DNA from: Isoptericola sp. BMS4
GTDB lineage: Bacteria; Actinomycetota; Actinomycetes; Actinomycetales; Cellulomonadaceae
DNA: 64,000 bases
Reading direction: 5' to 3'
Assembly: GCF_011634835.1 (NCBI RefSeq)
Contig: NZ_SIRP01000001.1
Coordinates: 2,996,289 to 3,060,288 of the forward strand
The notes beneath the pieces were generated by a model, which worked only from the letters and a program-made list of their open reading frames with translations, was not told the origin of the DNA and did no database searches. The translations under genes were made by a program, and so were the position numbers. Positions 1 to 64,000 of this stretch are shown one piece after another (position 1 is the stretch's first letter; each line of letters begins with the position of its first letter).

Positions 1-65
1 ACGGCGCCCGTGAGCGCCAGGCCGACGAGGATCGCCGCGGTCGTCGCGATATTCCGGAACACCAC
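1..65 (-). CDS. Partial secreted or membrane protein (N-terminus only)
   Basis: Only about 21 codons lie in the window; the gene runs off the left edge. Read leftwards from GTG at 65 (or GTG at 62), the product begins V-V-F-R-N-I-A-T-T-A-A-I-L-V-G-L-A-L-T-G-A, which looks like a signal peptide: one basic residue followed by a hydrophobic core. A TAGCAT -10 box at 77-72 lies 6 nt before the GTG, the leaderless arrangement seen at many genes in this window. The function cannot be told from this fragment. Confidence 0.5.
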   Translation of the reverse strand, partial: MVFRNIATTAAILVGLALTGA

Positions 66-71
66 GCAGCG

Positions 72-77
72 ATGCTA
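72..77 (-). promoter_or_regulatory. -10 box of leaderless partial gene
   Basis: TAGCAT read on the minus strand, 6 nt upstream of the GTG at 65. Transcription would start at or next to the start codon. Confidence 0.45.
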
Positions 78-144
78 CTCGGCGCCACCGCCACGGGACG
101 CCCCCGTGCACCCCCCGCGGCCTCGGAGGACGTCCCCCCGGGAG

Positions 145-158
145 CACCGGCGCCGGTG
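145..158. repeat. 14-bp perfect palindrome downstream of era
   Basis: CACCGGCGCCGGTG lies in the 125-bp gap between the era stop and the next minus-strand gene. It could be the stem of an era terminator, but there is no T-run. In DNA this GC-rich a 14-bp palindrome may arise by chance. Confidence 0.3.
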
Positions 159-190
159 GCCCGGCGAGCCGGTCCCGAGGTCCCGTCGCC

Positions 191-1177
191 TCAGAAGCCC
201 AGCCGCTGGAGCTGCTTGGGGTCGCGCTGCCAGTCCTTGGCGACCTTGACGTGCAGGTCCAGGTACACGCGGGTGCCGAGCAGCTTCTGGATCCCCTGGC
301 GCGCGGTGGTGCCGACCTCGCGCAGGCGGGAGCCGCCCTTGCCGATGACGATCGCCTTCTGGGACTCGCGCTCCACGAAGAGGTTGACGCGCACGTCGAG
401 CAGCGCCGGGCGGCCCTGCTCGACGTCCCCCGTCCCCTCCCGCTCGACGATCTCCTCGACCACGACCGCCAGGGAGTGCGGCAGCTCGTCGCGCACGCCC
501 TCCAGCGCCGCCTCCCGCACCAGCTCGGCGACCATCACCTGCTCGGGCTCGTCGGTGAGCTCGCCGCCGGGGTACAGGTCGGGGCCCTCGGGCAGGTGCT
601 CGACCAGCACGTCGGTCAGCTCGCCCACCTGGTAGCCGTCGCGCGCCGAGACCGGCACGATGGCGGACCACTCGCGGTCCAGGGAGCGGGCGAGCTGGTC
701 CACGGCGATGAGGTGCTCGGCGAGCCGCCCGCGGTCCACCAGGTCCGCCTTGGTCACGACCGCCACGACGGGCACCGCGCGGCGCCCCGTCATGAGGGGC
801 GCCAACGTCTGGGCGATGAAGCGGTCGCCGGGGCCGACCTTCTGGTCGGCGGGCAGGCAGAACGCGACCACGTCGACCTCGCTGAGCGTGTCGGAGACGA
901 GGTCGTTCAGGCGTTGGCCGAGCAGCGTGCGCGGCCGGTGCAGGCCCGGCGTGTCCACGAGGACGAGCTGCGCGTCGTCGCGGTGCACGATGCCGCGGAT
1001 GGTGTGCCGCGTGGTCTGGGGGCGCGCGGACATGATCGCGACCTTGTCGCCCACGAGCGCGTTGGTGAGGGTGGACTTGCCGACGTTGGGGCGCCCGACG
1101 AGGCAGGCGAAGCCGGAGCGGTGGGGGCCGGGCGTCCCGGCGGGGTCGGGGGTCGGCTCGGAGGTCTCGGTGGTCAT
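191..1177 (-). CDS. era: GTPase Era
   Basis: Era is an essential Ras-like GTPase that binds the 3' end of 16S rRNA and helps 30S maturation. The 328-residue product shows G1 (GRPNVGKST, about residues 28-36), G3 (DTPG), G4 (TKAD) and an SAR-type G5 loop, then a C-terminal KH-type RNA-binding domain with the GKGGSRLREVG signature. Length is normal for actinobacteria (about 300-330). The ATG overlaps the TGA of the preceding gene by 4 bp (ATGA), so translation is probably coupled to the CorC-like gene, and era is the last gene of the hrcA-dnaJ-phoH-ybeY cluster. Confidence 0.96.
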   Translation of the reverse strand: MTTETSEPTPDPAGTPGPHRSGFACLVGRPNVGKSTLTNALVGDKVAIMSARPQTTRHTIRGIVHRDDAQLVLVDTPGLHRPRTLLGQRLNDLVSDTLSEVDVVAFCLPADQKVGPGDRFIAQTLAPLMTGRRAVPVVAVVTKADLVDRGRLAEHLIAVDQLARSLDREWSAIVPVSARDGYQVGELTDVLVEHLPEGPDLYPGGELTDEPEQVMVAELVREAALEGVRDELPHSLAVVVEEIVEREGTGDVEQGRPALLDVRVNLFVERESQKAIVIGKGGSRLREVGTTARQGIQKLLGTRVYLDLHVKVAKDWQRDPKQLQRLGF

Positions 1178-2541
1178 GCGGGGGCGTCCTTCTGGTCCGG
1201 CCGGGCGACGACGTCGCCGGCTGCTGGGTCGTGCTCTGCGGGGTCGTACGGGCGCGGCGCCCGGCGGGCGACGAGGGTCGCGAGCTTCTTGCGCCGGCCC
1301 TCCACGCGCTCGGCCTCGAGGTGCAGGCCGCCGACGTCGGCCGCGGCGCCCGCGAGCGGAACCTTGCCGAGCGCCTTGGCGAGCAGCCCGCCGGCCGTGT
1401 CCACGTCGTCGTCGTCGAGCCGGATGTCGAAGAGCTCGCCGAGCTCGTCGACGGGCATGCGGGCCGGGACGCGGAACACCCCGTCGCCCAGGTCGGTGGG
1501 CTCCGTCTCGGCCACGGTGTCGTGCTCGTCGGTGAGCTCGCCGACGAGCTCCTCGATGACGTCCTCGACGGTGACGAGGCCCGCGATGCCGCCGTACTCG
1601 TCGACGACGACGGCGATGTGCGAGCGCGAGGACTGCATCTCGCGCAGCAGGTCGTCGGCGGGCTTCGACTCCGGCACGAACACCGCGCCGCGCGCCACCT
1701 CGGACACGGGCCGGTCGGCGTCGGCGGGGTCGGCGTCGAGCACCCGGGCGACGTCCTTGAGGTAGGCGACGCCGCGCAGGTCGTCGACGTCGTCGCCCAC
1801 GACGGGCACGCGGGAGAAGCCCGAGCGCAGGAACAGCCGCATCACCTTGCGCAACGGGGTGCCGGCGGCGGCGGTCACCATGTCGGTGCGGGGCACCATC
1901 ACCTCACGGGTGAGGGTGCCGCCCAGCTCGGCCACGGAACGGATCAGCTCGGTCTCGGTGTCCTCGATGGCCTCGTTCTCGCGGACCCGCTCGGCCACCT
2001 CGCGCAGGGCGTCGTCGGCGGCCGGCGCGTCCTGGTCACGCTCGGTCGTGCGCTGGGTCAGCCATGCCGCGCCGCGGTGCACCGTCGACAACGGCCCCGC
2101 GAGGGCGGCGAGGACCGGCACGGGGCGGCGGAGCCCCAGCGCGCGCGGGCTGAGCCGGACGAACACGACACCGGCGAGCAGCCCGATCACGGCGGCGGCG
2201 AGCAGCACCTCCCACCACGTGTCGAACCAGTCGACGAGCAGGAGCGTCACCGCGGCCAGGGCGACCGCCTCCGCGGCGAGGCGCACGAGCGCGAACGCCG
2301 CCACCGCGGCCGGCGGGTCGGCGACGAGGGTCTGCACGGTCCGCAGCCGCGCGAGGCGGGTGCGGCGCGCGGTCTCCGAGAGCCGGTCGGACGTCTCCGC
2401 CTCGGCGACCGCGTCGGCGACGGCCGCGCGCGTGACGCGCAGCACCGCCGCCTCCCCGGCGGACAGCATCCCGGCCAGGGCCAGCGCCACCGCGCCGACC
2501 AGGACCACCAGGAGGTCGGGGGCGTCGACGAAGCCGCTCAT
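1174..2541 (-). CDS. Hemolysin C/CorC-family CBS membrane protein
   Basis: A 455-residue protein of the CNNM/CorC group: an N-terminal membrane domain with about four hydrophobic segments (residues 8-25, 75-130), then two CBS repeats (about 190-320) and a C-terminal CorC_HlyC domain. Relatives are linked to Mg2+/Co2+ efflux or homeostasis; the hemolysin name is historical. It sits between ybeY (7-bp gap upstream) and era (4-bp overlap downstream), the standard actinobacterial order. Substrate is not deducible from sequence. Confidence 0.92.
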   Translation of the reverse strand: MSGFVDAPDLLVVLVGAVALALAGMLSAGEAAVLRVTRAAVADAVAEAETSDRLSETARRTRLARLRTVQTLVADPPAAVAAFALVRLAAEAVALAAVTLLLVDWFDTWWEVLLAAAVIGLLAGVVFVRLSPRALGLRRPVPVLAALAGPLSTVHRGAAWLTQRTTERDQDAPAADDALREVAERVRENEAIEDTETELIRSVAELGGTLTREVMVPRTDMVTAAAGTPLRKVMRLFLRSGFSRVPVVGDDVDDLRGVAYLKDVARVLDADPADADRPVSEVARGAVFVPESKPADDLLREMQSSRSHIAVVVDEYGGIAGLVTVEDVIEELVGELTDEHDTVAETEPTDLGDGVFRVPARMPVDELGELFDIRLDDDDVDTAGGLLAKALGKVPLAGAAADVGGLHLEAERVEGRRKKLATLVARRAPRPYDPAEHDPAAGDVVARPDQKDAPA

Positions 2542-2548
2542 CGGCCGC

Positions 2549-3001
2549 TCATCGACCCGCGAGGAAGGTGAGCAGGAGGCGGCGCTGCAGCGCGAACATC
2601 TCCTTCTCCTCCTCCGGCTCCGCGTGGTCGTACCCCAGCAGGTGCAGGATGCCGTGCGTCGTGAGCAGCAGCATCTCCTCGACCGTGGAGTGTCCGGCCA
2701 CCTGGGCCTGCCGGGCCGCGACCTCGGGGCACAGCACGACGTCGCCGAGCGTGCCGGGCGGGGTCTCCTCCGCCTCGCTGCCGGGCCGCAGCTCGTCCAT
2801 GGGGAACGACAGCACGTCGGTGGGGCCGGGCTCGTCCATCCACTGCACGTGCAGCTCGGTCATCGCCTCGGTGTCCACGAACAGGATCGACAGCTCGCTC
2901 TGCGGGTGCACGTGCAGGGTGTCCAGCACGAAACGACCGAGCGCCGCGAACTCGGCCTCGTCGACCTCGGCGCCCGACTCGTTGTTGACCTCGATGCTCA
3001 C
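2549..3001 (-). CDS. ybeY: Endoribonuclease YbeY / rRNA maturation factor
   Basis: YbeY is a zinc metalloprotein needed for 16S rRNA 3'-end processing and 70S quality control. The 150-residue product carries the signature [11 protein letters not shown] (H-x3-H-x5-H), which binds the zinc. N-terminal residues match the family (IEVNNESG). The ATG overlaps the phoH stop by 4 bp (ATGA), implying coupled translation, and Era, another 16S rRNA factor, lies two genes downstream. Confidence 0.96.
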
Positions 3002-4077
3002 GACCGGGCCCTCCGCTCCTGCGGCGGCCGGCCCGGCCGGCGCTGCCGGTCCCCGCGTCCGTCGGTCCCGGACGCCACGTCCCAGCGGGCGTAGGCGTCG
3101 ATGATGTCCGACACGAGCCGGTGCCGCACGACGTCGGACGAGGTGAGGCGGCAGAACTCCACGTCGTCGACGCCGGTGAGGATGTCCTCGACCACCCGCA
3201 GCCCCGAGGTCGTGCCGCCGGGCAGGTCGACCTGCGTGGCGTCGCCCGTGATGACCATCGTGGAGCCGAACCCGAGGCGGGTGAGGAACATCTTCATCTG
3301 CTCGGTGGACGTGTTCTGCGCCTCGTCAAGAACGATAAAAGAATCGTTGAGGCTCCTTCCACGCATGTACGCCAGGGGTGCGACCTCGATCGTCCCCGCC
3401 TCGATGAGCTTGGGGATCGCGTCGGGGTCCATCATGTCGTGCAGCGCGTCGTACAGCGGCCGCAGGTACGGGTCGATCTTGTCGCTCAGGGACCCCGGCA
3501 GGTAGCCGAGCCGCTCCCCCGCCTCCACGGCGGGGCGCGTGAGGATGATCCGGTTGACCCGCTTGGACTGCAGCGCCTGCACGGCCTTGGCCATCGCCAG
3601 GTACGTCTTGCCGGTGCCGGCGGGGCCGATGCCGAACGTGATCGTGTTGGCCTCGATCGCCTCGACGTAGCGCTTCTGCCCCACCGTCTTGGAGCGGATC
3701 GTCCGGCCCCGGCTGGACAGGATGTCGAAGGTGAGCACCTCGGACGGGCGCTGCGCGGTCGTGGCCGTGAGCATCCGCACGGACCGCGTGACGACCTCCG
3801 GGGTCAGCGGCGTCCCGGCCTCGACGACCTCGACCAGCTCGTCGAGCAGCCGCGAGACGAGGGCGACCTCGCCGGCGGGCCCGTGCACGGCGATCTCGTT
3901 GCCGCGGGCGTGCACGTCGACGCCCGGGAAGCCCTCCTCGACGGCCCGCAGGACGGCGTCCTCGCTGCCGAGGAGGGCGACCATCGGCACGTGCGCCGGG
4001 ACGACGATGCGGTGCTCGCTGGTGCGCTCGTGCTCGGCGGAGGGATGGGTGGCAGAGGCGTGGGGTAGGGATGTCAT
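2998..4077 (-). CDS. PhoH-family ATPase (PhoH-like)
   Basis: A 359-residue P-loop ATPase with Walker A ([13 protein letters not shown]) and Walker B (FIVLDEAQN), related to the helicase-like NTPase PhoH and thought to act in RNA metabolism with YbeY. I place the start at the ATG at 4077, giving MTSLPHAS, because family members begin close to this point. An open frame continues upstream to 4446 but overlaps the HIT gene. A TAGACT -10 box at 4147-4142 could give a second transcript with a leader of roughly 57 nt. Not itself shown to be phosphate-regulated. Confidence 0.94.
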
Positions 4078-4141
4078 GGTCCGGCTGGCGCCGCAGCACT
4101 CCTTCGTCGGTCGAGCGGGCAGCGGCCCGCCGCCCACGGTC

Positions 4142-4147
4142 AGTCTA
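4142..4147 (-). promoter_or_regulatory. Candidate -10 box for phoH-ybeY-corC-era
   Basis: TAGACT read on the minus strand in the 100-bp gap between HIT and phoH. No clear -35 box was identified, so this rests on the -10 alone. Confidence 0.35.
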
Positions 4148-4177
4148 TCGAGGCCCCACCGACGGTCGCCACGAGAT

Positions 4178-4531
4178 TCAGGCCGGCGTCCAGCCGAGCT
4201 GGGTGCCGGCGATGACGTGCCCGTGCACGTGGAAGACGCTCTGCCCGGCGCGGGGGCCCGAGTTGAAGATGAACCGGTACTGCCCGTCGGCGAGGTCGTG
4301 GGCCACCCGGTCGGCGACCTCGACGACCTCCGCGAGCAGCTGCGGGTCCGCGGCCGCGAGCACGGAGACGTCGCCGTGGTGCTCCTTCGGCACGACCAGC
4401 ACGTGCACCGGCGCCTTCGGGTCGATGTCGCGGAACGCCACGACACGGTCCGACGTGTCGACCACGTCGGCGGGCAGGTCGCCGGCGACGATCTTGCAGA
4501 ACAGGCAGTCGTTCACGTCGTCGCTCGTCAT
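4178..4531 (-). CDS. HIT family nucleotide hydrolase/transferase
   Basis: A 117-residue histidine-triad protein of the HINT branch. It has the family start (CLFCKIVAGDLPA), with a Cys pair that may bind zinc, and the catalytic triad motif H101-V-H103-G-H105. HINT proteins hydrolyse AMP-lysine or AMP-amidate type bonds; the physiological substrate is unknown. I chose the ATG at 4531 (MTSDDVN) rather than the in-frame ATG at 4540 because a TAGCGT -10 box at 4544-4539 sits exactly 7 nt before it, consistent with a leaderless start. It therefore has its own promoter inside the cluster. Confidence 0.93.
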   Translation of the reverse strand: MTSDDVNDCLFCKIVAGDLPADVVDTSDRVVAFRDIDPKAPVHVLVVPKEHHGDVSVLAAADPQLLAEVVEVADRVAHDLADGQYRFIFNSGPRAGQSVFHVHGHVIAGTQLGWTPA

Positions 4532-4538
4532 GGCGGCC

Positions 4539-4544
4539 ACGCTA
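4539..4544 (-). promoter_or_regulatory. -10 box for leaderless HIT gene
   Basis: TAGCGT on the minus strand, 7 nt before the ATG at 4531 and just past the rsmE stop. It suggests an internal promoter in the hrcA-to-era cluster. Confidence 0.45.
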
Positions 4545-4552
4545 CCGCCCGG

Positions 4553-5347
4553 TCACGGCGCCCACCGCCCCAGCCGCTCGCTGAGCAGCGCCACGGCGAC
4601 CGGACCCGCGGTGGAGGTCCGCAGCACGTGCGGGCCGAGCCTGGCCGGGACCGCACCGGCCTCGGCCAGCAGGCCGACCTCGGCGTCCGCGATGCCGCCC
4701 TCGGGCCCCACGACGACGAGGAGCTCCGGGCGTGCGCCTTCCGGCCCGCCGGGCGCCGCCGGCAGCGCCACGTCGGCGAGCGGCGTCGTCGCGTCCTCGT
4801 GCAGGACCACGACCGTGCCGCCCGCCGCGACGACGTCGCGCACACGGTCCGCGAGGCGGCGGGTCGTCACGGGCTCGGCGACGGGCGGCAGGCACGCCCG
4901 CCGCGCCTGCTTGACCGCCGAGCGCACCGTGGCCACCCATTTCGCGTGCGACTTCGCGGCCCGCTGCCCGCGCCACACGACGACCGAGCGCTCGGCCTGC
5001 CACGGCACGACGGCGTCCACGCCCACCTCGACGGCCGCCTCGACGGCGAGCTCGTCCCGGTCGCCCTTCGCGAGGGCCTGCACGAGGGTGAGGACGACGG
5101 GCGGCTCGGGCTCGACGACGACCTCGTCGACCCGCAGGTGGACCTCGGGTCGGCCCGACGACTCGACATGGTCGACGACGCACCTCAGCCGCGTGCCCAC
5201 GCCGTCGACCACGTCGAGCCGCTCCCCCGGACCGCGCCGCTGCACCACACCGGCGTGCCGGCCCTCGGCGCCGTCCAGCACGTAGACGTCACCGGCGGCG
5301 AGCGCGCCCAGGTCCTCGCCGTCGGCGAGGAAGACGGGCGCGCTCAC
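4553..5347 (-). CDS. rsmE: 16S rRNA (uracil-1498-N3)-methyltransferase RsmE
   Basis: RsmE methylates U1498 of 16S rRNA using S-adenosylmethionine and belongs to the knotted SPOUT superfamily. The product (264 residues) has an N-terminal PUA-like RNA-binding part and the C-terminal knot with the signature VVVGPEGGIADAEV and a distal HVLRTSTA motif. I place the start at GTG 5347 (V-S-A-P-V-F-L-A), since a GAGGGGAG ribosome-binding site lies about 6 nt upstream; another in-frame GTG at 5365 would place that site inside the gene. It follows dnaJ with a 28-bp gap, the usual actinobacterial order. Confidence 0.95.
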   Translation of the reverse strand: MSAPVFLADGEDLGALAAGDVYVLDGAEGRHAGVVQRRGPGERLDVVDGVGTRLRCVVDHVESSGRPEVHLRVDEVVVEPEPPVVLTLVQALAKGDRDELAVEAAVEVGVDAVVPWQAERSVVVWRGQRAAKSHAKWVATVRSAVKQARRACLPPVAEPVTTRRLADRVRDVVAAGGTVVVLHEDATTPLADVALPAAPGGPEGARPELLVVVGPEGGIADAEVGLLAEAGAVPARLGPHVLRTSTAGPVAVALLSERLGRWAP

Positions 5348-5375
5348 GCCGTGCTCCCCTCGCACCCCCGCACCG

Positions 5376-6500
5376 TCAGCGCCCGCTGAGCTTGTCGCGC
5401 AGGCGGGAGAAGACGCCCGGGTGCGCCGCCGCGAGGCGCGGCTCGGGCCGCTCCTCGCCGCGCAGCTCGGCGAGCGAGCGCAGCAGCTCGGTCTGCTCGT
5501 CGTCCAGGGCCGTGGGCACCTGGACCTCGACGTGCACGTTGAGGTCGCCGCGGCCGCCGGAGTGCAGGTGACCGACGCCCAGGCCCTTGAGGGTGACGAT
5601 CTGCCCCGGCTGCGTCCCGGCGCGCAGGTCGATCTCCTGCGGGCCGTCGAGGGTGTCGAGCTCCAGCACGGTGCCGAGCGCGGCGGCCGTCATGGGCACG
5701 GGCAGCGTGCAGTGCAGGTCGTCGCCGCGCCGCACGAACGTCTCGTGCGGCTTCTCGCGGATCTCGACGTACAGGTCGCCGGCGGGGCCGCCGCCGGGGC
5801 CGACCTCCCCCTGGGAGGTGAGCTTGATGCGTGTGCCGGTGTCGACGCCGGCGGGCACGTTGACGGTCAGCGTCCGGCGCGAGCGCACCCGCCCCTCGCC
5901 GGAGCAGTCGGGGCACGGCTCGGGGATGACGGTGCCGAAGCCCTGGCAGGCGGCGCACGGGGCCGTCGTCATGACCTGCCCGAGGAAGGAGCGCGCCACC
6001 CGCTGCACGTTGCCGCGGCCGTGGCAGACCTCGCAGGTCCGGACGTCCGTGCCGGGCCGGCAGCCGTCGCCGCCGCAGGTGCCGCACACCACGGCGGTGT
6101 CGACCTGCAGCTCGCGCTTGGCGCCGAACGCGGCCTCAGCCAGGTCGACGTCCATGCGCACGAGGGCGTCCTGGCCGCGACGGGCGCGCGGGACCGGGCC
6201 GGAGGGCTGACCGCCCCCGCCGAAGAACGTCTCGAAGATGTCCTGGAAGCCGAAGCCCTGGCCGAACCCGCCGCCGGCGGCGCCGCCGGGCGACGTCGGG
6301 TCCACGCCCATGTCGTACTGCTGGCGCTTCTCCGGGTTGGACAGCACCTCGTACGCGCGGGCGACGTCCTTGAACCTCTCCTCGCCGGCCTCCCCGGCGA
6401 CGTCGGGGTGCAGCTCGCGGGCGAGCTTGCGGTACGCCTTCTTGATCTGCTCGGCCGAGGCGTCGCGGGCGACGCCCAGGGTCTCGTAGTAGTCGGTCAC
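5376..6500 (-). CDS. dnaJ: Molecular chaperone DnaJ
   Basis: Hsp40 co-chaperone that stimulates the DnaK ATPase and delivers unfolded protein. Order of domains in 374 residues: J domain (about 1-70, HPD motif in ELHPDVAGE), Gly/Phe-rich linker ([10 protein letters not shown]), zinc-finger region with four CxxCxGxG-type repeats ([32 protein letters not shown]), then the C-terminal substrate-binding domain. Start is GTG at 6500 ([10 protein letters not shown]) with an AGAGAG site upstream. It lies 89 bp behind hrcA, so this is the HrcA-linked DnaJ2-type copy rather than the one in the dnaK operon. Confidence 0.96.
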
Positions 6501-6589
6501 AGGTCTCTCTTCGGTGACGAGTCGGTGGCGTGCACGGCGGTGGTGCGGTGGTCGGGACAGGGGTCGGGTGTCGGGTGGGAGGTCTCGGG

Positions 6590-7717
6590 TCAGCCGGGCA
6601 GCACGCGGGACAGGTAGCGCGCGACCGCGCGGACGGACGCGATCGTGCCGGGGTAGTCCATCCGGGTGGGTCCGATCGAGCCCAGGAGCGCGACCGTGTC
6701 GCCGTCGCTGCCGTACCCGGAGGCGACGACCGAGGCCTCGGTGAGCCCGTCGAGCCGGTTCTCGTGCCCGATGCGGACGCCGACGCCCTCGCCCCACGGC
6801 TGCTCGTCGCCGGCGCCGTCGCCGCGCCGGCCGCGCGGCTCGCCGACCATCTCGGTGAGCAGCCCGAGCAGCACGACCTGCTCCTCGAGAGCCTCGAGGA
6901 CCGGGCTGAGCCCGTGCGTGAACGGCATGTCGGCGCGCGCCAGGTTCGCGGTGCCCGCGAGGACGATGCGTTCCTCCCCCTCCGTGCCGAGGGTGTCGAC
7001 CACCAGGTCGGCCACCCCGCGGGCCAGCGGAGCCAGGTCGGGCGCCACCCCCGCGACCACGCGGGCGAACGCGGCCGGCAGCTCGGAGAGGCGCTTGCCG
7101 GCGGCGGCGGCGTTGAGGCGCGCCCGCAGCTCCCCGAGGGATCCCTCGTCGAGCACCGGGGCCGCCGCGCCGTCCTCGGGGGCCTCGACCGTCGCGACCG
7201 CGGGTTCCTCGCCGGGGGCGTCGGTGACGTCGAGGTAGCGCTGCTCGACCCGGCCGGTGTCCGTGATGACGACGACGAGGAGGCGGCAGCCGCCGACCGG
7301 GACCAGCTCGAGGTGCCGCAGCCCGGACAGCCGCAGGGACGGGTACTGCACGACCGCGACCTGCCCGGTGAGCTGGGCGATCAGCCGCCCCGCCCGCCCG
7401 AGGACGTCGTCCAGGTCGACCGCCTCGGACAGGAACGTCTCGATGGCGCGCCGCTGCGGGCTCGTCAGCGGGCGCACCTCGGCGAGGCGGTCCACGAACA
7501 GCCGGTAGCCCTTGTCGGTCGGGACGCGGCCCGCCGACGTGTGGGGCTGGGCGATGTAGCCGGCGTCCTCGAGGGCGGCCATGTCGTTGCGGATGGTGGC
7601 GGGCGAGACGCCGAGGCCGTGCCGCTCGGTGAGCATGCGCGACCCGACCGGCTCGCGCGTCTGGACATAGTCCTCCACGATCGCGCGCAGCACCGCCAGG
7701 CGACGCTCGTCGCTCAC
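6590..7717 (-). CDS. hrcA: Heat-inducible transcription repressor HrcA
   Basis: HrcA binds CIRCE operators and represses chaperone genes until unfolded protein titrates GroEL. The 375-residue product has an N-terminal winged helix ([26 protein letters not shown]-like region, residues about 25-55) and the long HrcA dimerisation/GAF-like domain. The start is GTG at 7717 behind a strong GGGGAGGA site. A CIRCE element and -10 box lie 70-100 bp upstream, so the gene is probably autoregulated and dnaJ is controlled with it. Confidence 0.96.
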
Positions 7718-7783
7718 GGGTCCTCCCCTCGTCGCGTCGGTCCTCCCGTGCCTGCGAGGTCGCCCGGGAGGGGCGACCCATCC

Positions 7784-7810
7784 TTAGCACTCTCGTGCTC
7801 TGAGTGCCAT
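7784..7810 (-). promoter_or_regulatory. CIRCE operator upstream of hrcA
   Basis: On the plus strand TTAGCACTC, 9 nt, GAGTGCCAT. The CIRCE consensus is TTAGCACTC-N9-GAGTGCTAA, so one half-site is perfect and the other matches 7 of 9 positions, with exact spacing. It lies 67 bp upstream of the hrcA start. A TAGGAT -10 box on the minus strand (7814-7809) abuts and partly overlaps it, so bound HrcA would block its own promoter. Confidence 0.9.
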
Positions 7811-7814
7811 CCTA
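7809..7814 (-). promoter_or_regulatory. hrcA promoter -10 box
   Basis: TAGGAT read on the minus strand, overlapping the outer edge of CIRCE. Predicted transcription start near 7802, with an 85-nt leader containing most of CIRCE. Confidence 0.5.
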
Positions 7815-8073
7815 CGCGGCGCGGCGGACGACGACGGCACCCCGCCGGGGTCGTCCACGTCACCCCCGGCCGGGCCCCGGCGTGCGGACGGGCCGCCACG
7901 TCGGCCTGGGCGCCCGTCCCGACGCCTTGCCCGACATCTGCCCGACGGAGGGCGCGAAAGATAGGGCGGTCGACCGATCCGCCGGGGTACCTCAGACGCG
8001 CAGGCTGAGACGTATCGGGCCGCACCGGGCCCACCGGGCCGCGAGCGAACCGGCCCCGACGAAGGAGACCGCC

Positions 8074-8289
8074 ATGGACGCGAACCTCCACCTGGACCTG
8101 CACCGCCTGCGCACCGAGGAGCTGGCGCGCGACGCCGGCCGCCGCCGCGAGGTCGCCGAGCGCCGGGCGGACGCGCGGCACGCCACCGCCCCGGCGGCGA
8201 GCCGCCGGGCCCGCCGCGACCGTCGGTCCCGCACCGGCGGGGCCGGCGCGTGGGGCGTGCCCGCCGGCACGCCCCACGCCTCCGCGTGA
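8074..8289 (+). CDS. Small basic hypothetical protein, 71 residues
   Basis: ATG at 8074 follows a good GAAGGAG site at 7-nt spacing, and the 72 codons keep strong third-position G/C. The product starts MDANLHLDLHRLRTEELARDAGRRREVAERRAD and is very rich in Arg and Ala, with a likely amphipathic helix over residues 1-35 and a disordered basic tail ending in GVPAGTPHASA. No family recognised. It lies alone between divergent hrcA and the LuxR gene (86 bp downstream on the same strand). Small Arg-rich proteins of this kind are common orphans in Cellulomonas-type genomes. Confidence 0.6.
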   Translation: MDANLHLDLHRLRTEELARDAGRRREVAERRADARHATAPAASRRARRDRRSRTGGAGAWGVPAGTPHASA

Positions 8290-8375
8290 GCGGGGACGCC
8301 ACCCTCGTCGTCGCGGACCGCCCGCCCACCGGTCGGGCACCGGCAGGACCCGCCCTGTCCTGGCACGATGACGAC

Positions 8376-11219
8376 GTGAGCGTCTCGACCCCTGCACCGA
8401 CCCCGCTCGTGGGCCGCTCCCACGAGCTCGCGCTGCTGCGCGACGCCGTCGCGGACGCCCGCGTGGGCCGCGGCCGCGCGGTCGTCGTGGCGGGCGAGGC
8501 GGGCATCGGCAAGACCCGCCTCGTCGAGGAGACGCTCGCGGCCGAGCACGGCTCCCCGGGCGCGGCCCCGCTGGTCCTGCGGGGACAGTGCGCCGACTCG
8601 GGGTCCGGCCCGGTCCCGTACGCGGGCCTCGCGGGCCTCGTGGCGGACGCCGTGGCGCAGATCGGCGCGGAGGCGACCCTGGAGGCCGCCGGGCCCGCCG
8701 CCGACGCCCTCGGCGCGATCGCGCCCGGGCTGGTCTCGCAACGCCGCGACGTGGACACGGGCCGCCTGCCCGAGGTGCTGTCCGACCTGGTGCTCGCCCT
8801 GTCGCGGCGCCGGCCGGTCGTCGTGGTCGTCGAGGACCTGCACTGGTCGGACGACGTGACCCGCACGGTCGTGTCCCGCCTCGCGCGCAGCGTGCCCGGC
8901 GCGCCCGTCCTGGTGGTCGTGAGCTACCGGAGCGACGAGGTCGGGCGACGCCACCCGCTGCGGGGCGTGCTGACGGAGCTCGCCCGCGCCCGCCTGGTGA
9001 CCACCGTGGAGGTGCCTCGGCTCGAGCCCGGCGAGGTCGTCGAGCTGACCGGGACCCTGCTGCGCCCGGGCGCGGCGCCCTCGCCCCTGCCCGGCGGCGT
9101 GCTGCAGGACCTGGTCGAGCGCAGCGAGGGGGTGCCGTTCTACGTCGAGGAGCTGGCCGAGTTCGTCGGCGGGTCGGCCGGCACCCGACTGCCGGAGACC
9201 CTGCGCGACGTGCTGCTGCTGCGCTACGGCGCCCTGTCCCCCGGCGCGCAGGCGTTCTGCCGCGCGGTCGCCGCGGCGGGCCAGCACGCGCCGCACGAGC
9301 TGCTGCGCGCGGTCCTGGGCGACGAGCACCTCGCGGAGGCCGAGACCGCCGCCCGCGAGGCGGTCGAGGCGCACGTGCTGCTCGCGAACGTCGACGGCTA
9401 CCGGTTCCGGCACGCCCTGATGCAGGAGGCCGTCGCCGACGAGCTGTTGCCCGGCGAGGCGCGGCGGTTGCACGCGGCCTACGCCGAGACCCTGGAGAGC
9501 ACGGGGCGCACCCTGGCCGACCGCGCCGCCGCGGCCGACCACTGGTGGCGCGCCCGCGTGCCGGACCGCGCCCTCGTCGCGGCGTCCGCCGCCGTCACCG
9601 CCGACGACGCCACGGGAGCGACGTCCACGGTGGTCGCGCTCGGCGAGCGTGCGCTCGAGCTGTGGGACCTCGTGCCCGACGCCGAGGGCCTGACCGGGGT
9701 GGGCCGGGCCGAGATGACGCGGCGGGTCGCCGCGGCCCTGCAGCAGGCCACACGCCTCGACCGCGCCGAGGCGCTCGCCCGCGAGGCCGTCGCCCTGTGG
9801 CCCGCCGACGACCCGTCGGGCAAGGCACGCGCCCTGGCCACCCTCGCCAACGTGGTCGCCAAGGCCGGCAGCCCCGAGGCGGAGGCCATCACCGACGAGG
9901 CGCTCGCCACGGTCCCCGACGACGACCTGGCGGGCCGCGCCGTCCTGCTGCGCGTCAAGGCCCGCAACGCCATGATCGACGGCCGGGACGCCGAGACCGT
10001 CGAGACCGCCACCCGGGGCTACGAGACGGCCGTGGCCGCGGGCGACACCGCGAACGCGTCGGTGTGCCTGAACATGCGCGCGATCGGCCGCGTCGACGGA
10101 GGCGACCGCGACGGGCTCGCCGACATGGAGCGGGCCCGCGAGCTCGCGGGAGACGACTGGTACCCGCTGAGCCACTACTACACCAACGCCTCCGACCTGC
10201 ACATCAAGCTCGGGGAGTTCGACGCCGCCCGGGAGATCGCCGAGGTCGGTGCGGCGCGCGCCCGCGAGCGCGGTGCCGGGTGGGCCAGCCGCGCCATGCT
10301 CGAGGGCAACGTCGCCGAGGCGCTCGTCGGGCTGGGCCGCTGGGCGGAGGCCGAGGCCTGGTACGAGCGCTCCGTCCCGCTGGTCGACCCCAGCGACTAC
10401 GCGGTGTACCTGGGCGAGCGGCGGGCCTGGCTGATGCTGTGGCGAGGACGCGTCGACGAGGCGCAGCGCGTAGGTCGGGCGCAGCGCGAGACCTGGCTGC
10501 GGTTCGGTCGCCTCGAGGCGCAGATCCGCGCGCGGGTCGCGCCGACGCTCGCCGAGCTCGCCCTCGAGCGCGACGACGTCGACGACGCGCTCGACCAGGT
10601 GCGGCTCGCCACCGACCCGGACGACCTCGCGCCGTCCTACCTGCTCCCCCTCCTCGGGGTCGCGGCGCGGGTGCTCGCGCACGCGCGCGACCTCGGCAGG
10701 CCCGTCGACGACGCGCCCTACCGCGCGGCGCTCGCCCGCTGCGCCGACTGGCCCACCTACCCGGCGTGGGCCGCCGTCGTCGCCGCGGAGCTCGGCGACG
10801 GCCCCTGGTCCGCCGTCGTGGAGGCCGGCGGACCCGCCCACCTGCGCCCCTACGCCCTGTTCCGCGACGGGCGGGCGCTCCTGGCCGCGGGCGACCGCGC
10901 CGCCGCGCGCGACCGGCTGGCGGCCGCGGTCGACGCCGCCGAGGCGATCGGAGCCGGGCTCGTGTCCGCCTGGGCGACGGAGCTGCTCTCCGGTGCGGGG
11001 CTGGCCGGGACGCGCCGCCGCAGCCCGGCCGCGGGCCTCACCGACCGCGAGCGCCAGGTGCTCGACCTCGTCGCGGAGGGGCTGACGAACGGGCAGATCG
11101 CCGAGCGCCTGTTCATCTCCCGCAAGACGGCGTCGGTGCACGTCTCGGCGATCCTGCGCAAGCTCGGGGTGACCAGCCGCACCGAGGCCGCCGTCCAGGC
11201 CGCCCACCTCCCCCGCTGA
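8376..11219 (+). CDS. Large LuxR-family regulator with N-terminal AAA ATPase (MalT-like)
   Basis: A 947-residue LAL-type regulator. Residues about 10-330 form an AAA/STAND ATPase with Walker A GEAGIGKT (40-47) and Walker B VVVVVEDLHWSDD. The middle (about 400-860) is Ala-rich and helical, probably TPR-like repeats used as sensor or oligomerisation arm. The last 60 residues are a LuxR helix-turn-helix (LTDRERQVLDLVAEGLTNGQIAERLFISRKTASVHV). The start is GTG at 8376; upstream in-frame codons are poor candidates. No neighbour suggests the target genes, and the effector is unknown. Confidence 0.9.
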   Translation: MSVSTPAPTPLVGRSHELALLRDAVADARVGRGRAVVVAGEAGIGKTRLVEETLAAEHGSPGAAPLVLRGQCADSGSGPVPYAGLAGLVADAVAQIGAEATLEAAGPAADALGAIAPGLVSQRRDVDTGRLPEVLSDLVLALSRRRPVVVVVEDLHWSDDVTRTVVSRLARSVPGAPVLVVVSYRSDEVGRRHPLRGVLTELARARLVTTVEVPRLEPGEVVELTGTLLRPGAAPSPLPGGVLQDLVERSEGVPFYVEELAEFVGGSAGTRLPETLRDVLLLRYGALSPGAQAFCRAVAAAGQHAPHELLRAVLGDEHLAEAETAAREAVEAHVLLANVDGYRFRHALMQEAVADELLPGEARRLHAAYAETLESTGRTLADRAAAADHWWRARVPDRALVAASAAVTADDATGATSTVVALGERALELWDLVPDAEGLTGVGRAEMTRRVAAALQQATRLDRAEALAREAVALWPADDPSGKARALATLANVVAKAGSPEAEAITDEALATVPDDDLAGRAVLLRVKARNAMIDGRDAETVETATRGYETAVAAGDTANASVCLNMRAIGRVDGGDRDGLADMERARELAGDDWYPLSHYYTNASDLHIKLGEFDAAREIAEVGAARARERGAGWASRAMLEGNVAEALVGLGRWAEAEAWYERSVPLVDPSDYAVYLGERRAWLMLWRGRVDEAQRVGRAQRETWLRFGRLEAQIRARVAPTLAELALERDDVDDALDQVRLATDPDDLAPSYLLPLLGVAARVLAHARDLGRPVDDAPYRAALARCADWPTYPAWAAVVAAELGDGPWSAVVEAGGPAHLRPYALFRDGRALLAAGDRAAARDRLAAAVDAAEAIGAGLVSAWATELLSGAGLAGTRRRSPAAGLTDRERQVLDLVAEGLTNGQIAERLFISRKTASVHVSAILRKLGVTSRTEAAVQAAHLPR

Positions 11220-11240
11220 CCACGCGCTGGCCGGTCTCGT

Positions 11241-11298
11241 TCGGCAGTCCGGTACTCGTTCGGTCCCGGCAGGTGCCGACCGAGTACCGGACTGCCGA
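11241..11298. repeat. Long perfect inverted repeat, 18-bp arms
   Basis: Left arm TCGGCAGTCCGGTACTCG at 11241-11258 and exact reverse complement at 11281-11298, separated by 22 bp that itself holds a smaller CGGC-AGGT-GCCG hairpin. It lies 22 bp after the LuxR-gene stop and about 70 bp before the DUF3097 start. It could end LuxR transcription, but there is no T-run, and the sharp conservation of the arms also fits a dispersed REP/BIME-type palindrome. Confidence 0.75.
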
Positions 11299-11356
11299 GT
11301 GAAACCTGCCCCGGGCAGCGCGCGTGTCGGCTCGACCACGCGAGCGACGGCGGCCG

Positions 11357-11362
11357 TAGGCT
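11357..11362 (+). promoter_or_regulatory. -10 box for leaderless DUF3097 gene
   Basis: TAGGCT 7 nt before the GTG at 11370; no ribosome-binding site is present. Confidence 0.5.
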
Positions 11363-11369
11363 CGCCGTC

Positions 11370-12251
11370 GTGCACGACCGCTACGGCTCCGACGTCCTCG
11401 CCCCCGCCTCCGCCCGCCGCCCCGGCGCGCCCGACGGCTCCGCGCACCACCGGCGCCGGCCCGTCTCCGCGCCCCGGCCCGCCGAGCGGGGCCTGGTCGT
11501 CGAGGAGGTCACCACCGGCTGGGTGGGCGCCGTCGTCCGGATCGAGAAGTCCGGCGGCGTGCACCTCGTGGTGCTGGAGGACCGGCGCGGGCGCACCCGG
11601 TCGTTCCCGCTCGGGCCGGGCTTCTGGGTCGACGGGCAGCCGGTGGAGCTCACCGCGCCGGTCACGTCCCGCGCGCCCGCGGCACCGACCCGCACGGCCT
11701 CCGGGTCGGTGGCGGTGCGAGGGCAGCGCGCCCGGGTGGCGCGCGGCAGTCGCATCTGGGTGGAGGGCAAGCACGACGCCGAGCTCGTCGAGAAGGTCTG
11801 GGGCGACGACCTGCGCGTCGAGGGCGTCGTCGTGGAGATGCTGGACGGCGTCGACAACCTCGCCGACGCCCTCGCCGAGTTCGAGCCCTCGCCGGAGCGC
11901 CGCGTCGGCGTGCTGGTGGACCACCTGGTCCCCGGCGCCAAGGAGCAGCGGCTCGCCGACGCCGCCCTGCGCACGGTGCCCCGGGGCACGGTCCTGGTGC
12001 TCGGGCACCCGTACGTCGACGTCTGGCAGGCGGTCAAGGCCGAGCGGCTGGGCCTGGCGGCGTGGCCCACGATCGAGCGCGGCACGGAGTGGAAGCGCGG
12101 CATCCTGCGCGAGCTCGGCTGGCCGGCCTCGTCCACCGAGGACGTCGGCCGCGCGTGGCAACGGATCCTGGGCCGCGTGCGGGACTATCGCGACCTCGAC
12201 CCGGCCCTGCTGGGCCGGGTCGAGGAGCTGATCGACTTCGTCACCGCCTGA
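11370..12251 (+). CDS. DUF3097 family protein
   Basis: A 293-residue member of the actinobacterial family DUF3097. Recognisable stretches are RYGSDVLAP near the start, RGLVVEEVTTGWVGAVVRIEKSGGVHLVVLEDRRGRTRSFPL, and the most conserved core SRIWVEGKHDAELVEKVWGDDLRVEGVVVEMLDGVDNL, which resembles a Toprim-like fold (an E near the first strand and acidic residues later); that resemblance is my inference. GTG start at 11370 with a TAGGCT -10 box 7 nt upstream. Function unknown. Confidence 0.88.
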   Translation: MHDRYGSDVLAPASARRPGAPDGSAHHRRRPVSAPRPAERGLVVEEVTTGWVGAVVRIEKSGGVHLVVLEDRRGRTRSFPLGPGFWVDGQPVELTAPVTSRAPAAPTRTASGSVAVRGQRARVARGSRIWVEGKHDAELVEKVWGDDLRVEGVVVEMLDGVDNLADALAEFEPSPERRVGVLVDHLVPGAKEQRLADAALRTVPRGTVLVLGHPYVDVWQAVKAERLGLAAWPTIERGTEWKRGILRELGWPASSTEDVGRAWQRILGRVRDYRDLDPALLGRVEELIDFVTA

Positions 12252-12261
12252 GCCGGGCGCC

Positions 12262-12861
12262 TCACGCGAGCCCGTCGCGCTCCGCGTAGCGATTGACCTG
12301 CTGCGACATCGAGATCACGGCCAGGACGAACTCCAGGGCGATCCGGGCGACCGCCAGGTACACGAGCGCGACGATCCAGCCGAAGAGCAGGAACAGCACG
12401 CCCGGCAGCCAGCCACCCTGGAAGGCGGCGATGAGCGCGCCGAGCCAGCCCAGCGCCACGAGGATCGTGATCACCACGTACACCACCTTGACGATGGTGG
12501 GCGTGATGTACCGGTGGAACGAGTAGTCGAAGAGCGCCGAGAAGAAGCTCTCCCCGCCGCGGGTCGGCAGTGCGGCGACGCGGCTCGGCGGCTGCTCGAC
12601 CCCGGGGTACAGGCCCGGGTCCTGCAGCCCCGGGTCCTGCTGCCGTCCGGGCCGGGCGCCGTACGGGTCCTGGCCTCCGGGGTGCTGGGCGTACGGCTGG
12701 TGGGCGTAGGGCTGCTGACCGTACGGCTGGTGCCCGTGCTGCGGGGGCGGCCGCTGACCATACGGCTGGTGCCCGTGCTGCTGACCAGGCTGCTGACCGG
12801 GCTGCTGACCGGGCGGCCCGTCGGGGCCGTCCTGCGGCGGCTGCTGCGGGTTCTCGCTCAT
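12262..12861 (-). CDS. DUF4282 membrane protein with Gln/Pro/Tyr-rich N-terminal tail
   Basis: 199 residues. The first 95 or so are low-complexity, with repeated PYGQ/HGHQPYGQ/PYAHQPY units and no predicted structure. Then follows a DUF4282 domain (FFSALFDYSFHRYITPTIVKVVYVV...) with two long membrane segments and a conserved juxtamembrane helix ending SMSQQVNRYAERDG. The ATG at 12861 follows a strong GGAGG site at 7-nt spacing, which decides the start over the longer upstream open frame. It lies 53 bp behind another membrane protein on the same strand, probably one transcript. Function unknown. Confidence 0.87.
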   Translation of the reverse strand: MSENPQQPPQDGPDGPPGQQPGQQPGQQHGHQPYGQRPPPQHGHQPYGQQPYAHQPYAQHPGGQDPYGARPGRQQDPGLQDPGLYPGVEQPPSRVAALPTRGGESFFSALFDYSFHRYITPTIVKVVYVVITILVALGWLGALIAAFQGGWLPGVLFLLFGWIVALVYLAVARIALEFVLAVISMSQQVNRYAERDGLA

Positions 12862-12914
12862 CGTTCCTCCCTGGGATGGGTGGCGGGCGGTGGGGCCACG
12901 ACGTCGGGACGCTG

Positions 12915-13745
12915 TCAGCCGGGCGGCGCGACCTGTTGTCCGACGAGGCGTCGGTACACGAAGGCGCCCGTCAGCACGGCGACCGGCACGGTGACGAAGG
13001 CGCCGACGACGAACAGCAGGAAGCCGGCCAGGCCGAGGAGCACCACCGTCACGACCGTCGCCACCGCGACGCCCAGGTTGCGGCGCACGAGGTCGACGCT
13101 GGAGCGCATCGCGGTGACGGCGTCCTGCTCGGCGTCGATCACGTAGAACAGCGCCGCGGACAGGAAGAACGCGATCACGAGGCGGAGCAGCGGGCCGAGC
13201 AGCGGCACGAACGCCAGCAGCAGGGTCAGGAGCCCGTTCACCACACCCAGGGCGACGATCCCCCCGACGTTGCGCAGCGCGAAGAAGTCGCCGAACGCGG
13301 CCCGCCCGGACCGGGTGGCGGCGAGCGCGCCGTGGGCGAGCACCGCGCCCAGCACGATCTCGACGACCGCCAGCAGCGAGGTCAGGAGGATGTCGGTGAC
13401 CGTGGCGCCCGCCTGCACGAGGTCGAGGACGGCGTCCGGGTCGTCGTAGCTCTCCAGCACGACGCGCAGGTCGGGCGTGAGCAGCACTGTCGCGGCGACG
13501 CCGATCATCAGCACCACGAGCATCGCGCCGATCCAGGCGCCGGCGCCCCGGGCGAAGCTCGCCCACGCCCACCCGAGCGCCCGCCCCACCGAGACCCGGT
13601 CACCGGAGGGCCCCGGGCCGGGACCCGCGGCCGGCCGCGGGCCGGGCGGTGGCGTCGGCGGGCGGTACCCCTCGCCCGCGTACTGCCCGTACGCCGGCGG
13701 CCGGTCGGCGTCGCGTTCCTGCGGGCCCGGCGTGCTGTCGTCCAT
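12915..13745 (-). CDS. Polytopic membrane protein of unknown function (DUF975-like)
   Basis: 276 residues. The N-terminal 60 are disordered and rich in Pro and Gly (PPTPPPGPRPAAGPGPGPSG). The rest holds five to six hydrophobic segments, with a long loop (LLTPDLRVVLESYDDPDAVLDL). The overall pattern resembles DUF975 or glycerophosphodiester-phosphodiesterase-type membrane domains, but I cannot assign it firmly. ATG at 13745 follows AGAGGGAGC. It is upstream of the DUF4282 gene and divergent from DUF4870; all three carry Pro-rich cytosolic N-terminal tails, which suggests a common theme. Confidence 0.75.
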   Translation of the reverse strand: MDDSTPGPQERDADRPPAYGQYAGEGYRPPTPPPGPRPAAGPGPGPSGDRVSVGRALGWAWASFARGAGAWIGAMLVVLMIGVAATVLLTPDLRVVLESYDDPDAVLDLVQAGATVTDILLTSLLAVVEIVLGAVLAHGALAATRSGRAAFGDFFALRNVGGIVALGVVNGLLTLLLAFVPLLGPLLRLVIAFFLSAALFYVIDAEQDAVTAMRSSVDLVRRNLGVAVATVVTVVLLGLAGFLLFVVGAFVTVPVAVLTGAFVYRRLVGQQVAPPG

Positions 13746-13884
13746 CTGCTCCCTCTCCGCGTCCCCGGACGCGGGGCGCCCGAGGCTTCCACTCTCGTGC
13801 GGCCGCCGGGGCGGCGCCACCCCACACGCCGGTGACGGACGGCACGACCTGCCGTGACGACCGATGATGCGCCAAGATGGAGAC

Positions 13885-14358
13885 ATGAGTGCCCCACCTG
13901 GCGGACCTCCGCCCCAGCAGCCGCCCTACGGTGGCCAGCCTCCCTACGGCGGCCAGCCTCCCTATGGCGGCGAGCCGCCGTACCCGCCGCCGGCCTACGG
14001 CCCGCGGCCGCTGTCCCCGTCGGACGAGCGGACGTGGGCGATCGTCGCCCACCTGGGCCCCCCGGTGCTGTCCCTCCTGAGCTTCGGCGTCCTGGGCTTC
14101 CTCACCCCGCTGATCGTGTGGCTCGCGTTGCGCGACCGCAGCGCGTACGTCGGCGAGCAGGCCAAGGAGTCGCTCAACTTCCAGATCACGTTGCTCATCG
14201 GCTATGCCATCGGCTGGATCACGATCTTCGTCCTCATCGGGCTCGTGATCCTGCCGGTCGTGTGGATCGCGGCCCTGGTCTTCGGCATCCTCGCCGCCGT
14301 CGCCGTCAACCGGCACGAGCCGTACCGGTACCCGGTCAACATCCGCATGATCAGCTGA
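13885..14358 (+). CDS. DUF4870 membrane protein with PPYGGQ repeats
   Basis: 157 residues. After MSAPPGGPPPQQ come three 18-nt tandem units encoding PPYGGQ, PPYGGQ, PPYGGE (13921-13974). Then the DUF4870 domain: SPSDERTWAIVAHLGP, three hydrophobic segments, and the family motif GEQAKESLNFQITLLI. ATG at 13885 is chosen because GGAG lies immediately before it; the same hexamer CAAGAT 6 nt upstream could also act as a -10 for a leaderless message. DUF4870 proteins are conserved membrane proteins of unknown role. Confidence 0.88.
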   Translation: MSAPPGGPPPQQPPYGGQPPYGGQPPYGGEPPYPPPAYGPRPLSPSDERTWAIVAHLGPPVLSLLSFGVLGFLTPLIVWLALRDRSAYVGEQAKESLNFQITLLIGYAIGWITIFVLIGLVILPVVWIAALVFGILAAVAVNRHEPYRYPVNIRMIS

Positions 14359-14368
14359 CCCCTCGAGC

Positions 14369-14428
14369 GTGGTGGGCGCGCTCTCGGCGCCGTCTCCGAC
14401 GAGACAGGGCCGAGATCGCGCCCACGAC
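14369..14428. terminator. Bidirectional terminator between DUF4870 and hemW
   Basis: Arms GTGGTGGGCGCGCTCTCGGC (14369-14388) and its reverse complement at 14409-14428 pair at 18 of 20 positions, and the loop holds a nested GTCTC-CGAC-GAGAC hairpin. It fills the 75-bp gap between two convergent genes, so it can serve both. There is no T-run, as usual in high-GC actinobacteria. Confidence 0.7.
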
Positions 14429-14433
14429 GTCCC

Positions 14434-15698
14434 TCAGGCAGTGAGCTCGCGCACGACGGCGTCCGCCAGCAGTCGGCCGCGCCGGGTCAGCACCGCACGC
14501 CCCCGCAGGGCGGCGACGCCGTCCAGCAGCTCGCGGGCGACCAGGCCCGCCACGGCGCGGCGACCCGCGTCGTCGAGCACCGCGAGGTCGAGCCCCTCGC
14601 GCAGCCGCACCCCGAGCATCACCCGCTCCAGGTGTGCCTCCTCGGCGGTCAGCAGCTCGCGGCCCGCGCCGGGCGACCGGCCCTCGGCGAGCAGCGCGGC
14701 GTAGCGCCGCGGGTGCTTGACGTTCCACCAGCGCACCCCCGCGTGCTCCCCGGCCGCCCCACGGCCCGCCGACACGTACGAGTGGGCCCCGGGGCCGATC
14801 CCCCACCAGTCGTCGCCGCGCCAGTAGGCCAGGTTGTGCCGGCAGGCGTGCTCCGGGCCACGCGCCCAGTTGCTCACCTCGTACCAGCCCAGGCCGGCGG
14901 CCGTCAGCAGGTCGTCCGCCAGCTCGTACTTCGCCGCCTGGTCGTCCTCGTCCGGCAGGGTGAGCTGGCCGCGGCGTACCTGGGCGTGCATCTTGGTGCC
15001 CGGCTCGACGACGAGCGCGTACGCGGACACGTGGTCCACGCCCGTCGCCAGGGCCGACTCGACCGACGCCCGCCAGTCGGCCGGCGACTCGCCCGGGGTG
15101 CCGTAGATGAGGTCCAGCGACACGCCCAGCCCCGCGTCGCGCGCCCAGGCGACGACGTCGGGGATCCGGCGCGGGTCGTGGGTGCGCTCCAGGGTGGCGA
15201 GCACGTGCGGCACCGCCGACTGCATGCCGAACGACACGCGCGTGAACCCCGCGTCGGCCAGCACCCGCAGCGACTCGGGCGTCACCGAGTCCGGGTTGGC
15301 CTCGGTGGTCACCTCCGCGCCGTCGGCCAGGCCCCACGTCCGCTCGATCCCGCGCACCACCCGCGCGAGGTCCTCGGCCGGGAGCATCGTCGGCGTCCCA
15401 CCGCCGAAGAACACGGTGGACACGGGCCGCGAGCCGAGCCCGGCGCCGTCGAGCACGCGGGCCGCGAGCGCCACCTCGTCCAGCGCCGTCGACGCGTACT
15501 GCGACTGCGACGCGCCCCCGCCGAGCTCCGCGGCCGTGTACGTGTTGAAGTCGCAGTAGCCGCAGCGCACCGAGCAGAACGGGACGTGCACGTACACGCC
15601 GAAGGGGCGCTCGCCGGCGGCGTCGGCCGCGGCGGGTGCCACCCAGGCCGGCAGCGTCCCGTCGTCGGGAACCGGCTCGCCGTCAGGCAGCGCGGGCA

Positions 15699-15699
<1 letters not shown>
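14434..15699 (-). CDS. hemW: Radical SAM heme chaperone HemW
   Basis: HemW (formerly mistaken for oxygen-independent coproporphyrinogen oxidase HemN) is a radical SAM protein that binds heme and passes it to target proteins. The 421-residue product has the 4Fe-4S motif CSVRCGYCDF (Cx3Cx2C), the glycine-rich SAM-binding FFGGGTPT, and the C-terminal HemN_C region. It lacks HemN-specific N-terminal residues. The start is GTG at 15699, whose G is the last base of the lepA stop (TAGTG); the Lys-rich end of lepA supplies a GGACAAGAAG pseudo-Shine-Dalgarno. Translation is therefore probably coupled to LepA. Confidence 0.94.
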
Positions 15700-17588
<1,889 letters not shown>

Positions 17589-17746
17589 TCGATCTCGCTC
17601 CGTCAGGGTCGTTGGGGCTCTCGGCCAGGGCGCCGTCATTCTCCCACGACCGGGGCCCGCTCCCGCGTGCGTGCCCCGGCGCCGCCTGCGTACGGTCGGT
17701 GCGGACGACGTCGTCCACCACCGCACGCGACGAGAGGAGCCGGACC

Positions 17747-18301
17747 ATGACGGACCTGACGGGCAAGCGAGTGCTGGTGATCGTGACGGGGTACGGCGTC
17801 GAGCAGGACGAGCTGGTGGTCCCGCTCGAGCACCTGCGCGCCGCCGGCGCCACGGTGACGGTGGCGTCGGACGGGCCGGGCGACGTCCGCACGCTCGTCG
17901 GCGACAAGGACCCGGGGCGCACCGTCCCCGTGGACACCACCTACGACGAGGCCGACACGGCGGCCGCGGACCTGCTGCTCGTGCCGGGCGGCACCCTCAA
18001 CGCCGACTCCCTGCGCCTGCAGGCCGCCGCGATCCGCATCGTCGACGAGTTCGCCGCCGGCGCGCGCCCCGTGGCCGCCATCTGCCACGGGCCGTGGGCG
18101 CTCGTCGAGGCCGGCCGGGTGGCCGGCGCGACCCTCACGTCGTACCCGTCGCTGGCCACCGACGTGCGCAACGCCGGCGGCACCTGGGTGGACCGTGCCG
18201 TGGTGCGCGACTCGGGCGCCGGGTTCCCGCTGGTGACCTCGCGCACCCCCGACGACCTGCACGACTTCCTGCGTGAGGTCGAAGCGGCGCTGGTCGGCTG
18301 A
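17747..18301 (+). CDS. DJ-1/PfpI family protein (type 1 glutamine amidotransferase-like)
   Basis: 184 residues with the full DJ-1/PfpI fold: [36 protein letters not shown], the glutamate before the elbow, LLLVPGG, and the nucleophile elbow AICHGPW with Cys at about 113. Members act as glyoxalase III/deglycase-type or general stress proteins; the activity here is not certain. ATG at 17747 follows GAGAGGAG at 7-nt spacing. It is transcribed away from lepA and is followed after 44 bp by a mycothiol-type enzyme, which fits an electrophile- or stress-handling neighbourhood. Confidence 0.93.
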
Positions 18302-18332
18302 GGGCGCCCGCCCCGCCGTCGGGCCCGGGCGC

Positions 18333-18338
18333 TAGCCT
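18333..18338 (+). promoter_or_regulatory. -10 box for leaderless MDMPI-family gene
   Basis: TAGCCT 7 nt before GTG 18346. Confidence 0.45.
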
Positions 18339-18345
18339 GCGCACC

Positions 18346-19116
18346 GTGACCGCCACCGACCGGCCCGCCGGCCAGAGCCCCGACCTCCCCGCGTTCCTGC
18401 CGCTGCTCGAGCGGCTGCAGGAGACGTTCGCCCAGGACGTGCTCGGCACGGCCCCCGACGCACGGGTCCCCGCCTGCGGGGACTGGCGGGTCCGCGACCT
18501 CGTCGTGCACCTGGCGGGCGTCCACCGCTGGGCCGCCGGCATGGCACGACGGGAACGTGTGCCCGACGCCGTCGAGGCGCCGGACCACGAGCTGCACGAC
18601 ACCTACACGGCCGCCGCGGCCGAGCTGCGGGAGACCCTCGGGTCGACGCCGCTGTCCGCCGCGGCGTGGACGCTCCTGGGCGACGGGACCGCGGAGTTCT
18701 GGCACCGGCGCCAGGTGCACGAGACGCTCGTGCACCTGCACGACCTGCGGGTCGCCGGGCTCGGCTCCGGGCCCGCCGTCGCCCGGCGTCGACCGGTCGA
18801 CGTCCCGGCCGCCGTGTGGGCCGACGCCGTGGACGAGGTCGTCACCCTGTTCCAGCCCCGCCAGGTGCGGCTCGGCAGGCTCGCGCCGCTGCCCGCGACC
18901 GTCGCCCTCGACGCCACGGACACCGGCGACCGGCGGGTGCTCGGCGCGCACGAGGACGGCCGCGCCGCCGCACGGCCCGCCGCCGCCGTGGCCGGGCCCG
19001 CCCGGGACCTCGCCCTCGTGCTCTGGGGCCGGCTGACGACGCGGGAGGCCGGCCTGGAGGTCGACGGCGACGCCGATGTCGTCGCGGAGGTGCTCGCGTC
19101 GCCGATCGTGCCATGA
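18346..19116 (+). CDS. Maleylpyruvate isomerase-family mycothiol-dependent enzyme
   Basis: 256 residues of the TIGR03083 group. The N-terminal DinB-like four-helix bundle (about 1-150) shows the expected metal ligands: His in VVHLAGVHRWAAG, and the HRRQVHETLVHLHDL helix with spaced His. A C-terminal MDMPI_C domain follows. Family members bind a divalent metal and use mycothiol to isomerise or conjugate substrates; the actual substrate is unknown. GTG at 18346 has a TAGCCT -10 box 7 nt upstream and no Shine-Dalgarno, so leaderless translation is likely. Supports an actinobacterial host, since mycothiol is confined to that group. Confidence 0.87.
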   Translation: MTATDRPAGQSPDLPAFLPLLERLQETFAQDVLGTAPDARVPACGDWRVRDLVVHLAGVHRWAAGMARRERVPDAVEAPDHELHDTYTAAAAELRETLGSTPLSAAAWTLLGDGTAEFWHRRQVHETLVHLHDLRVAGLGSGPAVARRRPVDVPAAVWADAVDEVVTLFQPRQVRLGRLAPLPATVALDATDTGDRRVLGAHEDGRAAARPAAAVAGPARDLALVLWGRLTTREAGLEVDGDADVVAEVLASPIVP

Positions 19117-19168
19117 CCCGTCCGCCCGGGGGCCGATGAGTTCGACGACCCGCCGGCGTCTGACGCGC

Positions 19169-19972
19169 ATGACCGACTTCGTGACCACAGCCACCGGCGA
19201 CCGCGTCGCCTACGACCTGTACCCCTCCGGCACGGCCGGCGGCACCGCCCTGGTCTTCGTCGCGGGCGCCGGCCCGTTCCGCGCCACCGACCCCGTGACC
19301 ACCGAGACCGCCGAGCGCGCCGCGGCCCTGGGGGTGACCACCCTCGTCTTCGACCGCCTCGGCCGCGGCGAGTCGCCCGCGACCGGCCGCCTCGACCTCG
19401 ACCGCGAGCTCGCGGCCGTCGACGCGGCGATCGACGTCGTCGGCGGGAAGGCCGCGCTCTGCGGCCACTCGTCGGGCTGCGCCATCTCCCTGCGCGCCGC
19501 CACCCGGCCCGGCGCGGCGGGCGAGCGCGTGTCGGCGCTCGCCCTGTGGGAGGCGCCGCTGGAGTCCACCGCGGAGGAGACCCAGGACTGGGCGGACGAG
19601 ATCGAGCGCCGCATCGACGCCTGTGACCTGGCGGGTGCCACCGAGCACTTCATGAAGGACATGCCGCCCGAGTGGCTCGCGGGGGCCAAGGCGTCCCCCG
19701 ACTGGGGCCGGATCGCCGCCTCGGTCGTCAGCCAGCGCGCGGACGCGCAGGCGCTCGCCTGGGCGCAGCGCGCGCTGGACGACGCCGCGCTCGCGCCGCC
19801 CGTCCCGGTGCTCGCGACCTACGGCGCCGAGACGTTCCCCGGGATGCCCGAGGCCGCCGAGCGGATCGCCTCCGTGGTGCCCGACGGGACCGCCGAGCAG
19901 CTCCCCGGCGCCGGGCACACGTGGGAGCCCGAGTCGATGGCGCGGCGGCTCGCGACGTTCCTCACGACCTGA
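19169..19972 (+). CDS. Alpha/beta-fold hydrolase
   Basis: 267 residues. The product shows an alpha/beta hydrolase core: LVFVAGAG (oxyanion region), the nucleophile elbow GHSSGC (Ser), an acid about 20 residues from the C-terminal part, and a late histidine in PGAGHTWEPESM. No lid signature names the substrate. The start is unclear: ATG at 19169 (MTDFVTTATGD) matches the domain start and is my choice; ATG at 19136 would add 11 residues and lies 20 bp after the MDMPI gene. Neither has a good Shine-Dalgarno. Probably transcribed with the preceding gene. Confidence 0.85.
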   Translation: MTDFVTTATGDRVAYDLYPSGTAGGTALVFVAGAGPFRATDPVTTETAERAAALGVTTLVFDRLGRGESPATGRLDLDRELAAVDAAIDVVGGKAALCGHSSGCAISLRAATRPGAAGERVSALALWEAPLESTAEETQDWADEIERRIDACDLAGATEHFMKDMPPEWLAGAKASPDWGRIAASVVSQRADAQALAWAQRALDDAALAPPVPVLATYGAETFPGMPEAAERIASVVPDGTAEQLPGAGHTWEPESMARRLATFLTT

Positions 19973-20009
19973 GCGGGGCGGACGCCGCGTCCCGGGCGCG
20001 CCTCGCGCA

Positions 20010-20015
20010 TAGGGT
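20010..20015 (+). promoter_or_regulatory. -10 box for leaderless PemK-like gene
   Basis: TAGGGT, 6 nt before GTG 20022. Confidence 0.45.
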
Positions 20016-20021
20016 GTCGCC

Positions 20022-20534
20022 GTGGCGAACCGTTGGCTGAGACTGATCCGGGACGTGCTGCGCGCGGCGACCTCGGGGGGCGGGGCCCGTCGCACGGCCC
20101 CGCCCCGTCCGCGCGGCAGGACGGCGCCCGGCGGCTACCCGGGCGACTTCACCGGCACCGTCGTCCCGGCGTACTCCCCGCGCCTGGACGGCGACCCGGA
20201 CCCGGGCGAGGTCGTGTGGACCTGGGTCCCCTACGAGGAGGACCACGCCCAGGGCAAGGACCGCCCCGTGCTGCTCGTCGGCCGCGACGGCCCCTGGCTC
20301 CTCGCGCTCCAGCTCACGAGCAAGGACCACGACCTCGACGCCGCGCAGGAGGCCCGCCACGGGCGCCTCTGGATGGACATCGGGTCCGGCCCCTGGGACT
20401 CCCGCGGCCGCCCCAGCGAGGTGCGCCTCAACCGCGTCGTCCGCGTCGACCCGGCGAAGGTCCGCCGCGAGGGAGCCGTGCTCGACAGGGCGCGCTTCGA
20501 CCGTGTGGTCGCCGCGATGCCGCAGACCCGGTAG
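20022..20534 (+). CDS. PemK/MazF-family toxin-like protein (no antitoxin found)
   Basis: 170 residues. The middle and C-terminal part matches PemK/Maz[44 protein letters not shown], followed by an acidic and basic region ending in [29 protein letters not shown]. MazF-type toxins are mRNA interferases. The first 45 residues are a basic Arg/Gly/Pro tail not usual for the toxin. GTG at 20022 with TAGGGT 6 nt upstream. No small antitoxin gene flanks it on either side, so it may be a solitary, housekeeping-type relative of the fold rather than a toxin. Confidence 0.83.
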
Positions 20535-20554
20535 CCACACGGACCGTCAGCCCG

Positions 20555-20788
20555 TCAGCGGACCGTCCAACCGTCATCGGAGCCGGCCCGATGCCCTCGC
20601 CGGGACCGCACCACGGCCGACGCCAGGCCGACCAGCGACCCGACCACCGGGACGAGGACGGCGACGAGGACCACGACGGCCCTTCGCACCGTGCTCCCCC
20701 GGGGGTCGGCGGCCCCGTACACGGCGCCCACGACTCCGAGCACCCAGAGCGTCAGCATCACGACCTCGGGGCCGTTGACGGCCAGCAT
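20555..20788 (-). CDS. Small two-helix membrane protein (PLDc_N-like)
   Basis: 77 residues: [24 protein letters not shown], a short basic loop, then [22 protein letters not shown] and a charged tail. Two membrane segments with a P-x-x-G near the second match the PLDc_N cardiolipin-synthase leader domain found as a stand-alone protein in actinobacteria. ATG at 20788 has a GAGGAGG site about 9 nt upstream, which fixes the start over the longer open frame. No link to neighbours. Confidence 0.7.
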
Positions 20789-20877
20789 CGGGTGGGCCTC
20801 CTCGCGACGATCGGCGCCCCCGGTCCGGGCGCCCCCCCCGACATCGTGCCAGGCCGCGCCGTTCCCAGCATGTCCTC

Positions 20878-20886
20878 TGGTAAAGT
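20878..20886 (+). promoter_or_regulatory. Extended -10 promoter of rpsT
   Basis: TGG-TAAAGT forms an extended -10 (TGn plus hexamer) 140 bp upstream of the rpsT start. The -35 region is poor, as expected with an extended -10. Predicted start near 20893 gives a leader of about 130 nt. Confidence 0.5.
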
Positions 20887-21025
20887 GGTGCGCTGCGTGT
20901 CCGCCCAGGTCGGCGGGCACAGCCACAGTTCCTCTCCACGGGTTCCCCACCCCAGTCCCGGAGCTGTGGCCGCCCTCTACGACCTATCCGCTCGCCATCA
21001 GGCGAACACACCAGGAAGTCCACCA

Positions 21026-21286
21026 GTGGCAAACATCAAGTCCCAGATCAAGCGCATCAAGACGAACGAGAAGGCGCGCCTGCGCAACAAGTCCGTCAAG
21101 TCCGAGCTGAAGACCTACGTGCGCAAGGTGCGCGAGGCCGTCGCCGCGGGCGACAAGGACGCCGCGACCACCGCGCTGCAGGCCGCGTCGCGCAAGCTCG
21201 ACAAGGCCGTCTCGAAGGGCGTCATCCACACGAACCAGGCCGCGAACCGCAAGTCGGCGCTGGCCAAGGCCGTCGACGCGCTCTGA
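21026..21286 (+). CDS. rpsT: 30S ribosomal protein S20
   Basis: 86 residues, the typical length for S20. Starts [35 protein letters not shown] and is rich in Lys and Ala throughout. S20 binds 16S rRNA and is needed for 30S assembly. GTG at 21026 lies behind an AGGAAG site. The 130-nt leader ahead is long for this genome, where many genes are leaderless, and may hold the autoregulatory site known from other bacteria; I could not identify a clear structure. A terminator follows at 21331-21366. Confidence 0.97.
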
Positions 21287-21330
21287 GTCCTCTCTGAGTC
21301 GTCCGGCGCGGGCACCCGCCCGAGCCGACC

Positions 21331-21366
21331 GAACGCCCCTTCACGCCACGGCGTGGAGGGGCGTTC
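21331..21366. terminator. Rho-independent-type terminator between rpsT and holA
   Basis: Arms GAACGCCCCTTCACGCC (21331-21347) and GGCGTGGAGGGGCGTTC (21350-21366) pair with one mismatch around a tight loop. The position between convergent rpsT and holA lets it serve both. The tail is not T-rich. Confidence 0.8.
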
Positions 21367-21405
21367 CGCGTATCAGGCCGCCGGCAGCCGTGCCCCGGCC
21401 GCCCG

Positions 21406-22440
21406 TCACCGCCCGCGGGCCCGGGCGATCGTCAGCACGGCCTTCTCGACCGCGTAGACCGGGTCGCGCCCGCCGCCCTTGACGTCGGCGTCGGCCTGCG
21501 CGACCGCGACGATCGCGGTGGCGAGCCCCTCCGGGGTCCATCGCGACAGGTCACGCTGCGCGTTGCGGACCTGCCAGTCCTGCAGCCCGAGCTGACGGGC
21601 CGTGACGGTGCCGCCGCGGATCGCCGCGACGCGCGCGAGCGTGCGCAGGCGCAGCGCCAGGGCGGCGACGATCGGCACCGGGTCCGCGCCGGTCGCCAGC
21701 GCGTGCCGCAGCAGCGCCACCGCTCCCCCGACGTCGCCGGCGACCGCGGCGTCCGCGACCTTGAACCCCGTCGCCTCGACCCGGCCGCCGTAGTAGCGGT
21801 CGACGACGTCCGTGCCGATCGTCCCCGTGGTGTCGGCGACGAGCTGCGCGCACGCCGACGCGAGCTCGCGCAGGTCGTTGCCCAGCGCGTCGACGAGCGC
21901 CCGGACGGCGGCGGCGTCCGCGCGCCGGCGCGCCGCGCGGAACTCCCCGGTGACGAACTGGACCTTGTCGGCGTCCTTGGTGATCGCGTCGCACTCCAGC
22001 ACCGGGGAGCCGCTCGCCACGATCGCGTCGAGCATCTTCTTGCCGCGCTGCCCGCCGCCGTGCACCACGACGACCACGGTCTCGGGGTCCGGCGCGGCGA
22101 CGTAGGCCACGACGTCGGCCACGAGGTCCTCCGTGGCGGCCTCGGCCCCGCGCACCACCACGACGGACGCCTCGCCGAAGAGCGAGGGGCTCGCCGCGAC
22201 CGCGAGCTGGCCGGCCGCGTACGTCGACCCGTCGAGCTCCGTCTTCTCCACCGACGCGTCCCGCTCGCGTGCGAGAGCCACGACGCCGTCCACGGCCCGC
22301 TCGGCGAGCAGGCCCTCCGGGCCGCGCACCAGGACGACGGGCGCGAGCGTGGGGTCGTGCCACGGCCTGCTGTGGGCCGCGGACCTGCCGCGGCGGGACG
22401 CCTGGGACCGGGACTGACGGGAGGACGACGCGGCGGGCAC
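21406..22440 (-). CDS. holA: DNA polymerase III subunit delta (HolA)
   Basis: The delta subunit opens the sliding clamp in the clamp-loader. The 344-residue product has the HolA layout: N-terminal AAA-like domain (VVLVRGPEGLLAERAVDGVVALAR, AVAASPSLFGEASVVVVRGAEA), VVVVVHGGGQRGKKMLDAI, the middle GNDLRELASACAQLVA and the C-terminal collar helices (RDLSRWTPEGLATAIVAVAQADADVKGG). Gln/Gly variants of the Walker motif are normal because delta does not hydrolyse ATP. GTG at 22440 is preferred; CAGGCT is 7 nt upstream. GTG at 22446 is an alternative. It follows comEC on the same strand, the usual comEA-comEC-holA-rpsT order. Confidence 0.94.
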   Translation of the reverse strand: MPAASSSRQSRSQASRRGRSAAHSRPWHDPTLAPVVLVRGPEGLLAERAVDGVVALARERDASVEKTELDGSTYAAGQLAVAASPSLFGEASVVVVRGAEAATEDLVADVVAYVAAPDPETVVVVVHGGGQRGKKMLDAIVASGSPVLECDAITKDADKVQFVTGEFRAARRRADAAAVRALVDALGNDLRELASACAQLVADTTGTIGTDVVDRYYGGRVEATGFKVADAAVAGDVGGAVALLRHALATGADPVPIVAALALRLRTLARVAAIRGGTVTARQLGLQDWQVRNAQRDLSRWTPEGLATAIVAVAQADADVKGGGRDPVYAVEKAVLTIARARGR

Positions 22441-22533
22441 GGGCACCAGCCTGCCACGGCCCGCCCACACCGTGCGCCGGCCCTCGTGCACGCCGTCGCC
22501 GTGGCCGGGCACGGGCCGGCGGGCGCACCGCGC

Positions 22534-25014
22534 TCACGGACCGGCCCGGGCGCAGGACAGCCCGATCTCGCTGTCGCGCAGCACCAGCGCCGCCGTGCCG
22601 CACTCGTCGGTGCGCACGACCGCCGACCCCACGCCCGCGTACAGGTCCAGGGCAGCGTCGGTGGGGTGGCCGTAGGTGTTGCCCTCCCCCACGCTGACCA
22701 GGGTCACGCGGGGCGACAGCCACCGCGCCAGCGCCGCCGACTGCGCCCGGGAGCCGTGGTGGGACATCTTCACCACGTCGACGTCCGCGGCGGTCGCGGT
22801 GCCGGCGAGCGATCGGAGCAGCGCCTCCTGCCCACCCGTCTCCAGGTCGCCGAGCGCCACCAGGTCCAGACCGCCCGCCGTCCGCAGGCGCACCGCGACG
22901 CTCGCCTCGTTCGCGCCGTCGCCCTCGTCGCTCGCGGCGCCCGCCCGGCCGCCGCCGCTCGGGTCGGCGGCGAGCACCTCCCAGCCCACGGACCCCGCTG
23001 TGCCCCGGTCACCGGCCGACGCCGCGCGCACCGGCACGCCCGTCTCCGCGAGCCGCGCGCGGACGGCGCCCGCGCCGTCGGCCGGGGCATCGAGCGGGGA
23101 GACCAGCGCCCCGGCCACGTGCCGGCCGGCGAGCACCGGCCCGAGGCCGCCCACGTGGTCGGCGTGGAAGTGGCTCAGCACGAGCAGGTCGACCGTCGCC
23201 ACCCCCAGGCGGTCGAGGCAGGCTCCCGCGCCGCCGCCGGGCGGCCCCACGTCGACGACGACGGCCGCCTCGGGCCCGCTGCGCACGACCAGGGCGTCGC
23301 CCTGGCCGACGTCGCACGCCACGACCCGCCAGTCCGGCGGTACTCCGCCTCCGCCCATGCCGGGCGGCCCGGGCAGCCCGGTCGTCCACGCGACGAGCAC
23401 CACGACGACGGCCCCCGCGCCCGCGACGCCGCCGACGACCACGGGCCCGGGCCGCCCGCGCAGGGCCGGCCACCGGAGCCCGGGCCCGGTGCCTCGCCAG
23501 GTGCGCGCCCACCCGTCACCGGGCGGACGGCGCAGGACGAGCGCCAGCGCGACCGCGGTCAGCGCCGCCAGCGCCAGCGCGCCGCCCACGCCACCCGGCC
23601 ACGGCACCGTCGCCCCGGGCAGTGCGGCGAACCAGCGGGCGAGCGCCGCGATCCACGACGTCGCGAGCCCAGCGGTCCAGGCCACGACGTGGGCGGCGCC
23701 CGGCGCCCACGGGGCGAGCAGGGTGGCGACCAGCCCGAGGACGGTCGCCGGCACCAGGGCGGGGGCGGCGAGCAGGTTCGCCGGGACGGCCACGAGGGAC
23801 ACGCGCGGGTCGAGGAGCACCAGCACCGGGCCGCACGCGGCCTGCGCCGCCCACGGCACGGCGAGCGCGAACGCGAGCGGCCGGCCGGTCCAGGGGGCGA
23901 GCCGGCGCGCCAGCGGCCCGGACAGCAGCACGAGCCCGGCCGTCGCCGCGCACGACAGCGCGAACCCGTACGACCGCGCGAGCCACGGGTCGACCACGAG
24001 CAGGCCGGTCGCCGCGGCGGCGAGCGCCGGGAGGCCCGCGGACGGGCGCCCCAGGGCCAGGCCGAGGAGGCCGAGGGCGCAGGTCCAGGCGGCGCGCAGC
24101 ACGCTCGGCTCGGGGCGCACCAGGGCGACGAACCCGAGGGCGGCCACCACCAGCACGCCGATGCGGACCGCCCGCGGCGCGCGCAGGACGGCGCACAGCG
24201 CGGTGAGGGTCGCGACCACGATGGCGAAGTGGCCCCCGGAGACCGCGGTGACGTGCGTGAGGCTCGTGGTGCGCATGGCCGTGTCCAGGTCGTCGGGCAT
24301 CCGCGACGTGTCGCCCACCGCGACCCCGGGCACCAGGGCGCGCGCCTGCGGAGACAGCGTCCCGCTGACGTCCGCGAGGGCCGACCGCAGCGTGTGGGTG
24401 GCGCGCAGCACTGCGCCGGGCGCGGCGCGCTCGCGGACCGTCTCGGCCGACGCGACGCGTGCGACGACGCCGTCACCGGCCGGGACGGCACGCAGCACGC
24501 CGGAGATCTCGACGGTGGCGCCGTAGCGCGGGGCGGGGCCCGGGGAGGTCACCTCGACCAGCCCCGCGGCGGCCGACGACGCGCCGCGGCCGTCCACCGA
24601 CCCGACGGCGAGCGCCCAGCGGTGGCCGTCGCCGAACGTCGCGGGCCGCGGCTGCGACGCCACCTGGCCGGCGAGGCGCACGAGCGCGCCGTCGGTCGCC
24701 AGCTCCAGGACCGGCGCCTGACGTGCGGACTGGATCCAGGCCCCGGCGCACACCGCGAGGACGCACACGGGCACGAGGACCAGGTGCCCCGCGGCTCCCC
24801 GGGCCCGGCCGCCCCGGGAGGAGCGCGCACCCAGCAGGACGGCTCCGACGGCGCCGACCACCAGGAGCAGGGCCGCCCCGGCGACAGCCGGCGGGCCGGA
24901 CCAGGGGGCCGACGGGCCGGCCGTGACCAACCACGCGGCCGCCACCGCGGCGAGCGCGGCCGGGACGAGCCGCAGGTCTGCCCCCGGGCCGGGCGCCGCA
25001 CCCTCGCCGCTCAC
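22534..25014 (-). CDS. comEC: ComEC/Rec2 family DNA-uptake channel
   Basis: An 826-residue membrane protein. The first 200 residues hold a DUF4131-like domain after several membrane segments; the middle is the competence domain with about eight transmembrane helices (LTHVTAVSGGHFAIVVATLTALCAVL... is the family signature); the C-terminal 270 residues form a metallo-beta-lactamase domain with HFHADHVGG and SHHGS metal ligands, likely a nuclease. ComEC carries single-stranded DNA across the membrane during transformation. Its GTG overlaps the comEA stop by 4 bp (GTGA), so the pair is coupled. No other competence or pilus genes lie here. Confidence 0.93.
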   Translation of the reverse strand: MSGEGAAPGPGADLRLVPAALAAVAAAWLVTAGPSAPWSGPPAVAGAALLLVVGAVGAVLLGARSSRGGRARGAAGHLVLVPVCVLAVCAGAWIQSARQAPVLELATDGALVRLAGQVASQPRPATFGDGHRWALAVGSVDGRGASSAAAGLVEVTSPGPAPRYGATVEISGVLRAVPAGDGVVARVASAETVRERAAPGAVLRATHTLRSALADVSGTLSPQARALVPGVAVGDTSRMPDDLDTAMRTTSLTHVTAVSGGHFAIVVATLTALCAVLRAPRAVRIGVLVVAALGFVALVRPEPSVLRAAWTCALGLLGLALGRPSAGLPALAAAATGLLVVDPWLARSYGFALSCAATAGLVLLSGPLARRLAPWTGRPLAFALAVPWAAQAACGPVLVLLDPRVSLVAVPANLLAAPALVPATVLGLVATLLAPWAPGAAHVVAWTAGLATSWIAALARWFAALPGATVPWPGGVGGALALAALTAVALALVLRRPPGDGWARTWRGTGPGLRWPALRGRPGPVVVGGVAGAGAVVVVLVAWTTGLPGPPGMGGGGVPPDWRVVACDVGQGDALVVRSGPEAAVVVDVGPPGGGAGACLDRLGVATVDLLVLSHFHADHVGGLGPVLAGRHVAGALVSPLDAPADGAGAVRARLAETGVPVRAASAGDRGTAGSVGWEVLAADPSGGGRAGAASDEGDGANEASVAVRLRTAGGLDLVALGDLETGGQEALLRSLAGTATAADVDVVKMSHHGSRAQSAALARWLSPRVTLVSVGEGNTYGHPTDAALDLYAGVGSAVVRTDECGTAALVLRDSEIGLSCARAGP

Positions 25015-26054
25015 ACGCGGGCCAGGTCGCGCACCTGCTCCAGCACGGACGGGCCGATCCCGGAGATCTCGGCGAGCTCGTCCACGCTGGTGAACGGTCC
25101 GTGCTCGTCGCGGTGGGCGACGATCCGCTCGGCGAGCACCGGGCCGACGCCGGGCAGCGCCTCGAGCCCGTCGGCCGTCGCCGCATTGAGGTCGACGACC
25201 TCGGCGCCGCCGGGCTCGCCGACGCCGCCCGTGGACGGCGGCGGGACGTCCTCGCCGGGCGCGGGCACGCGGATCTGCTCGCCGTCCACGACGGCGCGAG
25301 CCAGGTTGAGGCCGGCGGTGTCGGCGTCCTCGGTGGGCCCGCCGGCCTCCTGCACAGCGTCGGCCACGCGGGCGTCCGGGGGCACCGAGACCAGCCCGGG
25401 GCGCCGCACCTCGCCGACCACGTGCACCACCACGGCGCCCGCGACGCCGACCCCGGTCGCCGCGGCCCCGCCGTCCTGACCGGGGAGCGTCGCCCCGGCC
25501 GCCGCCAGGTCGGACCGGGGCGCGTCCTGCGCGGGCTCGGTCGTCGCCGGCGCCGAGTTCCGCGCGGAGGCCCCCGGGTCCCCGTCGGCGCCGGGCCCGG
25601 GCACCGCGCCGGGGCCTGCGGACGCCGCCACGCCGGCGGACCCGAGGGAGACGACGTCGCCGGCGCCGCCGAGCGCGACGACGGCGGCGCCGACGGCCAC
25701 GAGGAGGACGGCGGCACCGGCCGCGGCGGCCGCGCGCAGGCCGAGACCCCAGCGCCGCCGCCCCTCGGGGACGGAGTCGTCCGCCGCGGTGAGCGGGTGA
25801 CCGTGCACCGCCGAGTACGCCGCGGCGACGTGGCGGGCCGAGCGGCGCTCGCGCAGCCGCGCGGCGAGCTCGTCGGCGGCGCCCGCGCCGGGCCCGGCGG
25901 CGACCGCCGGGTGGTCGCGCGGCGGGGCCGTGCGTTCGACGGCGTGCCACGCGTGCAGGCGCGCCGCGGCGGCGTCGAGGTCCGCGGTTGCGTCGGTGCC
26001 CGTGGCGGCCGGGGCGCGGTCCGGTGCGGTCGGTTCGTGGGGCGGGGAGGTCAC
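25011..26054 (-). CDS. comEA: ComEA-type helix-hairpin-helix DNA-binding protein
   Basis: 347 residues, long for ComEA because of a cytosolic N-terminal extension (about 100 residues), a single membrane anchor near residue 110-135 (LRAAAAAGAAVLLVAVGAAVVAL), a low-complexity linker, an SLBB domain (VVVHVVGEVRRPGLVSVPPDARVADAV) and a C-terminal double HhH (VDLNAATADGLEALPGVGPVLAERI, EISGIGPSVLEQV) that binds double-stranded DNA. GTG start at 26054; TAGCGT at 26067-26062 lies 7 nt upstream. Functions with ComEC in DNA uptake or binding. Confidence 0.91.
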   Translation of the reverse strand: MTSPPHEPTAPDRAPAATGTDATADLDAAAARLHAWHAVERTAPPRDHPAVAAGPGAGAADELAARLRERRSARHVAAAYSAVHGHPLTAADDSVPEGRRRWGLGLRAAAAAGAAVLLVAVGAAVVALGGAGDVVSLGSAGVAASAGPGAVPGPGADGDPGASARNSAPATTEPAQDAPRSDLAAAGATLPGQDGGAAATGVGVAGAVVVHVVGEVRRPGLVSVPPDARVADAVQEAGGPTEDADTAGLNLARAVVDGEQIRVPAPGEDVPPPSTGGVGEPGGAEVVDLNAATADGLEALPGVGPVLAERIVAHRDEHGPFTSVDELAEISGIGPSVLEQVRDLARV

Positions 26055-26061
26055 TCGGTGG

Positions 26062-26067
26062 ACGCTA
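26062..26067 (-). promoter_or_regulatory. -10 box for leaderless comEA
   Basis: TAGCGT on the minus strand, 7 nt before the GTG at 26054. Confidence 0.4.
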
Positions 26068-26141
26068 GGGTCCGGCGCGACGAGCGTGCGCCGATTCCGC
26101 CCGCCCTGGGGACGGCCACCGCCTGGGTGCAGGCTCGGCGC

Positions 26142-27029
26142 CTACCAGGTGTCGGGGTGCGTGTGCTCGCCGAGGTCGGCCACCACGACCGCGAGGGCCC
26201 CGGGGCCCGCGTGCGCGCCGAGGACGGCGCTCACGGGGGTGACCACCGGTTCCACCCCGGTGCGCTCGTGCAACCGGGCGGCGACCTCCTCCGCGCGGTC
26301 CGCCACGCCCAGGTGGTGGACCGCCACGCCGGGACGCTCGCACGTCGCGGCGTGGCGGACGCCCAGGTCGATCAGGCGGTCGGTGGCCGCCCGGCGAGTG
26401 CGCACACGCTGGGCGAGCTCGATCCCCCCGTCACGGACCTCGAGGATCGGGCGCACCCCCAGGGCGGTGCCGAGCGCCGCCGCCGGGGCGGACAGGCGAC
26501 CACCGCGGCGCAGGTGCTCGAGCGACTCCACCAGGAACACCGTCCGGCTCGACGCCGCGACCCGCACGGCCCGGTCCGCGACAGCGGCGGCGTCGTGACC
26601 GGCCGCCGCGCACCGGGCGGCCTCCAGCGCCGCGAAGCCGAGCGCCATCGCGACCGTCCCGGAGTCCACGGCACGCACGGGCACCATGGCCCGCTGCGCC
26701 GCGCCCTCGGCCGCCGCGACCGTGCCGGACAGCGCGCCGGACAGGTGCACGGACACGACCGCGCCCGCGCCGTCGGCGGCCAGGTCGCGGAACACCCCGG
26801 CGAAGTCCTCGGGCGGCGGCTGGGACGTCGTGAGCACGTCGCCCGCCGCGATCCGCGCGGCCACCTGCTCGGGTTCGACGTCGACGCCCTCGCGCCACGC
26901 GTCGTCGCCGGCCAGCACGCGCAACGGCACCACGACGGGGCCGGCGCCGTCGTCGGTGGCGTCCGGGACGGGCAGGCAGGCGGTCGAGTCGGTGACCACC
27001 CGGACCGGGGGCCTGGGGCGGGACATCAC
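26142..27029 (-). CDS. DegV family fatty-acid-binding protein
   Basis: 295 residues of the DegV fold. Family marks: VRVVTDSTACLP near the start, TTSQPPPEDF, VSVHLSGALSGT and VLGAHAGPGALAVV near the end. DegV proteins bind fatty acids and in some firmicutes act as FakB with the fatty-acid kinase FakA; no fakA is present here, so pathway is not shown. A TAGTAT -10 box (27041-27036) sits 6 nt before GTG 27029, implying a leaderless transcript. It lies between comEA and glgP but has its own promoter. Confidence 0.9.
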   Translation of the reverse strand: MMSRPRPPVRVVTDSTACLPVPDATDDGAGPVVVPLRVLAGDDAWREGVDVEPEQVAARIAAGDVLTTSQPPPEDFAGVFRDLAADGAGAVVSVHLSGALSGTVAAAEGAAQRAMVPVRAVDSGTVAMALGFAALEAARCAAAGHDAAAVADRAVRVAASSRTVFLVESLEHLRRGGRLSAPAAALGTALGVRPILEVRDGGIELAQRVRTRRAATDRLIDLGVRHAATCERPGVAVHHLGVADRAEEVAARLHERTGVEPVVTPVSAVLGAHAGPGALAVVVADLGEHTHPDTW

Positions 27030-27035
27030 CCCGAG

Positions 27036-27041
27036 ATACTA
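27036..27041 (-). promoter_or_regulatory. -10 box for leaderless degV-like gene
   Basis: TAGTAT on the minus strand, 6 nt from GTG 27029. The best A+T match among the leaderless promoters seen here. Confidence 0.55.
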
Positions 27042-27099
27042 GGGCGTGGCCGGACAGCCGCGGGGACGCCCACGCGGACGGACCGGCCGCGGTCCGCCG

Positions 27100-29568
27100 T
27101 CAGCGGGCCAGCGGGCGCGCGTGCCAGACGCGGTCGAGGTAGTCGCGCACCGACCGGTCGGACGAGAAGAACCCGCTGCGGGCCACGTTGAGGACGGCCG
27201 AGCGGCTCCAGGCGTCCGGGTCGCGGTACGCCTGGTCGACGCGGTCCTGGGCGTCCAGGTAGGACTGGAAGTCGGCGAGCACCATGAACCGGTCCTCCCC
27301 CAGCAGGGTGGACACGACGGGCTCGAAGGCCGACCTGTCGCCGTCCGAGAACTCCCCTCGCGCGACGAGGTCGAGCGCGCGGCGCAGCGTCGCGTTCTCC
27401 TCGTAGTACGCCGCCGGCCGGTAGCCGGCCTCGGCGACGGCCGCCGCCTCCGGCTCGGTCAGTCCGAAGCCGAAGAAGTGGTCGTCGCCGACGAGCCCAC
27501 GGATCTCGACGTTCGCGCCGTCGTCGGTACCGATGGTCAGGGCCCCGTTGAGGGCCAGCTTCATGTTGCCCGTGCCCGAGGCCTCCTTGCCCGCCAGGGA
27601 GATCTGCTCGGACAGGTCCGCCGCGGGGATCAGGGCCTCCGCGACGGTGACGTTGTAGTTGGCGGGGAAGGCGACCCGCAGCACGCGGGACACCTCCGGG
27701 TGGGCGTTGACCACGGCCCCGACGCGGTTGACCAGCGCGATGATCTCCTTGGCCAGCGCGTAGCCGGGGGCCGCCTTCGCCCCGAGCACGACCGTGCGCG
27801 GGACGACGTCCTCGACCCTCACCTGCCCCGAGACGATGCGGTCGTACACCGTGACCACGTGCAGCACCTTGAGGGTCTGCCGCTTGTACTCGTGCAGCCG
27901 CTTGACCATGACGTCGAGCATCGTGCGCGGGGCGATCTCGATCCCGTCGCGGCGGGCCAGCAGCGCGGCGAGCCGGTCCTTGTTCGCCGCCTTGACCTCC
28001 CGGAACCGGCGGCGGAACTCGGCGTCGTCGGCGAGCGGCTCCAGCTCGCGCAGCCGGTCGAGGTCCGTCACCCAGCCGTCCCCGATCGCCTCGGTGATCA
28101 GCTCCGACAGGGCGGGGTTCGCGAGGCGGAGGAACCGGCGCGGCGTGACGCCGTTCGTGACGTTCGTGAACTTCTCGGGCCACAGCCGCGCGAAGTCGGC
28201 CAGCACCTTGTCCCGCAGCAGCCGGGAGTGCAGCTCGGCGACGCCGTTGACCCGGGTGGCGGCGACGGTGGCCAGGTGCGCCATACGCACGCTGCGCACC
28301 GGGTGCTCGGCGATGATCGACGTGCGGCGCACCAGCAGCTCGTCGTCGCCGGAGCGCTCGCGCACCTGGGCGAGGAACTCGTCGTTGATGCGGAAGATGA
28401 TCTCCAGGTGCCGGGGCAGCAGGCGGCCGAGCAGGTCGACCGGCCAGGTCTCCAGCGCCTCGGGCAGCAGCGTGTGGCACGTGTAGGCGAAGCAGCCGCG
28501 GGTGACCTCCCACGCCTCGTCCCACTCGAAGCCGCGCTCGTCCACGAGGATCCGCATCAGCTCCGGCACCGCGATGACCGGGTGGGTGTCGTTGAGCTGG
28601 AAGCAGATCCGCTCGGGCAGCCGGTGCAGGTCGAAGTCCTCCGGCAGCATCCGGTCGATGAAGTCCCGCAACGAGCACGCCACGAAGAAGTACTGCTGCT
28701 GCAGGCGCAGCTCCTTGCCCTGCGGCGTGGAGTCCTCCGGGTACAGGACCTTGGTGATGTTCTCGGCGAACGTCTGGGCGCGCACCGCCTCGGTGTAGTC
28801 GCCGTGGTTGAAGATCCGCAGGTCGAACGCGTGCGTCGCCCGGGCGCTCCACAGCCGCAGCGTGTTCACCATGCCGTTGCGGTAGCCGGGGACCATGTAG
28901 TTGTACGGGACGCCGAGCACCTGCCAGCCGGGCACCCACCGCGTGCGCTCCCGCCCGCCGTCGTCGACCCGCTCGGTGTGGCCGGCGAAGCTCACCGTGA
29001 CCTCGTGCTCGGGGTGCGCGAACTCCCACGGGGAGCCCCGGTCGAGCCACTCGTCGGGGTCCTCGACCTGGCGCCCGTCCTCGCCGAACCGCTGCCGGAA
29101 GATCCCGTACTCGTAGCGGATGCCGTAGCCGATGGCGGGCACGCCGAGGGTCGCCAGCGAGTCGACGAAGCACGCCGCCAGGCGCCCGAGCCCCCCGTTG
29201 CCCAGCCCCGGCTCGACCTCGACCTCGCGCAAATCCACCAGGTCGATGCCCAGGCTCGCCAGCGCCTCGGCGGCGACCGCCTCCAGGTCCGTGGCGACGA
29301 GGCCGTTGTCGAGCTGGCGGCCCAGCAGGTACTCGGCCGACAGGTACGCCACCGCCTTGGGCTGGGCCCGGTAGTGCTCCACGGTGGTCTGCATCCACCG
29401 CGACATGAGGTAGTGCCGGACCGTGCGGGCGAGCGCCTGGTACTCGTCGTTCACCGTGGCGCGCTCCAGCACCGTGCCCTGCGTGAAGTTGAGCTCGTGC
29501 AGGAACTCGCGCACGAAGCCCTCGACGGAGCGCTCCGGGCTGGTGATCAGAGGCGTGGTCTCGGTCAC
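27100..29568 (-). CDS. glgP: Glycogen/alpha-glucan phosphorylase
   Basis: Cleaves alpha-1,4 glucan ends with phosphate to give glucose-1-phosphate, using pyridoxal phosphate. The 822-residue product is the long maltodextrin/glycogen phosphorylase type. The PLP lysine is K670 in EASGTGNMKLALNGALTIGTDDGANVEI; other marks are VAYLSAEYLLGRQLDNGL, EPGLGNGGLGRLAACF and FQLNDTHP. GTG at 29568, with TACTGT (29580-29575) 6 nt upstream, gives VTETTPLITSP. It is followed by a degV-like gene with its own promoter, and no other glycogen gene lies in the window. Confidence 0.96.
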   Translation of the reverse strand: MTETTPLITSPERSVEGFVREFLHELNFTQGTVLERATVNDEYQALARTVRHYLMSRWMQTTVEHYRAQPKAVAYLSAEYLLGRQLDNGLVATDLEAVAAEALASLGIDLVDLREVEVEPGLGNGGLGRLAACFVDSLATLGVPAIGYGIRYEYGIFRQRFGEDGRQVEDPDEWLDRGSPWEFAHPEHEVTVSFAGHTERVDDGGRERTRWVPGWQVLGVPYNYMVPGYRNGMVNTLRLWSARATHAFDLRIFNHGDYTEAVRAQTFAENITKVLYPEDSTPQGKELRLQQQYFFVACSLRDFIDRMLPEDFDLHRLPERICFQLNDTHPVIAVPELMRILVDERGFEWDEAWEVTRGCFAYTCHTLLPEALETWPVDLLGRLLPRHLEIIFRINDEFLAQVRERSGDDELLVRRTSIIAEHPVRSVRMAHLATVAATRVNGVAELHSRLLRDKVLADFARLWPEKFTNVTNGVTPRRFLRLANPALSELITEAIGDGWVTDLDRLRELEPLADDAEFRRRFREVKAANKDRLAALLARRDGIEIAPRTMLDVMVKRLHEYKRQTLKVLHVVTVYDRIVSGQVRVEDVVPRTVVLGAKAAPGYALAKEIIALVNRVGAVVNAHPEVSRVLRVAFPANYNVTVAEALIPAADLSEQISLAGKEASGTGNMKLALNGALTIGTDDGANVEIRGLVGDDHFFGFGLTEPEAAAVAEAGYRPAAYYEENATLRRALDLVARGEFSDGDRSAFEPVVSTLLGEDRFMVLADFQSYLDAQDRVDQAYRDPDAWSRSAVLNVARSGFFSSDRSVRDYLDRVWHARPLAR

Positions 29569-29589
29569 GCCTCGACAGTACACAGACCG

Positions 29590-31095
29590 TCAGTGCGCGG
29601 CGACGGCTCCCGCGACGGCGGCGGGCGCCGTCGGCATCGCCGCCCGCGCCGCCCGGGTGCGGAACAGCGCGAAGGTCAGGACCGCGCCGAGCAGGAAGAT
29701 CCCCGCGGACCAGCCGAAGGCCACGTCATAGCTGTGCACGGCCGCCTGCGCCGCGACGTCGGGCGACGCCGGCTGGTGGTCGGCGACGTACGCGGTCGCG
29801 GCCGTCGTCGCGAGGGTGTTGAGCACGGCCGTCCCGACGGCGCCGCCCACCTGCTGGGACGTCTGCACCATCGCGGAGGCGGCGCCCGCGTAGCGCCGCT
29901 CGACGCCGACGGTCGCCGTCTGGATCGACGGCGGCATGGTGCAGCCCATGGCGACGCCGAGCATCAGGAGGCCCGGCAGGACCCCTCCCGCGTAGGTGCT
30001 GTCCACGTCGAGGCGGGAGAACCAGGCCATCGCGACGGCGCCGACGGTCAGCCCGACGGGGACGAGGGCCTTGGGGCCGAACCGGGGCAGCGTCACGTTG
30101 GTGGAGACCTGCGCCGTCACGACGATCGCGAGCACCATCGGCAGGAAGGCCACTCCGGTGCGCATGGGGTCGTAGCCCATCGTCGTCTGCAGGTAGTAGG
30201 TGAGGAAGAGGGAGACGCCCAGCATGCCGAGCCCGGCGACGAAGACGCCGGAGAACGAGCCGGCGCGGTCGCGGTCGGTGAGGATCGACAGGGGAAGCAC
30301 CGGCACGGGAGCCCGGCGCTGCCGGCGGACGAACCCCACGAGGAGCACGACCGACACGGCGAGCGGACCCCACGTCCACGCCGAGTCCCAGCCCTGCGGC
30401 TCGGCCTGGGAGAACCCGTAGACCAGCAGGAACAGGCCGCCCGAGCCGAGCAGCACCCCGGGCACGTCGAGGTGCTGGCGGGTCCCCGCGCTGCGCGGCA
30501 GCAGGACCAGGCCGGCGACCAGCGCGACGGCGGCGAAGAACAGGTTGACGTACAGGTTCCAGCGCCAGTCGAGGTTCTGGGTGAGGAAGCCGCCCAGCAG
30601 GAGACCGACGGCGCCGCCCACGCCGGCGATCGCCCCGAAGACCCCGAACGCGCGCCCGCGCTCGGAGGGGTCGGTGAACGTGGTGGTCAGCACGGCGAGC
30701 GCCGACGGCGCGAGCACGGCCGCGAACACGCCCTGCAGGGCGCGCGCGGCGACGAGGATCTCGAACGTCGGCGCGGCGCCGCCCAGGGCGGAGGCGACGG
30801 CGAAGCCGACGAGGCCCACCAGGAAGGTGCGCCGCCGGCCCAGCAGGTCGGAGAGCCGGCCGCCGAGCAGCAGGAGGCTGCCGAACGCCAGCGCGTACGC
30901 GGTGACGACCCACTGGCGGTCGTTGTCGCTGAACCCGAGCTCCGCCTGGGCGGAGGGCAGGGCGATGTTCACGATGGTGGCGTCGAGGACGACCATGAGC
31001 TGCGCGATGGCCACCGTGGCCAGGACGAGCCACCGGCGCGGGTCTGGCCCGGCCGCGGCGGGCACGGCGGAGGCAGCGGGGTCGAGCGAGGTCAT
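29590..31095 (-). CDS. MFS drug efflux transporter, DHA2 (14-TM) type
   Basis: 501 residues with about 14 hydrophobic segments, the EmrB/QacA size. Motifs include the N-terminal D-x-T-I-V-N-(I/V)-A-L-P (LDATIVNIALP), motif A (GGRLSDLLGRRRTF) and motif C (GAIAGVGGAVGLLLGG). Substrate not deducible; this family exports drugs, dyes or antibiotics. It is divergent from a TetR gene across a 233-bp region with two tandem 16-bp operator-like repeats overlapping its -35, so repression by that TetR is likely. Confidence 0.92.
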   Translation of the reverse strand: MTSLDPAASAVPAAAGPDPRRWLVLATVAIAQLMVVLDATIVNIALPSAQAELGFSDNDRQWVVTAYALAFGSLLLLGGRLSDLLGRRRTFLVGLVGFAVASALGGAAPTFEILVAARALQGVFAAVLAPSALAVLTTTFTDPSERGRAFGVFGAIAGVGGAVGLLLGGFLTQNLDWRWNLYVNLFFAAVALVAGLVLLPRSAGTRQHLDVPGVLLGSGGLFLLVYGFSQAEPQGWDSAWTWGPLAVSVVLLVGFVRRQRRAPVPVLPLSILTDRDRAGSFSGVFVAGLGMLGVSLFLTYYLQTTMGYDPMRTGVAFLPMVLAIVVTAQVSTNVTLPRFGPKALVPVGLTVGAVAMAWFSRLDVDSTYAGGVLPGLLMLGVAMGCTMPPSIQTATVGVERRYAGAASAMVQTSQQVGGAVGTAVLNTLATTAATAYVADHQPASPDVAAQAAVHSYDVAFGWSAGIFLLGAVLTFALFRTRAARAAMPTAPAAVAGAVAAH

Positions 31096-31206
31096 AGCGG
31101 CTCCCTGGAGCGAGGACGTGGTGCAGGGACGACGGTGTGCGATCGGGGGCGCGAGGTGCGCGCCGGGCGGGACACGCCCGGGGCCGGGTGACCGGCGGTA
31201 CGATCG

Positions 31207-31212
31207 ATGCTA
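31207..31212 (-). promoter_or_regulatory. MFS promoter -10 box
   Basis: TAGCAT on the minus strand, with a TTTCGA -35-like hexamer 17 nt upstream inside the repeat operator. Transcription start is predicted about 110 nt upstream of the MFS ATG. Confidence 0.4.
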
Positions 31213-31218
31213 GGCGAC

Positions 31219-31250
31219 ACCGGCCAGTTTCGAAACCGGTCAGTATCGGA
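31219..31250. promoter_or_regulatory. Tandem 16-bp repeats, candidate TetR operator
   Basis: ACCGGCCAGTTTCGAA at 31219-31234 is followed directly by ACCGGTCAGTATCGGA at 31235-31250; 13 of 16 positions match. A perfect palindrome GTTTCGAAAC spans 31227-31236. It is the most AT-rich patch in the divergent region and covers the -35 of the MFS gene. Confidence 0.65.
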
Positions 31251-31328
31251 ACACGGCCCCTGTTCGCTCACGGCGAACACCCCCCGACGCAGGCCCCGGC
31301 CCGCACCGCACGACCCGAGGAGCCCGAC

Positions 31329-31982
31329 ATGAAGGCCGCCGACACCGCCGTCGAGCCTGCGCCCGCCACCCGCCGCGCCCAGGGCGGGCGCCCGCGCGAC
31401 GCCTCGCGCGACGTGGCGATCCTCGACGCCGCGCGCGAGCTGCTGTCCGAGGTGGGCTACGAGGGCACGACCATGGACGCCGTCGCCGCTCGCGCCGGCG
31501 CGAGCAAGGCCACCCTCTACCGGCGCTGGACGTCGAAGGAGGACCTCGCCGTCGAGGCCGTCACGTGCGCGATGGGCACCATCGACCCGGGCGACGTCCC
31601 GGACACCGGCTCGCTCGCCGGCGACCTGCACGCCCTCGAGCGCCTGCGGCGCTCACGGCGGTCGGCCGCCACGGACCATCTGATCCCCGGCCTCATGGCC
31701 GAGGTGCGCCGCGACCCCGACCTCGCCCGACGCTTCCACGCGACCATCGTGCAGCCGAAGATCGACCAGGTCCACGCGATCCTCGTCCGGGCGCGCGAGC
31801 GCGGCGAGATCCCCCCGGAGCGCGACCTCGACCTCGTGAGCACCGTCGTGCCCGCGCTCATCTCCTACCGCAAGGTCGTCGCCGGCCAGACGCTGGCGCC
31901 CGAGGACGTCGACCGGCTCTACCAGGAGGTCCTGGTACCGCTGGCGACCGCCCCGGCCGACGTCACTCCCCCACCAGCGTGA
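31329..31982 (+). CDS. TetR family transcriptional regulator
   Basis: 217 residues. Helix-turn-helix DNA-binding domain at about residues 30-75 (ARELLSEVGYEGTTMDAVAARAGASKATLYRRWTSKEDL), then a helical ligand domain of no specific subfamily. ATG at 31329 is fixed by GAGGAG at 8 nt. Divergent from the MFS exporter, with operator-like repeats between, so a local repressor is likely. Its stop overlaps the convergent jetC 3' end by 20 nt (31963-31982). Confidence 0.92.
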   Translation: MKAADTAVEPAPATRRAQGGRPRDASRDVAILDAARELLSEVGYEGTTMDAVAARAGASKATLYRRWTSKEDLAVEAVTCAMGTIDPGDVPDTGSLAGDLHALERLRRSRRSAATDHLIPGLMAEVRRDPDLARRFHATIVQPKIDQVHAILVRARERGEIPPERDLDLVSTVVPALISYRKVVAGQTLAPEDVDRLYQEVLVPLATAPADVTPPPA

Positions 31983-34900
31983 CCAGGCGCGACCTGCCGG
32001 TCGCGTCCTTGATCGTCTGCAGCACGACGTCCGCGTGCGGCTCCAGCGCGCTGACCTTGTCCAGCGGGGCACCCACGATCAGCTGGAAGCCCAGCCCGCG
32101 CCAGGCGCCGACGGCGCGGCCGGCGAACCGGGCGTCGGCCTTGATGAACGCCTCGTCGAGGAACACCGGCGCGTAGCGGGGCCGTTCGGCCCCGGCATCG
32201 CCGAGCTGGTAGCGCAGCGCCGCGCCGACGATGAACGCGACGAGCTCCTGCGACTCGCCGCCGGACTTGCCGGCGATGTGGTCGTAGACGCTCACGTGGT
32301 TGCCCTCGAGGTCCACGCACTCGGCGCTGATGCGCACGTGGTCGCGCACGTCCACGAGGCGCCGCCGCTCGGGGCTGTCGGGCCGGATGCGGTCGATGAG
32401 CTTCGTCATCCGCGCGTACCGGCGCTCGTGCTCCGCCAGCGGCACGTCGCCGACGGGCGCCGTCGCGAGCTCGCGCAGCTGCCGGCGGAACGACGCGACG
32501 TCCTGGCCCTCCGTGGGCGTGGCGGTGATGCGCAGCCGGTGCGCGTCGTCGCGGAACGGCAAGGTCGCCAGGATCGCGTTGACCGGCTCCATGCGGTCGC
32601 GGATCTCGGCGACCGCCTGCGCGATGCCGTTGTTGAGCCGGGTGAGCTGGTCGCCGGACATCTGCCGCAGGTGCGCGGACCACTTGTCCCGCAGCCGGTA
32701 CAGCTGGGCGAACTCCAGGTCCTCGTAGATCCGCAGGAAGTCCGCGTACGCGGCGTCCGGGTCGGCCGTCCGGTTCGGGTCGGGCCAGGTGTCGTTGAAC
32801 CGCTCGAACAGCGCCCCGAGCGCGGCCCGGGCGCTGCGCTCGGCCTCGACGGCGGCGTCCCGCTCGTGCTCGAGCTCGCGGACGACGGCGGCCACGGCCG
32901 TCATGAGGTCCACCAGGCCGCCGCTCTGGCCGCCCGGCACGGCGCCCGACCAGCCCACCTGGGCCAGCAGCTCCAGGAGCCGGCGCTCCTGGGCGCCGTC
33001 CGGCGCGACGCCCTCGGCGTCGGCCCGCTCGACGGCGTCGGTGACCTGGTCGACCTGGTCCCCGATCTCCCCCCAGGCGGCGGCCAGCTCGGTCACCCGG
33101 TGCTGGGCGTCGGCCCGCTCGCGGTACAGCTCCGTCAGCCGCGTCCGCAAGCTCTCCTCGTCCGCCTTGAGCTCGCGCAGCACGTCCGACCCGGCCACCA
33201 GCGTGGCCAGGCGCTCCTGCCGGTCGGCGAGGCGGGCCTCGGCGCCCGCCACGTCGACGTCCTCCCACGCCACGCGCAGCGCCTGGCTGTACGCGACGAA
33301 GTGGTCGGCCTCGCCCTTCTGCCGCAGCCGCGCCCCGGCGAGGGCCTCGGCGGCCCGGCGCAGCCCGGCGCGCGCCTCCTCGATCTCGGCGGCGAGCCGC
33401 TCCAGACGCCGGTGGTTGCTGAAGCCGAGCACGGACGCGCGCCCCCCGCCGCCGTGGGCACCGCGTCGCCCCTCGGCCGTCTGCCCCGACCGGGTCAGCG
33501 CGAGGTCGTGCCGGGCGAGGTCGGCCGGGTCGTCCACGCACACGTAGGCGAAGCGCTCCGCGAGCCGGCCGGCGAGCCAGCCGCCGAACGGGCCGGCCTT
33601 GACCTCCAGGCGCCCGGGCAGCAGGCCGCGGTCGGTCTCCTCGTGCAGGGGCAGCCCCGTCGGGACCCCCTCGAACCGGACGCGCACGGGCGAGCGGACC
33701 TCGTCGATCGCCGCGCGGAACGCGTCGAGGCGCGCGTCGTCGACGAGCAGCGTGACGGCGAAGCCGCCGAGCGCCAGCCCGATCGCGTCCCGCCACGGCT
33801 CGTACTCGCCGCGCACCTCGAGCAGCTCGCCGACGAACGGGACGTCGTCGGGGCGCATGCCGGCCGCCCGGGCGAGGTTCACCCGGGCCTCGTGCAGCTC
33901 GCGGGGGACGTTGCCCCGGCGCGCCTTCAGCGACGCCTCCTCGCGCTCCAGCTCGGCCAGCGCGCGGCCGGCCTCCTTCTCCCGGGTGCTGGCGTCGACG
34001 ACGGCCTCGGACAGCGCGTCCGTGTGGCGGTCGCGGTCCTCGCGGTACGCCGTCGCGTCGGCGTGCAGCGCCTCCAGGTCGCGCCGCGACGCCACCTGCC
34101 GCTCGAGGGGAGCCAGGTGGCCGTCCAGCTCGGTGCGCAGACGGCGCACCTCGGCCAGCCGCTTCTCCGCCTCCCGCACCTCGCGCTCGGCGGCCTCGAC
34201 GGCGTCCCCGCCGTTGCGGCGCTGGTCGGCGCGCACCCTCTCCAGCTCCGCCTCCGCGTCGACGATGCGCTCGTCCGCGACCGCGACCCGCTCCGCGGCG
34301 GCCTTGTGCTGCCCCCGGTTCCGCGTCTCGGCGTCGCGGAGCAGGTCGAGGCGCGTCCGGTCGCGCCACGCCGTGAACGGGGTGGGGGCGCCGTCCGGGC
34401 CGCCCGCGAGACCGAGGTCGTCCACCAGCCGGCGGGCGGCGACCGCGTCGTCGATCGCCGTGCGGTGCTCCAGCATGGGGCGCAGCACGTCCACCTGCCG
34501 CTGCGCCCGGTCCATCTCGGCGCGCACCTCGCTCAGCTCGTCGAAGTGCTCGACGGCACGCTCCGCCACCCGGATCGTCTCCGGCTCGGTGAGCACCATC
34601 GCCTTGTACAGGGAGTCGACGGTGGTGATCTGCTGGCCGGCCTGGATGCGGCCCAGCAGCTGCATCGCCTTGTCGCCGTCGCCCGCCGCGCCGATGCCGA
34701 GCGCGGCGTGCAGCCGGGTCGCGAACGCCTTGTCCGTGTCGAACGTCGTCAGCCCCGCGGCCACGAGGCCCGGCTTGGCGAAGCGCTGCGCCGCGAGCGG
34801 CTCCAGCGTGCGCAGGTCGAACGCCTCGTCGACGACGGCGCGCACCGGCGTCGTCTCGTCGGTGCGGGTCGCGGCGCGCGGCACGTACCAGGCGCGCAGC

Positions 34901-35367
34901 GCGGTGAGCCGCTCCCCCGCCTGCGAGGACCACGTCATCGCGATCGCCGACCACGTGTCCGAGGCCTCGCCGCGCAGCACGCGGTCGGTGGACGCCGCGG
35001 CGTCCCCGGTGCGCTGCTCGTCGAGCTTGCCGCGCGCGTACGAGAGGACGTTGCGCTGCTCCTGGCCGCGGGCGCGGCCGCTCGTCGCCCCGTTCGACGC
35101 CCCGTTGAACGGCGTGGTGTGGCTCATCATCAGCGCGATGTAGGCGTCGAGGAGGGTCGACTTGCCGGACCCCGAGGCGCCCGTGAGCAGCGTCGTGGTG
35201 CCCGCGAACCGGACCTCGTGGTAGCCGTGATACCCGCCCCAGTTCACGAGCTGCACCGACCGCGCGGTCCACTGGCGGCCGTCGGAGGCCGCGGGGATCA
35301 GACCGAACAGGGACTGCTGCATGCGCGGCCCGGCGTCGCGCTCGGCCGTGCTGTCGGTGACGGTCAC
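31963..35367 (-). CDS. jetC: JetC/MksB-type SMC-like ATPase
   Basis: A 1134-residue SMC/Rad50-like ATPase. Walker A GASGSGKS at residues 63-70 follows the family N-terminus (WTARSVQLVNWGGYHGYHEVRFAGTTTLLTG). Long Arg/Glu-rich coiled-coil arms occupy most of 230-960 with a hinge-like break. The ABC signature KSGGESQ is at 1034-1040 and Walker B YAPVFLDEAF near 1065-1074. This is the motor of Wadjet (JetABCD) or MksBEF, which extrudes DNA loops with JetA and JetB. GTG at 35367 overlaps the jetB stop by 4 bp (GTGA). The downstream gene expected in Wadjet, jetD (TOPRIM nuclease), is absent. Confidence 0.93.
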   Translation of the reverse strand: MTVTDSTAERDAGPRMQQSLFGLIPAASDGRQWTARSVQLVNWGGYHGYHEVRFAGTTTLLTGASGSGKSTLLDAYIALMMSHTTPFNGASNGATSGRARGQEQRNVLSYARGKLDEQRTGDAAASTDRVLRGEASDTWSAIAMTWSSQAGERLTALRAWYVPRAATRTDETTPVRAVVDEAFDLRTLEPLAAQRFAKPGLVAAGLTTFDTDKAFATRLHAALGIGAAGDGDKAMQLLGRIQAGQQITTVDSLYKAMVLTEPETIRVAERAVEHFDELSEVRAEMDRAQRQVDVLRPMLEHRTAIDDAVAARRLVDDLGLAGGPDGAPTPFTAWRDRTRLDLLRDAETRNRGQHKAAAERVAVADERIVDAEAELERVRADQRRNGGDAVEAAEREVREAEKRLAEVRRLRTELDGHLAPLERQVASRRDLEALHADATAYREDRDRHTDALSEAVVDASTREKEAGRALAELEREEASLKARRGNVPRELHEARVNLARAAGMRPDDVPFVGELLEVRGEYEPWRDAIGLALGGFAVTLLVDDARLDAFRAAIDEVRSPVRVRFEGVPTGLPLHEETDRGLLPGRLEVKAGPFGGWLAGRLAERFAYVCVDDPADLARHDLALTRSGQTAEGRRGAHGGGGRASVLGFSNHRRLERLAAEIEEARAGLRRAAEALAGARLRQKGEADHFVAYSQALRVAWEDVDVAGAEARLADRQERLATLVAGSDVLRELKADEESLRTRLTELYRERADAQHRVTELAAAWGEIGDQVDQVTDAVERADAEGVAPDGAQERRLLELLAQVGWSGAVPGGQSGGLVDLMTAVAAVVRELEHERDAAVEAERSARAALGALFERFNDTWPDPNRTADPDAAYADFLRIYEDLEFAQLYRLRDKWSAHLRQMSGDQLTRLNNGIAQAVAEIRDRMEPVNAILATLPFRDDAHRLRITATPTEGQDVASFRRQLRELATAPVGDVPLAEHERRYARMTKLIDRIRPDSPERRRLVDVRDHVRISAECVDLEGNHVSVYDHIAGKSGGESQELVAFIVGAALRYQLGDAGAERPRYAPVFLDEAFIKADARFAGRAVGAWRGLGFQLIVGAPLDKVSALEPHADVVLQTIKDATGRSRLVTLVGE

Positions 35368-36140
35368 GCGGTCGCCTCCTCGTCGTCGTCCTGGTCGTCG
35401 TCGGCGCCGCCCGGCTCGTCGGGGGCGACCGTGCCGCCGCCGCGCAGCCAGTCGGTGAGCGCGTGCAGCCGCTCCACCGGCAGGAGCACCTCGATCACCG
35501 GCTCGATCCGGAACCTGCCGGCCGCGACCTCGACGAGCACCCGCTCGCGCACGAGCGTGGCGACGGCGTTGTCGATCTCCCGCCGCCGGCCGGCGAGGTT
35601 GGTCTCCCCGGGGGCCAGGAAGCCGAGCGCGTAGTCCACCAGCTCCTCGGTGTCGACGTGCGCGGCCCGCTCCCCCGCGCCCTGCTCCTGGCGGAAGCGG
35701 TTGCGCGCGAACAGCATGAGCAGGGTCTCGACCCGCTTGTACGGCTCGTCCTTGAGCAGCACGGGGATGCTCAGGCCGGGCTCGCGCACCTGGCGCTTGT
35801 AGGCGATCTCGTAGTCGCGGTCGACGACCAGCTCGACGAACAGGTCGTGGCAGCGCGAGGCCAGCACGGTCTGGTGCGCGAGCAGCGCCCGCCACTCGGC
35901 CGGGTGCGCCGACGAGGACAGGTAGCGGCGCTGCATCACCAGGGCCAGGGCGCGCCGCGCCTCGTAGGGCAGCACGCCGGTGTCGCCCGCGAACAGCGCC
36001 CGGTCGTCGTCCTCCACCGCCACGGCGTCGACGAACGTGCCGGTCGCGCCGGTCCCGCCCGCCTCCTCGGCGTCCGTCCCGGTCGCCGCGACCGCATCGG
36101 TCGCCTCGGTCGCCTCGGTCGCCTCGGTCGACGTGGTCAT
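35364..36140 (-). CDS. jetB: JetB/MksE-type protein (DUF4194)
   Basis: 258 residues of DUF4194. The kleisin-associated winged-helix core runs from about residue 45 (DDRALFAGDTGVLPYEARRALALVMQRRYLSSSAHPAEW) to 230, with the family stretch KDEPYKRVETLLMLFARNRFRQEQG. Both ends are acidic or disordered; the N-terminal Thr/Glu/Ala repeat comes from a 9-nt tandem repeat at 36099-36130 that could vary in length. It joins JetA and JetC in the loop-extruding complex. ATG at 36140 overlaps the jetA stop (ATGA) and the stop overlaps jetC (GTGA), so all three are stoichiometrically coupled. Confidence 0.92.
   Translation of the reverse strand: MTTSTEATEATEATDAVAATGTDAEEAGGTGATGTFVDAVAVEDDDRALFAGDTGVLPYEARRALALVMQRRYLSSSAHPAEWRALLAHQTVLASRCHDLFVELVVDRDYEIAYKRQVREPGLSIPVLLKDEPYKRVETLLMLFARNRFRQEQGAGERAAHVDTEELVDYALGFLAPGETNLAGRRREIDNAVATLVRERVLVEVAAGRFRIEPVIEVLLPVERLHALTDWLRGGGTVAPDEPGGADDDQDDDEEATA
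36099..36130. repeat. 9-bp tandem repeat in jetB
   Basis: GGTCGCCTC repeated 3.5 times, encoding Thr-Glu-Ala units near the JetB N-terminus. Copy changes would keep the reading frame. Confidence 0.7.
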
Positions 36141-37711
36141 CGTTCCCCCTCCTCGTCGTCACCGGGTGCGTCGCCGGACGCATCGCCGGGCACCTCGACC
36201 GGGACCCGCGGCACCACCAGGTCCCGCGTGCTGCCGTCCGCCCGCACCGCCGTCACCCGGCCCAGCCGCGACGCCGGCACGTCGCCGTCGCCCAGCACGT
36301 CCTCCAGAGCCCCGGGCGACGCCAGCTCCAGGTAGCCGAGGAGCTCCACCGGCCGGCGCAGCTCCGGCGGGGCGAGGGCGAACACCTCGTCCGCCGTCGC
36401 CTCCCCGCGCTCGCGCAGCACCCGCGCGGCGTGCGCCGTCTGCTCGGCGTACCGCGGGCCGCCCATGCCGAGCAGTCCGTCCAGCGCCCCGGCCACGTCG
36501 TCGTCCCCGAAGCCGTCGGCCGCGTCGAGCGCCTCCGGCGGGGTGTCGGGCCGCAGGTCGTGCAGCTGGGTGCGGAACCGGCCGAGGCGCGCCCGTTCGA
36601 ACCAGCGCAGCGGCTCGACGCGCGCCGTGCGGCCGGAGCCGGGGAACCAGTCCGCCATCGCGGCGGTCGCCTCGCGCAGCGCGATGTCGAGCTCCCGGTC
36701 GCGCAGCGGGTTGTGCACCTTGAGCTGCTGGGTGATGGTGCGCGACGCGCGGGCCTGGGCGTCCAGCACGGCGTCCACCGCCGTGAGCAGCTGGGAGTAC
36801 AGCGCCTGGACGGCGTCGCGCCGTTCGGGCGGCAGGTCGTCGGCGAACGGGTGGGCCAGCACCGCCCGCACGCGCTCGTCCACCTGCGCCAGGAGGTGCG
36901 GGTCGCGCAGCAGCGCCATCGCGCCGGAGAACGCCCGGCCCTCCGCGGTGCGCCGCATGAGGCTGTCCGACGCGTCCAGGTAGTCCCCCAGGACCTCGCC
37001 CGTCGCCCGCTCGTCCTGGCGCAGGCGGGTCACGATGCTGCGCTGCAGCTCGGCGATCGACTCCGCTACCCGGGCGAAGTCGGCGGGCAGCTCGCGCACC
37101 AGCGCGGACACGTTGTCGAACTGCTCGACGAGGCGGTCGCGCGGCACCTCGGCGACCGGCCCGCCCGCCTCCAGGCGGGCCAGCTCGGCCTCCGCCACCG
37201 CGATCTCGTCGCGGGAGCGGGCGATCTGCTCGCGCAGCGCAGCCCGCTGGGAGTCCCGGTCGGGGCGGGCGTCGCGGGCCAGCCCCTCCAGGGCCACGAG
37301 CAGCGTGCGGATGCGCGACTCGCTCACCAGCGCCCTGCCGCCCTGGGTGCGGTCCACGAAGGCCAGCGCCTCGGCCGCGTACGAGCTGACGTGGTACTGC
37401 TCCGCGCCGTCGCCGTCGAGCGTGCGCACCAGCCAGCGGCCCGCGACCCAGCGAGCGCAGAGGGCGCGGGCCGGCTCGTCGGGCACCTCGTGGCCGGCAG
37501 CGCGCGCCTCGGCCAGCAGGTCCTCCACCTCGACGTGCATCTGCTCGGTGGCGACCGTCGCGCGGCCCGGGGTGAAGATGAGCGAGAGCAGCGCGACGAC
37601 GAGCGGGCCCTCCTTGCGGTGCAGGAGGGCCAGCGCAGGCGTGCCGAAGGCGCGCCCGCTCCGGGCGAGCGCGCCCTCCAGGCGTGCGGTCGGTGAGGTC
37701 ACCCGCGGCAC
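36137..37711 (-). CDS. jetA: JetA/MksF-type kleisin (DUF3375)
   Basis: 524 residues of DUF3375, the kleisin-like subunit that bridges the JetC heads. N-terminal winged helix (ALLHRKEGPLVVALLSLIFTPGRATVATEQMHVEVEDLL), a long helical middle with coiled-coil stretches (REQIARSRDEIAVAEAELARLEAG), and a C-terminal winged helix after a disordered acidic tail. GTG at 37711 follows AAGGGA. First gene of the operon, 79 bp behind leuS. In Wadjet systems JetABC compacts small circular DNA so that JetD can cut it; in MksBEF (Pseudomonas) the same trio works without a nuclease. Confidence 0.92.
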   Translation of the reverse strand: MPRVTSPTARLEGALARSGRAFGTPALALLHRKEGPLVVALLSLIFTPGRATVATEQMHVEVEDLLAEARAAGHEVPDEPARALCARWVAGRWLVRTLDGDGAEQYHVSSYAAEALAFVDRTQGGRALVSESRIRTLLVALEGLARDARPDRDSQRAALREQIARSRDEIAVAEAELARLEAGGPVAEVPRDRLVEQFDNVSALVRELPADFARVAESIAELQRSIVTRLRQDERATGEVLGDYLDASDSLMRRTAEGRAFSGAMALLRDPHLLAQVDERVRAVLAHPFADDLPPERRDAVQALYSQLLTAVDAVLDAQARASRTITQQLKVHNPLRDRELDIALREATAAMADWFPGSGRTARVEPLRWFERARLGRFRTQLHDLRPDTPPEALDAADGFGDDDVAGALDGLLGMGGPRYAEQTAHAARVLRERGEATADEVFALAPPELRRPVELLGYLELASPGALEDVLGDGDVPASRLGRVTAVRADGSTRDLVVPRVPVEVPGDASGDAPGDDEEGER

Positions 37712-37744
37712 GGTTCCCTTCTGTCGGCGGTCGGCGACCGGGGA

Positions 37745-37773
37745 GTCCGGGACGCCCCGCGGACGCCCCGGAC
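37745..37773 (-). terminator. Candidate leuS terminator hairpin
   Basis: GTCCGGGACG at 37745-37754 pairs with CGCCCCGGAC at 37764-37773 (9 of 10) around a 9-nt loop in the 79-bp gap between the leuS stop and jetA. It would separate the jet operon from leuS. Confidence 0.4.
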
Positions 37774-37790
37774 CCTGTGTCGAGCGGCGG

Positions 37791-40772
37791 TCACACGACG
37801 ATGTTGACGAGCTTGGGCGCGCGCACGATCACCTTGCGGATCTCGGCGCCGTCGATCGCCCGCACGACGTTCGGCTCCGCCAGCGCGGCGGCCTGCAGGT
37901 CCTCGTCGGAGATGGACGGGGAGACCTCGACGCGCCCGCGGACCTTGCCCTTGACCTGCACGACGCAGGTCACGGTGTCCTCCACGAGGTACTGCTCGTC
38001 GGCCGCCGGGAACGGCTCGCGCGCCAGGGACCGGTCGTGGCCGAGCCGCTCCCACAGCTCCTCGGCGAGGTGCGGCGCGATCGGCGCGACCATGAGCACC
38101 AGGGGCTCCACGGCCGCACGCGGCACCCGGTCCAGGCCCGTGAGGTGGTTGTTGTAGGTGATGAGCTTGGCGATCGCCGTGTTGGGGCGCAGGCTCTCCA
38201 TCTCGGTGCGCACGTCGGCGATCGTGCGGTGCAGCGCGCGCAGCGTCGCGGTGTCCGGCGCGTCGTCGGTGACGACCAGCGCGCCGGTCTCCTCGTCCAC
38301 GACGTTGCGCCACAGCCGCTGCAGGAACCGCTGCGACCCCACGACGGCGCGGGTCTCCCACGGCCGCGACAGGTCCAGCGGGCCCATCGACATCTCGTAC
38401 ACGCGGAACGTGTCGGCGCCGTACGCCTCGTACATCTCGTCCGGCGTGACGACGTTCTTCAGCGACTTGCCCATCTTGCCGTACTCGCGGTGCACGGGGA
38501 CGCCGTCCAGCGTGAACCCGGTCTGCTCGTCGCCGGTCACGTCGGCCGCGTTCACGTACGCGCCGCGGTCGTCGGTGTACGCGTAGGCCTGGATGTAGCC
38601 CTGGTTGAACAGCTTGCCGAACGGCTCCAGGGACGAGACGTAGCCCAGGTCGAACAGCACCTTGTGCCAGAACCGCGCGTACAGCAGGTGCAGCACCGCG
38701 TGCTCGACGCCGCCGACGTACAGGTCGACGCCGCCTGCCGGCCCCGACGTGGCGTTGTGCTGCGGCCCCATCCAGTACCGCTCCAGGCCGGGGTCGACGA
38801 CGGCGGTGCCGGTCGCCGGACCGTCCGTGGAATCCGTCGGGTCCAGGTACCGCAGGTAGTACCAGCACGACCCGGCCCAGTTCGGCATGGTGTTCGTGTC
38901 GCGGCGGTAGGTCTTCGGCCCGTCGCCCAGGTCGAGGGTGACGTGCACCCAGTCGTCGTTGCGGCCCAGCGGCGCCTCCGGGGACGACTCCGCGTCGTCG
39001 GGGTCGAAGGTGCGCGGCGCGTAGTCGGGCACGTCCGGCAGGTCCACGGGAAGCAACTCGGCGGGAATCGCCACCGGGCGGTCCTCGGAGTCCCACAGGA
39101 TGGGGAACGGCTCGCCCCAGTACCGCTGTCGGCTGAACAGCCAGTCGTTGAGGCGGTAGGTGGTGGTGCCCTCGCCGACCCCCTTGGCCTCCAGCCACGC
39201 GATGATGCGCTCCTTGGCCTCGGCGACGCCCAGCCCGTCCAGGGAGATCTCGTCGTTCGACGAGTTGATCGCCCGCCCCTCGCCGCTGTACGCGCCGGCG
39301 AAGTCGTCGGCGAACCCGCCGTCCGGCTCCACTGTGTGCACGACCGGCAGGTCGTACGCCTCGGCGAACGCGAAGTCGCGCTCGTCGCCGCCGGGCACGG
39401 CCATGATGGCGCCCGTGCCGTAGCCCATCAGCACGTAGTCGGCAGTGAACACGGGGACCGTCTCGCCGTTGACGGGGTTGACGGCCAGGTGGCCGGTGAA
39501 CACGCCCGTCTTCTTGCCGGCGTCCGCCTGGCGCTCGACGGCGGTCTTCGCGGCGGCCTCGGCGCGGTAGGCGGCGACGGCCTCGGCGGGGTTCCTGTGC
39601 CCGCCGGTCCAAGCGTCGCGCGTGCCGTCGGGCCAGTCGGCGGGCACCTCGTCCAGCAGCGGGTGCTCGGGCGCCACGACCATGAAGGTCGCGCCGAACA
39701 GGGTGTCCGGCCGGGTGGTGAACACCTCCACCTGCTCGCCGGCGCCCGCGGGGTCGGTGCCTGTCGTGCCGACGACGGCGAACCGGACGTTGGCGCCCGT
39801 CGAGCGGCCGATCCAGTTGCGCTGCATCGCCTTGACCTTGTCGGGCCAGTCGATGAGCGCCAGGTCGTCCGTCAGCCGGTCGGCGTAGGCGGTGATGCGC
39901 ATCTTCCACTGGCGCAGGTGGCGCGTGAACACCGGGAAGTTGCCGCGCTCGGACCGGCCGTCGGCCGTGACCTCCTCGTTGGCCAGCACGGTGCCCAGGC
40001 CGGGGCACCAGTTCACGGGCGACGAGTCGACGTACGCCAGGCGCTGGGCGTCCAGCACGTCGCGCCGCTCGGCCTCGGACAGCGCCGCCCACACCGCGCC
40101 GCCCGCGTTGTCGCCGTCGTGGCCGGGGACCGGCCGCGCGCCGGCCGCCAGCTCGTCGCGCAGCTCCGAGATGCGGCGGGCGCGACCGCGCCCGGTGCCC
40201 ACGGTGTCGCCCGGGCGCTCGGCGTCCGGGTCGTACCAGGAGTCGAAGATCTGCAGGAAGATCCACTGCGTCCAGCGCACGTAGTCAGGGTCGATCGTGG
40301 CGAACGTGCGCCGGTCGTCGTGCGCCAGCCCCATGCGGCGCAGCTGGCGCTTCATGGTGACGATGTTCTGCTCGGTCGTCGTGCGCGGGTGCTGGCCCGT
40401 CTGCACGGCGTACTGCTCCGCGGGCAGCCCGAACGCGTCGTAGCCCAGCGCGTGCAGCACGTTGTCGCCGCACATCATGCGGAACCGGCCGACGACGTCG
40501 GTGGCGATGTAGCCCAGCGGGTGCCCGACGTGCAGCCCGGCGCCCGAGGGATACGGGAACATGTCCATGATGAAGAACGGCTGCCCGGCCCCGGCGTTCG
40601 CGCCGTCGCCGTCGGTGAGCGCGCCCTGCGGGTTCGCGGCGTGGAACGTGCCGCGCTCCTCCCAGCGGTCCTGCCAGCGCTCCTCGATCTGCTGGGCGAG
40701 GGCGGGCGTGTAGCGGTGGGTCGGCGTGGCCGACGCGGGACTGGGCGCGGAGGTGGTCTCGGGCGTGCTCAC
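37791..40772 (-). CDS. leuS: Leucyl-tRNA synthetase
   Basis: Class I synthetase that charges tRNA-Leu. The 993-residue product has the HIGH motif as HVGH (81-84, in [15 protein letters not shown]), a CP1 editing domain ([22 protein letters not shown]), and KMSKS as KMGKS near 766-770. The anticodon-binding domain and the C-terminal LeuRS extension are complete. GTG at 40772 has TAGACT (40785-40780) 7 nt upstream and no Shine-Dalgarno, so the mRNA is probably leaderless. N-terminal 15 residues are a weakly conserved Ser/Pro tail. Confidence 0.97.
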
Positions 40773-40779
40773 CCGCGAG

Positions 40780-40785
40780 AGTCTA
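40780..40785 (-). promoter_or_regulatory. -10 box for leaderless leuS
   Basis: TAGACT on the minus strand, 7 nt before GTG 40772. Confidence 0.5.
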
Positions 40786-40821
40786 CCGACGTCGGGCCGG
40801 GCGACCGGATCGGTTTTCGCC

Positions 40822-41490
40822 TCAGATCCCGAACGACTCGAACAGCGCCGGGCCGACCGCGAGGAGCAGCCAGCCGACGGCGACGACGTACCCGATGACG
40901 AGGACGATCCCGCGGTTGCGCACCACCGCACGCCGCACGCCCTCGCCGACGCGCACGTGTCGTTCCTGCACCGCGTGGACGACCTGGAACCACAGCAGCG
41001 GCCACATGATCGTCCACACGACCATGCAGGCGGGGCAGAGGCGGACGAGCGCGTAGAAGCTCGACCACATGAGGAAGAAGATCAGCAGCTGCGCCACCGC
41101 GGTCACCGTGAGCAGGCTCAGGTGGTACCAGCGCGGCAGGCGGGCGCCCGCGAGCAGCACGACGCCGGTGGTGATCACCACGGGGAAGGCCGCGACCCCG
41201 AGGTAAGGGTTCGGGAAGCCGAGCAGCGTGCCCTGCCAGGACATCATCGCGACACCGCAGTCGAGGAACACGTTGAAGCTGCAGCTCGTCACCCGGTCCG
41301 GGTTCAGCAGCTTCAGATACTCCTCGATCGCCAGCCAGCTCGCCCCGCCGAACCCGATCGCGCCGAGCACCGTCAGCAGCACCCCGTAGGTCCGCGCGGA
41401 CATGCCGCGCGGACCGGCCGGGGGCACGGCCTGCTCCGCGACGCCGTCGGTGTCGTCGTCGTGGGTCTCGTCGCGCACGCTGGGGCTCAC
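40822..41490 (-). CDS. Vitamin K epoxide reductase family protein
   Basis: 222-residue membrane protein of the VKOR family, which reoxidises disulfide-bond-forming proteins using quinone. About five hydrophobic segments; the CxxC active site is C152-P-A-C155 in [11 protein letters not shown], with an upstream loop Cys pair in [14 protein letters not shown]. No fused thioredoxin domain. Actinobacterial VKOR usually supports DsbA-like folding of secreted proteins. GTG at 41490 has TACGGT (41503-41498) 7 nt upstream. It lies between leuS and an MFS gene with 49-bp gaps on both sides. Confidence 0.92.
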
Positions 41491-41497
41491 GTGCGCG

Positions 41498-41503
41498 ACC
41501 GTA
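41498..41503 (-). promoter_or_regulatory. -10 box for leaderless VKOR gene
   Basis: TACGGT on the minus strand, 7 nt before GTG 41490. Confidence 0.4.
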
Positions 41504-41538
41504 CCGCACCTGCCTGTGGCCGAGCCGCGCCGTCCCGG

Positions 41539-42753
41539 TCAGGCCGGACGGGCCACCTGCTGGCGGCCGAACGCCAGGACCATCGCCAGGCCGACGAGCG
41601 TGAGGGCCAGCCCGACCCACGCGGGAGCGACGTACCCGTACCCGGCCGCGATGACGAGCCCGCCGAAGAAGGCCCCGCTCGCGTTGCCGATGTTCAGCGC
41701 GGAGTGGCACAGCGCGGCGCCGAGGGACTGCGCCCGCGGCGACAGGTCCATGAGCCGTGTCTGCATCGCCAGGCCGAGCGTCTGGGACGTGACGGCGAGG
41801 AGGAACAGGCCGAGCACGGCGGGCACCGGGGACGTGGCCACCAGCGCGAACAGCACCAGCGAGCAGGCCGTCGCGACGAACCCGCCGACCACGGTGCGCA
41901 GCACGTCCCGGTCGACGAGACGGCCGCCCAGGAGCGTGCCGACGGTCATGCCGACGCCGAACACGGCGAGCACCCACGGCACGGCGCTCTCGGACATGCC
42001 CGAGACCCTCGTGACGGTCGGGGCGACGTAGGTGTAGACGGCGAACAGCCCGCCGAAGCCGATGGCCCCGGCGGCGAACGAGATCCACAGCGGGCCGTTG
42101 CGCAGGGTGCCGAGCTCGGCCCGCACGCTGGAGTCCACCGGCCCGTGCTCGGGCACGAAGCGCCAGATCCCGAGCAGCGTGACGGCGCCCAGCACCCCCA
42201 TGAGCACGAACGCGACCCGCCAGCCGAGGTGCTGCCCCACCGCCGTGGAGACAGGCACGCCCACGACGTTGGCGATCGTCAGCCCGGTCATCATCATCGA
42301 CACGGCGTGCCCCCGCCGCCCGGGGCCGGCCACGGCGGCACCGACGGCGGCGCCGACGCCGAAGAAGGCGCCGTGCGGCAGCCCGGCGAGGAACCGCCCC
42401 GCGACCAGGGTCTCGATGCCGGGGGCCGCCGCCGAGAGCACGTTGGCCACCGTGTAGAAGCCCATGAGGCACAGCAGCAGCCGTCGTCGGGACATCCGCG
42501 CCGCCGCGACGGTCAGCAGGGGCGCGCCGACCACCACGCCCACGGCGTAGGCCGTGATCGCGTGCCCCACGACGGGGTCGCTCACGCCCAGGTCGGTGCC
42601 GATCTGCGGGAGCAGGCCCATCGTGGCGAACTCGGTGGTACCGATGGTGAAGCCGCCGACGGCGAGCGCGAACAGAGCCGCCCCCACGTGCGCGGTCCGG
42701 GGCCCCGGGGACGTCGCCCCGGTGGGGACGGCGGGCTCGGTCGTCTGGGTCAC
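41539..42753 (-). CDS. MFS transporter, DHA1 (12-TM) type
   Basis: 404 residues with about 12 hydrophobic segments and the arabinose-efflux/AraJ-PbuE pattern: IGTTEFATMGLLPQIGTDLGVSDPVVGHAITAYAVGVVVGAP, then AARMSRRRLLL (motif A). Substrate unknown; relatives export sugars, purines or drugs. GTG at 42753 follows a strong GGAGG site. A perfect TCGAA-ACGA-TTCGA palindrome 44 bp upstream resembles a LacI-type operator, suggesting it is regulated, though no LacI gene lies here. Confidence 0.9.
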   Translation of the reverse strand: MTQTTEPAVPTGATSPGPRTAHVGAALFALAVGGFTIGTTEFATMGLLPQIGTDLGVSDPVVGHAITAYAVGVVVGAPLLTVAAARMSRRRLLLCLMGFYTVANVLSAAAPGIETLVAGRFLAGLPHGAFFGVGAAVGAAVAGPGRRGHAVSMMMTGLTIANVVGVPVSTAVGQHLGWRVAFVLMGVLGAVTLLGIWRFVPEHGPVDSSVRAELGTLRNGPLWISFAAGAIGFGGLFAVYTYVAPTVTRVSGMSESAVPWVLAVFGVGMTVGTLLGGRLVDRDVLRTVVGGFVATACSLVLFALVATSPVPAVLGLFLLAVTSQTLGLAMQTRLMDLSPRAQSLGAALCHSALNIGNASGAFFGGLVIAAGYGYVAPAWVGLALTLVGLAMVLAFGRQQVARPA

Positions 42754-42796
42754 GGCAGCCTCCGCTCTCGGGGCGCGGCGGCCCCGAGACACATGC

Positions 42797-42810
42797 TCGA
42801 AACGATTCGA
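42797..42810. promoter_or_regulatory. Palindromic operator-like site upstream of MFS
   Basis: TCGAA-ACGA-TTCGA, two 5-bp arms with a 4-bp spacer, in the 104-bp gap between the MFS and DtxR-family genes. It resembles the actinobacterial LacI/GalR-type operator TCGAAACGTTTCGA at 13 of 14 positions. Confidence 0.5.
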
Positions 42811-42857
42811 CGACGCGGCACGGAAGCGTGCGCACGTCGTCGGGAACGCCGCACAGC

Positions 42858-43592
42858 CTACGCGGGGACCACCCAGATACGCGACGCCGCGAGCAGCCCC
42901 AGGTCGACCGCGACATCCTCGCCCCCGCGCCGCCACGCCACGCCGAGCGTGCCCGCGAACTCGCGGCGCTGCGTCACGGCCACCGGCAGGTCGAGCTCGA
43001 GCCCCAGGTCCGCCAGGTACCGCAGCGCGTCGGGGTCGGCGTCCGAGATCCGTGCCACGACGCCCGACGACCCGGCCTCCAGGTCCACCAGCGGGACCGC
43101 GGCGGGACGCGCCACCCGGCCGTCGGCGAACGGGATCGGGTCGCCGTGCGGGTCGCGCTCGGGGTGCCCGAGCCGCAGGGCGATGCGCTCGACCAGGCGG
43201 TCGGACACGGCGTGCTCCAGCACCTCGGCCTCGTCGTGCACCTCGTCCCACCGGTACCCGAGGTCCTCCACCAGCCAGCTCTCGAGCAGCCGGTGGCGGC
43301 GCACCATGACCAGCGCGTAGCGACGCCCCAGGTCCGTGAGCCACACGCCCCGGTACGGCTCGTGCTCCAGCAGCCCCTGGGTCGCGAGGCGCCGCACCGT
43401 CTCCGAGACCGTCGAGGGCCCGACGCCCAGCCGGTCGGCGAGGAGGCCGGTGGTCACGGCGTCGTCCGACCACTCACGGGCGGACCAGACCGCCTTGAGG
43501 TAGTCCTGGGCGACGGGCGTCAGGTCGGCGGGGTCGAGACCGTCGAGCCCTTCGGGATCGGTGGCGTCGGCGCGGGGTTCCAGGTCGGGCAC
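42858..43592 (-). CDS. DtxR/MntR family metal-dependent regulator
   Basis: 244 residues. N-terminal winged helix-turn-helix (about 22-85: DLTPVAQDYLKAVWSAREWSDDAVTTGLLADRLGVGPSTVSETVRRLATQGLLEHEPYRGVWLTDLGRRYAL), metal-binding and dimerisation domain (HRLLESWLVEDLGYRWDEVHDEAEVLEHAVS), then an SH3-like FeoA domain. Such proteins sense Fe(II) or Mn(II); which metal cannot be read here, and no metal transporter is adjacent. GTG 43592 has TAGGCT 6 nt upstream, and the first three bases of that box (43604-43602) are the TAG stop of the preceding gene. Confidence 0.92.
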   Translation of the reverse strand: MPDLEPRADATDPEGLDGLDPADLTPVAQDYLKAVWSAREWSDDAVTTGLLADRLGVGPSTVSETVRRLATQGLLEHEPYRGVWLTDLGRRYALVMVRRHRLLESWLVEDLGYRWDEVHDEAEVLEHAVSDRLVERIALRLGHPERDPHGDPIPFADGRVARPAAVPLVDLEAGSSGVVARISDADPDALRYLADLGLELDLPVAVTQRREFAGTLGVAWRRGGEDVAVDLGLLAASRIWVVPA

Positions 43593-43598
43593 CCCCCG

Positions 43599-43604
43599 AG
43601 CCTA
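43599..43604 (-). promoter_or_regulatory. -10 box for DtxR-family gene, overlapping the upstream stop codon
   Basis: TAGGCT on the minus strand, 6 nt before GTG 43592. Its TAG (43604-43602) is also the stop codon of the metallophosphoesterase gene. Confidence 0.55.
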
Positions 43605-45365
43605 CGGCGAGGGCGACCCGTCGGGCGACGGCGTCCCCTCTAGCGTCGCCGGTCCGGACGGGACCACCGCGGACGAGGAGAGCGCGTCCTCGGCCGGCGG
43701 GACGACCTCGGGCACGGCCACTCGGTCGCGCACGGTCGCCTCGCCCGACGGGGCCACCTCGACCACCTGCGAGTCGACGAACGCGCGCGCCTCCGGGTCG
43801 AACCGCAGGACCGTCATCTCGGCGGTGCCGCGCAGCGGGCCGACCGTCGGCTGGCTCGGGGCCGCGCCCGCCGTCGAGGCGCTGACGTAGCGGATGCCCT
43901 GCCCCACCTGCTCGGGCCCGGAGCGCTTGTGCGTGTGCCCGGAGACCTGGAACGGCACGCAGCCCGACTCCATCGCCTCCAGGCCCACCGGCGGGGTGTG
44001 GATCAGCAGCAGGTCGACGTCGCCGTCGTCGCACGCCGTCCGGGCGAGCTGCGCGGCCTGCTCCTCCGGCGTCGTCTCGCGCGCCACGGCCGTGCCGGAC
44101 CCGATCCTCGTCTCGAGCGCGTCCCGGTCGCCGAGGATCCGCACGCCGGCCACCTCGACCACCGACCCGTCGAGGATCGTCTGCCCGTGGGCCGCCTCCT
44201 GGGCGGAGGTGATCTGCGAGTCGTGGTTGCCGTCGGAGACCACCATCGGCACGCCGCGGGGCACGGCGTCGGCGAACGCGTCGACGCACGCCTTCTCCAC
44301 CGCGGTGCCGTTCATCGTGGTGTCCCCGGCGTTCAGCACGAGATCCGCCCCGGAGCGGTTCGCGACGTTCTCGATGAGCGGCGCCATGCCGGTGTTGCAG
44401 TGCAGGTCCGACACCACGAGCATCGTCACGAGGTCCTCGTCCGCCGGCGACGGAGAAGGCGACGGCGACGGCGTCCCCGAGGCGGGAGGCTCGGGCTCCC
44501 CCGCCGGACCGGACGGCAGCGCCCGGCCGACCGCCGCGGCGCCGTCGGCCACGTCGCGGACCGCCTGGCGCACCTCCCAGGCCTCCCACGCCCGGTCGAG
44601 GCTGTCGTTCGCGTCCGCGTAGAACTCCTCGTTCTGCTCGTACAGGCCCACGAGCTGCCCGCCGTAGGTGTCGATCACGCCGGCGAGCCGCCCGGTGATC
44701 CGCGCACCCTCGAGCGCCGTGCCGGCGAACACCGGGGACGCGGCGCGGCTCGGGGTGGGCGGCGCGAGGCCGCCGGAGGACACGGTGGTGGTCACCAGGG
44801 CGACGACGGCGACGCCCGCGGTGATCTCCCAGGTGCGCGGCGCCCAGGCGGCGGCGAGCTGGCGCCGCCGGCCCGGGCCGAGCAGCCAGCGCACCAGGAA
44901 GCCGCCCACGACCAGGACGACGGCGGCCAGCAGCGTGCGCCGTGCCGCGTCCACCGCGAGCGCCCAGGCCACGGACCGGACCGCGACATCCGGGGTGGAG
45001 AAGAACTGCAGGTAGCTCTCCAGGTCGCCCTCGAGGGCGTTGAGCGTGCTCGAGGGGTTGACCGCGGACAGGTCGGCCGGGATCTCCTTCACGATCACGT
45101 CGACCCCGAGCCCCAGCGGGAGCGGCGAGTCGATCTCGAGCGTGCCGAGCGGGCCGAAGTCGGCGACCACGAGGCCGTCGTTGTCGACGGTGTAGACGGC
45201 CTCGTGCGGGCCGAAGCCGAGCTCCGCCGTGGCGGTGCTCACCCCGAAGACGACGCACGCGATCGCACCGGTGACGGCGACGAGGGTCCAGCGCACCCAC
45301 CGGGGCGGGGTGTGCCGGGCGCGCCGTGCCGAGGAGCCGGCGGGCTGTGTCGAGGAGTCGGTCAT
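43602..45365 (-). CDS. Membrane-anchored metallophosphoesterase
   Basis: 587 residues. A membrane segment near residue 25-50, an extracytoplasmic beta-rich part (about 50-130), a second and third membrane segment near 140-200, then a Pro/Ser/Pro linker (TPSPSPSPSP, about 310-325) leads to a calcineurin-like phosphoesterase domain with SDLHCNTGM, NAGDTTMNG, SDGNHDSQ and SGHTHKRSG metal-ligand blocks. The C-terminal tail is Ser/Pro-rich. The ATG at 45365 has GGAG 4 nt upstream. Substrate unknown. Its TAG stop is shared with the -10 of the DtxR gene. Confidence 0.9.
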   Translation of the reverse strand: MTDSSTQPAGSSARRARHTPPRWVRWTLVAVTGAIACVVFGVSTATAELGFGPHEAVYTVDNDGLVVADFGPLGTLEIDSPLPLGLGVDVIVKEIPADLSAVNPSSTLNALEGDLESYLQFFSTPDVAVRSVAWALAVDAARRTLLAAVVLVVGGFLVRWLLGPGRRRQLAAAWAPRTWEITAGVAVVALVTTTVSSGGLAPPTPSRAASPVFAGTALEGARITGRLAGVIDTYGGQLVGLYEQNEEFYADANDSLDRAWEAWEVRQAVRDVADGAAAVGRALPSGPAGEPEPPASGTPSPSPSPSPADEDLVTMLVVSDLHCNTGMAPLIENVANRSGADLVLNAGDTTMNGTAVEKACVDAFADAVPRGVPMVVSDGNHDSQITSAQEAAHGQTILDGSVVEVAGVRILGDRDALETRIGSGTAVARETTPEEQAAQLARTACDDGDVDLLLIHTPPVGLEAMESGCVPFQVSGHTHKRSGPEQVGQGIRYVSASTAGAAPSQPTVGPLRGTAEMTVLRFDPEARAFVDSQVVEVAPSGEATVRDRVAVPEVVPPAEDALSSSAVVPSGPATLEGTPSPDGSPSP

Positions 45366-45450
45366 CGGCTCCACTCTCACTCAGCGCGCGCGGCGGCGCC
45401 ACCATCCTCGCCGGGCGGGCCTCGGGACGCCGCGTCCGCGACGTCGCACG

Positions 45451-47016
45451 TCAGCCCTGCTCGTGGCGCAGCGTCCGCAGCGCCAGGAGCGCCGCGGCCA
45501 GCACCACGAGGGCACCGATCACGGAGGTGAGGGCGGCACCGCCGGTGAACGCCGCGTGGGCGGAGTCCAGCAGGGCCTGCGCCTGCTGGTCGGGCAGCCC
45601 CGCGGCCACCTCGGTGGCGCCACCCAGGGTCTCGGCGGCGGTCACGGCGTCGACTGCGGGCACGCCGACCGGGACGACGACGGCCGCGTGGTAGGCGGCG
45701 GTGAGGATGCCGCCGAGCACTGCCGTGCCGAGCACGGCGCCGACCTCGTACGCGGTCTCGGAGATCGCGGACGCGGCGCCCGCCTTCTCCGCCGGGACCG
45801 TCGAGACCACCAGGTCGTTCGACAGCGTCTCGGCGGCCCCGACGCCGATCGCGAGCACGACGAACGCCACCCCGATGAGCAGCGCCTCGTCCCGGCCCGC
45901 CACCGCCGCGGTGAGCAGGTAGCCGAGCGTGGAGAGCGTGAGCCCGCCCGCGATCACGTGCGCCGGCCGCACGTGCCGCACGACGCGCACGGCGGCGAGG
46001 CCGGCGACGACCATCGCGACCGTGCCCGGCAGCAGCACCAGCCCCGCACGCACCGGCGACAGGCCCGCCACGAGCTGCAGGTCCTGGGAGACGAAGAAGA
46101 TGAACCCGATCATCCCGAACACGGACAGCAGGTTGACCAGCACGCTGCCGGTGAACGCGGGGACGGCGAACAGCCGCACGTCGAGCATCGGGTCGGGGCG
46201 GCGCAGCTGGCGCCGCACGAAGGCGACGCCCGCGAGCGCGCCGACCGCGAGGCAACCGACGGCGACCACGGTGAGGCCGTGCTTCGCCAGCTCCTTGATC
46301 GCGTACACGACGGGGGTCATGGCGGCCATGACCAGCACGATCGAGAGCACGTCGAGGCGACCCGGCGCCGGGTCACGGGACTCGGGCACGAAGATCGGCG
46401 CCAGCACCAGCAGGAGCACCAGGACGGGGACGGCCAGCAGGAAGACCGACCCCCACCAGAAGTGCTCGAGCAGCACGCCGCCGACGATCGGGCCGACGGC
46501 GGAGCCCCCGGCGAACGCGGAGCCCCAGATCGCGATGGCCAGGCGCCGCTCGGTGCGGTCGGTGAAGACGTTGCGCAGCAGCGACAGGGTCGAGGGCATG
46601 AGCATCGCGCCGAAGAAGCCGAGCGCGGCGCGGGCGGCCACGAGGGAGCCCGCCGTGGGAGCGAACGCGGCGAGCGCCGAGACCGCGGCGAAGCCGACCG
46701 CGCCGACGAGCAGCATGCGGCGGCGGCCGAGGCGGTCGGCGAGGGAGCCCATCGGCACGAGCAGCCCGGCCAGCACCAGCGAGTAGGCGTCGACGATCCA
46801 GAGCAGCTGCGTGCCCGACGGGGCGAGCGCCACGGAGATCTGCGGCAGCGCGAAGCTCAGCACGGTGTTGTCGATCGAGATCAGCAGCACCGGGAGCATG
46901 AGGACGGCGAGCGCCGTCCACCGGCGCCAGGCCGGCGACCGGTCGGGGGTCCCGGCGGTCGGGGTACGACGCGCGTCCGGGCCGACGGGAGGTGTCGTCA
47001 GGAGGGTCGAGGTCAC
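45451..47016 (-). CDS. MFS drug efflux transporter, DHA2 (SmvA/QacA-like)
   Basis: 521 residues with about 14 hydrophobic segments. Marks: SIDNTVLSFALPQI near TM1, MGSLADRLGRRRMLLVGAVGF (motif A), and WGSAFAGGSAVGPIVGG (motif C). The DNTVL-x-x-ALP pattern is the SmvA/QacA lineage that exports quaternary ammonium and dyes; specificity here is inferred only. GTG at 47016 follows an A/G-rich stretch. Divergent from a TetR regulator (112 bp between). Confidence 0.92.
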   Translation of the reverse strand: MTSTLLTTPPVGPDARRTPTAGTPDRSPAWRRWTALAVLMLPVLLISIDNTVLSFALPQISVALAPSGTQLLWIVDAYSLVLAGLLVPMGSLADRLGRRRMLLVGAVGFAAVSALAAFAPTAGSLVAARAALGFFGAMLMPSTLSLLRNVFTDRTERRLAIAIWGSAFAGGSAVGPIVGGVLLEHFWWGSVFLLAVPVLVLLLVLAPIFVPESRDPAPGRLDVLSIVLVMAAMTPVVYAIKELAKHGLTVVAVGCLAVGALAGVAFVRRQLRRPDPMLDVRLFAVPAFTGSVLVNLLSVFGMIGFIFFVSQDLQLVAGLSPVRAGLVLLPGTVAMVVAGLAAVRVVRHVRPAHVIAGGLTLSTLGYLLTAAVAGRDEALLIGVAFVVLAIGVGAAETLSNDLVVSTVPAEKAGAASAISETAYEVGAVLGTAVLGGILTAAYHAAVVVPVGVPAVDAVTAAETLGGATEVAAGLPDQQAQALLDSAHAAFTGGAALTSVIGALVVLAAALLALRTLRHEQG

Positions 47017-47116
47017 AGGGGGCGCCCTTTCACACGGCGGGGCGGCCGGGGCGGCACCGAAGGACGAGGTGCCGAACTTCCAAACCGTCCAGCCGGTACA
47101 GTAACACTGGTCGCAC

Positions 47117-47122
47117 TAGGCT
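47117..47122 (+). promoter_or_regulatory. -10 box for leaderless TetR gene
   Basis: TAGGCT 6 nt before ATG 47129. Confidence 0.5.
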
Positions 47123-47128
47123 GTCGAC

Positions 47129-47689
47129 ATGCCTCCCGCCCCCGCGGCCCGCGCCAAGGTCCTGCACGCGTACGCCGAGCTCCTCGTGTCCTCGGGCGAG
47201 CGCTCCGCCACGCTCGACGCCGTCGCCGAGCTCGCCGGTGTCTCCAAGGGCGGCCTGCTCTACCACTTCCCCTCCAAGGAGGCGCTCGCCGAGGGCCTCA
47301 TGGAGCACCTGCGCGAGCTCACCGCCGCCGACGTCGCCGCCATGCGGGCGGCTCCCGACGGCGCCGTGGACTACCTGCTGCGCACCTCGACCGTCGTCGA
47401 CGGGGAGTTCGGGCTGACCTACCTCGCCATCACCCGGCTCGCGCAGGGCCCGTACCCGCAGGCACGCGCCGTGCTCGACGAGGCCCACCAGGCGTGGACC
47501 CTGGCCGTGCGCGACGAGATCGACGACCCCGTGCTGGCCCGCGCCGTCTTCCTCCTCGGCGAGGGTCTGTACTCCCTCGCCGCGGTGGGCGCCGGGACGC
47601 AGGACCCGACGGACATGGACGACCTGCTGGCGCTCGTCACCCAGGTCGCCGAGACGCGACGAGCCGCCCCCGCGCCGCGGCGCGGCTGA
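47129..47689 (+). CDS. TetR family transcriptional regulator
   Basis: 186 residues with the helix-turn-helix at about 10-50 (VLHAYAELLVSSGERSATLDAVAELAGVSKGGLLYHFPSKEAL) and an all-helical ligand domain. The SKGGLLYHFPSKEAL recognition helix is typical for TetR repressors of MFS pumps. ATG at 47129 is 6 nt after TAGGCT and lacks a Shine-Dalgarno. It is divergent from the SmvA-like exporter, so it probably represses it; the 112-bp gap contains an ACCG-TCCAGC-CGGT half-palindrome near 47085 but no perfect operator. Confidence 0.92.
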   Translation: MPPAPAARAKVLHAYAELLVSSGERSATLDAVAELAGVSKGGLLYHFPSKEALAEGLMEHLRELTAADVAAMRAAPDGAVDYLLRTSTVVDGEFGLTYLAITRLAQGPYPQARAVLDEAHQAWTLAVRDEIDDPVLARAVFLLGEGLYSLAAVGAGTQDPTDMDDLLALVTQVAETRRAAPAPRRG

Positions 47690-47710
47690 GAGCGCCCGTC
47701 CGCCGCAGGC

Positions 47711-48679
47711 TCAGCCCGTCTTCTTCTCCTCGCCCTTCTTGCGGGACGACGACCTGCCGGACGACGTCGTCGACTTGCCGGACCGTCCGGACGTCGTCGA
47801 CGTCGAACCGGACTTGGAACCGGACTTCGAGCCGGACTTCGAGGACGACGATCTCGATCCCCGTGACGAGCCCTTGCCCTCGGTGCCGCCCCTGTCGCCC
47901 TTGGCGCCCTCGACGCTGCGGCGCAGCGCGTCCATGAGGTCGATGACCTCCGCCTCGGACGACTCGGGCTGCTCGCCGAACGTGTCGGCGGTGTCGACCG
48001 TGTCCCCCTCGGCGAGCTTGGCGTCGATGAGCTGGCGCAGCTGCACCTGGTACTCGTCCTCGTACTCCTCCGGGGAGAAGTCCGCCTCGTAGCTCGACAC
48101 GAGCTGCGCGGACATCGCCAGCTCCCGGTCCGAGACCGTCGTGGAGCCGTCGAGGGAGCCGAACTCGGCGGCGCGCACCTCGTCGGCCCACAGCAACGTC
48201 TGCAGCACCAGCACCTCGTCGCGCACCCGCAGGGCCGCGAGCCGGGTGCGCTGACGCAGCGCGAACTTCACGACGGCGGTGCGGTCGGTCTCCTCGAGCG
48301 TGCGGCGCAGCAGCACGTACGCCTTGGGGCTGTCGGACGCGGGCTCGAGGTAGTAGGTGCGGTCGTACATGATCGGGTCGATCTGGTCGCTCGGGACGAA
48401 CTCGACCACCTCGATCTCCCGGTTCGTCTCCGCCGGCAGCGAGCGCAGGTCGTCGCGGGTCAGCACCACGGTGCGCTCGCCGTCGTGGTACGCGCGGTCG
48501 ATGTGCTCGTACGGCACCTCGTCGCCGTCGAGCTCGCACACGCGCCGGTAGCGGATGCGCCCGCCGTCCGCGTCGTGCACCTGGTGCAGGGGCACGTCGT
48601 GGTCCTCGGTGGCGCTGTACACCTTGACCGGGACGTTGACGAGGCCGAACGTCACGGCACCCTTCCAGATCGCCCTCAT
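47711..48679 (-). CDS. ku: Ku protein (bacterial NHEJ)
   Basis: Ku dimers bind broken DNA ends and recruit LigD. The 322-residue product begins MRAIWKGAVTFGLVNVPVKVYSATED and contains the full Ku core (DPIMYDRTYYLEPASDSPKAYVLLRRTLEE, AMSAQLVSSYEADFSPEEYEDEYQVQLRQLIDAKLAEG). The C-terminal tail from about residue 255 is very rich in Ser, Gly and Lys, including three tandem 12-nt units (47805-47840) giving SKSG repeats and a KKGEEKKTG end; in mycobacteria a basic tail supports DNA bridging. LigD lies about 5.8 kb away on the other strand. Confidence 0.95.
   Translation of the reverse strand: MRAIWKGAVTFGLVNVPVKVYSATEDHDVPLHQVHDADGGRIRYRRVCELDGDEVPYEHIDRAYHDGERTVVLTRDDLRSLPAETNREIEVVEFVPSDQIDPIMYDRTYYLEPASDSPKAYVLLRRTLEETDRTAVVKFALRQRTRLAALRVRDEVLVLQTLLWADEVRAAEFGSLDGSTTVSDRELAMSAQLVSSYEADFSPEEYEDEYQVQLRQLIDAKLAEGDTVDTADTFGEQPESSEAEVIDLMDALRRSVEGAKGDRGGTEGKGSSRGSRSSSSKSGSKSGSKSGSTSTTSGRSGKSTTSSGRSSSRKKGEEKKTG
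47805..47840. repeat. 12-bp tandem repeat in ku tail
   Basis: Three copies of GA(A/G)CCGGACTT(G/C) encode the SKSG units of the Ku tail. Slippage would keep frame. Confidence 0.7.
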
Positions 48680-48693
48680 CGCTCCATCGTGAC

Positions 48694-48915
48694 TCAACCC
48701 ACGAGTCCGAGCACCCCCACGACGCCCACGAGGACCGCGAGCACCACCGAGACGCCGACCAGCACGGCGTGCACGGTGTAGAAGCGCGTCGGCCGGCCGG
48801 CGTCGTCGCGCGCACGCGGGTCCTTGGTCACGCGGCGCCAGAACTGCGGCCAGACGACCAGGTTCCAGACGGCGGCGACGATCAGGACGAGGGACCAGAG
48901 GATTCCGAGCTCCAC
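48694..48915 (-). CDS. SCO4848-family small membrane protein
   Basis: 73 residues: VELGILWSLVLIVAAVWNLVVWPQFWRRVTKDPRARDDAGRPTRFYTVHAVLVGVSVVLAV... with two membrane helices and the family's central WPQFWRRV-x-KDPRA and FY-x-VH motifs. Function unknown; the family is widespread in actinobacteria. GTG at 48915 is 7 nt after GATACT (48928-48923), and the gene start overlaps the end of the upstream synthetase gene by 34 bp. Its promoter therefore lies inside that gene. Confidence 0.88.
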   Translation of the reverse strand: MELGILWSLVLIVAAVWNLVVWPQFWRRVTKDPRARDDAGRPTRFYTVHAVLVGVSVVLAVLVGVVGVLGLVG

Positions 48916-49685
48916 GTGTCCGAGTATCGCGCACCGTCGACCGTGCCCGGGACCAGCGCCTCGGCGACGGCACCGAGCCCCTGCACCGCGGCGTACCGGC
49001 CGTCGGCGGCCGAGCGGGCGGGGTCGTCGAGGGCGTGCACCTCGTCGTGGATCCGCTCCATCGACGTGTCGAGCGACCAGGCGACGTCGGCCGCGAGCTT
49101 GAGGGAGTCCACGAGGTGGCGCGGCACGTCCTTGTCGTACTTGTAGTAGATCTTGTGCTCGAGGCTCGCCCAGAAGTCCATCGCGATCGTCCGCAGCTGG
49201 ATCTCGACCACGACGTCCTCGCTGCGGTCCGACAGGAACACGGGCACGCGCACGATGAGGTGCAGGCTCTTGTAGCCGTTGGGCTTGGGGGTGGCGATGT
49301 AGTCGCGCTCCTCGAGGATCTCCAGGTCGCGCTGGCGCAGGATCATCTCGCGCACCCGGTAGATGTCGGAGACGAACCCGCACGTCACGCGGACGCCCGC
49401 GAGGTCGCACATCTGCTCGCGGATGGCGTCGGCGGTCAGCGGGATCCGCTTGCGCTCCGCCTTGGCGAGGATCGACGCCGGCGTCTTGAGCCGCGAGCTG
49501 ATGTGCTCGATCGGGTTGTGCTCCTGGTCGAAGTAGAGCTCGTCACGCAGGATCGAGACCTTCGTCATGACCTCGTCGACGCCGAACTTGGCCAGCAGCA
49601 TCACGTGCCGCATGTCGTCGGGCAGGTCCCGCGGGACGGCGACGGACGGCCCGTCGCCGGGTCGCGCGGTGGCGCGTGCGTTCAC
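48882..49685 (-). CDS. Small RelA/SpoT-type GTP pyrophosphokinase
   Basis: 267 residues: a stand-alone (p)ppGpp synthetase domain with no hydrolase (HD) or TGS/ACT domains. Family motifs are SSRLKTPASILAK (64-75), AGVRVTCGFVSDIYRV (about 96-111), DYIATPKPNGYKSLHLIV (128-144) and EIQLRT (161-166) followed by FWASLEHKIYYK. Single-domain SAS proteins make (p)ppGpp or related alarmones and can bear toxicity without a hydrolase partner; none is next to it. GTG at 49685 has TAGGTT (49698-49693) 7 nt upstream. Confidence 0.9.
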   Translation of the reverse strand: MNARATARPGDGPSVAVPRDLPDDMRHVMLLAKFGVDEVMTKVSILRDELYFDQEHNPIEHISSRLKTPASILAKAERKRIPLTADAIREQMCDLAGVRVTCGFVSDIYRVREMILRQRDLEILEERDYIATPKPNGYKSLHLIVRVPVFLSDRSEDVVVEIQLRTIAMDFWASLEHKIYYKYDKDVPRHLVDSLKLAADVAWSLDTSMERIHDEVHALDDPARSAADGRYAAVQGLGAVAEALVPGTVDGARYSDTWSSESSGPSS

Positions 49686-49692
49686 ACCGGCG

Positions 49693-49698
49693 AACCTA
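49693..49698 (-). promoter_or_regulatory. -10 box for leaderless RelA-like gene
   Basis: TAGGTT on the minus strand, 7 nt before GTG 49685. Confidence 0.45.
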
Positions 49699-49746
49699 CG
49701 AACGCAACCTGAACGGATCCTGAGTGCGGCTCCGGGGGCGGGTGCC

Positions 49747-50418
49747 TCACGACAGCAGGCCGTGGTGCAGGGCGCGCAGCACGGCGCGCGTACGGTCGCG
49801 GGTGTCGAGCTTCAGCAGCACCTGGGACACGTGGTTCTTCACGGTCCCCTCCGCGAGGTGCAGCAGCCCGGCGATCTCCCGGTTTGAGCAGCCCTGGGCC
49901 ACGAGTCGCAGCACCTCGGTCTCCCGTGCGGTGAGCTCCTGGACGAACGCCTCGTCGTCGGGCAGGGCGCCGCCCGCGCGGACGGCACGCAGCAGGCGGG
50001 CGGTGACGGCCGGCTGGACGTACGTGCCCCCGGCGGCCAGGGTGCGCACGGCGGCGGCCAGCTGCTCCACGGTGACGTCCTTGAGCAGGTAGCCCGCCGC
50101 TCCCGCGCGCAGGGCACGGAGCACGAGCTCGTCGTCGTCGAACGTCGTCAGGACGAGCACCGGGACGGGGCAGCCGCGCTCCCGGAGCTCCTCGAGCGCC
50201 CACAGCCCGTCACGGCCGGGCATGCGCAGGTCGAGCAGCACGACGTCGGGGACGTGCGCGACGACCTCCTCCACGCCCGCCTCCCCGTCGTCCGCCTCGG
50301 CGACCACCTCGAGGCCGCCGGCGATCTCGAGCAGGCTCCGGATGCCCTCGCGCACCAGCGTCTGGTCGTCGACGAGCACCACCCGCAGCACGCCGCCCTC
50401 GCCCGGCCCGCCCGTCAC
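49747..50418 (-). CDS. NarL/FixJ-family response regulator
   Basis: 223 residues. Receiver domain (about 10-125) with phosphoacceptor Asp in VVLLDLRMPG and conserved DD, T/S and K (VLTTFDDDE, GYLLKD). C-terminal LuxR-type helix-turn-helix (ELTARETEVLRLVAQGCSNREIAGLLHLAEGTVKNHVSQVLLKL). GTG at 50418 overlaps the histidine kinase stop by 4 bp (GTGA). It should control the divergent ABC exporter through the palindrome at 51590-51630, which is inferred. Confidence 0.94.
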   Translation of the reverse strand: MTGGPGEGGVLRVVLVDDQTLVREGIRSLLEIAGGLEVVAEADDGEAGVEEVVAHVPDVVLLDLRMPGRDGLWALEELRERGCPVPVLVLTTFDDDELVLRALRAGAAGYLLKDVTVEQLAAAVRTLAAGGTYVQPAVTARLLRAVRAGGALPDDEAFVQELTARETEVLRLVAQGCSNREIAGLLHLAEGTVKNHVSQVLLKLDTRDRTRAVLRALHHGLLS

Positions 50419-51554
50419 GACGCCGCCCGCCGCGGCAACGTCGCCTCGAGCCGGAACCCCGCCCGCCCGTCGTACCGGACCCGGCCGCCGAGGGCGTCGA
50501 GCCGTTCCGTGATGCCGCGCAGGCCGTGGCCCGGTCGCACCTCACCGGGTGCGTGCCCGTCGTCGTGGGCGACCAGCACCAGCTCGCCGTCGGCCGCGGT
50601 GACGGCGAGGCGGAGCACCCTCGCCCCTTGCGCGTGCCGGACGGAGTTCGTGACCGCCTCCTGCGCGACCCGCACCAGCGCGGCCGTCTGCTCCTCGTCC
50701 GCGGCGACGTCGTCGTCGACCGCGACCTCCACGCGCGGCTGCGGCACGGCGGCCGCGACGGCGTCGAGCGCCTCGCGCAGGTCCGGCGCACGGCGGCGCA
50801 GCTCCCCCACCGTGGCGCGGACGTCGCCGAGCAGCTCGCGCGCGACGCCGCGCGCCCGGGCCACGTGCTCCCGGCCGTCCTCGCCGGCGCGGTGCGTGGC
50901 GGACTCGAGCTCGAGCGTGAGCACGGTGAGCTGGTGGCCGATCAGGTCGTGGAGCTCGCGGGCGATGCGCAGGCGTTCCGACGCGCGGCTCGCCTCGTCG
51001 CGCAGCACCGCCGCCGCGGCGAGCTCGGCGTGGGCGACGGTCAGCTCGGTGCGCATCCGCTGCTCGCGCTGCAGGGCCGCGCTCACGAACGCCGAGCCCA
51101 CCTGGAGCAGCAGGTACAGGCCGGTGCCGAACAGCACCTCCCACGGGACGACCTCGTCGCCCCGCTGCCCGGCCGCCACGACCTGGCTCGCCGCGAGGAC
51201 CAGGGAGTTCGCCAGGACCACCAGTCCCGTCACCCACCAGGCCACGACGTACGTGCTCGCCGCCGCGCCGAAGACGAGCAGGATGGGCAGCCACCCCGCC
51301 CCCGGCACGCCGACCACGAGCACCGCCGCGAGCGCCGTCTGCGCCGCGATCCCCGCGACCGCACGGCCGCTGCCGCGCGGCTGCTGCACGGCGACGACGG
51401 TGACGACGACGTAGGCCAGTGCGGCGAGCACCCACACCGCGACGGGGACGAGGAACACCTGCGGTTCGACGACGACCGGCACGAGCGCCAGCACCGCCAC
51501 GCACACGACGAGCACGCTCATCCCGGCCATCGTCTCGGCTCCCGGTCGTCGCAC
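50415..51554 (-). CDS. Sensor histidine kinase (HisKA_3, DesK-like)
   Basis: 379 residues. Six hydrophobic segments in the first 165 residues, a short helical linker, then HisKA_3 dimerisation with the phospho-His in RIARELHDLIGHQL, and a HATPase_c domain (VRVAQEAVTNSVRHAQG, GHGLRGITERLDALGG). This is the NarX/DesK type that pairs with NarL-type regulators. Start chosen at GTG 51554 because TACCGT is 6 nt upstream; the in-frame ATG at 51530 with GGGAG nearby would be 8 residues shorter. Signal unknown; membrane sensing is likely given the large membrane part. Confidence 0.92.
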   Translation of the reverse strand: MRRPGAETMAGMSVLVVCVAVLALVPVVVEPQVFLVPVAVWVLAALAYVVVTVVAVQQPRGSGRAVAGIAAQTALAAVLVVGVPGAGWLPILLVFGAAASTYVVAWWVTGLVVLANSLVLAASQVVAAGQRGDEVVPWEVLFGTGLYLLLQVGSAFVSAALQREQRMRTELTVAHAELAAAAVLRDEASRASERLRIARELHDLIGHQLTVLTLELESATHRAGEDGREHVARARGVARELLGDVRATVGELRRRAPDLREALDAVAAAVPQPRVEVAVDDDVAADEEQTAALVRVAQEAVTNSVRHAQGARVLRLAVTAADGELVLVAHDDGHAPGEVRPGHGLRGITERLDALGGRVRYDGRAGFRLEATLPRRAAS

Positions 51555-51589
51555 GTCACCACGGTATGGCACCCTCCGCACACCCGACC

Positions 51590-51630
51590 CGTGCCGGAGG
51601 TCATGGCTGCGGGTCGTGACGTCCGGCACG
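51590..51630. promoter_or_regulatory. Palindrome between histidine kinase and ABC genes, candidate response-regulator site
   Basis: Left arm CGTGCCGGAGGTCATG (51590-51605) and right arm CGTGACGTCCGGCACG (51615-51630) match as an inverted repeat with 14 of 16 paired and a 9-nt spacer. It sits 36 bp upstream of the histidine kinase start and 37 bp upstream of the ABC start. A second perfect 12-bp palindrome CGGGCCGGCCCG follows at 51636-51647. Confidence 0.6.
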
Positions 51631-51666
51631 CGCGCCGGGCCGGCCCGCGTTCCTAGCGTCGAGGAC

Positions 51667-52467
51667 ATGACGGCGATCAGCGTGACCCACCTGCACAAGG
51701 CCTACCGGCGCCGGCGGCGCACGACGGTGGCGGTCGACGACGTGAGCCTCACCGTGGACGAGGGCGAGATCGTCGGGCTGCTCGGCCGCAACGGAGCCGG
51801 GAAGTCCACGACGGTCGAGACGGTCGCGGGCCTGCGCACGCCCGACCGCGGCGAGGTACGCGTCCTCGGGCTGGACCCGAGGGCGGACCGCGCCCGAGTG
51901 CGCGGGGTCCTGGGCGTCCAGCTGCAGGAGCCGCGCCTGCACGACGCACTGACGGTGCGCGAGCTCGTGCGGCTGCACCGCAGCTTCCACCGCGCGGGCC
52001 GGGACCCCGACGAGCTCATCGACGCCGTCGGCCTCACCGACGCGCGCGACACCCGCGTCGAGAAGCTGTCGGGCGGGCAGCAGCAGCGCACCTCGGTCGC
52101 AGCGGCGCTCGTCGGCGACCCACGGGTCGTGATCCTGGACGAGCTGACCTCCGGGCTCGACCCGGAGGCGCGCCACGGCATGCTCTCGATGGTCCAGGGG
52201 ATCCGCGCCGCCGGGGTCACCGTCCTGCTCGTCAGCCACCACATGGACGAGGTGGAGCGGCTCTGCGACCGCGCCGTCGTGCTCGACGCCGGCCGCGTGG
52301 TGGCGTCCGGGTCGCCCGCCGGCCTCGTGGCCGAGGCGGGACTGCCGCGCGACGGCCGCCTGGAGGACGCCTATCTCGTCCTCACGGGCGCCGCGACGGG
52401 CGCGACCTCCCGAGGGCAACGCCGGCACCCGTCCGCGGCCGCACACGCCCCGGAGGCCACCCGATGA
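51667..52467 (+). CDS. ABC transporter ATP-binding protein
   Basis: 266 residues. Walker A GRNGAGKST (about 40-48), Q-loop LQE, signature LSGGQQQR, Walker B VVILDELTSGLDP and H-loop SHH. The ABC-2 drug/daunorubicin-export subclass (DrrA/CcmA-like). ATG at 51667 has GAGGA just upstream and a TAGCGT -10-like hexamer 7 nt before. Overlaps the permease start by 4 bp (ATGA). Divergent from the two-component system, the layout of antibiotic- or peptide-sensing exporters. Confidence 0.93.
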   Translation: MTAISVTHLHKAYRRRRRTTVAVDDVSLTVDEGEIVGLLGRNGAGKSTTVETVAGLRTPDRGEVRVLGLDPRADRARVRGVLGVQLQEPRLHDALTVRELVRLHRSFHRAGRDPDELIDAVGLTDARDTRVEKLSGGQQQRTSVAAALVGDPRVVILDELTSGLDPEARHGMLSMVQGIRAAGVTVLLVSHHMDEVERLCDRAVVLDAGRVVASGSPAGLVAEAGLPRDGRLEDAYLVLTGAATGATSRGQRRHPSAAAHAPEATR

Positions 52468-53261
52468 CGACGGGCACCACCACGACGACCGACATGCCGG
52501 CTCCCGCCCGTCCACCCGCGCGCGCCTGGGGCGCCATGGTCGCCGCCGAGGCGCGGATGGTCGCGCGGGACACGGGCGGGCTCGTCGTCCCGCTGGGCAT
52601 GCCCGTGCTGATCCTCGTGATGAACGGCGTCGCGTTCGACACCGGCCAGGTCGTCCCCGGGACCGGGGGCGCCACGGCGTTCAGCCTGTACGTGCTGCCG
52701 CTCACGCTGACGCTCGTCGTCGCGACCGTCGGGGTGATCAACATGCCGAGCTTCCTAGCCGCGTACCGGCGCACCGGGATCCTGCGGCGCCTCGGGGTCA
52801 CCCCCGCGTCCCCCGCCATGGTGCTGGTCGCCCAGGCGCTGGTCGGGGTCGTGCAGATCGCCCTCGGCATCGCCGTGGCGTGCGTGGTCGCCGCGCTGGC
52901 GTTCGACGCGACGGCGCCCGCGTCGCCTTGGCTCGCGGTCGGGGTGCTGGCACTCACCGTCGCGGCGATGTACGGCGTGGGGATGCTCGTGGCGGCGGTG
53001 GCGCCGACGCCGCAGTCAGCGGTCGCGCTCGGGCTCGTCGCGTTCTTCGCGATCGCGGCCGTGGGCGGGATGTTCGGTCCTCGCGAGAACCTGCCCGACG
53101 TGCTCGCCCAGGTCGGTGGCTACCTGCCCTTCGGGGCGGCGGTCGACGGCCTGGGCGCCGCTTGGGCAGGCGTCGCCGTGCCGGCGTCGTCGTGGCTGGG
53201 ACTCAGCCTCGCGACGGTCGTACCGGGTGCGCTGGCCGCCTGGCTGTTCCGCTGGGAGTAG
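52464..53261 (+). CDS. ABC transporter permease (ABC-2 type)
   Basis: 265 residues with about six hydrophobic segments (residues 40-60, 75-100, 115-145, 155-175, 185-205, 235-260) and an N-terminal Thr-rich tail. The pattern NMPSFLAAYRRTGILRRLGVTPAS is typical of DrrB-type permeases. ATG at 52464 overlaps the ATPase gene stop (ATGA), so the two subunits are coupled. Confidence 0.9.
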   Translation: MTTGTTTTTDMPAPARPPARAWGAMVAAEARMVARDTGGLVVPLGMPVLILVMNGVAFDTGQVVPGTGGATAFSLYVLPLTLTLVVATVGVINMPSFLAAYRRTGILRRLGVTPASPAMVLVAQALVGVVQIALGIAVACVVAALAFDATAPASPWLAVGVLALTVAAMYGVGMLVAAVAPTPQSAVALGLVAFFAIAAVGGMFGPRENLPDVLAQVGGYLPFGAAVDGLGAAWAGVAVPASSWLGLSLATVVPGALAAWLFRWE

Positions 53262-53265
53262 TGGC

Positions 53266-53538
53266 TCAGAGGCCGACGGCGTCGAGCTTGGCCGTCAGCT
53301 CCGCGTCGGTCGGCTCCACGAAGAACTCGCCGTCGGGGAAGACGACGACCGGGATGTTCTTGCGCCCGCTGATCGCCTCGGCGTCGTCGGCACGCGTCGG
53401 GTCGGCCACCAGGTCCACGTTCACGTACTCCGTGCCGCGCGCGTCCAGCACACGCTTGGCGCGGCGGCAGTCGCCGCACCACGTGGCCCCGTACATCGTG
53501 AGGGTGGTCGGCCGCTTGATGTCCTCGGTCGTCGTCAT
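53266..53538 (-). CDS. Glutaredoxin-like protein, mycoredoxin type
   Basis: 90 residues of the glutaredoxin fold: TLTMYGATWCGDCRRAKRVLDARGTEYVNVDLVAD with redox motif C21-G-D-C24, and cis-Pro IPVVVFPDG. Actinobacterial mycoredoxins use mycothiol instead of glutathione. The ATG at 53538 has TATGGT (53551-53546) 7 nt upstream; ATG at 53550 is less likely. Redox partner not shown. It ends 4 bp past the convergent permease. Confidence 0.9.
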   Translation of the reverse strand: MTTTEDIKRPTTLTMYGATWCGDCRRAKRVLDARGTEYVNVDLVADPTRADDAEAISGRKNIPVVVFPDGEFFVEPTDAELTAKLDAVGL

Positions 53539-53592
53539 GGCCGCCACCATACCCCCGGGGGGTGAGTGCTCCGTCCGCGGACCGGGGGCCGC

Positions 53593-54372
53593 TCAGTGCA
53601 CGGAGAAGCCGCCGTCCACGCAGATCGACTGCCCGGTCACGTACGCCGACGCGTCGCTCGCCAGGAAGACCGCGGCCCCGGCGAAGTCCTCCGGGCGGCC
53701 GTTGCGGCCGGTCAGCGTGCGGGCGGCGAGCGCCTCCACCCGTGCCGGGTCGGACGACAGCCGGGTGTTCAACGGCGTGGGGACGAAGCCGGGCACCAGG
53801 GTGTTCGACGTCACCCCGCGGGACGACCACGCCTCGGCCTGGGAGCGCGCCAGCGACTCCAGCCCGCCCTTGGACACGCCGTAGGCGCCCGACGTGGCGA
53901 AGGCCCGGTGCGCCTGCTGCGACGACACGTGCACGATCCGGCCGAAGCCGCGCGCGGCCATGCCCGGCCCGAACCGTTGCCCCAGCAGGAACGGCGCCTC
54001 CAGGTTCACGGCCATCGTGGCGTCCCAGGTCGCCTCGTCGAGCTCGTCCAGCGGCGGGCGCAGGTTGATCCCCGCGGAGCTCACCAGGACGTCGGGCTCG
54101 CCGAAGGGCGCCGCCGCCTTCTCCGCCCCCGCGCGGACGCCGTCGCGCGACGACAGGTCCGCGCTCGCCCAGGCCGCCGTGCAGCCGTCGGCGGTCAGCT
54201 CGTCCACCGTCGCGGCGAGCTCGCTCTCGCGGCGCGCCACCACGACGACGCGCGCGCCTGCCCGGGCGAGTGCACCAGCGATCGCCCGGCCGATGCCGGA
54301 GCTGCCGCCGGTGACGACGGCCACACGGCCGTCCAGCGCGAACAGGTCGGTCAGGTACGTTGCGGCGCTCAT
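53593..54372 (-). CDS. SDR family oxidoreductase
   Basis: 259 residues of a classical short-chain dehydrogenase. TGGSSGIG (21-28) binds NAD(P); the usual NNAG is SSAG; catalytic residues Ser in HVSSQQAHR, Y164 and K168 (YGVSKGG). C-terminal RNGRPEDFAGAAVFLASDASAYVTGQSICVDGGFSVH is typical of gluconate 5-dehydrogenase or 3-oxoacyl-ACP reductase-like SDRs. ATG 54372 with TAGGGT (54385-54380) 7 nt upstream. Substrate not deducible. Confidence 0.9.
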   Translation of the reverse strand: MSAATYLTDLFALDGRVAVVTGGSSGIGRAIAGALARAGARVVVVARRESELAATVDELTADGCTAAWASADLSSRDGVRAGAEKAAAPFGEPDVLVSSAGINLRPPLDELDEATWDATMAVNLEAPFLLGQRFGPGMAARGFGRIVHVSSQQAHRAFATSGAYGVSKGGLESLARSQAEAWSSRGVTSNTLVPGFVPTPLNTRLSSDPARVEALAARTLTGRNGRPEDFAGAAVFLASDASAYVTGQSICVDGGFSVH

Positions 54373-54465
54373 GGCGGTGACCCTACGACGCGCGGGCATC
54401 GGCGCGCCCTCGTGAGCCCGGTGTCCAGGCGCGCGCCCGCGCGCCCGAGCACCCGCCGCGGGACG

Positions 54466-57051
54466 ATGGAACGTATGGCACGCTCCCGGTCGAGTCCGCC
54501 GCAGATCGTCGACGTCGACGGGCGACGCCTGCAGCTGACCAACCTCGACAAGGTGCTGTACCCCGCCACCGGCACCACCAAGGGCGAGGTGCTGCACTAC
54601 CTGGCGCAGGTCGCGCACGCCCTGCTCCCCCACGCCGCGCACCGGCCCGCCACCCGCAAGCGGTGGCCGGACGGCGTCGCCGGGCAGTCGTTCTTCCAGA
54701 AGAACCTCGACGCCTCCACCCCGTCGTGGGTGCCGCGCCACACCATCGCCCACAAGCACTCCACCAACGACTACGTGCTGGTCAACGACCTGGCGACGCT
54801 CACGTGGCTCGGGCAGACGGCGACGCTGGAGATCCACGTGCCGCAGTGGCGGTTCGGGCGGACCGGCACACCGCTGCCGCCGGACCGCCTGGTGCTGGAC
54901 CTCGACCCGGGGCCGGGGGCCGGGCTGCCCGAGTGCGCCGAGGTCGCCCGGCTCGCGCGGGACGTGCTCGTGGGTATGGGCCTCGATCCGCTGCCGGTGA
55001 CCAGCGGCTCCAAGGGGATCCACCTGTACGCGCCGCTGACCCGCCCCCACGACGACCTCACCTCCGAGGCCGTCACGGCGGTCGCCAAGGAGCTGGCCCG
55101 CCACCTCGAGTCGGAGCACCCCGACCTGGTGGTCTCGGACATGAAGCGCTCGCTGCGCGCGGGCAAGGTGCTGGTGGACTGGTCGCAGAACAACGGGAAC
55201 AAGACGACGATCACGCCGTACTCGCTGCGCGGCCGGGACCACCCGACGGTCGCCGCGCCGCGCACGTGGGCCGAGCTCGACGACCCGGGCCTGCGCCACC
55301 TCGACCACACCGAGGTGCTGGAGCGGCTGGAGCGCGACGGCGACCTGCTGGCGCCCCTGCTCGCCGGGCACCTCGACCGGCTGGAGCCGACGCCGGAGCG
55401 CCTGGCCACGTTCGAGCGGGCACCCGGACGGACGCCGTCGGACCGGCTGGAGACCTACCGAGCCAAGCGCGACCCCGAGCGGACCCCCGAGCCCTTCGGC
55501 CCCGGCTCCCCCGCCGGCGACGACGACGCCCCGACGTTCGTCATCCAGGAGCACCACGCGCGCCGGCTGCACTGGGACTTCCGCCTGGAGCACGAGGGCG
55601 TGCTGGTGAGCTGGGCGCTGCCCAAGGGCGAGCCGGACGACCCCGCGCAGAACCATCTCGCGGTGCAGACGGAGGACCACCCGCTGGAGTACGGGTCGTT
55701 CGAGGGCACCATCCCGGCGGGCGAGTACGGCGGCGGCGAGGTGACCATCTGGGACGCCGGCACCTACGACCTGGAGAAGTGGCGCGACGGCGCGGAGGTC
55801 ATCGTCACCCTGCACAGCGAGCGGCGCGGGTCGCGCCGCCTCGCGCTGATCCACACCGGAGGTCGCGGGGCGGGCGGCGGCGAGAGCTCGTGGCTCATCC
55901 ACCGCACGAAGGCCCAGCCCGGCGACGACGAGCACCCCGCACCCGAGACGACGCCGGCGCCGGACACCCCGTCGTCGGCACGGCGTGCGCCGTCGGCACC
56001 GGCTGCGCGGGCGACGGCGGGCGGCCGTCGCCGCGACGACCCGCGCCCGATGCTCGCGACCACCGCCGCGCCGGGCGAGCTCGCGCGCCTGGACCCGGAC
56101 GCGTGGGCGTTCGAGGTCAAGTGGGACGGCTTCCGCGCCCTGGCGGAGGTGACGACGGACGGCGACGGCGGGACGCCGCGGGTGCGGCTCACGTCCCGCT
56201 CCGGCCAGGACCTCACGCCGACGTTCCCCGAGCTGGCGGCGCTGGGAGAGATGGTCGACGCCGCCGACCTGCCGCTGGTGCTCGACGGCGAGGTGGTCGC
56301 GCTCGACGCCCAGGGCCGGCCGGAGTTCCGGCGGCTGCAGCAGCGCGCCAACCTCACCCGGCCGCGCGACGTGGAGAACGCGCGCCGCCGTGTCGGGGTC
56401 GACCTCGTCCTCTTCGACGTGCTGCGGGTCGCCGGGGACGACGTCACCGACCGCCCCTACACCGAGCGCCGCGAGACGCTCGGGCGCACGGTGGCGGCCC
56501 GGCGCCCGGTGCACGTGCCGCCGGCCATCGAGGGCGACCTGGGCACGGCCCTGGAGGCGTCGCGACGCCTGCGCCTGGAGGGCGTGGTCGCCAAGCGCCG
56601 CGACGCCCCGTACCGTGCGGGCCGGCGGTCACGGGACTGGCTCAAGGTGAAGCACGCCCGCACCCAGGAGGTGGTCGTCGTGGGATGGCGGCCGCTGCAC
56701 GCCGGCACCGGGCGCGAGGACGCCCGGGTCGCGGGGTCGCTGCTCCTCGCCGTCCCGGACGGCGACGGGACGCTGCGCTACGTCGGCAAGGTCGGCACCG
56801 GGTTCCGGGAGGCGGAGCGCCGGGACGTCGTCGCGGCGCTCACGCCGGTGGACTCCGCGCCGCTCGACGGCGTCCCGCGGTCCGAGGCCGTCCACGCCCG
56901 GTGGACGGCCCCGGACCGCGTGGCCGAGGTCTCCTACGGCGACTGGACGGCCGACGCGGGCGACGACGGCACCGACGAGCCGCGCCTGCGGCACGCCGTC
57001 TGGCGGGGCTGGCGGGCCGACAAGTCGCCCGCTGACGTGGTGGTCGAGTGA
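54466..57051 (+). CDS. ligD: ATP-dependent DNA ligase LigD (Pol-PE-Lig)
   Basis: Multifunctional NHEJ enzyme of 861 residues in the mycobacterial order: primase-polymerase domain (about 10-320, with catalytic LDLDPGPG), 3'-phosphoesterase domain (about 350-500, QEHHARRLHWDFRLEHEGVLVSWALPKG), then ATP-dependent ligase (about 530-861, catalytic lysine K552 in FEVKWDGFRAL) with its OB fold. LigD fills gaps, trims ends and seals breaks held by Ku. The ATG at 54466 is used; ATG at 54475 is nearly as good. No frameshift; all three active sites look intact. Confidence 0.96.
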   Translation: MERMARSRSSPPQIVDVDGRRLQLTNLDKVLYPATGTTKGEVLHYLAQVAHALLPHAAHRPATRKRWPDGVAGQSFFQKNLDASTPSWVPRHTIAHKHSTNDYVLVNDLATLTWLGQTATLEIHVPQWRFGRTGTPLPPDRLVLDLDPGPGAGLPECAEVARLARDVLVGMGLDPLPVTSGSKGIHLYAPLTRPHDDLTSEAVTAVAKELARHLESEHPDLVVSDMKRSLRAGKVLVDWSQNNGNKTTITPYSLRGRDHPTVAAPRTWAELDDPGLRHLDHTEVLERLERDGDLLAPLLAGHLDRLEPTPERLATFERAPGRTPSDRLETYRAKRDPERTPEPFGPGSPAGDDDAPTFVIQEHHARRLHWDFRLEHEGVLVSWALPKGEPDDPAQNHLAVQTEDHPLEYGSFEGTIPAGEYGGGEVTIWDAGTYDLEKWRDGAEVIVTLHSERRGSRRLALIHTGGRGAGGGESSWLIHRTKAQPGDDEHPAPETTPAPDTPSSARRAPSAPAARATAGGRRRDDPRPMLATTAAPGELARLDPDAWAFEVKWDGFRALAEVTTDGDGGTPRVRLTSRSGQDLTPTFPELAALGEMVDAADLPLVLDGEVVALDAQGRPEFRRLQQRANLTRPRDVENARRRVGVDLVLFDVLRVAGDDVTDRPYTERRETLGRTVAARRPVHVPPAIEGDLGTALEASRRLRLEGVVAKRRDAPYRAGRRSRDWLKVKHARTQEVVVVGWRPLHAGTGREDARVAGSLLLAVPDGDGTLRYVGKVGTGFREAERRDVVAALTPVDSAPLDGVPRSEAVHARWTAPDRVAEVSYGDWTADAGDDGTDEPRLRHAVWRGWRADKSPADVVVE

Positions 57052-57073
57052 CCCGGCGGCCGCGCGACGCCGC

Positions 57074-57769
57074 TCAGGCGAGTCGGGCGAACACGACCGT
57101 GTTGTCCACGTAGTGCCCCCACTCGGGGTCCCACTCGCCGCCGCAGGTGATGAGCCGCAGCTCCGGGCCGTCGGTGTTGGCGTAGACCTCCCGGGTGGGG
57201 AACTCCTTCTTGGAGTACTGCTCGACCCGCTCGACGACGAACGTCGCCGTCGAGCCGTCCTCCCGGTCGACGTGGACCCGCTGCCCCGCCTCCAGCTCGG
57301 ACAACCGGTAGAAGACCGACGGCCCGTTCGGGCTGTCGACGTGTCCCTCGATCACCGCCGGCCCGTCCGCCCCGGGGCGCGGCGAGCCGTCGAACCAGGC
57401 GGCGCTGTCGATGTCCTCGCCGGCGGGCACCTCGATCGTGCCGTCGTCGTTCAGGCCGAGGTGCAGCAGCCCGGAGTCCACGCCGATGGCCGGGATCCGC
57501 ACGCGCCCGGGCTGCGCGACCCGGGTGGCAGGGTCGGCGGGCGGAGTGCCGTCCTGCGGCCCGGACGGCTGTGCGGACGGCTGTGAGGACGGCTGCGACG
57601 ACGTCGAGGGGTCGACCGCCGGCCCAGGGACCGCACCGACGTCCGCACCGCTCCGGTCCGGGACCGTGACCGGTGCCGGTTCCTGCGTGCCGAGCCCGAC
57701 GGCGACCGCCGTCCCGCCGCCGAGCACCAGCCCGGCGGACAGGACGGCGGCCACGCGCCGGCGTCGCAT
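57074..57769 (-). CDS. Class F sortase
   Basis: 231 residues. Signal-anchor (VAAVLSAGLVLGGGTAVAVGLG), a Ser/Gln/Pro-rich linker (PSTSSQPSSQPSAQPSGPQDG) and a sortase domain with H143 (VIEGHVDS), C209 (RLITCGGEWD) and a downstream conserved Arg position. Class F enzymes anchor surface proteins at non-LPXTG signals in actinobacteria. The ATG at 57769 shares its A with the TGA of the upstream CHRD protein (TGATG), so the pair is translationally coupled and probably enzyme plus substrate. Confidence 0.92.
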   Translation of the reverse strand: MRRRRVAAVLSAGLVLGGGTAVAVGLGTQEPAPVTVPDRSGADVGAVPGPAVDPSTSSQPSSQPSAQPSGPQDGTPPADPATRVAQPGRVRIPAIGVDSGLLHLGLNDDGTIEVPAGEDIDSAAWFDGSPRPGADGPAVIEGHVDSPNGPSVFYRLSELEAGQRVHVDREDGSTATFVVERVEQYSKKEFPTREVYANTDGPELRLITCGGEWDPEWGHYVDNTVVFARLA

Positions 57770-58560
57770 CAGGAGTCCTGCGCGGCGGTGCGACGACGGC
57801 GGGCGAGCAGACCGGCGCCGAGGCCGGCCCCGGCGAGCAGGGCGACGCCGCCGCCGGCGAGCAGGCCCGGGTTCTCGATCCCGGCGGTCGTGCCGGTGCC
57901 GGTCTGGACGCCGCCGGCGGGCATCTCGTCCATCTGCGAGGCGCTCAGGACGCCGCACAGGGCCGGGTCGGTGGCCTCGGCGGGCAGCGACTCGTCGAGG
58001 TCCGACTTCGTGTCGCCGTCGTAGGCGCCGCTGCCGTCGTAGTCGACGCCGTGCACGACCAGGGCGACGTCGCCGGCGCTGACCGCGTCGGCCACGTCCT
58101 GGGACACCTCGATCTCACCGCGCTGGTAGTCGATGCTCCCGCCCTCGGCCGCGTCGAAGCGGTCCACGGCGAGCGCCGAGTCGGCCGACGTGTCGCCCTC
58201 GGTCGTCAGCGACACCTGGACGGAACCGTAGGACGGCACGCCCTCGGAGGTGGTGATGGTGCCGGAACCGTCGGCGTCGTCGGCCTCGGTCGGGCACTGG
58301 TTCTTCGCGTCCGCACCGAAGTGCAGGTGCGCGGCGTGCGGGCTGCCGGCGAGCAGGCCCGAGGCGGCGAACTCGACCGTGAGGGTGGTGCCGTCCACCC
58401 ACACCATCGCGTCGCCGCCGCCGTCGACGCCGTTGAGCGGGACCGGCGCGAGGTCGCCCGAGGTGGTGCCGTCGGCGGCGGCCGCGGAGCCGGTCACGGC
58501 CAGCAGGCCGGCCAGGGACAGGGCGGGCGCGACGAGCGCTGCACGGGTACGTGCCTTCAT
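57769..58560 (-). CDS. CHRD-domain surface protein, sortase substrate candidate
   Basis: 263 residues: signal peptide (MKARTRAALVAPALSLAGLLAVTGSAAAA), a CHRD-like domain (VPLNGVDGGGDAMVWVDGTTLTVEFAASGLLAGSPHAAHLHFG), and a C-terminal sorting region MPAGGVQTGTGTTAGIENPG, hydrophobic stretch, then RRRR. The LPXTG motif is absent; a GGVQTG-type signal before the membrane span is likely what the coupled sortase recognises. ATG at 58560 follows AAGGGAAC. CHRD domains are calcium- or chordin-like modules of unknown role in bacteria. Confidence 0.85.
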   Translation of the reverse strand: MKARTRAALVAPALSLAGLLAVTGSAAAADGTTSGDLAPVPLNGVDGGGDAMVWVDGTTLTVEFAASGLLAGSPHAAHLHFGADAKNQCPTEADDADGSGTITTSEGVPSYGSVQVSLTTEGDTSADSALAVDRFDAAEGGSIDYQRGEIEVSQDVADAVSAGDVALVVHGVDYDGSGAYDGDTKSDLDESLPAEATDPALCGVLSASQMDEMPAGGVQTGTGTTAGIENPGLLAGGGVALLAGAGLGAGLLARRRRTAAQDS

Positions 58561-58576
58561 GATCGTTCCCTTCGTC

Positions 58577-58603
58577 GTCAGATCACGACACTCGCGATCT
58601 GAC
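58577..58603. promoter_or_regulatory. 8-bp inverted repeat upstream of the CHRD-sortase operon
   Basis: GTCAGATC (58577-58584), 11 nt, GATCTGAC (58596-58603) is a perfect inverted repeat, ending about 40 bp upstream of the CHRD start. Candidate operator or 5' leader hairpin. Confidence 0.5.
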
Positions 58604-58672
58604 CGGGGTTCGGAGCACGCGCGCCGGCGGATGGGTCGGATCCCGTGCGGGCCCCGTCCGACGGTCCGGGAG

Positions 58673-59338
58673 TCAGCCCCGCGTCGCCGACGCGGCCGCC
58701 CGGCTGGTGCGCAGGTGCGCGCGCGCCAGCCGGGTCGCACGCTCCTCGTCGCCGCCCCGCACGGCGTCCAGGAGGTCGCGGTGCTCTTCCGCCATGGCGA
58801 CGAGGTCGGTGTGCCGGCCGAGCAGCCAGCGCACCCGGCTGGCGATGACGGCGTGCACCTCGGCGAGCACCGGGTTGCCGGCGGCGTCGAGCACGCGCTC
58901 GTGGAAGTCGGCGGCCGCCCTCCGGGCGTCGGCGCCGTCGCCGCGGCGGGCCGCCTCGTCCTCGCGCCGCCAGCACTCGTCGAGCGCGGCGAGCTGATCC
59001 GCGGACCGGCGGGCGGCCGCGAGCGCGAAGAGCAGCGGCTCGGTCGCGTCGCGCACCTCCTGCAGGTGCGCGACGTCGTCGGGGGTGAACTCGCGCACCA
59101 CCGCCCAGCTCCGCGGGCGCGGGGTGACGAGGCCCTCGGCGACGAGGACGCGCAGCGCGTCCCGCACGGGGATGCGGCTCACGCCGAGCTCCGCGGCGAG
59201 GTCGCGCTCGACGAGCCGGCTCCCGGGCTCGCGGGTGCCGTCGACGATCTCCTCGCGCACCACGCGGGCGACGCGGGCCGACTCGGGCTCGAAGGCCGTC
59301 GCCGGCACCGGGGCGCCGCGGGCTGACGACGTGCTCAT
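58673..59338 (-). CDS. GntR family regulator (FadR/FCD subfamily)
   Basis: 221 residues: winged HTH (ESARVARVVREEIVDGTREPGSRLVERDLAAELGVSRIPVRDALRVLVAEGLVTPRP) and an FCD effector domain. ATG 59338 has CAGGAT 7 nt upstream; ATG at 59347 is an alternative three codons longer. Divergent from the amidohydrolase, so it probably regulates deaminase or catabolic expression through the ATGG-GATA-CCAT site. Confidence 0.91.
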   Translation of the reverse strand: MSTSSARGAPVPATAFEPESARVARVVREEIVDGTREPGSRLVERDLAAELGVSRIPVRDALRVLVAEGLVTPRPRSWAVVREFTPDDVAHLQEVRDATEPLLFALAAARRSADQLAALDECWRREDEAARRGDGADARRAAADFHERVLDAAGNPVLAEVHAVIASRVRWLLGRHTDLVAMAEEHRDLLDAVRGGDEERATRLARAHLRTSRAAASATRG

Positions 59339-59372
59339 GACCGCCATCCTGCCAGGACTCCACCTCGCAGAA

Positions 59373-59384
59373 ATGGGATACCAT
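59373..59384. promoter_or_regulatory. Candidate GntR operator
   Basis: ATGG-GATA-CCAT, perfect 4-bp arms, overlapping the -10-like TACCAT of the amidohydrolase promoter. It matches the general FadR-subfamily pattern T-G-G-(N3)-C-C-A. Confidence 0.55.
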
Positions 59385-59392
59385 CTCGGCCC

Positions 59393-60604
59393 ATGAGCGA
59401 CGCCGCCCTCCCCTCCGTCTTGTCCGACGTGCGCCCCTGGGGCGGCGAGCGGTGCGACCTGCACCTCGCCGACGGTGTGATCACCGCCGTCGTGCCGCAC
59501 GACCCCGCCGCGGTGCCCGACGCCCCCACCGCCGGCGTCCTCGACGGCCGAGGCCTGCTCGCGCTGCCCGGCCTGGTCAACGCCCACGCCCACGTGGACA
59601 AGTCCTGGTGGGGCAAGCCGTGGGTCAGCTACGGCGGCGAGGGCGGCACGCAGGGACGCATCGCGCACGAGCGGGCGCACCGCGACGAGCTCGGCATCCC
59701 GGGCGTCGAGGTCACGCTCGCCGTGCTCCGTCAGTCGGTGCGCACCGGCACGACGGCGGTGCGCACGCACGTCGACGTCGACCTGGGCCTGGGGCTGCGC
59801 GGCATCGAGGTGGTGCGCGAGGCCGTCGCCGCGCTCGACGGCGCCGTGCACGCCGAGATCGTCGCGTTCCCGCAGGACGGCGTGCTGCGCCGGCCGGGAG
59901 TGCTCGGCCTGCTGGAGGAGGCCGCCGCGGCGGGCGCGGAGCACGTCGGCGGGCTCGACCCGGCGTCGATCGACCGCGACCCCGTGGGCCAGCTCGACGG
60001 GCTGTTCGCGATCGCGGAGAAGCACGGCGCCGGGATCGACGTGCACCTGCACGACGGCGGCGAGCTGGGCGCGTTCCAGATCGAGCTGATGATCGACCGC
60101 ACCGTGCGCGCGGGGCTGCAGGGCAGGGTCAACGTGGCGCACGGCTTCGCCGTCGGCCAGCTCCCCGCCTCCCGGCAGACCGACCTCGTCGCCGCGATGG
60201 GCGAGGCCGGGATCACCATGACGACGGTGGCCCCGATCGGCGCCGCTCCCCTGCCGGTGCACGCGCTGCGCGACGCCGGCGTGGCCGTCGGCCTCGGCAC
60301 CGACGGCATCCGCGACCTGTGGTCGCCGTACGGCACGGGCGACCTGCTGGCGCTGACGACCCAGCTCGCCCGGCTGTCCGGCTTCCGGCACGACGCGGAG
60401 CTGGTGACCGCGGCACGGGTCGCGACGGCGGACGCCGCGCACTTCGTGGGCCGGCCCGTGCACGACCTCGTGGCCGGCGCGCCGGCCGACGTCGTGCTCG
60501 TCGACGCCGAGAACGTGCCCGACGCCGTGGTGCGTGCCCCGCGGCGCGAGCTCGTGCTCGCCGCGGGCCGCGTCGTCGCGCGCGAGGGCGAGGCGCTCGT
60601 CTGA
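59393..60604 (+). CDS. Amidohydrolase family protein (cytosine deaminase-like)
   Basis: 403 residues. The metal-dependent hydrolase barrel has HAHVDKSW (first metal ligands), VHLHDGGELG, VNVAHGFAVG and the catalytic Asp in GLGTDGIRD. The order and spacing resemble cytosine/isoguanine deaminase CodA. ATG 59393; -10 TACCAT is 8 nt before. GntR control suggests substrate-induced catabolism. Specific substrate is not certain. Confidence 0.88.
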   Translation: MSDAALPSVLSDVRPWGGERCDLHLADGVITAVVPHDPAAVPDAPTAGVLDGRGLLALPGLVNAHAHVDKSWWGKPWVSYGGEGGTQGRIAHERAHRDELGIPGVEVTLAVLRQSVRTGTTAVRTHVDVDLGLGLRGIEVVREAVAALDGAVHAEIVAFPQDGVLRRPGVLGLLEEAAAAGAEHVGGLDPASIDRDPVGQLDGLFAIAEKHGAGIDVHLHDGGELGAFQIELMIDRTVRAGLQGRVNVAHGFAVGQLPASRQTDLVAAMGEAGITMTTVAPIGAAPLPVHALRDAGVAVGLGTDGIRDLWSPYGTGDLLALTTQLARLSGFRHDAELVTAARVATADAAHFVGRPVHDLVAGAPADVVLVDAENVPDAVVRAPRRELVLAAGRVVAREGEALV

Positions 60605-60623
60605 CCGCGGAGGCCCGGCCCGC

Positions 60624-61439
60624 TCAGCCCGCGGGCCCGTCCCCCTCGTAGCGCTGCGCGACCTGGCAGCGGAAGGGGTCGCCGTCGAGGTACAGCTCGC
60701 GGGGCGCGCCGGACGGCCGCCGTCCCGGGCCCGCGGCGGCCCGGCGCACCGCGTCGAACGAGCGCAGGATCGTGGGGAACTGCACCTCGGCGTACGGGAC
60801 GTCGACGTACAGCTCCGTCCCGGCGGGCTCGACGCCGTCGGCGGCGTCGGCACTCTCGGCACCATGCCCGACCGGGACCTGCACCTCGACCGGCCCGTCC
60901 GACTCCCAGCTCACCTCGCCGTGGTACACCACGACCAGCGGCTGCGACCGGTCGGTCGCGGCCCCCGCGCGCTGGGCGAGGGCGGCCGCGACCCGCTCGA
61001 CGTGCCCGGGCAGGTCGGCGGCGGTCGTGCGGACCGTGCCGGCGACGAACGCCCGGGCGGGCACGTCCCGGGCCCGGACCGGGGGCCCCTCGTCCGTGGC
61101 GGCGGGCGGCCCGTCGGCGAGACCGTCGAGCAGCGCCACCGCGCGGTCGTGCGCACGGATCATCTCCGTCCGGTAGGCGGCGACGAGCCCCCGCCGTTCC
61201 CCCTCGGAAGCGTCGAGGATCGCACCGATGCGCTCGAGCGGCATGCCCACCCGGCGCAGCAGCGCGATCGTGCGGGCGCGCTCCGCCTGCGACGGCCGGT
61301 AGTACCGGTAGCCGGTGTACGCGTCGACCACGTCCGGCAGGAGCAGCCCGCGCCGCTCGTACAGGCGCAGGGCCTTGGGCGACAGCCACGTGACACGGCT
61401 GAACTCCCCGATGGACAGCCGGTCGTCGGTCGCGCTCAC
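60624..61439 (-). CDS. MerR family regulator with GyrI-like effector domain
   Basis: 271 residues. N-terminal MerR winged helix (LSIGEFSRVTWLSPKALRLYERRGLLLPDVVDAYTGYRYYRPSQAERARTIALLRRVGMPLERIGAIL), a coiled coil, and a C-terminal GyrI-like (BmrR/SRPBCC-type) ligand domain. BmrR-type regulators bind cationic drugs. GTG at 61439 overlaps the stop of the preceding GyrI protein by 4 bp (GTGA), so the two are coupled. Target promoter not identified. Confidence 0.9.
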   Translation of the reverse strand: MSATDDRLSIGEFSRVTWLSPKALRLYERRGLLLPDVVDAYTGYRYYRPSQAERARTIALLRRVGMPLERIGAILDASEGERRGLVAAYRTEMIRAHDRAVALLDGLADGPPAATDEGPPVRARDVPARAFVAGTVRTTAADLPGHVERVAAALAQRAGAATDRSQPLVVVYHGEVSWESDGPVEVQVPVGHGAESADAADGVEPAGTELYVDVPYAEVQFPTILRSFDAVRRAAAGPGRRPSGAPRELYLDGDPFRCQVAQRYEGDGPAG

Positions 61440-61927
61440 CTCAGCAAGTATGCGACCTCGACCTCCCACCTGCTGCGATCCGGCTCCGACTGCGGGTCGG
61501 TGAGGAACTGCTCCGTCCGCGCCGCCCAGTGGATCCCGTCGGCCCGCTCGTCGACCGCGAGCTCCAGCCCCTGCACGCCCGCCCAGTCCCACATCTCCCG
61601 GTGCGTGCGCGCGAGGACGTCGGGGCCGCCCTCGGGACGCGCGACCAGGTAGCGCCCGGCCGGCAGCGCGCCGGTGGCGAAGCCGTCGCCGAGATCGAGC
61701 CGATCGGCCACGGGGACCGCCACCGTGAGGTCCATCGGGTCGGCGGCGGTCCGCAGCCGGTGGTACTGATAGATCGGCCCGCCCTGCGGAACCGCTCCCG
61801 CTGCGGCCAGCGCACCGTAGACCCGCGGGACGTGCGCGTTCACGCGGTCCCAGTGCGCGAGCTCGCCCGTGGTCGACACGCCCACCCAGGGCCGCTCGGG
61901 CCGCTGCTCGACCGTGAATACCGTCAT
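61436..61927 (-). CDS. GyrI-like domain protein
   Basis: 163 residues, a stand-alone GyrI-like (effector-binding) domain: FTVEQRPERPWVGVSTTGELAHWDRVNAHVPRVYGALAAAGAVPQGGPIYQYHR and a C-terminal WDWAGVQGLELAVDE stretch. Such domains sequester or sense small molecules; some protect against DNA gyrase inhibitors. ATG 61927 follows AGGGAGGA. Its neighbour MerR carries the same domain, so the pair may act as ligand buffer and sensor. Confidence 0.85.
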   Translation of the reverse strand: MTVFTVEQRPERPWVGVSTTGELAHWDRVNAHVPRVYGALAAAGAVPQGGPIYQYHRLRTAADPMDLTVAVPVADRLDLGDGFATGALPAGRYLVARPEGGPDVLARTHREMWDWAGVQGLELAVDERADGIHWAARTEQFLTDPQSEPDRSRWEVEVAYLLR

Positions 61928-62021
61928 CGTCGTCCTCCCTCAGCACCGTCCCCGTCCGCGTGTCGGACGGGTCGCTCCCTACCCGACCGTCTCCCCCTGG
62001 GGCAAGGTCAAGCGCTCCCCG

Positions 62022-62684
62022 TCAGCGCCATCGTTCGAGCAGCCGGGCCACGGTGGCCGCGGCCCGGTCGAGCACCCGTGCGGAACCCGCGGACGCCGCC
62101 GTGAGCAGCGCCGCGTCCACCAGGTGGGCCAGCAGGTCGACGTCGTCCGGCTCCGCCGGCGCGCACCCGGACGCCTCCAGCACCGTCCGGACCGCGGCGA
62201 GCAGGCGGGGCCGCGAACGCCGCATGATCGGCTGCAGCGCCGGGTCGCGCATCGCGGTCGTCATCGGGTCGAGCCGCCGGGTCACCACCGTGTCGTCGAC
62301 GTGCGGTGCGTAGAGGACCTCGATGAGCAGCCGCGCCACCGTCAGCGCCGAGCGGTGGCGGTGCGCGAGCGCACCCGCACGCTCCGTCGCTGCCGTGGCA
62401 CGGACGTCCTCGGCCGCCTCGACGGCCGCGGCCACGAGCGCGGCGCTGCTGGGGAAGTAGTACGACGCCGAGCCCTGCGGCAGCCCCGCCGCCTCGGCGA
62501 CGCGACGGTGCGTGACCGCGGCGAAGCCGTCGTCGATGAGGAGGGCGGCGGCGGCCTCCACCATGCGGCGCTGCTTGTCGGCACCACGTCCCTGGACCAT
62601 CCGTCGGCGGCGCGGCCCGTCCTTCGCGGCCCCGGCGGGCCCGTGGCGCCCGGGGTCGGGCTCGGTCAGGGTCACGGCACCCAT
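62022..62684 (-). CDS. TetR family transcriptional regulator
   Basis: 220 residues. HTH at about 40-90 (ADKQRRMVEAAAALLIDDGFAAVTHRRVAEAAGLPQGSASYYFPSSAALVAAAVEA). GSASYYFPS is the recognition helix. The N-terminal 35 residues are a basic extension. ATG at 62684; a GTG at 62675 is an alternative. Divergent from the DUF981 gene with a CATAC-TGCC-GTATG palindrome between, so it probably controls that gene. Confidence 0.9.
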   Translation of the reverse strand: MGAVTLTEPDPGRHGPAGAAKDGPRRRRMVQGRGADKQRRMVEAAAALLIDDGFAAVTHRRVAEAAGLPQGSASYYFPSSAALVAAAVEAAEDVRATAATERAGALAHRHRSALTVARLLIEVLYAPHVDDTVVTRRLDPMTTAMRDPALQPIMRRSRPRLLAAVRTVLEASGCAPAEPDDVDLLAHLVDAALLTAASAGSARVLDRAAATVARLLERWR

Positions 62685-62723
62685 CGTATGCGGCGCCGTC
62701 CCCGCCGCCGCGGGGGAATTATT

Positions 62724-62737
62724 CATACTGCCGTATG
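62724..62737. promoter_or_regulatory. Candidate TetR operator in the TetR/DUF981 gap
   Basis: CATAC-TGCC-GTATG, perfect 5-bp arms, in an unusually AT-rich patch between TetR and DUF981. It overlaps a TATGGT -10-like box (62734-62739) of the DUF981 gene. Confidence 0.6.
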
Positions 62738-62793
62738 GTTTAAAGGACTGACAGGACGCCGACGGCGTCACGACACCGAGGAGATGACCGACC

Positions 62794-63420
62794 ATGCCCA
62801 CGGAAGGGCTCGTGATCGACTGGGCACAGATGCCCACCTACAACACCGTGATGTCCGTCGCCGTGGGCGCCGGACTGATCCTGCTGGTCTGGCTGGGGCG
62901 AGAGCTGCTGCGCTCCCCGCGGACCGTCGTCGTCGAGGGCTGGTCCCTCGCGTTCGGCGTGCTCGGGCTGATCCTCACGGCGACCGGCCTGCACATGACG
63001 CTCACCTGGCCGCTCGCGGCCGGAGGCTTCCCGTTCGACAACATCGTCTTCGGTGAGACCAGCCTCGCGTTCGGCGTCCTGCTGCTCGCCGCCGCGTTCT
63101 ACCTGTGGACCCGCGGCAAGGACGCGCTGGCCCGCGAGGACGCCACCGACCACCTGCGCGCCGTCGCCCGCCCGGTCTCGGTGTTCGTGCTCGGCATGGG
63201 GCTCGGCCTGATCGCCATCGCGTTCGCGGGCGTCACCTACCAGCTGTTCGCCGCCCCGCCCGAGGAGCCCATCTCCGGCGCCTTCGCCGCGTACCCGCTG
63301 GTCGAGGCGATCTTCATGTCCGGGCTCATCGCCCTCGTCGGCGTGGGCGCGGTCCTGTTCCCGCTCGCCCTGCGCGACCGCGCCGCCCGGGGCCTGCGCG
63401 CCGTCATCGGCTGGGCCTAG
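62794..63420 (+). CDS. DUF981 membrane protein, ended by an in-frame TAG
   Basis: 208 residues, a DUF981-type protein with about six hydrophobic segments: MPTYNTVMSVAVGAGLILLVWLGRELL, EGWSLAFGVLGLILTATGLHMTLTWPLAAGGFPFDNIVFGETSLAFGVLL, and VARPVSVFVLGMGLGLIAI. ATG 62794 follows GAGGAG. Reading stops at a TAG (63418-63420) after VIGWA, but the same frame continues for 27 more sense codons to TGA at 63504, giving GLAGAAFLLFGAMNFFTHIGLIVNTMG, which looks like the missing last membrane helix of the family. The gene is therefore truncated, mis-sequenced, or read through. Confidence 0.88.
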   Translation: MPTEGLVIDWAQMPTYNTVMSVAVGAGLILLVWLGRELLRSPRTVVVEGWSLAFGVLGLILTATGLHMTLTWPLAAGGFPFDNIVFGETSLAFGVLLLAAAFYLWTRGKDALAREDATDHLRAVARPVSVFVLGMGLGLIAIAFAGVTYQLFAAPPEEPISGAFAAYPLVEAIFMSGLIALVGVGAVLFPLALRDRAARGLRAVIGWA

Positions 63421-63504
63421 GGGCTGGCCGGCGCCGCGTTCCTGCTCTTCGGGGCGATGAACTTCTTCACCCACATCGGGCTCATCGTCAACACGATGGG
63501 CTGA
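63418..63504 (+). pseudogene. Detached C-terminal helix of the DUF981 gene after an internal TAG
   Basis: From 63421 the DUF981 frame stays open for 27 codons: a hydrophobic helix and the family-like end NFFTHIGLIVNTM, closing at TGA 63502-63504. There is no start codon or ribosome-binding site for separate expression. The TAG is one base change from TAC, TGG, CAG or GAG. Confidence 0.75.
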
Positions 63505-63572
63505 CGCCCACGTCACACCGGTCGGGGCCGGTTCCCGGGAAGCAGCGGGGCCCCGCCCTGGTTGACCCAGGC

Positions 63573-64000
63573 ATGCGAGCGATCACCTACAGCCGGTACG
63601 GCAGCGCCGACGTCCTCGAGCTCACCGAGCAGCCCGACCCCCACCCCGGCGCCGACGTCGTCGTGGTGCGCGTCAAGGCCGCCTCCGTGAACCCGGTGGA
63701 CTGGAAGGTCCGGCAGGGCTACCTCGACGGCGTGCTGGAGACGCAGTTCCCCGTGGTCCCGGGCTGGGACGTGGCGGGCGTCGTGGAGCGGGTCGGCCTG
63801 GACACCCCCGAGTACGCCGTGGGCGACGAGGTGTACGGCTACGTGCGCAAGGACTGGGTGCACGGCGGCACGTTCGCGGAGCTCGTGGCCGCCCCGGTGC
63901 GCACCCTGGCCCGCAAGCCGGCGTCGCTGAGCTTCACCGAGGCCGCGGCCGTCCCCCTGACCGGGCTGACGGCATACCAGTCGATCCGGCGCGCCGGGGT
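63573..64000 (+). CDS. MDR-type NADP-dependent oxidoreductase (quinone oxidoreductase), partial
   Basis: About 142 codons visible; continues past the right edge. Begins MRAITYSRYGSADVLELTEQPDPHPGADVVVVRVKAASVNPVDWKVRQGY and contains the GroES-like core FPVVPGWDVAGVVERVGLDTPEYAVGDEVYGY and FTEAAAVPLTGLTAYQSIRRAG, typical of zinc-independent quinone oxidoreductases or enoyl reductases. ATG 63573 after a 68-bp gap; no strong Shine-Dalgarno. It reads the same way as the DUF981 gene. Confidence 0.9.
   Translation, partial: MRAITYSRYGSADVLELTEQPDPHPGADVVVVRVKAASVNPVDWKVRQGYLDGVLETQFPVVPGWDVAGVVERVGLDTPEYAVGDEVYGYVRKDWVHGGTFAELVAAPVRTLARKPASLSFTEAAAVPLTGLTAYQSIRRAG

Follow-up and report, generated by a model that had tools for sequence, protein, structure and literature searches.

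A Wadjet type I JetABC motor without a JetD nuclease, conserved beside leuS in Isoptericola and its relatives, with a probable role other than plasmid cutting

In the Wadjet systems loop extrusion on DNA, the recognition of small circles and the activation of the JetD nuclease are attributed to the JetABC complex in the current model (PMC10586767). The type I version is known as JetABCD, as MksBEFG in Corynebacterium glutamicum and as EptABCD in Mycobacterium smegmatis. The C. glutamicum MksBEFG, in which MksG is present, acts on plasmids and not in chromosome organisation (PMC7083940). The MksBEF system of Pseudomonas aeruginosa is thought to have lost JetD, which provides a precedent for the situation described here (PMC10586767), and it organises the chromosome together with Smc (PMC10586767, PMC7485682). 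In a review the chromosome condensins MksBEF and MukBEF have been suggested to stem from Wadjet-like defence, a step inferred to be ancient (PMC10586767). Versions of jetABC that are devoid of jetD have already been reported by annotation pipelines, namely as PADLOC 'Wadjet other' (PMC9252829), and a JetA-JetB-JetC entry is found in a table for Paenarthrobacter lasiusi (PMC11719660); in these sources jetABC is handled as incomplete or background matches. In the open-licence papers searched we found no analysis of the conservation, selection or loss of JetD-less jetABC.

The stretch of DNA analysed here (the window, 64,000 nucleotides) comes from a soil actinobacterium whose closest named relatives are Isoptericola species. 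Its relevant features are as follows:

27100..29568, minus strand: glgP, glycogen phosphorylase-like, the conserved downstream flank, found after jetC throughout most of the genus and in several sister genera
29590..31095, minus strand: MFS transporter (MFS_1, 182.7 bits), forming an inserted pair with the TetR gene; not part of the system
31329..31982, plus strand: TetR-family regulator (TetR_N, TetR_C_11), convergent with jetC; not part of the system
31963-35367, minus strand: jetC, mksB-like SMC ATPase of 1134 aa (PADLOC JetC1 PDLC00517, 1440.7 bits; motifs and PDB matches)
35364-36140, minus strand: jetB, mksE-like KITE subunit of 258 aa, DUF4194 (PF13835, 121.8 bits; PADLOC JetB1 PDLC00473, 255.4 bits)
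36137-37711, minus strand: jetA, mksF-like kleisin of 524 aa, DUF3375, the first gene of the trio (PF11855, 345 bits; PADLOC JetA1 PDLC00464, 515.7 bits)
37791..40772, minus strand: leuS, leucyl-tRNA synthetase, a neighbour on the same strand whose upstream position is conserved (syntenic within the genus and in several of its sister genera)

An earlier note on this DNA had described a trio of DUF3375, DUF4194 and SMC-like ATPase genes, tightly coupled and with intact motifs, and the open reading frames, Pfam, PADLOC and a motif check all agree with that description. The genes overlap by ATGA (jetA/jetB) and GTGA (jetB/jetC), and by PADLOC and these overlaps type I JetA, JetB and JetC are present in one operon. 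JetC recovers the Pfam families SbcC_Walker_B and AAA_29 and retains the complete set of ATPase motifs, i.e. Walker A GASGSGKS (residue 63), the signature KSGGESQ (1034) and Walker B VFLDEA (1068). Its closest solved structures in the PDB are the JetC proteins 8dk2 and 8as8 (E about 1e-82 to 1e-79). On these sequence criteria it is classified as a Wadjet type I JetC, with MukB as a weak match (E 1e-4). The trio thus shares its families, gene order, overlaps and ATPase motifs with Wadjet type I, from which it differs in lacking JetD both in the operon and in the genome and in being fixed beside leuS in a housekeeping setting. Like MksBEF of P. aeruginosa, which likewise is an SMC-kleisin-KITE trio without a nuclease next to a normal Smc system, it comprises homologues of MksB, MksE and MksF and no MksG. 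However, the P. aeruginosa system belongs to another lineage, whereas the clade of the window trio still has close JetD-bearing relatives and displays many changes in jetD state; the best solved relatives of the window JetC are Wadjet JetC proteins. MukBEF belongs to the same architectural class of SMC-kleisin-KITE motors, but its sequence match is weak (in the PDB, E 1.3e-4 for the MukB structure 1qhl versus 3.3e-82 for JetC), with the Pfam MukB model scoring 19.5 bits, below its cut-off of 23 bits.

No nuclease gene of the JetD type (DUF3322 combined with JetD_C/TOPRIM) is present in the operon, in keeping with the earlier observation that none adjoins the trio. The possibility that JetD is encoded elsewhere, which the earlier note had left standing, fared poorly: across the whole genome (4.43 Mb, 99.99% complete) PF09983 (JetD_C), PF11795 (DUF3322) and the PADLOC model PDLC00530, the JetD model with the best scores on the JetD proteins of close relatives, gave no match at E<=10. 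The PF09983 search appears sensitive enough for this purpose, since it recovered JetD in 22 relatives. As far as these three models can show, an unlinked JetD is therefore rejected for the window genome. A different effector in the place of jetD, also proposed earlier, finds no counterpart in a recurrent gene, as no neighbour recurs beside jetC across the JetD-less loci. Searches of the fetched family loci for a decayed jetD beside jetC by tblastn and relaxed HMMs produced chance-level matches, save for one 14-bit HMM match in L084, which was rejected as a remnant because it falls on an unrelated P-loop gene.

On the downstream side the convergent TetR gene and the jetC 3' end share exactly 20 nt, as had been noted, and the order past jetC is TetR, MFS, glgP. 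Only the TetR/MFS pair is peculiar to the window genome: none of the fetched relatives was found to have it (29590-31982) in the interval from jetC to glgP, and where glgP comes next in them it is mostly no more than a few hundred nt away from jetC. Hence the pair, which had been thought to occupy the place of jetD, is a local insertion unrelated to jetD and was rejected as a stand-in for it. On the upstream side leuS is separated from the trio by 79 nt, and the gaps between leuS and jetA in relatives are often of a few bases only, which suggests co-transcription of leuS and jetABC.

The order leuS-jetA-jetB-jetC, usually followed by glgP, extends across the genus and several sister genera. 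A comparison of this region in related species, as advised earlier, thus finds the JetD-less order to be common to them, with glgP rather than TetR/MFS as the usual downstream neighbour. All 16 genomes of the genus, including that of the window, possess JetC, and 15 of them have no jetD at the leuS locus. JetD occurs in four genomes of the genus, in three of them (G072, G094 and G141) beside a separate divergent jetABC and in G137 at the leuS locus. Altogether six genomes combine the JetD-less trio with a separate, divergent jetABCD (L062 and L129 in G141, L063 and L127 in G072, L064 and L130 in G094, L096 and L126 in G148, L074 and L136 in G025, L085 and L140 in G015). The GTDB family, which also includes Cellulomonas, Promicromonospora, Sanguibacter, Luteimicrobium and others, encodes JetC in 121 of 150 genomes and JetD in 22 of 150. 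In 20 of these 22 JetD lies next to a jetC; in the other two (G120 and G135), both fragmented assemblies, JetC and JetD are on different short contigs. In Cellulomonas, Promicromonospora and others the trio occupies other positions, and there too jetD is mostly absent. Order-wide, 346 genomes were sampled with the PDLC00517 model for JetC; the protein is present in 151, 78 of which hold no JetD anywhere. The proportion of JetC-bearing genomes without JetD differs between families, being 25/31 in f1, 23/30 in f10 and 3/25 in f7, which mostly keeps JetD. Thus, the missing nuclease is not peculiar to one strain.

In a JetC tree of 120 sequences the 26 JetD-bearing rows are dispersed among 94 JetD-less ones, implying at least 18 changes of state, with the proviso that the trees are quick searches with long branches in which the deep position of a few rows is unsure. 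The earlier note had named as a contrary outcome a JetC falling firmly within MksB in a clade that never had jetD; this was not found, since JetD-bearing members are placed both within the wider clade and around it. A strict Dollo reconstruction, which permits no regain, gives 37 losses; collapsing weak branches lowers this to 27. We prefer the minimum of 18 changes, because regain by exchange is indicated by the G137 operon. In this genome L119 (G137:C32:23054-38431) carries a jetABCD with jetD between leuS and glgP; its leuS is 91% identical to that of the congener L062, while its JetC reaches at best 64%, to another genus. Hence, it appears that the resident trio between the native leuS and glgP gave way to a foreign jetABCD. 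The JetC of Luteimicrobium xylanilyticum (L059/L165) is nested among those of Isoptericola while its leuS is distant, and as its trio is JetD-less it appears that the nuclease-less form itself has moved horizontally into Luteimicrobium. Within the main clade the JetD proteins group together and broadly track JetC, a pattern that fits the loss of jetD from a jetABCD operon present in the ancestor. A 52-codon 3' stump of jetD is still visible behind jetC in Cellulomonas sp. URHE0023 (L194, about 9494-9650), which is sister to a JetD-bearing strain.

The JetC genes of close JetD-less pairs mostly have dN/dS values of 0.06-0.13, with 0.17 in L121/L122, and JetA and JetB are likewise constrained. 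Values for leuS in the close pairs measured are 0.09-0.24, and in most pairs with both genes measured JetC is about equal to leuS or lower; the window genome and L055, which form a more distant pair, give 0.23 for both. The ATPase motifs were scored by script as intact in 91 of the 94 JetD-less rows. Of the other three, one carries a Walker B variant with methionine, and in two the called start probably cuts off Walker A, so that a tolerated substitution or a misplaced start would seem to account for these exceptions. From the low dN/dS and the intact ATPase motifs it follows that the trio is kept by selection without JetD. Alignment columns that are conserved with JetD and relaxed without it number 23 in JetA, 10 in JetB and 30 in JetC; most of these merely mark the deep clade of the window trio.

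Thus, most of the relatives, like the window organism itself, keep a Wadjet motor without the gene for its cutting enzyme. Because the intact motor genes are under strong selection and adjoin household genes, the motor probably does a job other than plasmid cutting. We consider it reasonably probable that a Wadjet type I core repeatedly lost JetD and was kept for nuclease-free work, most likely as a MksBEF-like second condensin on the chromosome. The earlier alternatives of a MksBEF-like factor or a Wadjet without its nuclease are accordingly narrowed to a JetD-less Wadjet type I trio, with jetD at the same locus in some relatives; the MksBEF-like part, i.e. the chromosome role, is what we infer. 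In mechanistic terms JetC, JetA and JetB would form a complete, ATP-driven SMC-kleisin-KITE complex, which from what is known of Wadjet would extrude DNA loops. Without JetD there would be no double-strand cut to destroy plasmids, and the known mechanism should not cleave them. The complex would be retained for nuclease-free work with the chromosome as its substrate, alongside Smc-ScpAB; given that Smc and ScpA are also encoded in the window genome, JetABC would be a second SMC motor. Several observations count against a chromosome role. Among actinobacterial relatives, study in the native host is confined to the plasmid-directed C. glutamicum MksBEFG, though it has MksG. The operon replacement in G137 and the apparent transfer of the trio into Luteimicrobium are behaviours also expected of defence genes. 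Further, the JetB N-terminal motif FVDAVAVEDDDRALFAGDTG (window 35980-36040) is, in an N-terminal alignment, of the type common to JetD-bearing relatives, and the segment F[IV]xPxxMExDxxxLFxGDxG is conserved in relatives with or without JetD, which implies that some JetD-related surface may persist. An IFDR motif of JetB is reported to contact JetD (PMC10586767), and the PDB alignment of the window JetB begins past the region of that motif.

Conservation and setting make the chromosome role the most likely reading, and conservation alone does not identify the substrate. The main rival, which we regard as unlikely though deserving of attention, is that JetABC restricts plasmids without cutting, by reeling in or compacting small circular DNA and thereby lowering its expression, copy number or segregation. 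A similar restraint has been proposed for Smc5/6 on viral circles. The intact JetABC of the window and the coexistence of JetABC with jetABCD in some genomes would suit such restraint, as would the fact that the family senses circular DNA through extrusion, an ability that resides in JetABC itself (PMC10586767). Nevertheless, plasmid suppression in Bacillus subtilis required all four genes (PMC10586767), deletion of mksG in C. glutamicum equals that of mksB or mksF in its plasmid effect (PMC10123090), and the trio lies at a fixed housekeeping locus and not in a defence island. If instead JetABC partners a nuclease or other effector encoded elsewhere, whether a JetD-like protein that escaped recognition or an enzyme of another kind, the retained N-terminal segment of JetB in JetD-less members could represent a persisting docking site; the lack of any match to the three JetD models at E<=10, the linkage of JetD to jetC in all but the two fragmented genomes among its 22 bearers in the family, and the failure of any recurrent neighbour to replace jetD make such a partner improbable.

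The interleaving of JetD-bearing and JetD-less states on the JetC tree and the exchange in G137 might also be read as signs of a platform persisting between defence episodes, with jetD dropped when costly and regained by whole-operon exchange under plasmid pressure. We hold this to be still less probable: deep JetD-less clades span several genera without decay and with low dN/dS, and genes are not kept by selection for future use, so that JetABC must have a present function. The least probable reading, to which we give very little credence, is that the trio is what remains, in decay, of a Wadjet system that was lost. The disappearance of jetD and the mere stump in one relative might speak for it, but purifying selection throughout the clade already largely refutes it, together with the three intact overlapping genes, the ATPase motifs retained in essentially all members and the conservation of the trio over several genera.

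While jetABC without jetD as such is already known, the novelty here lies in the scale, conservation and switching of this arrangement. The step that has been inferred as an ancient one for the chromosome condensins appears many times in these bacteria, in which close relatives with and without the nuclease occupy the same locus and one jetD stump is visible. We see an about even chance that loss of the nuclease while the motor is kept is a route taken repeatedly in Actinomycetota, giving rise to a separate, widespread class of SMC motors with a nuclease-independent job (on the chromosome or in restraining plasmids without cutting) and to a locus able to revert to cutting by operon exchange. 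The availability of matched strains with and without the nuclease therefore makes the nuclease-free role of a loop-extruding defence motor directly testable. For many actinobacterial genomes, the label of Wadjet defence that annotation tools give to jetABC may be mistaken.

Loci L242-L246, L249-L257 and L259-L261, from other families of the order, have JetC without detectable JetD, and their downstream genes are varied. In same-strain comparisons JetD shows 42-56% identity versus 50-76% for JetA, JetB and JetC, indicating that JetD diverges faster than the motor subunits.
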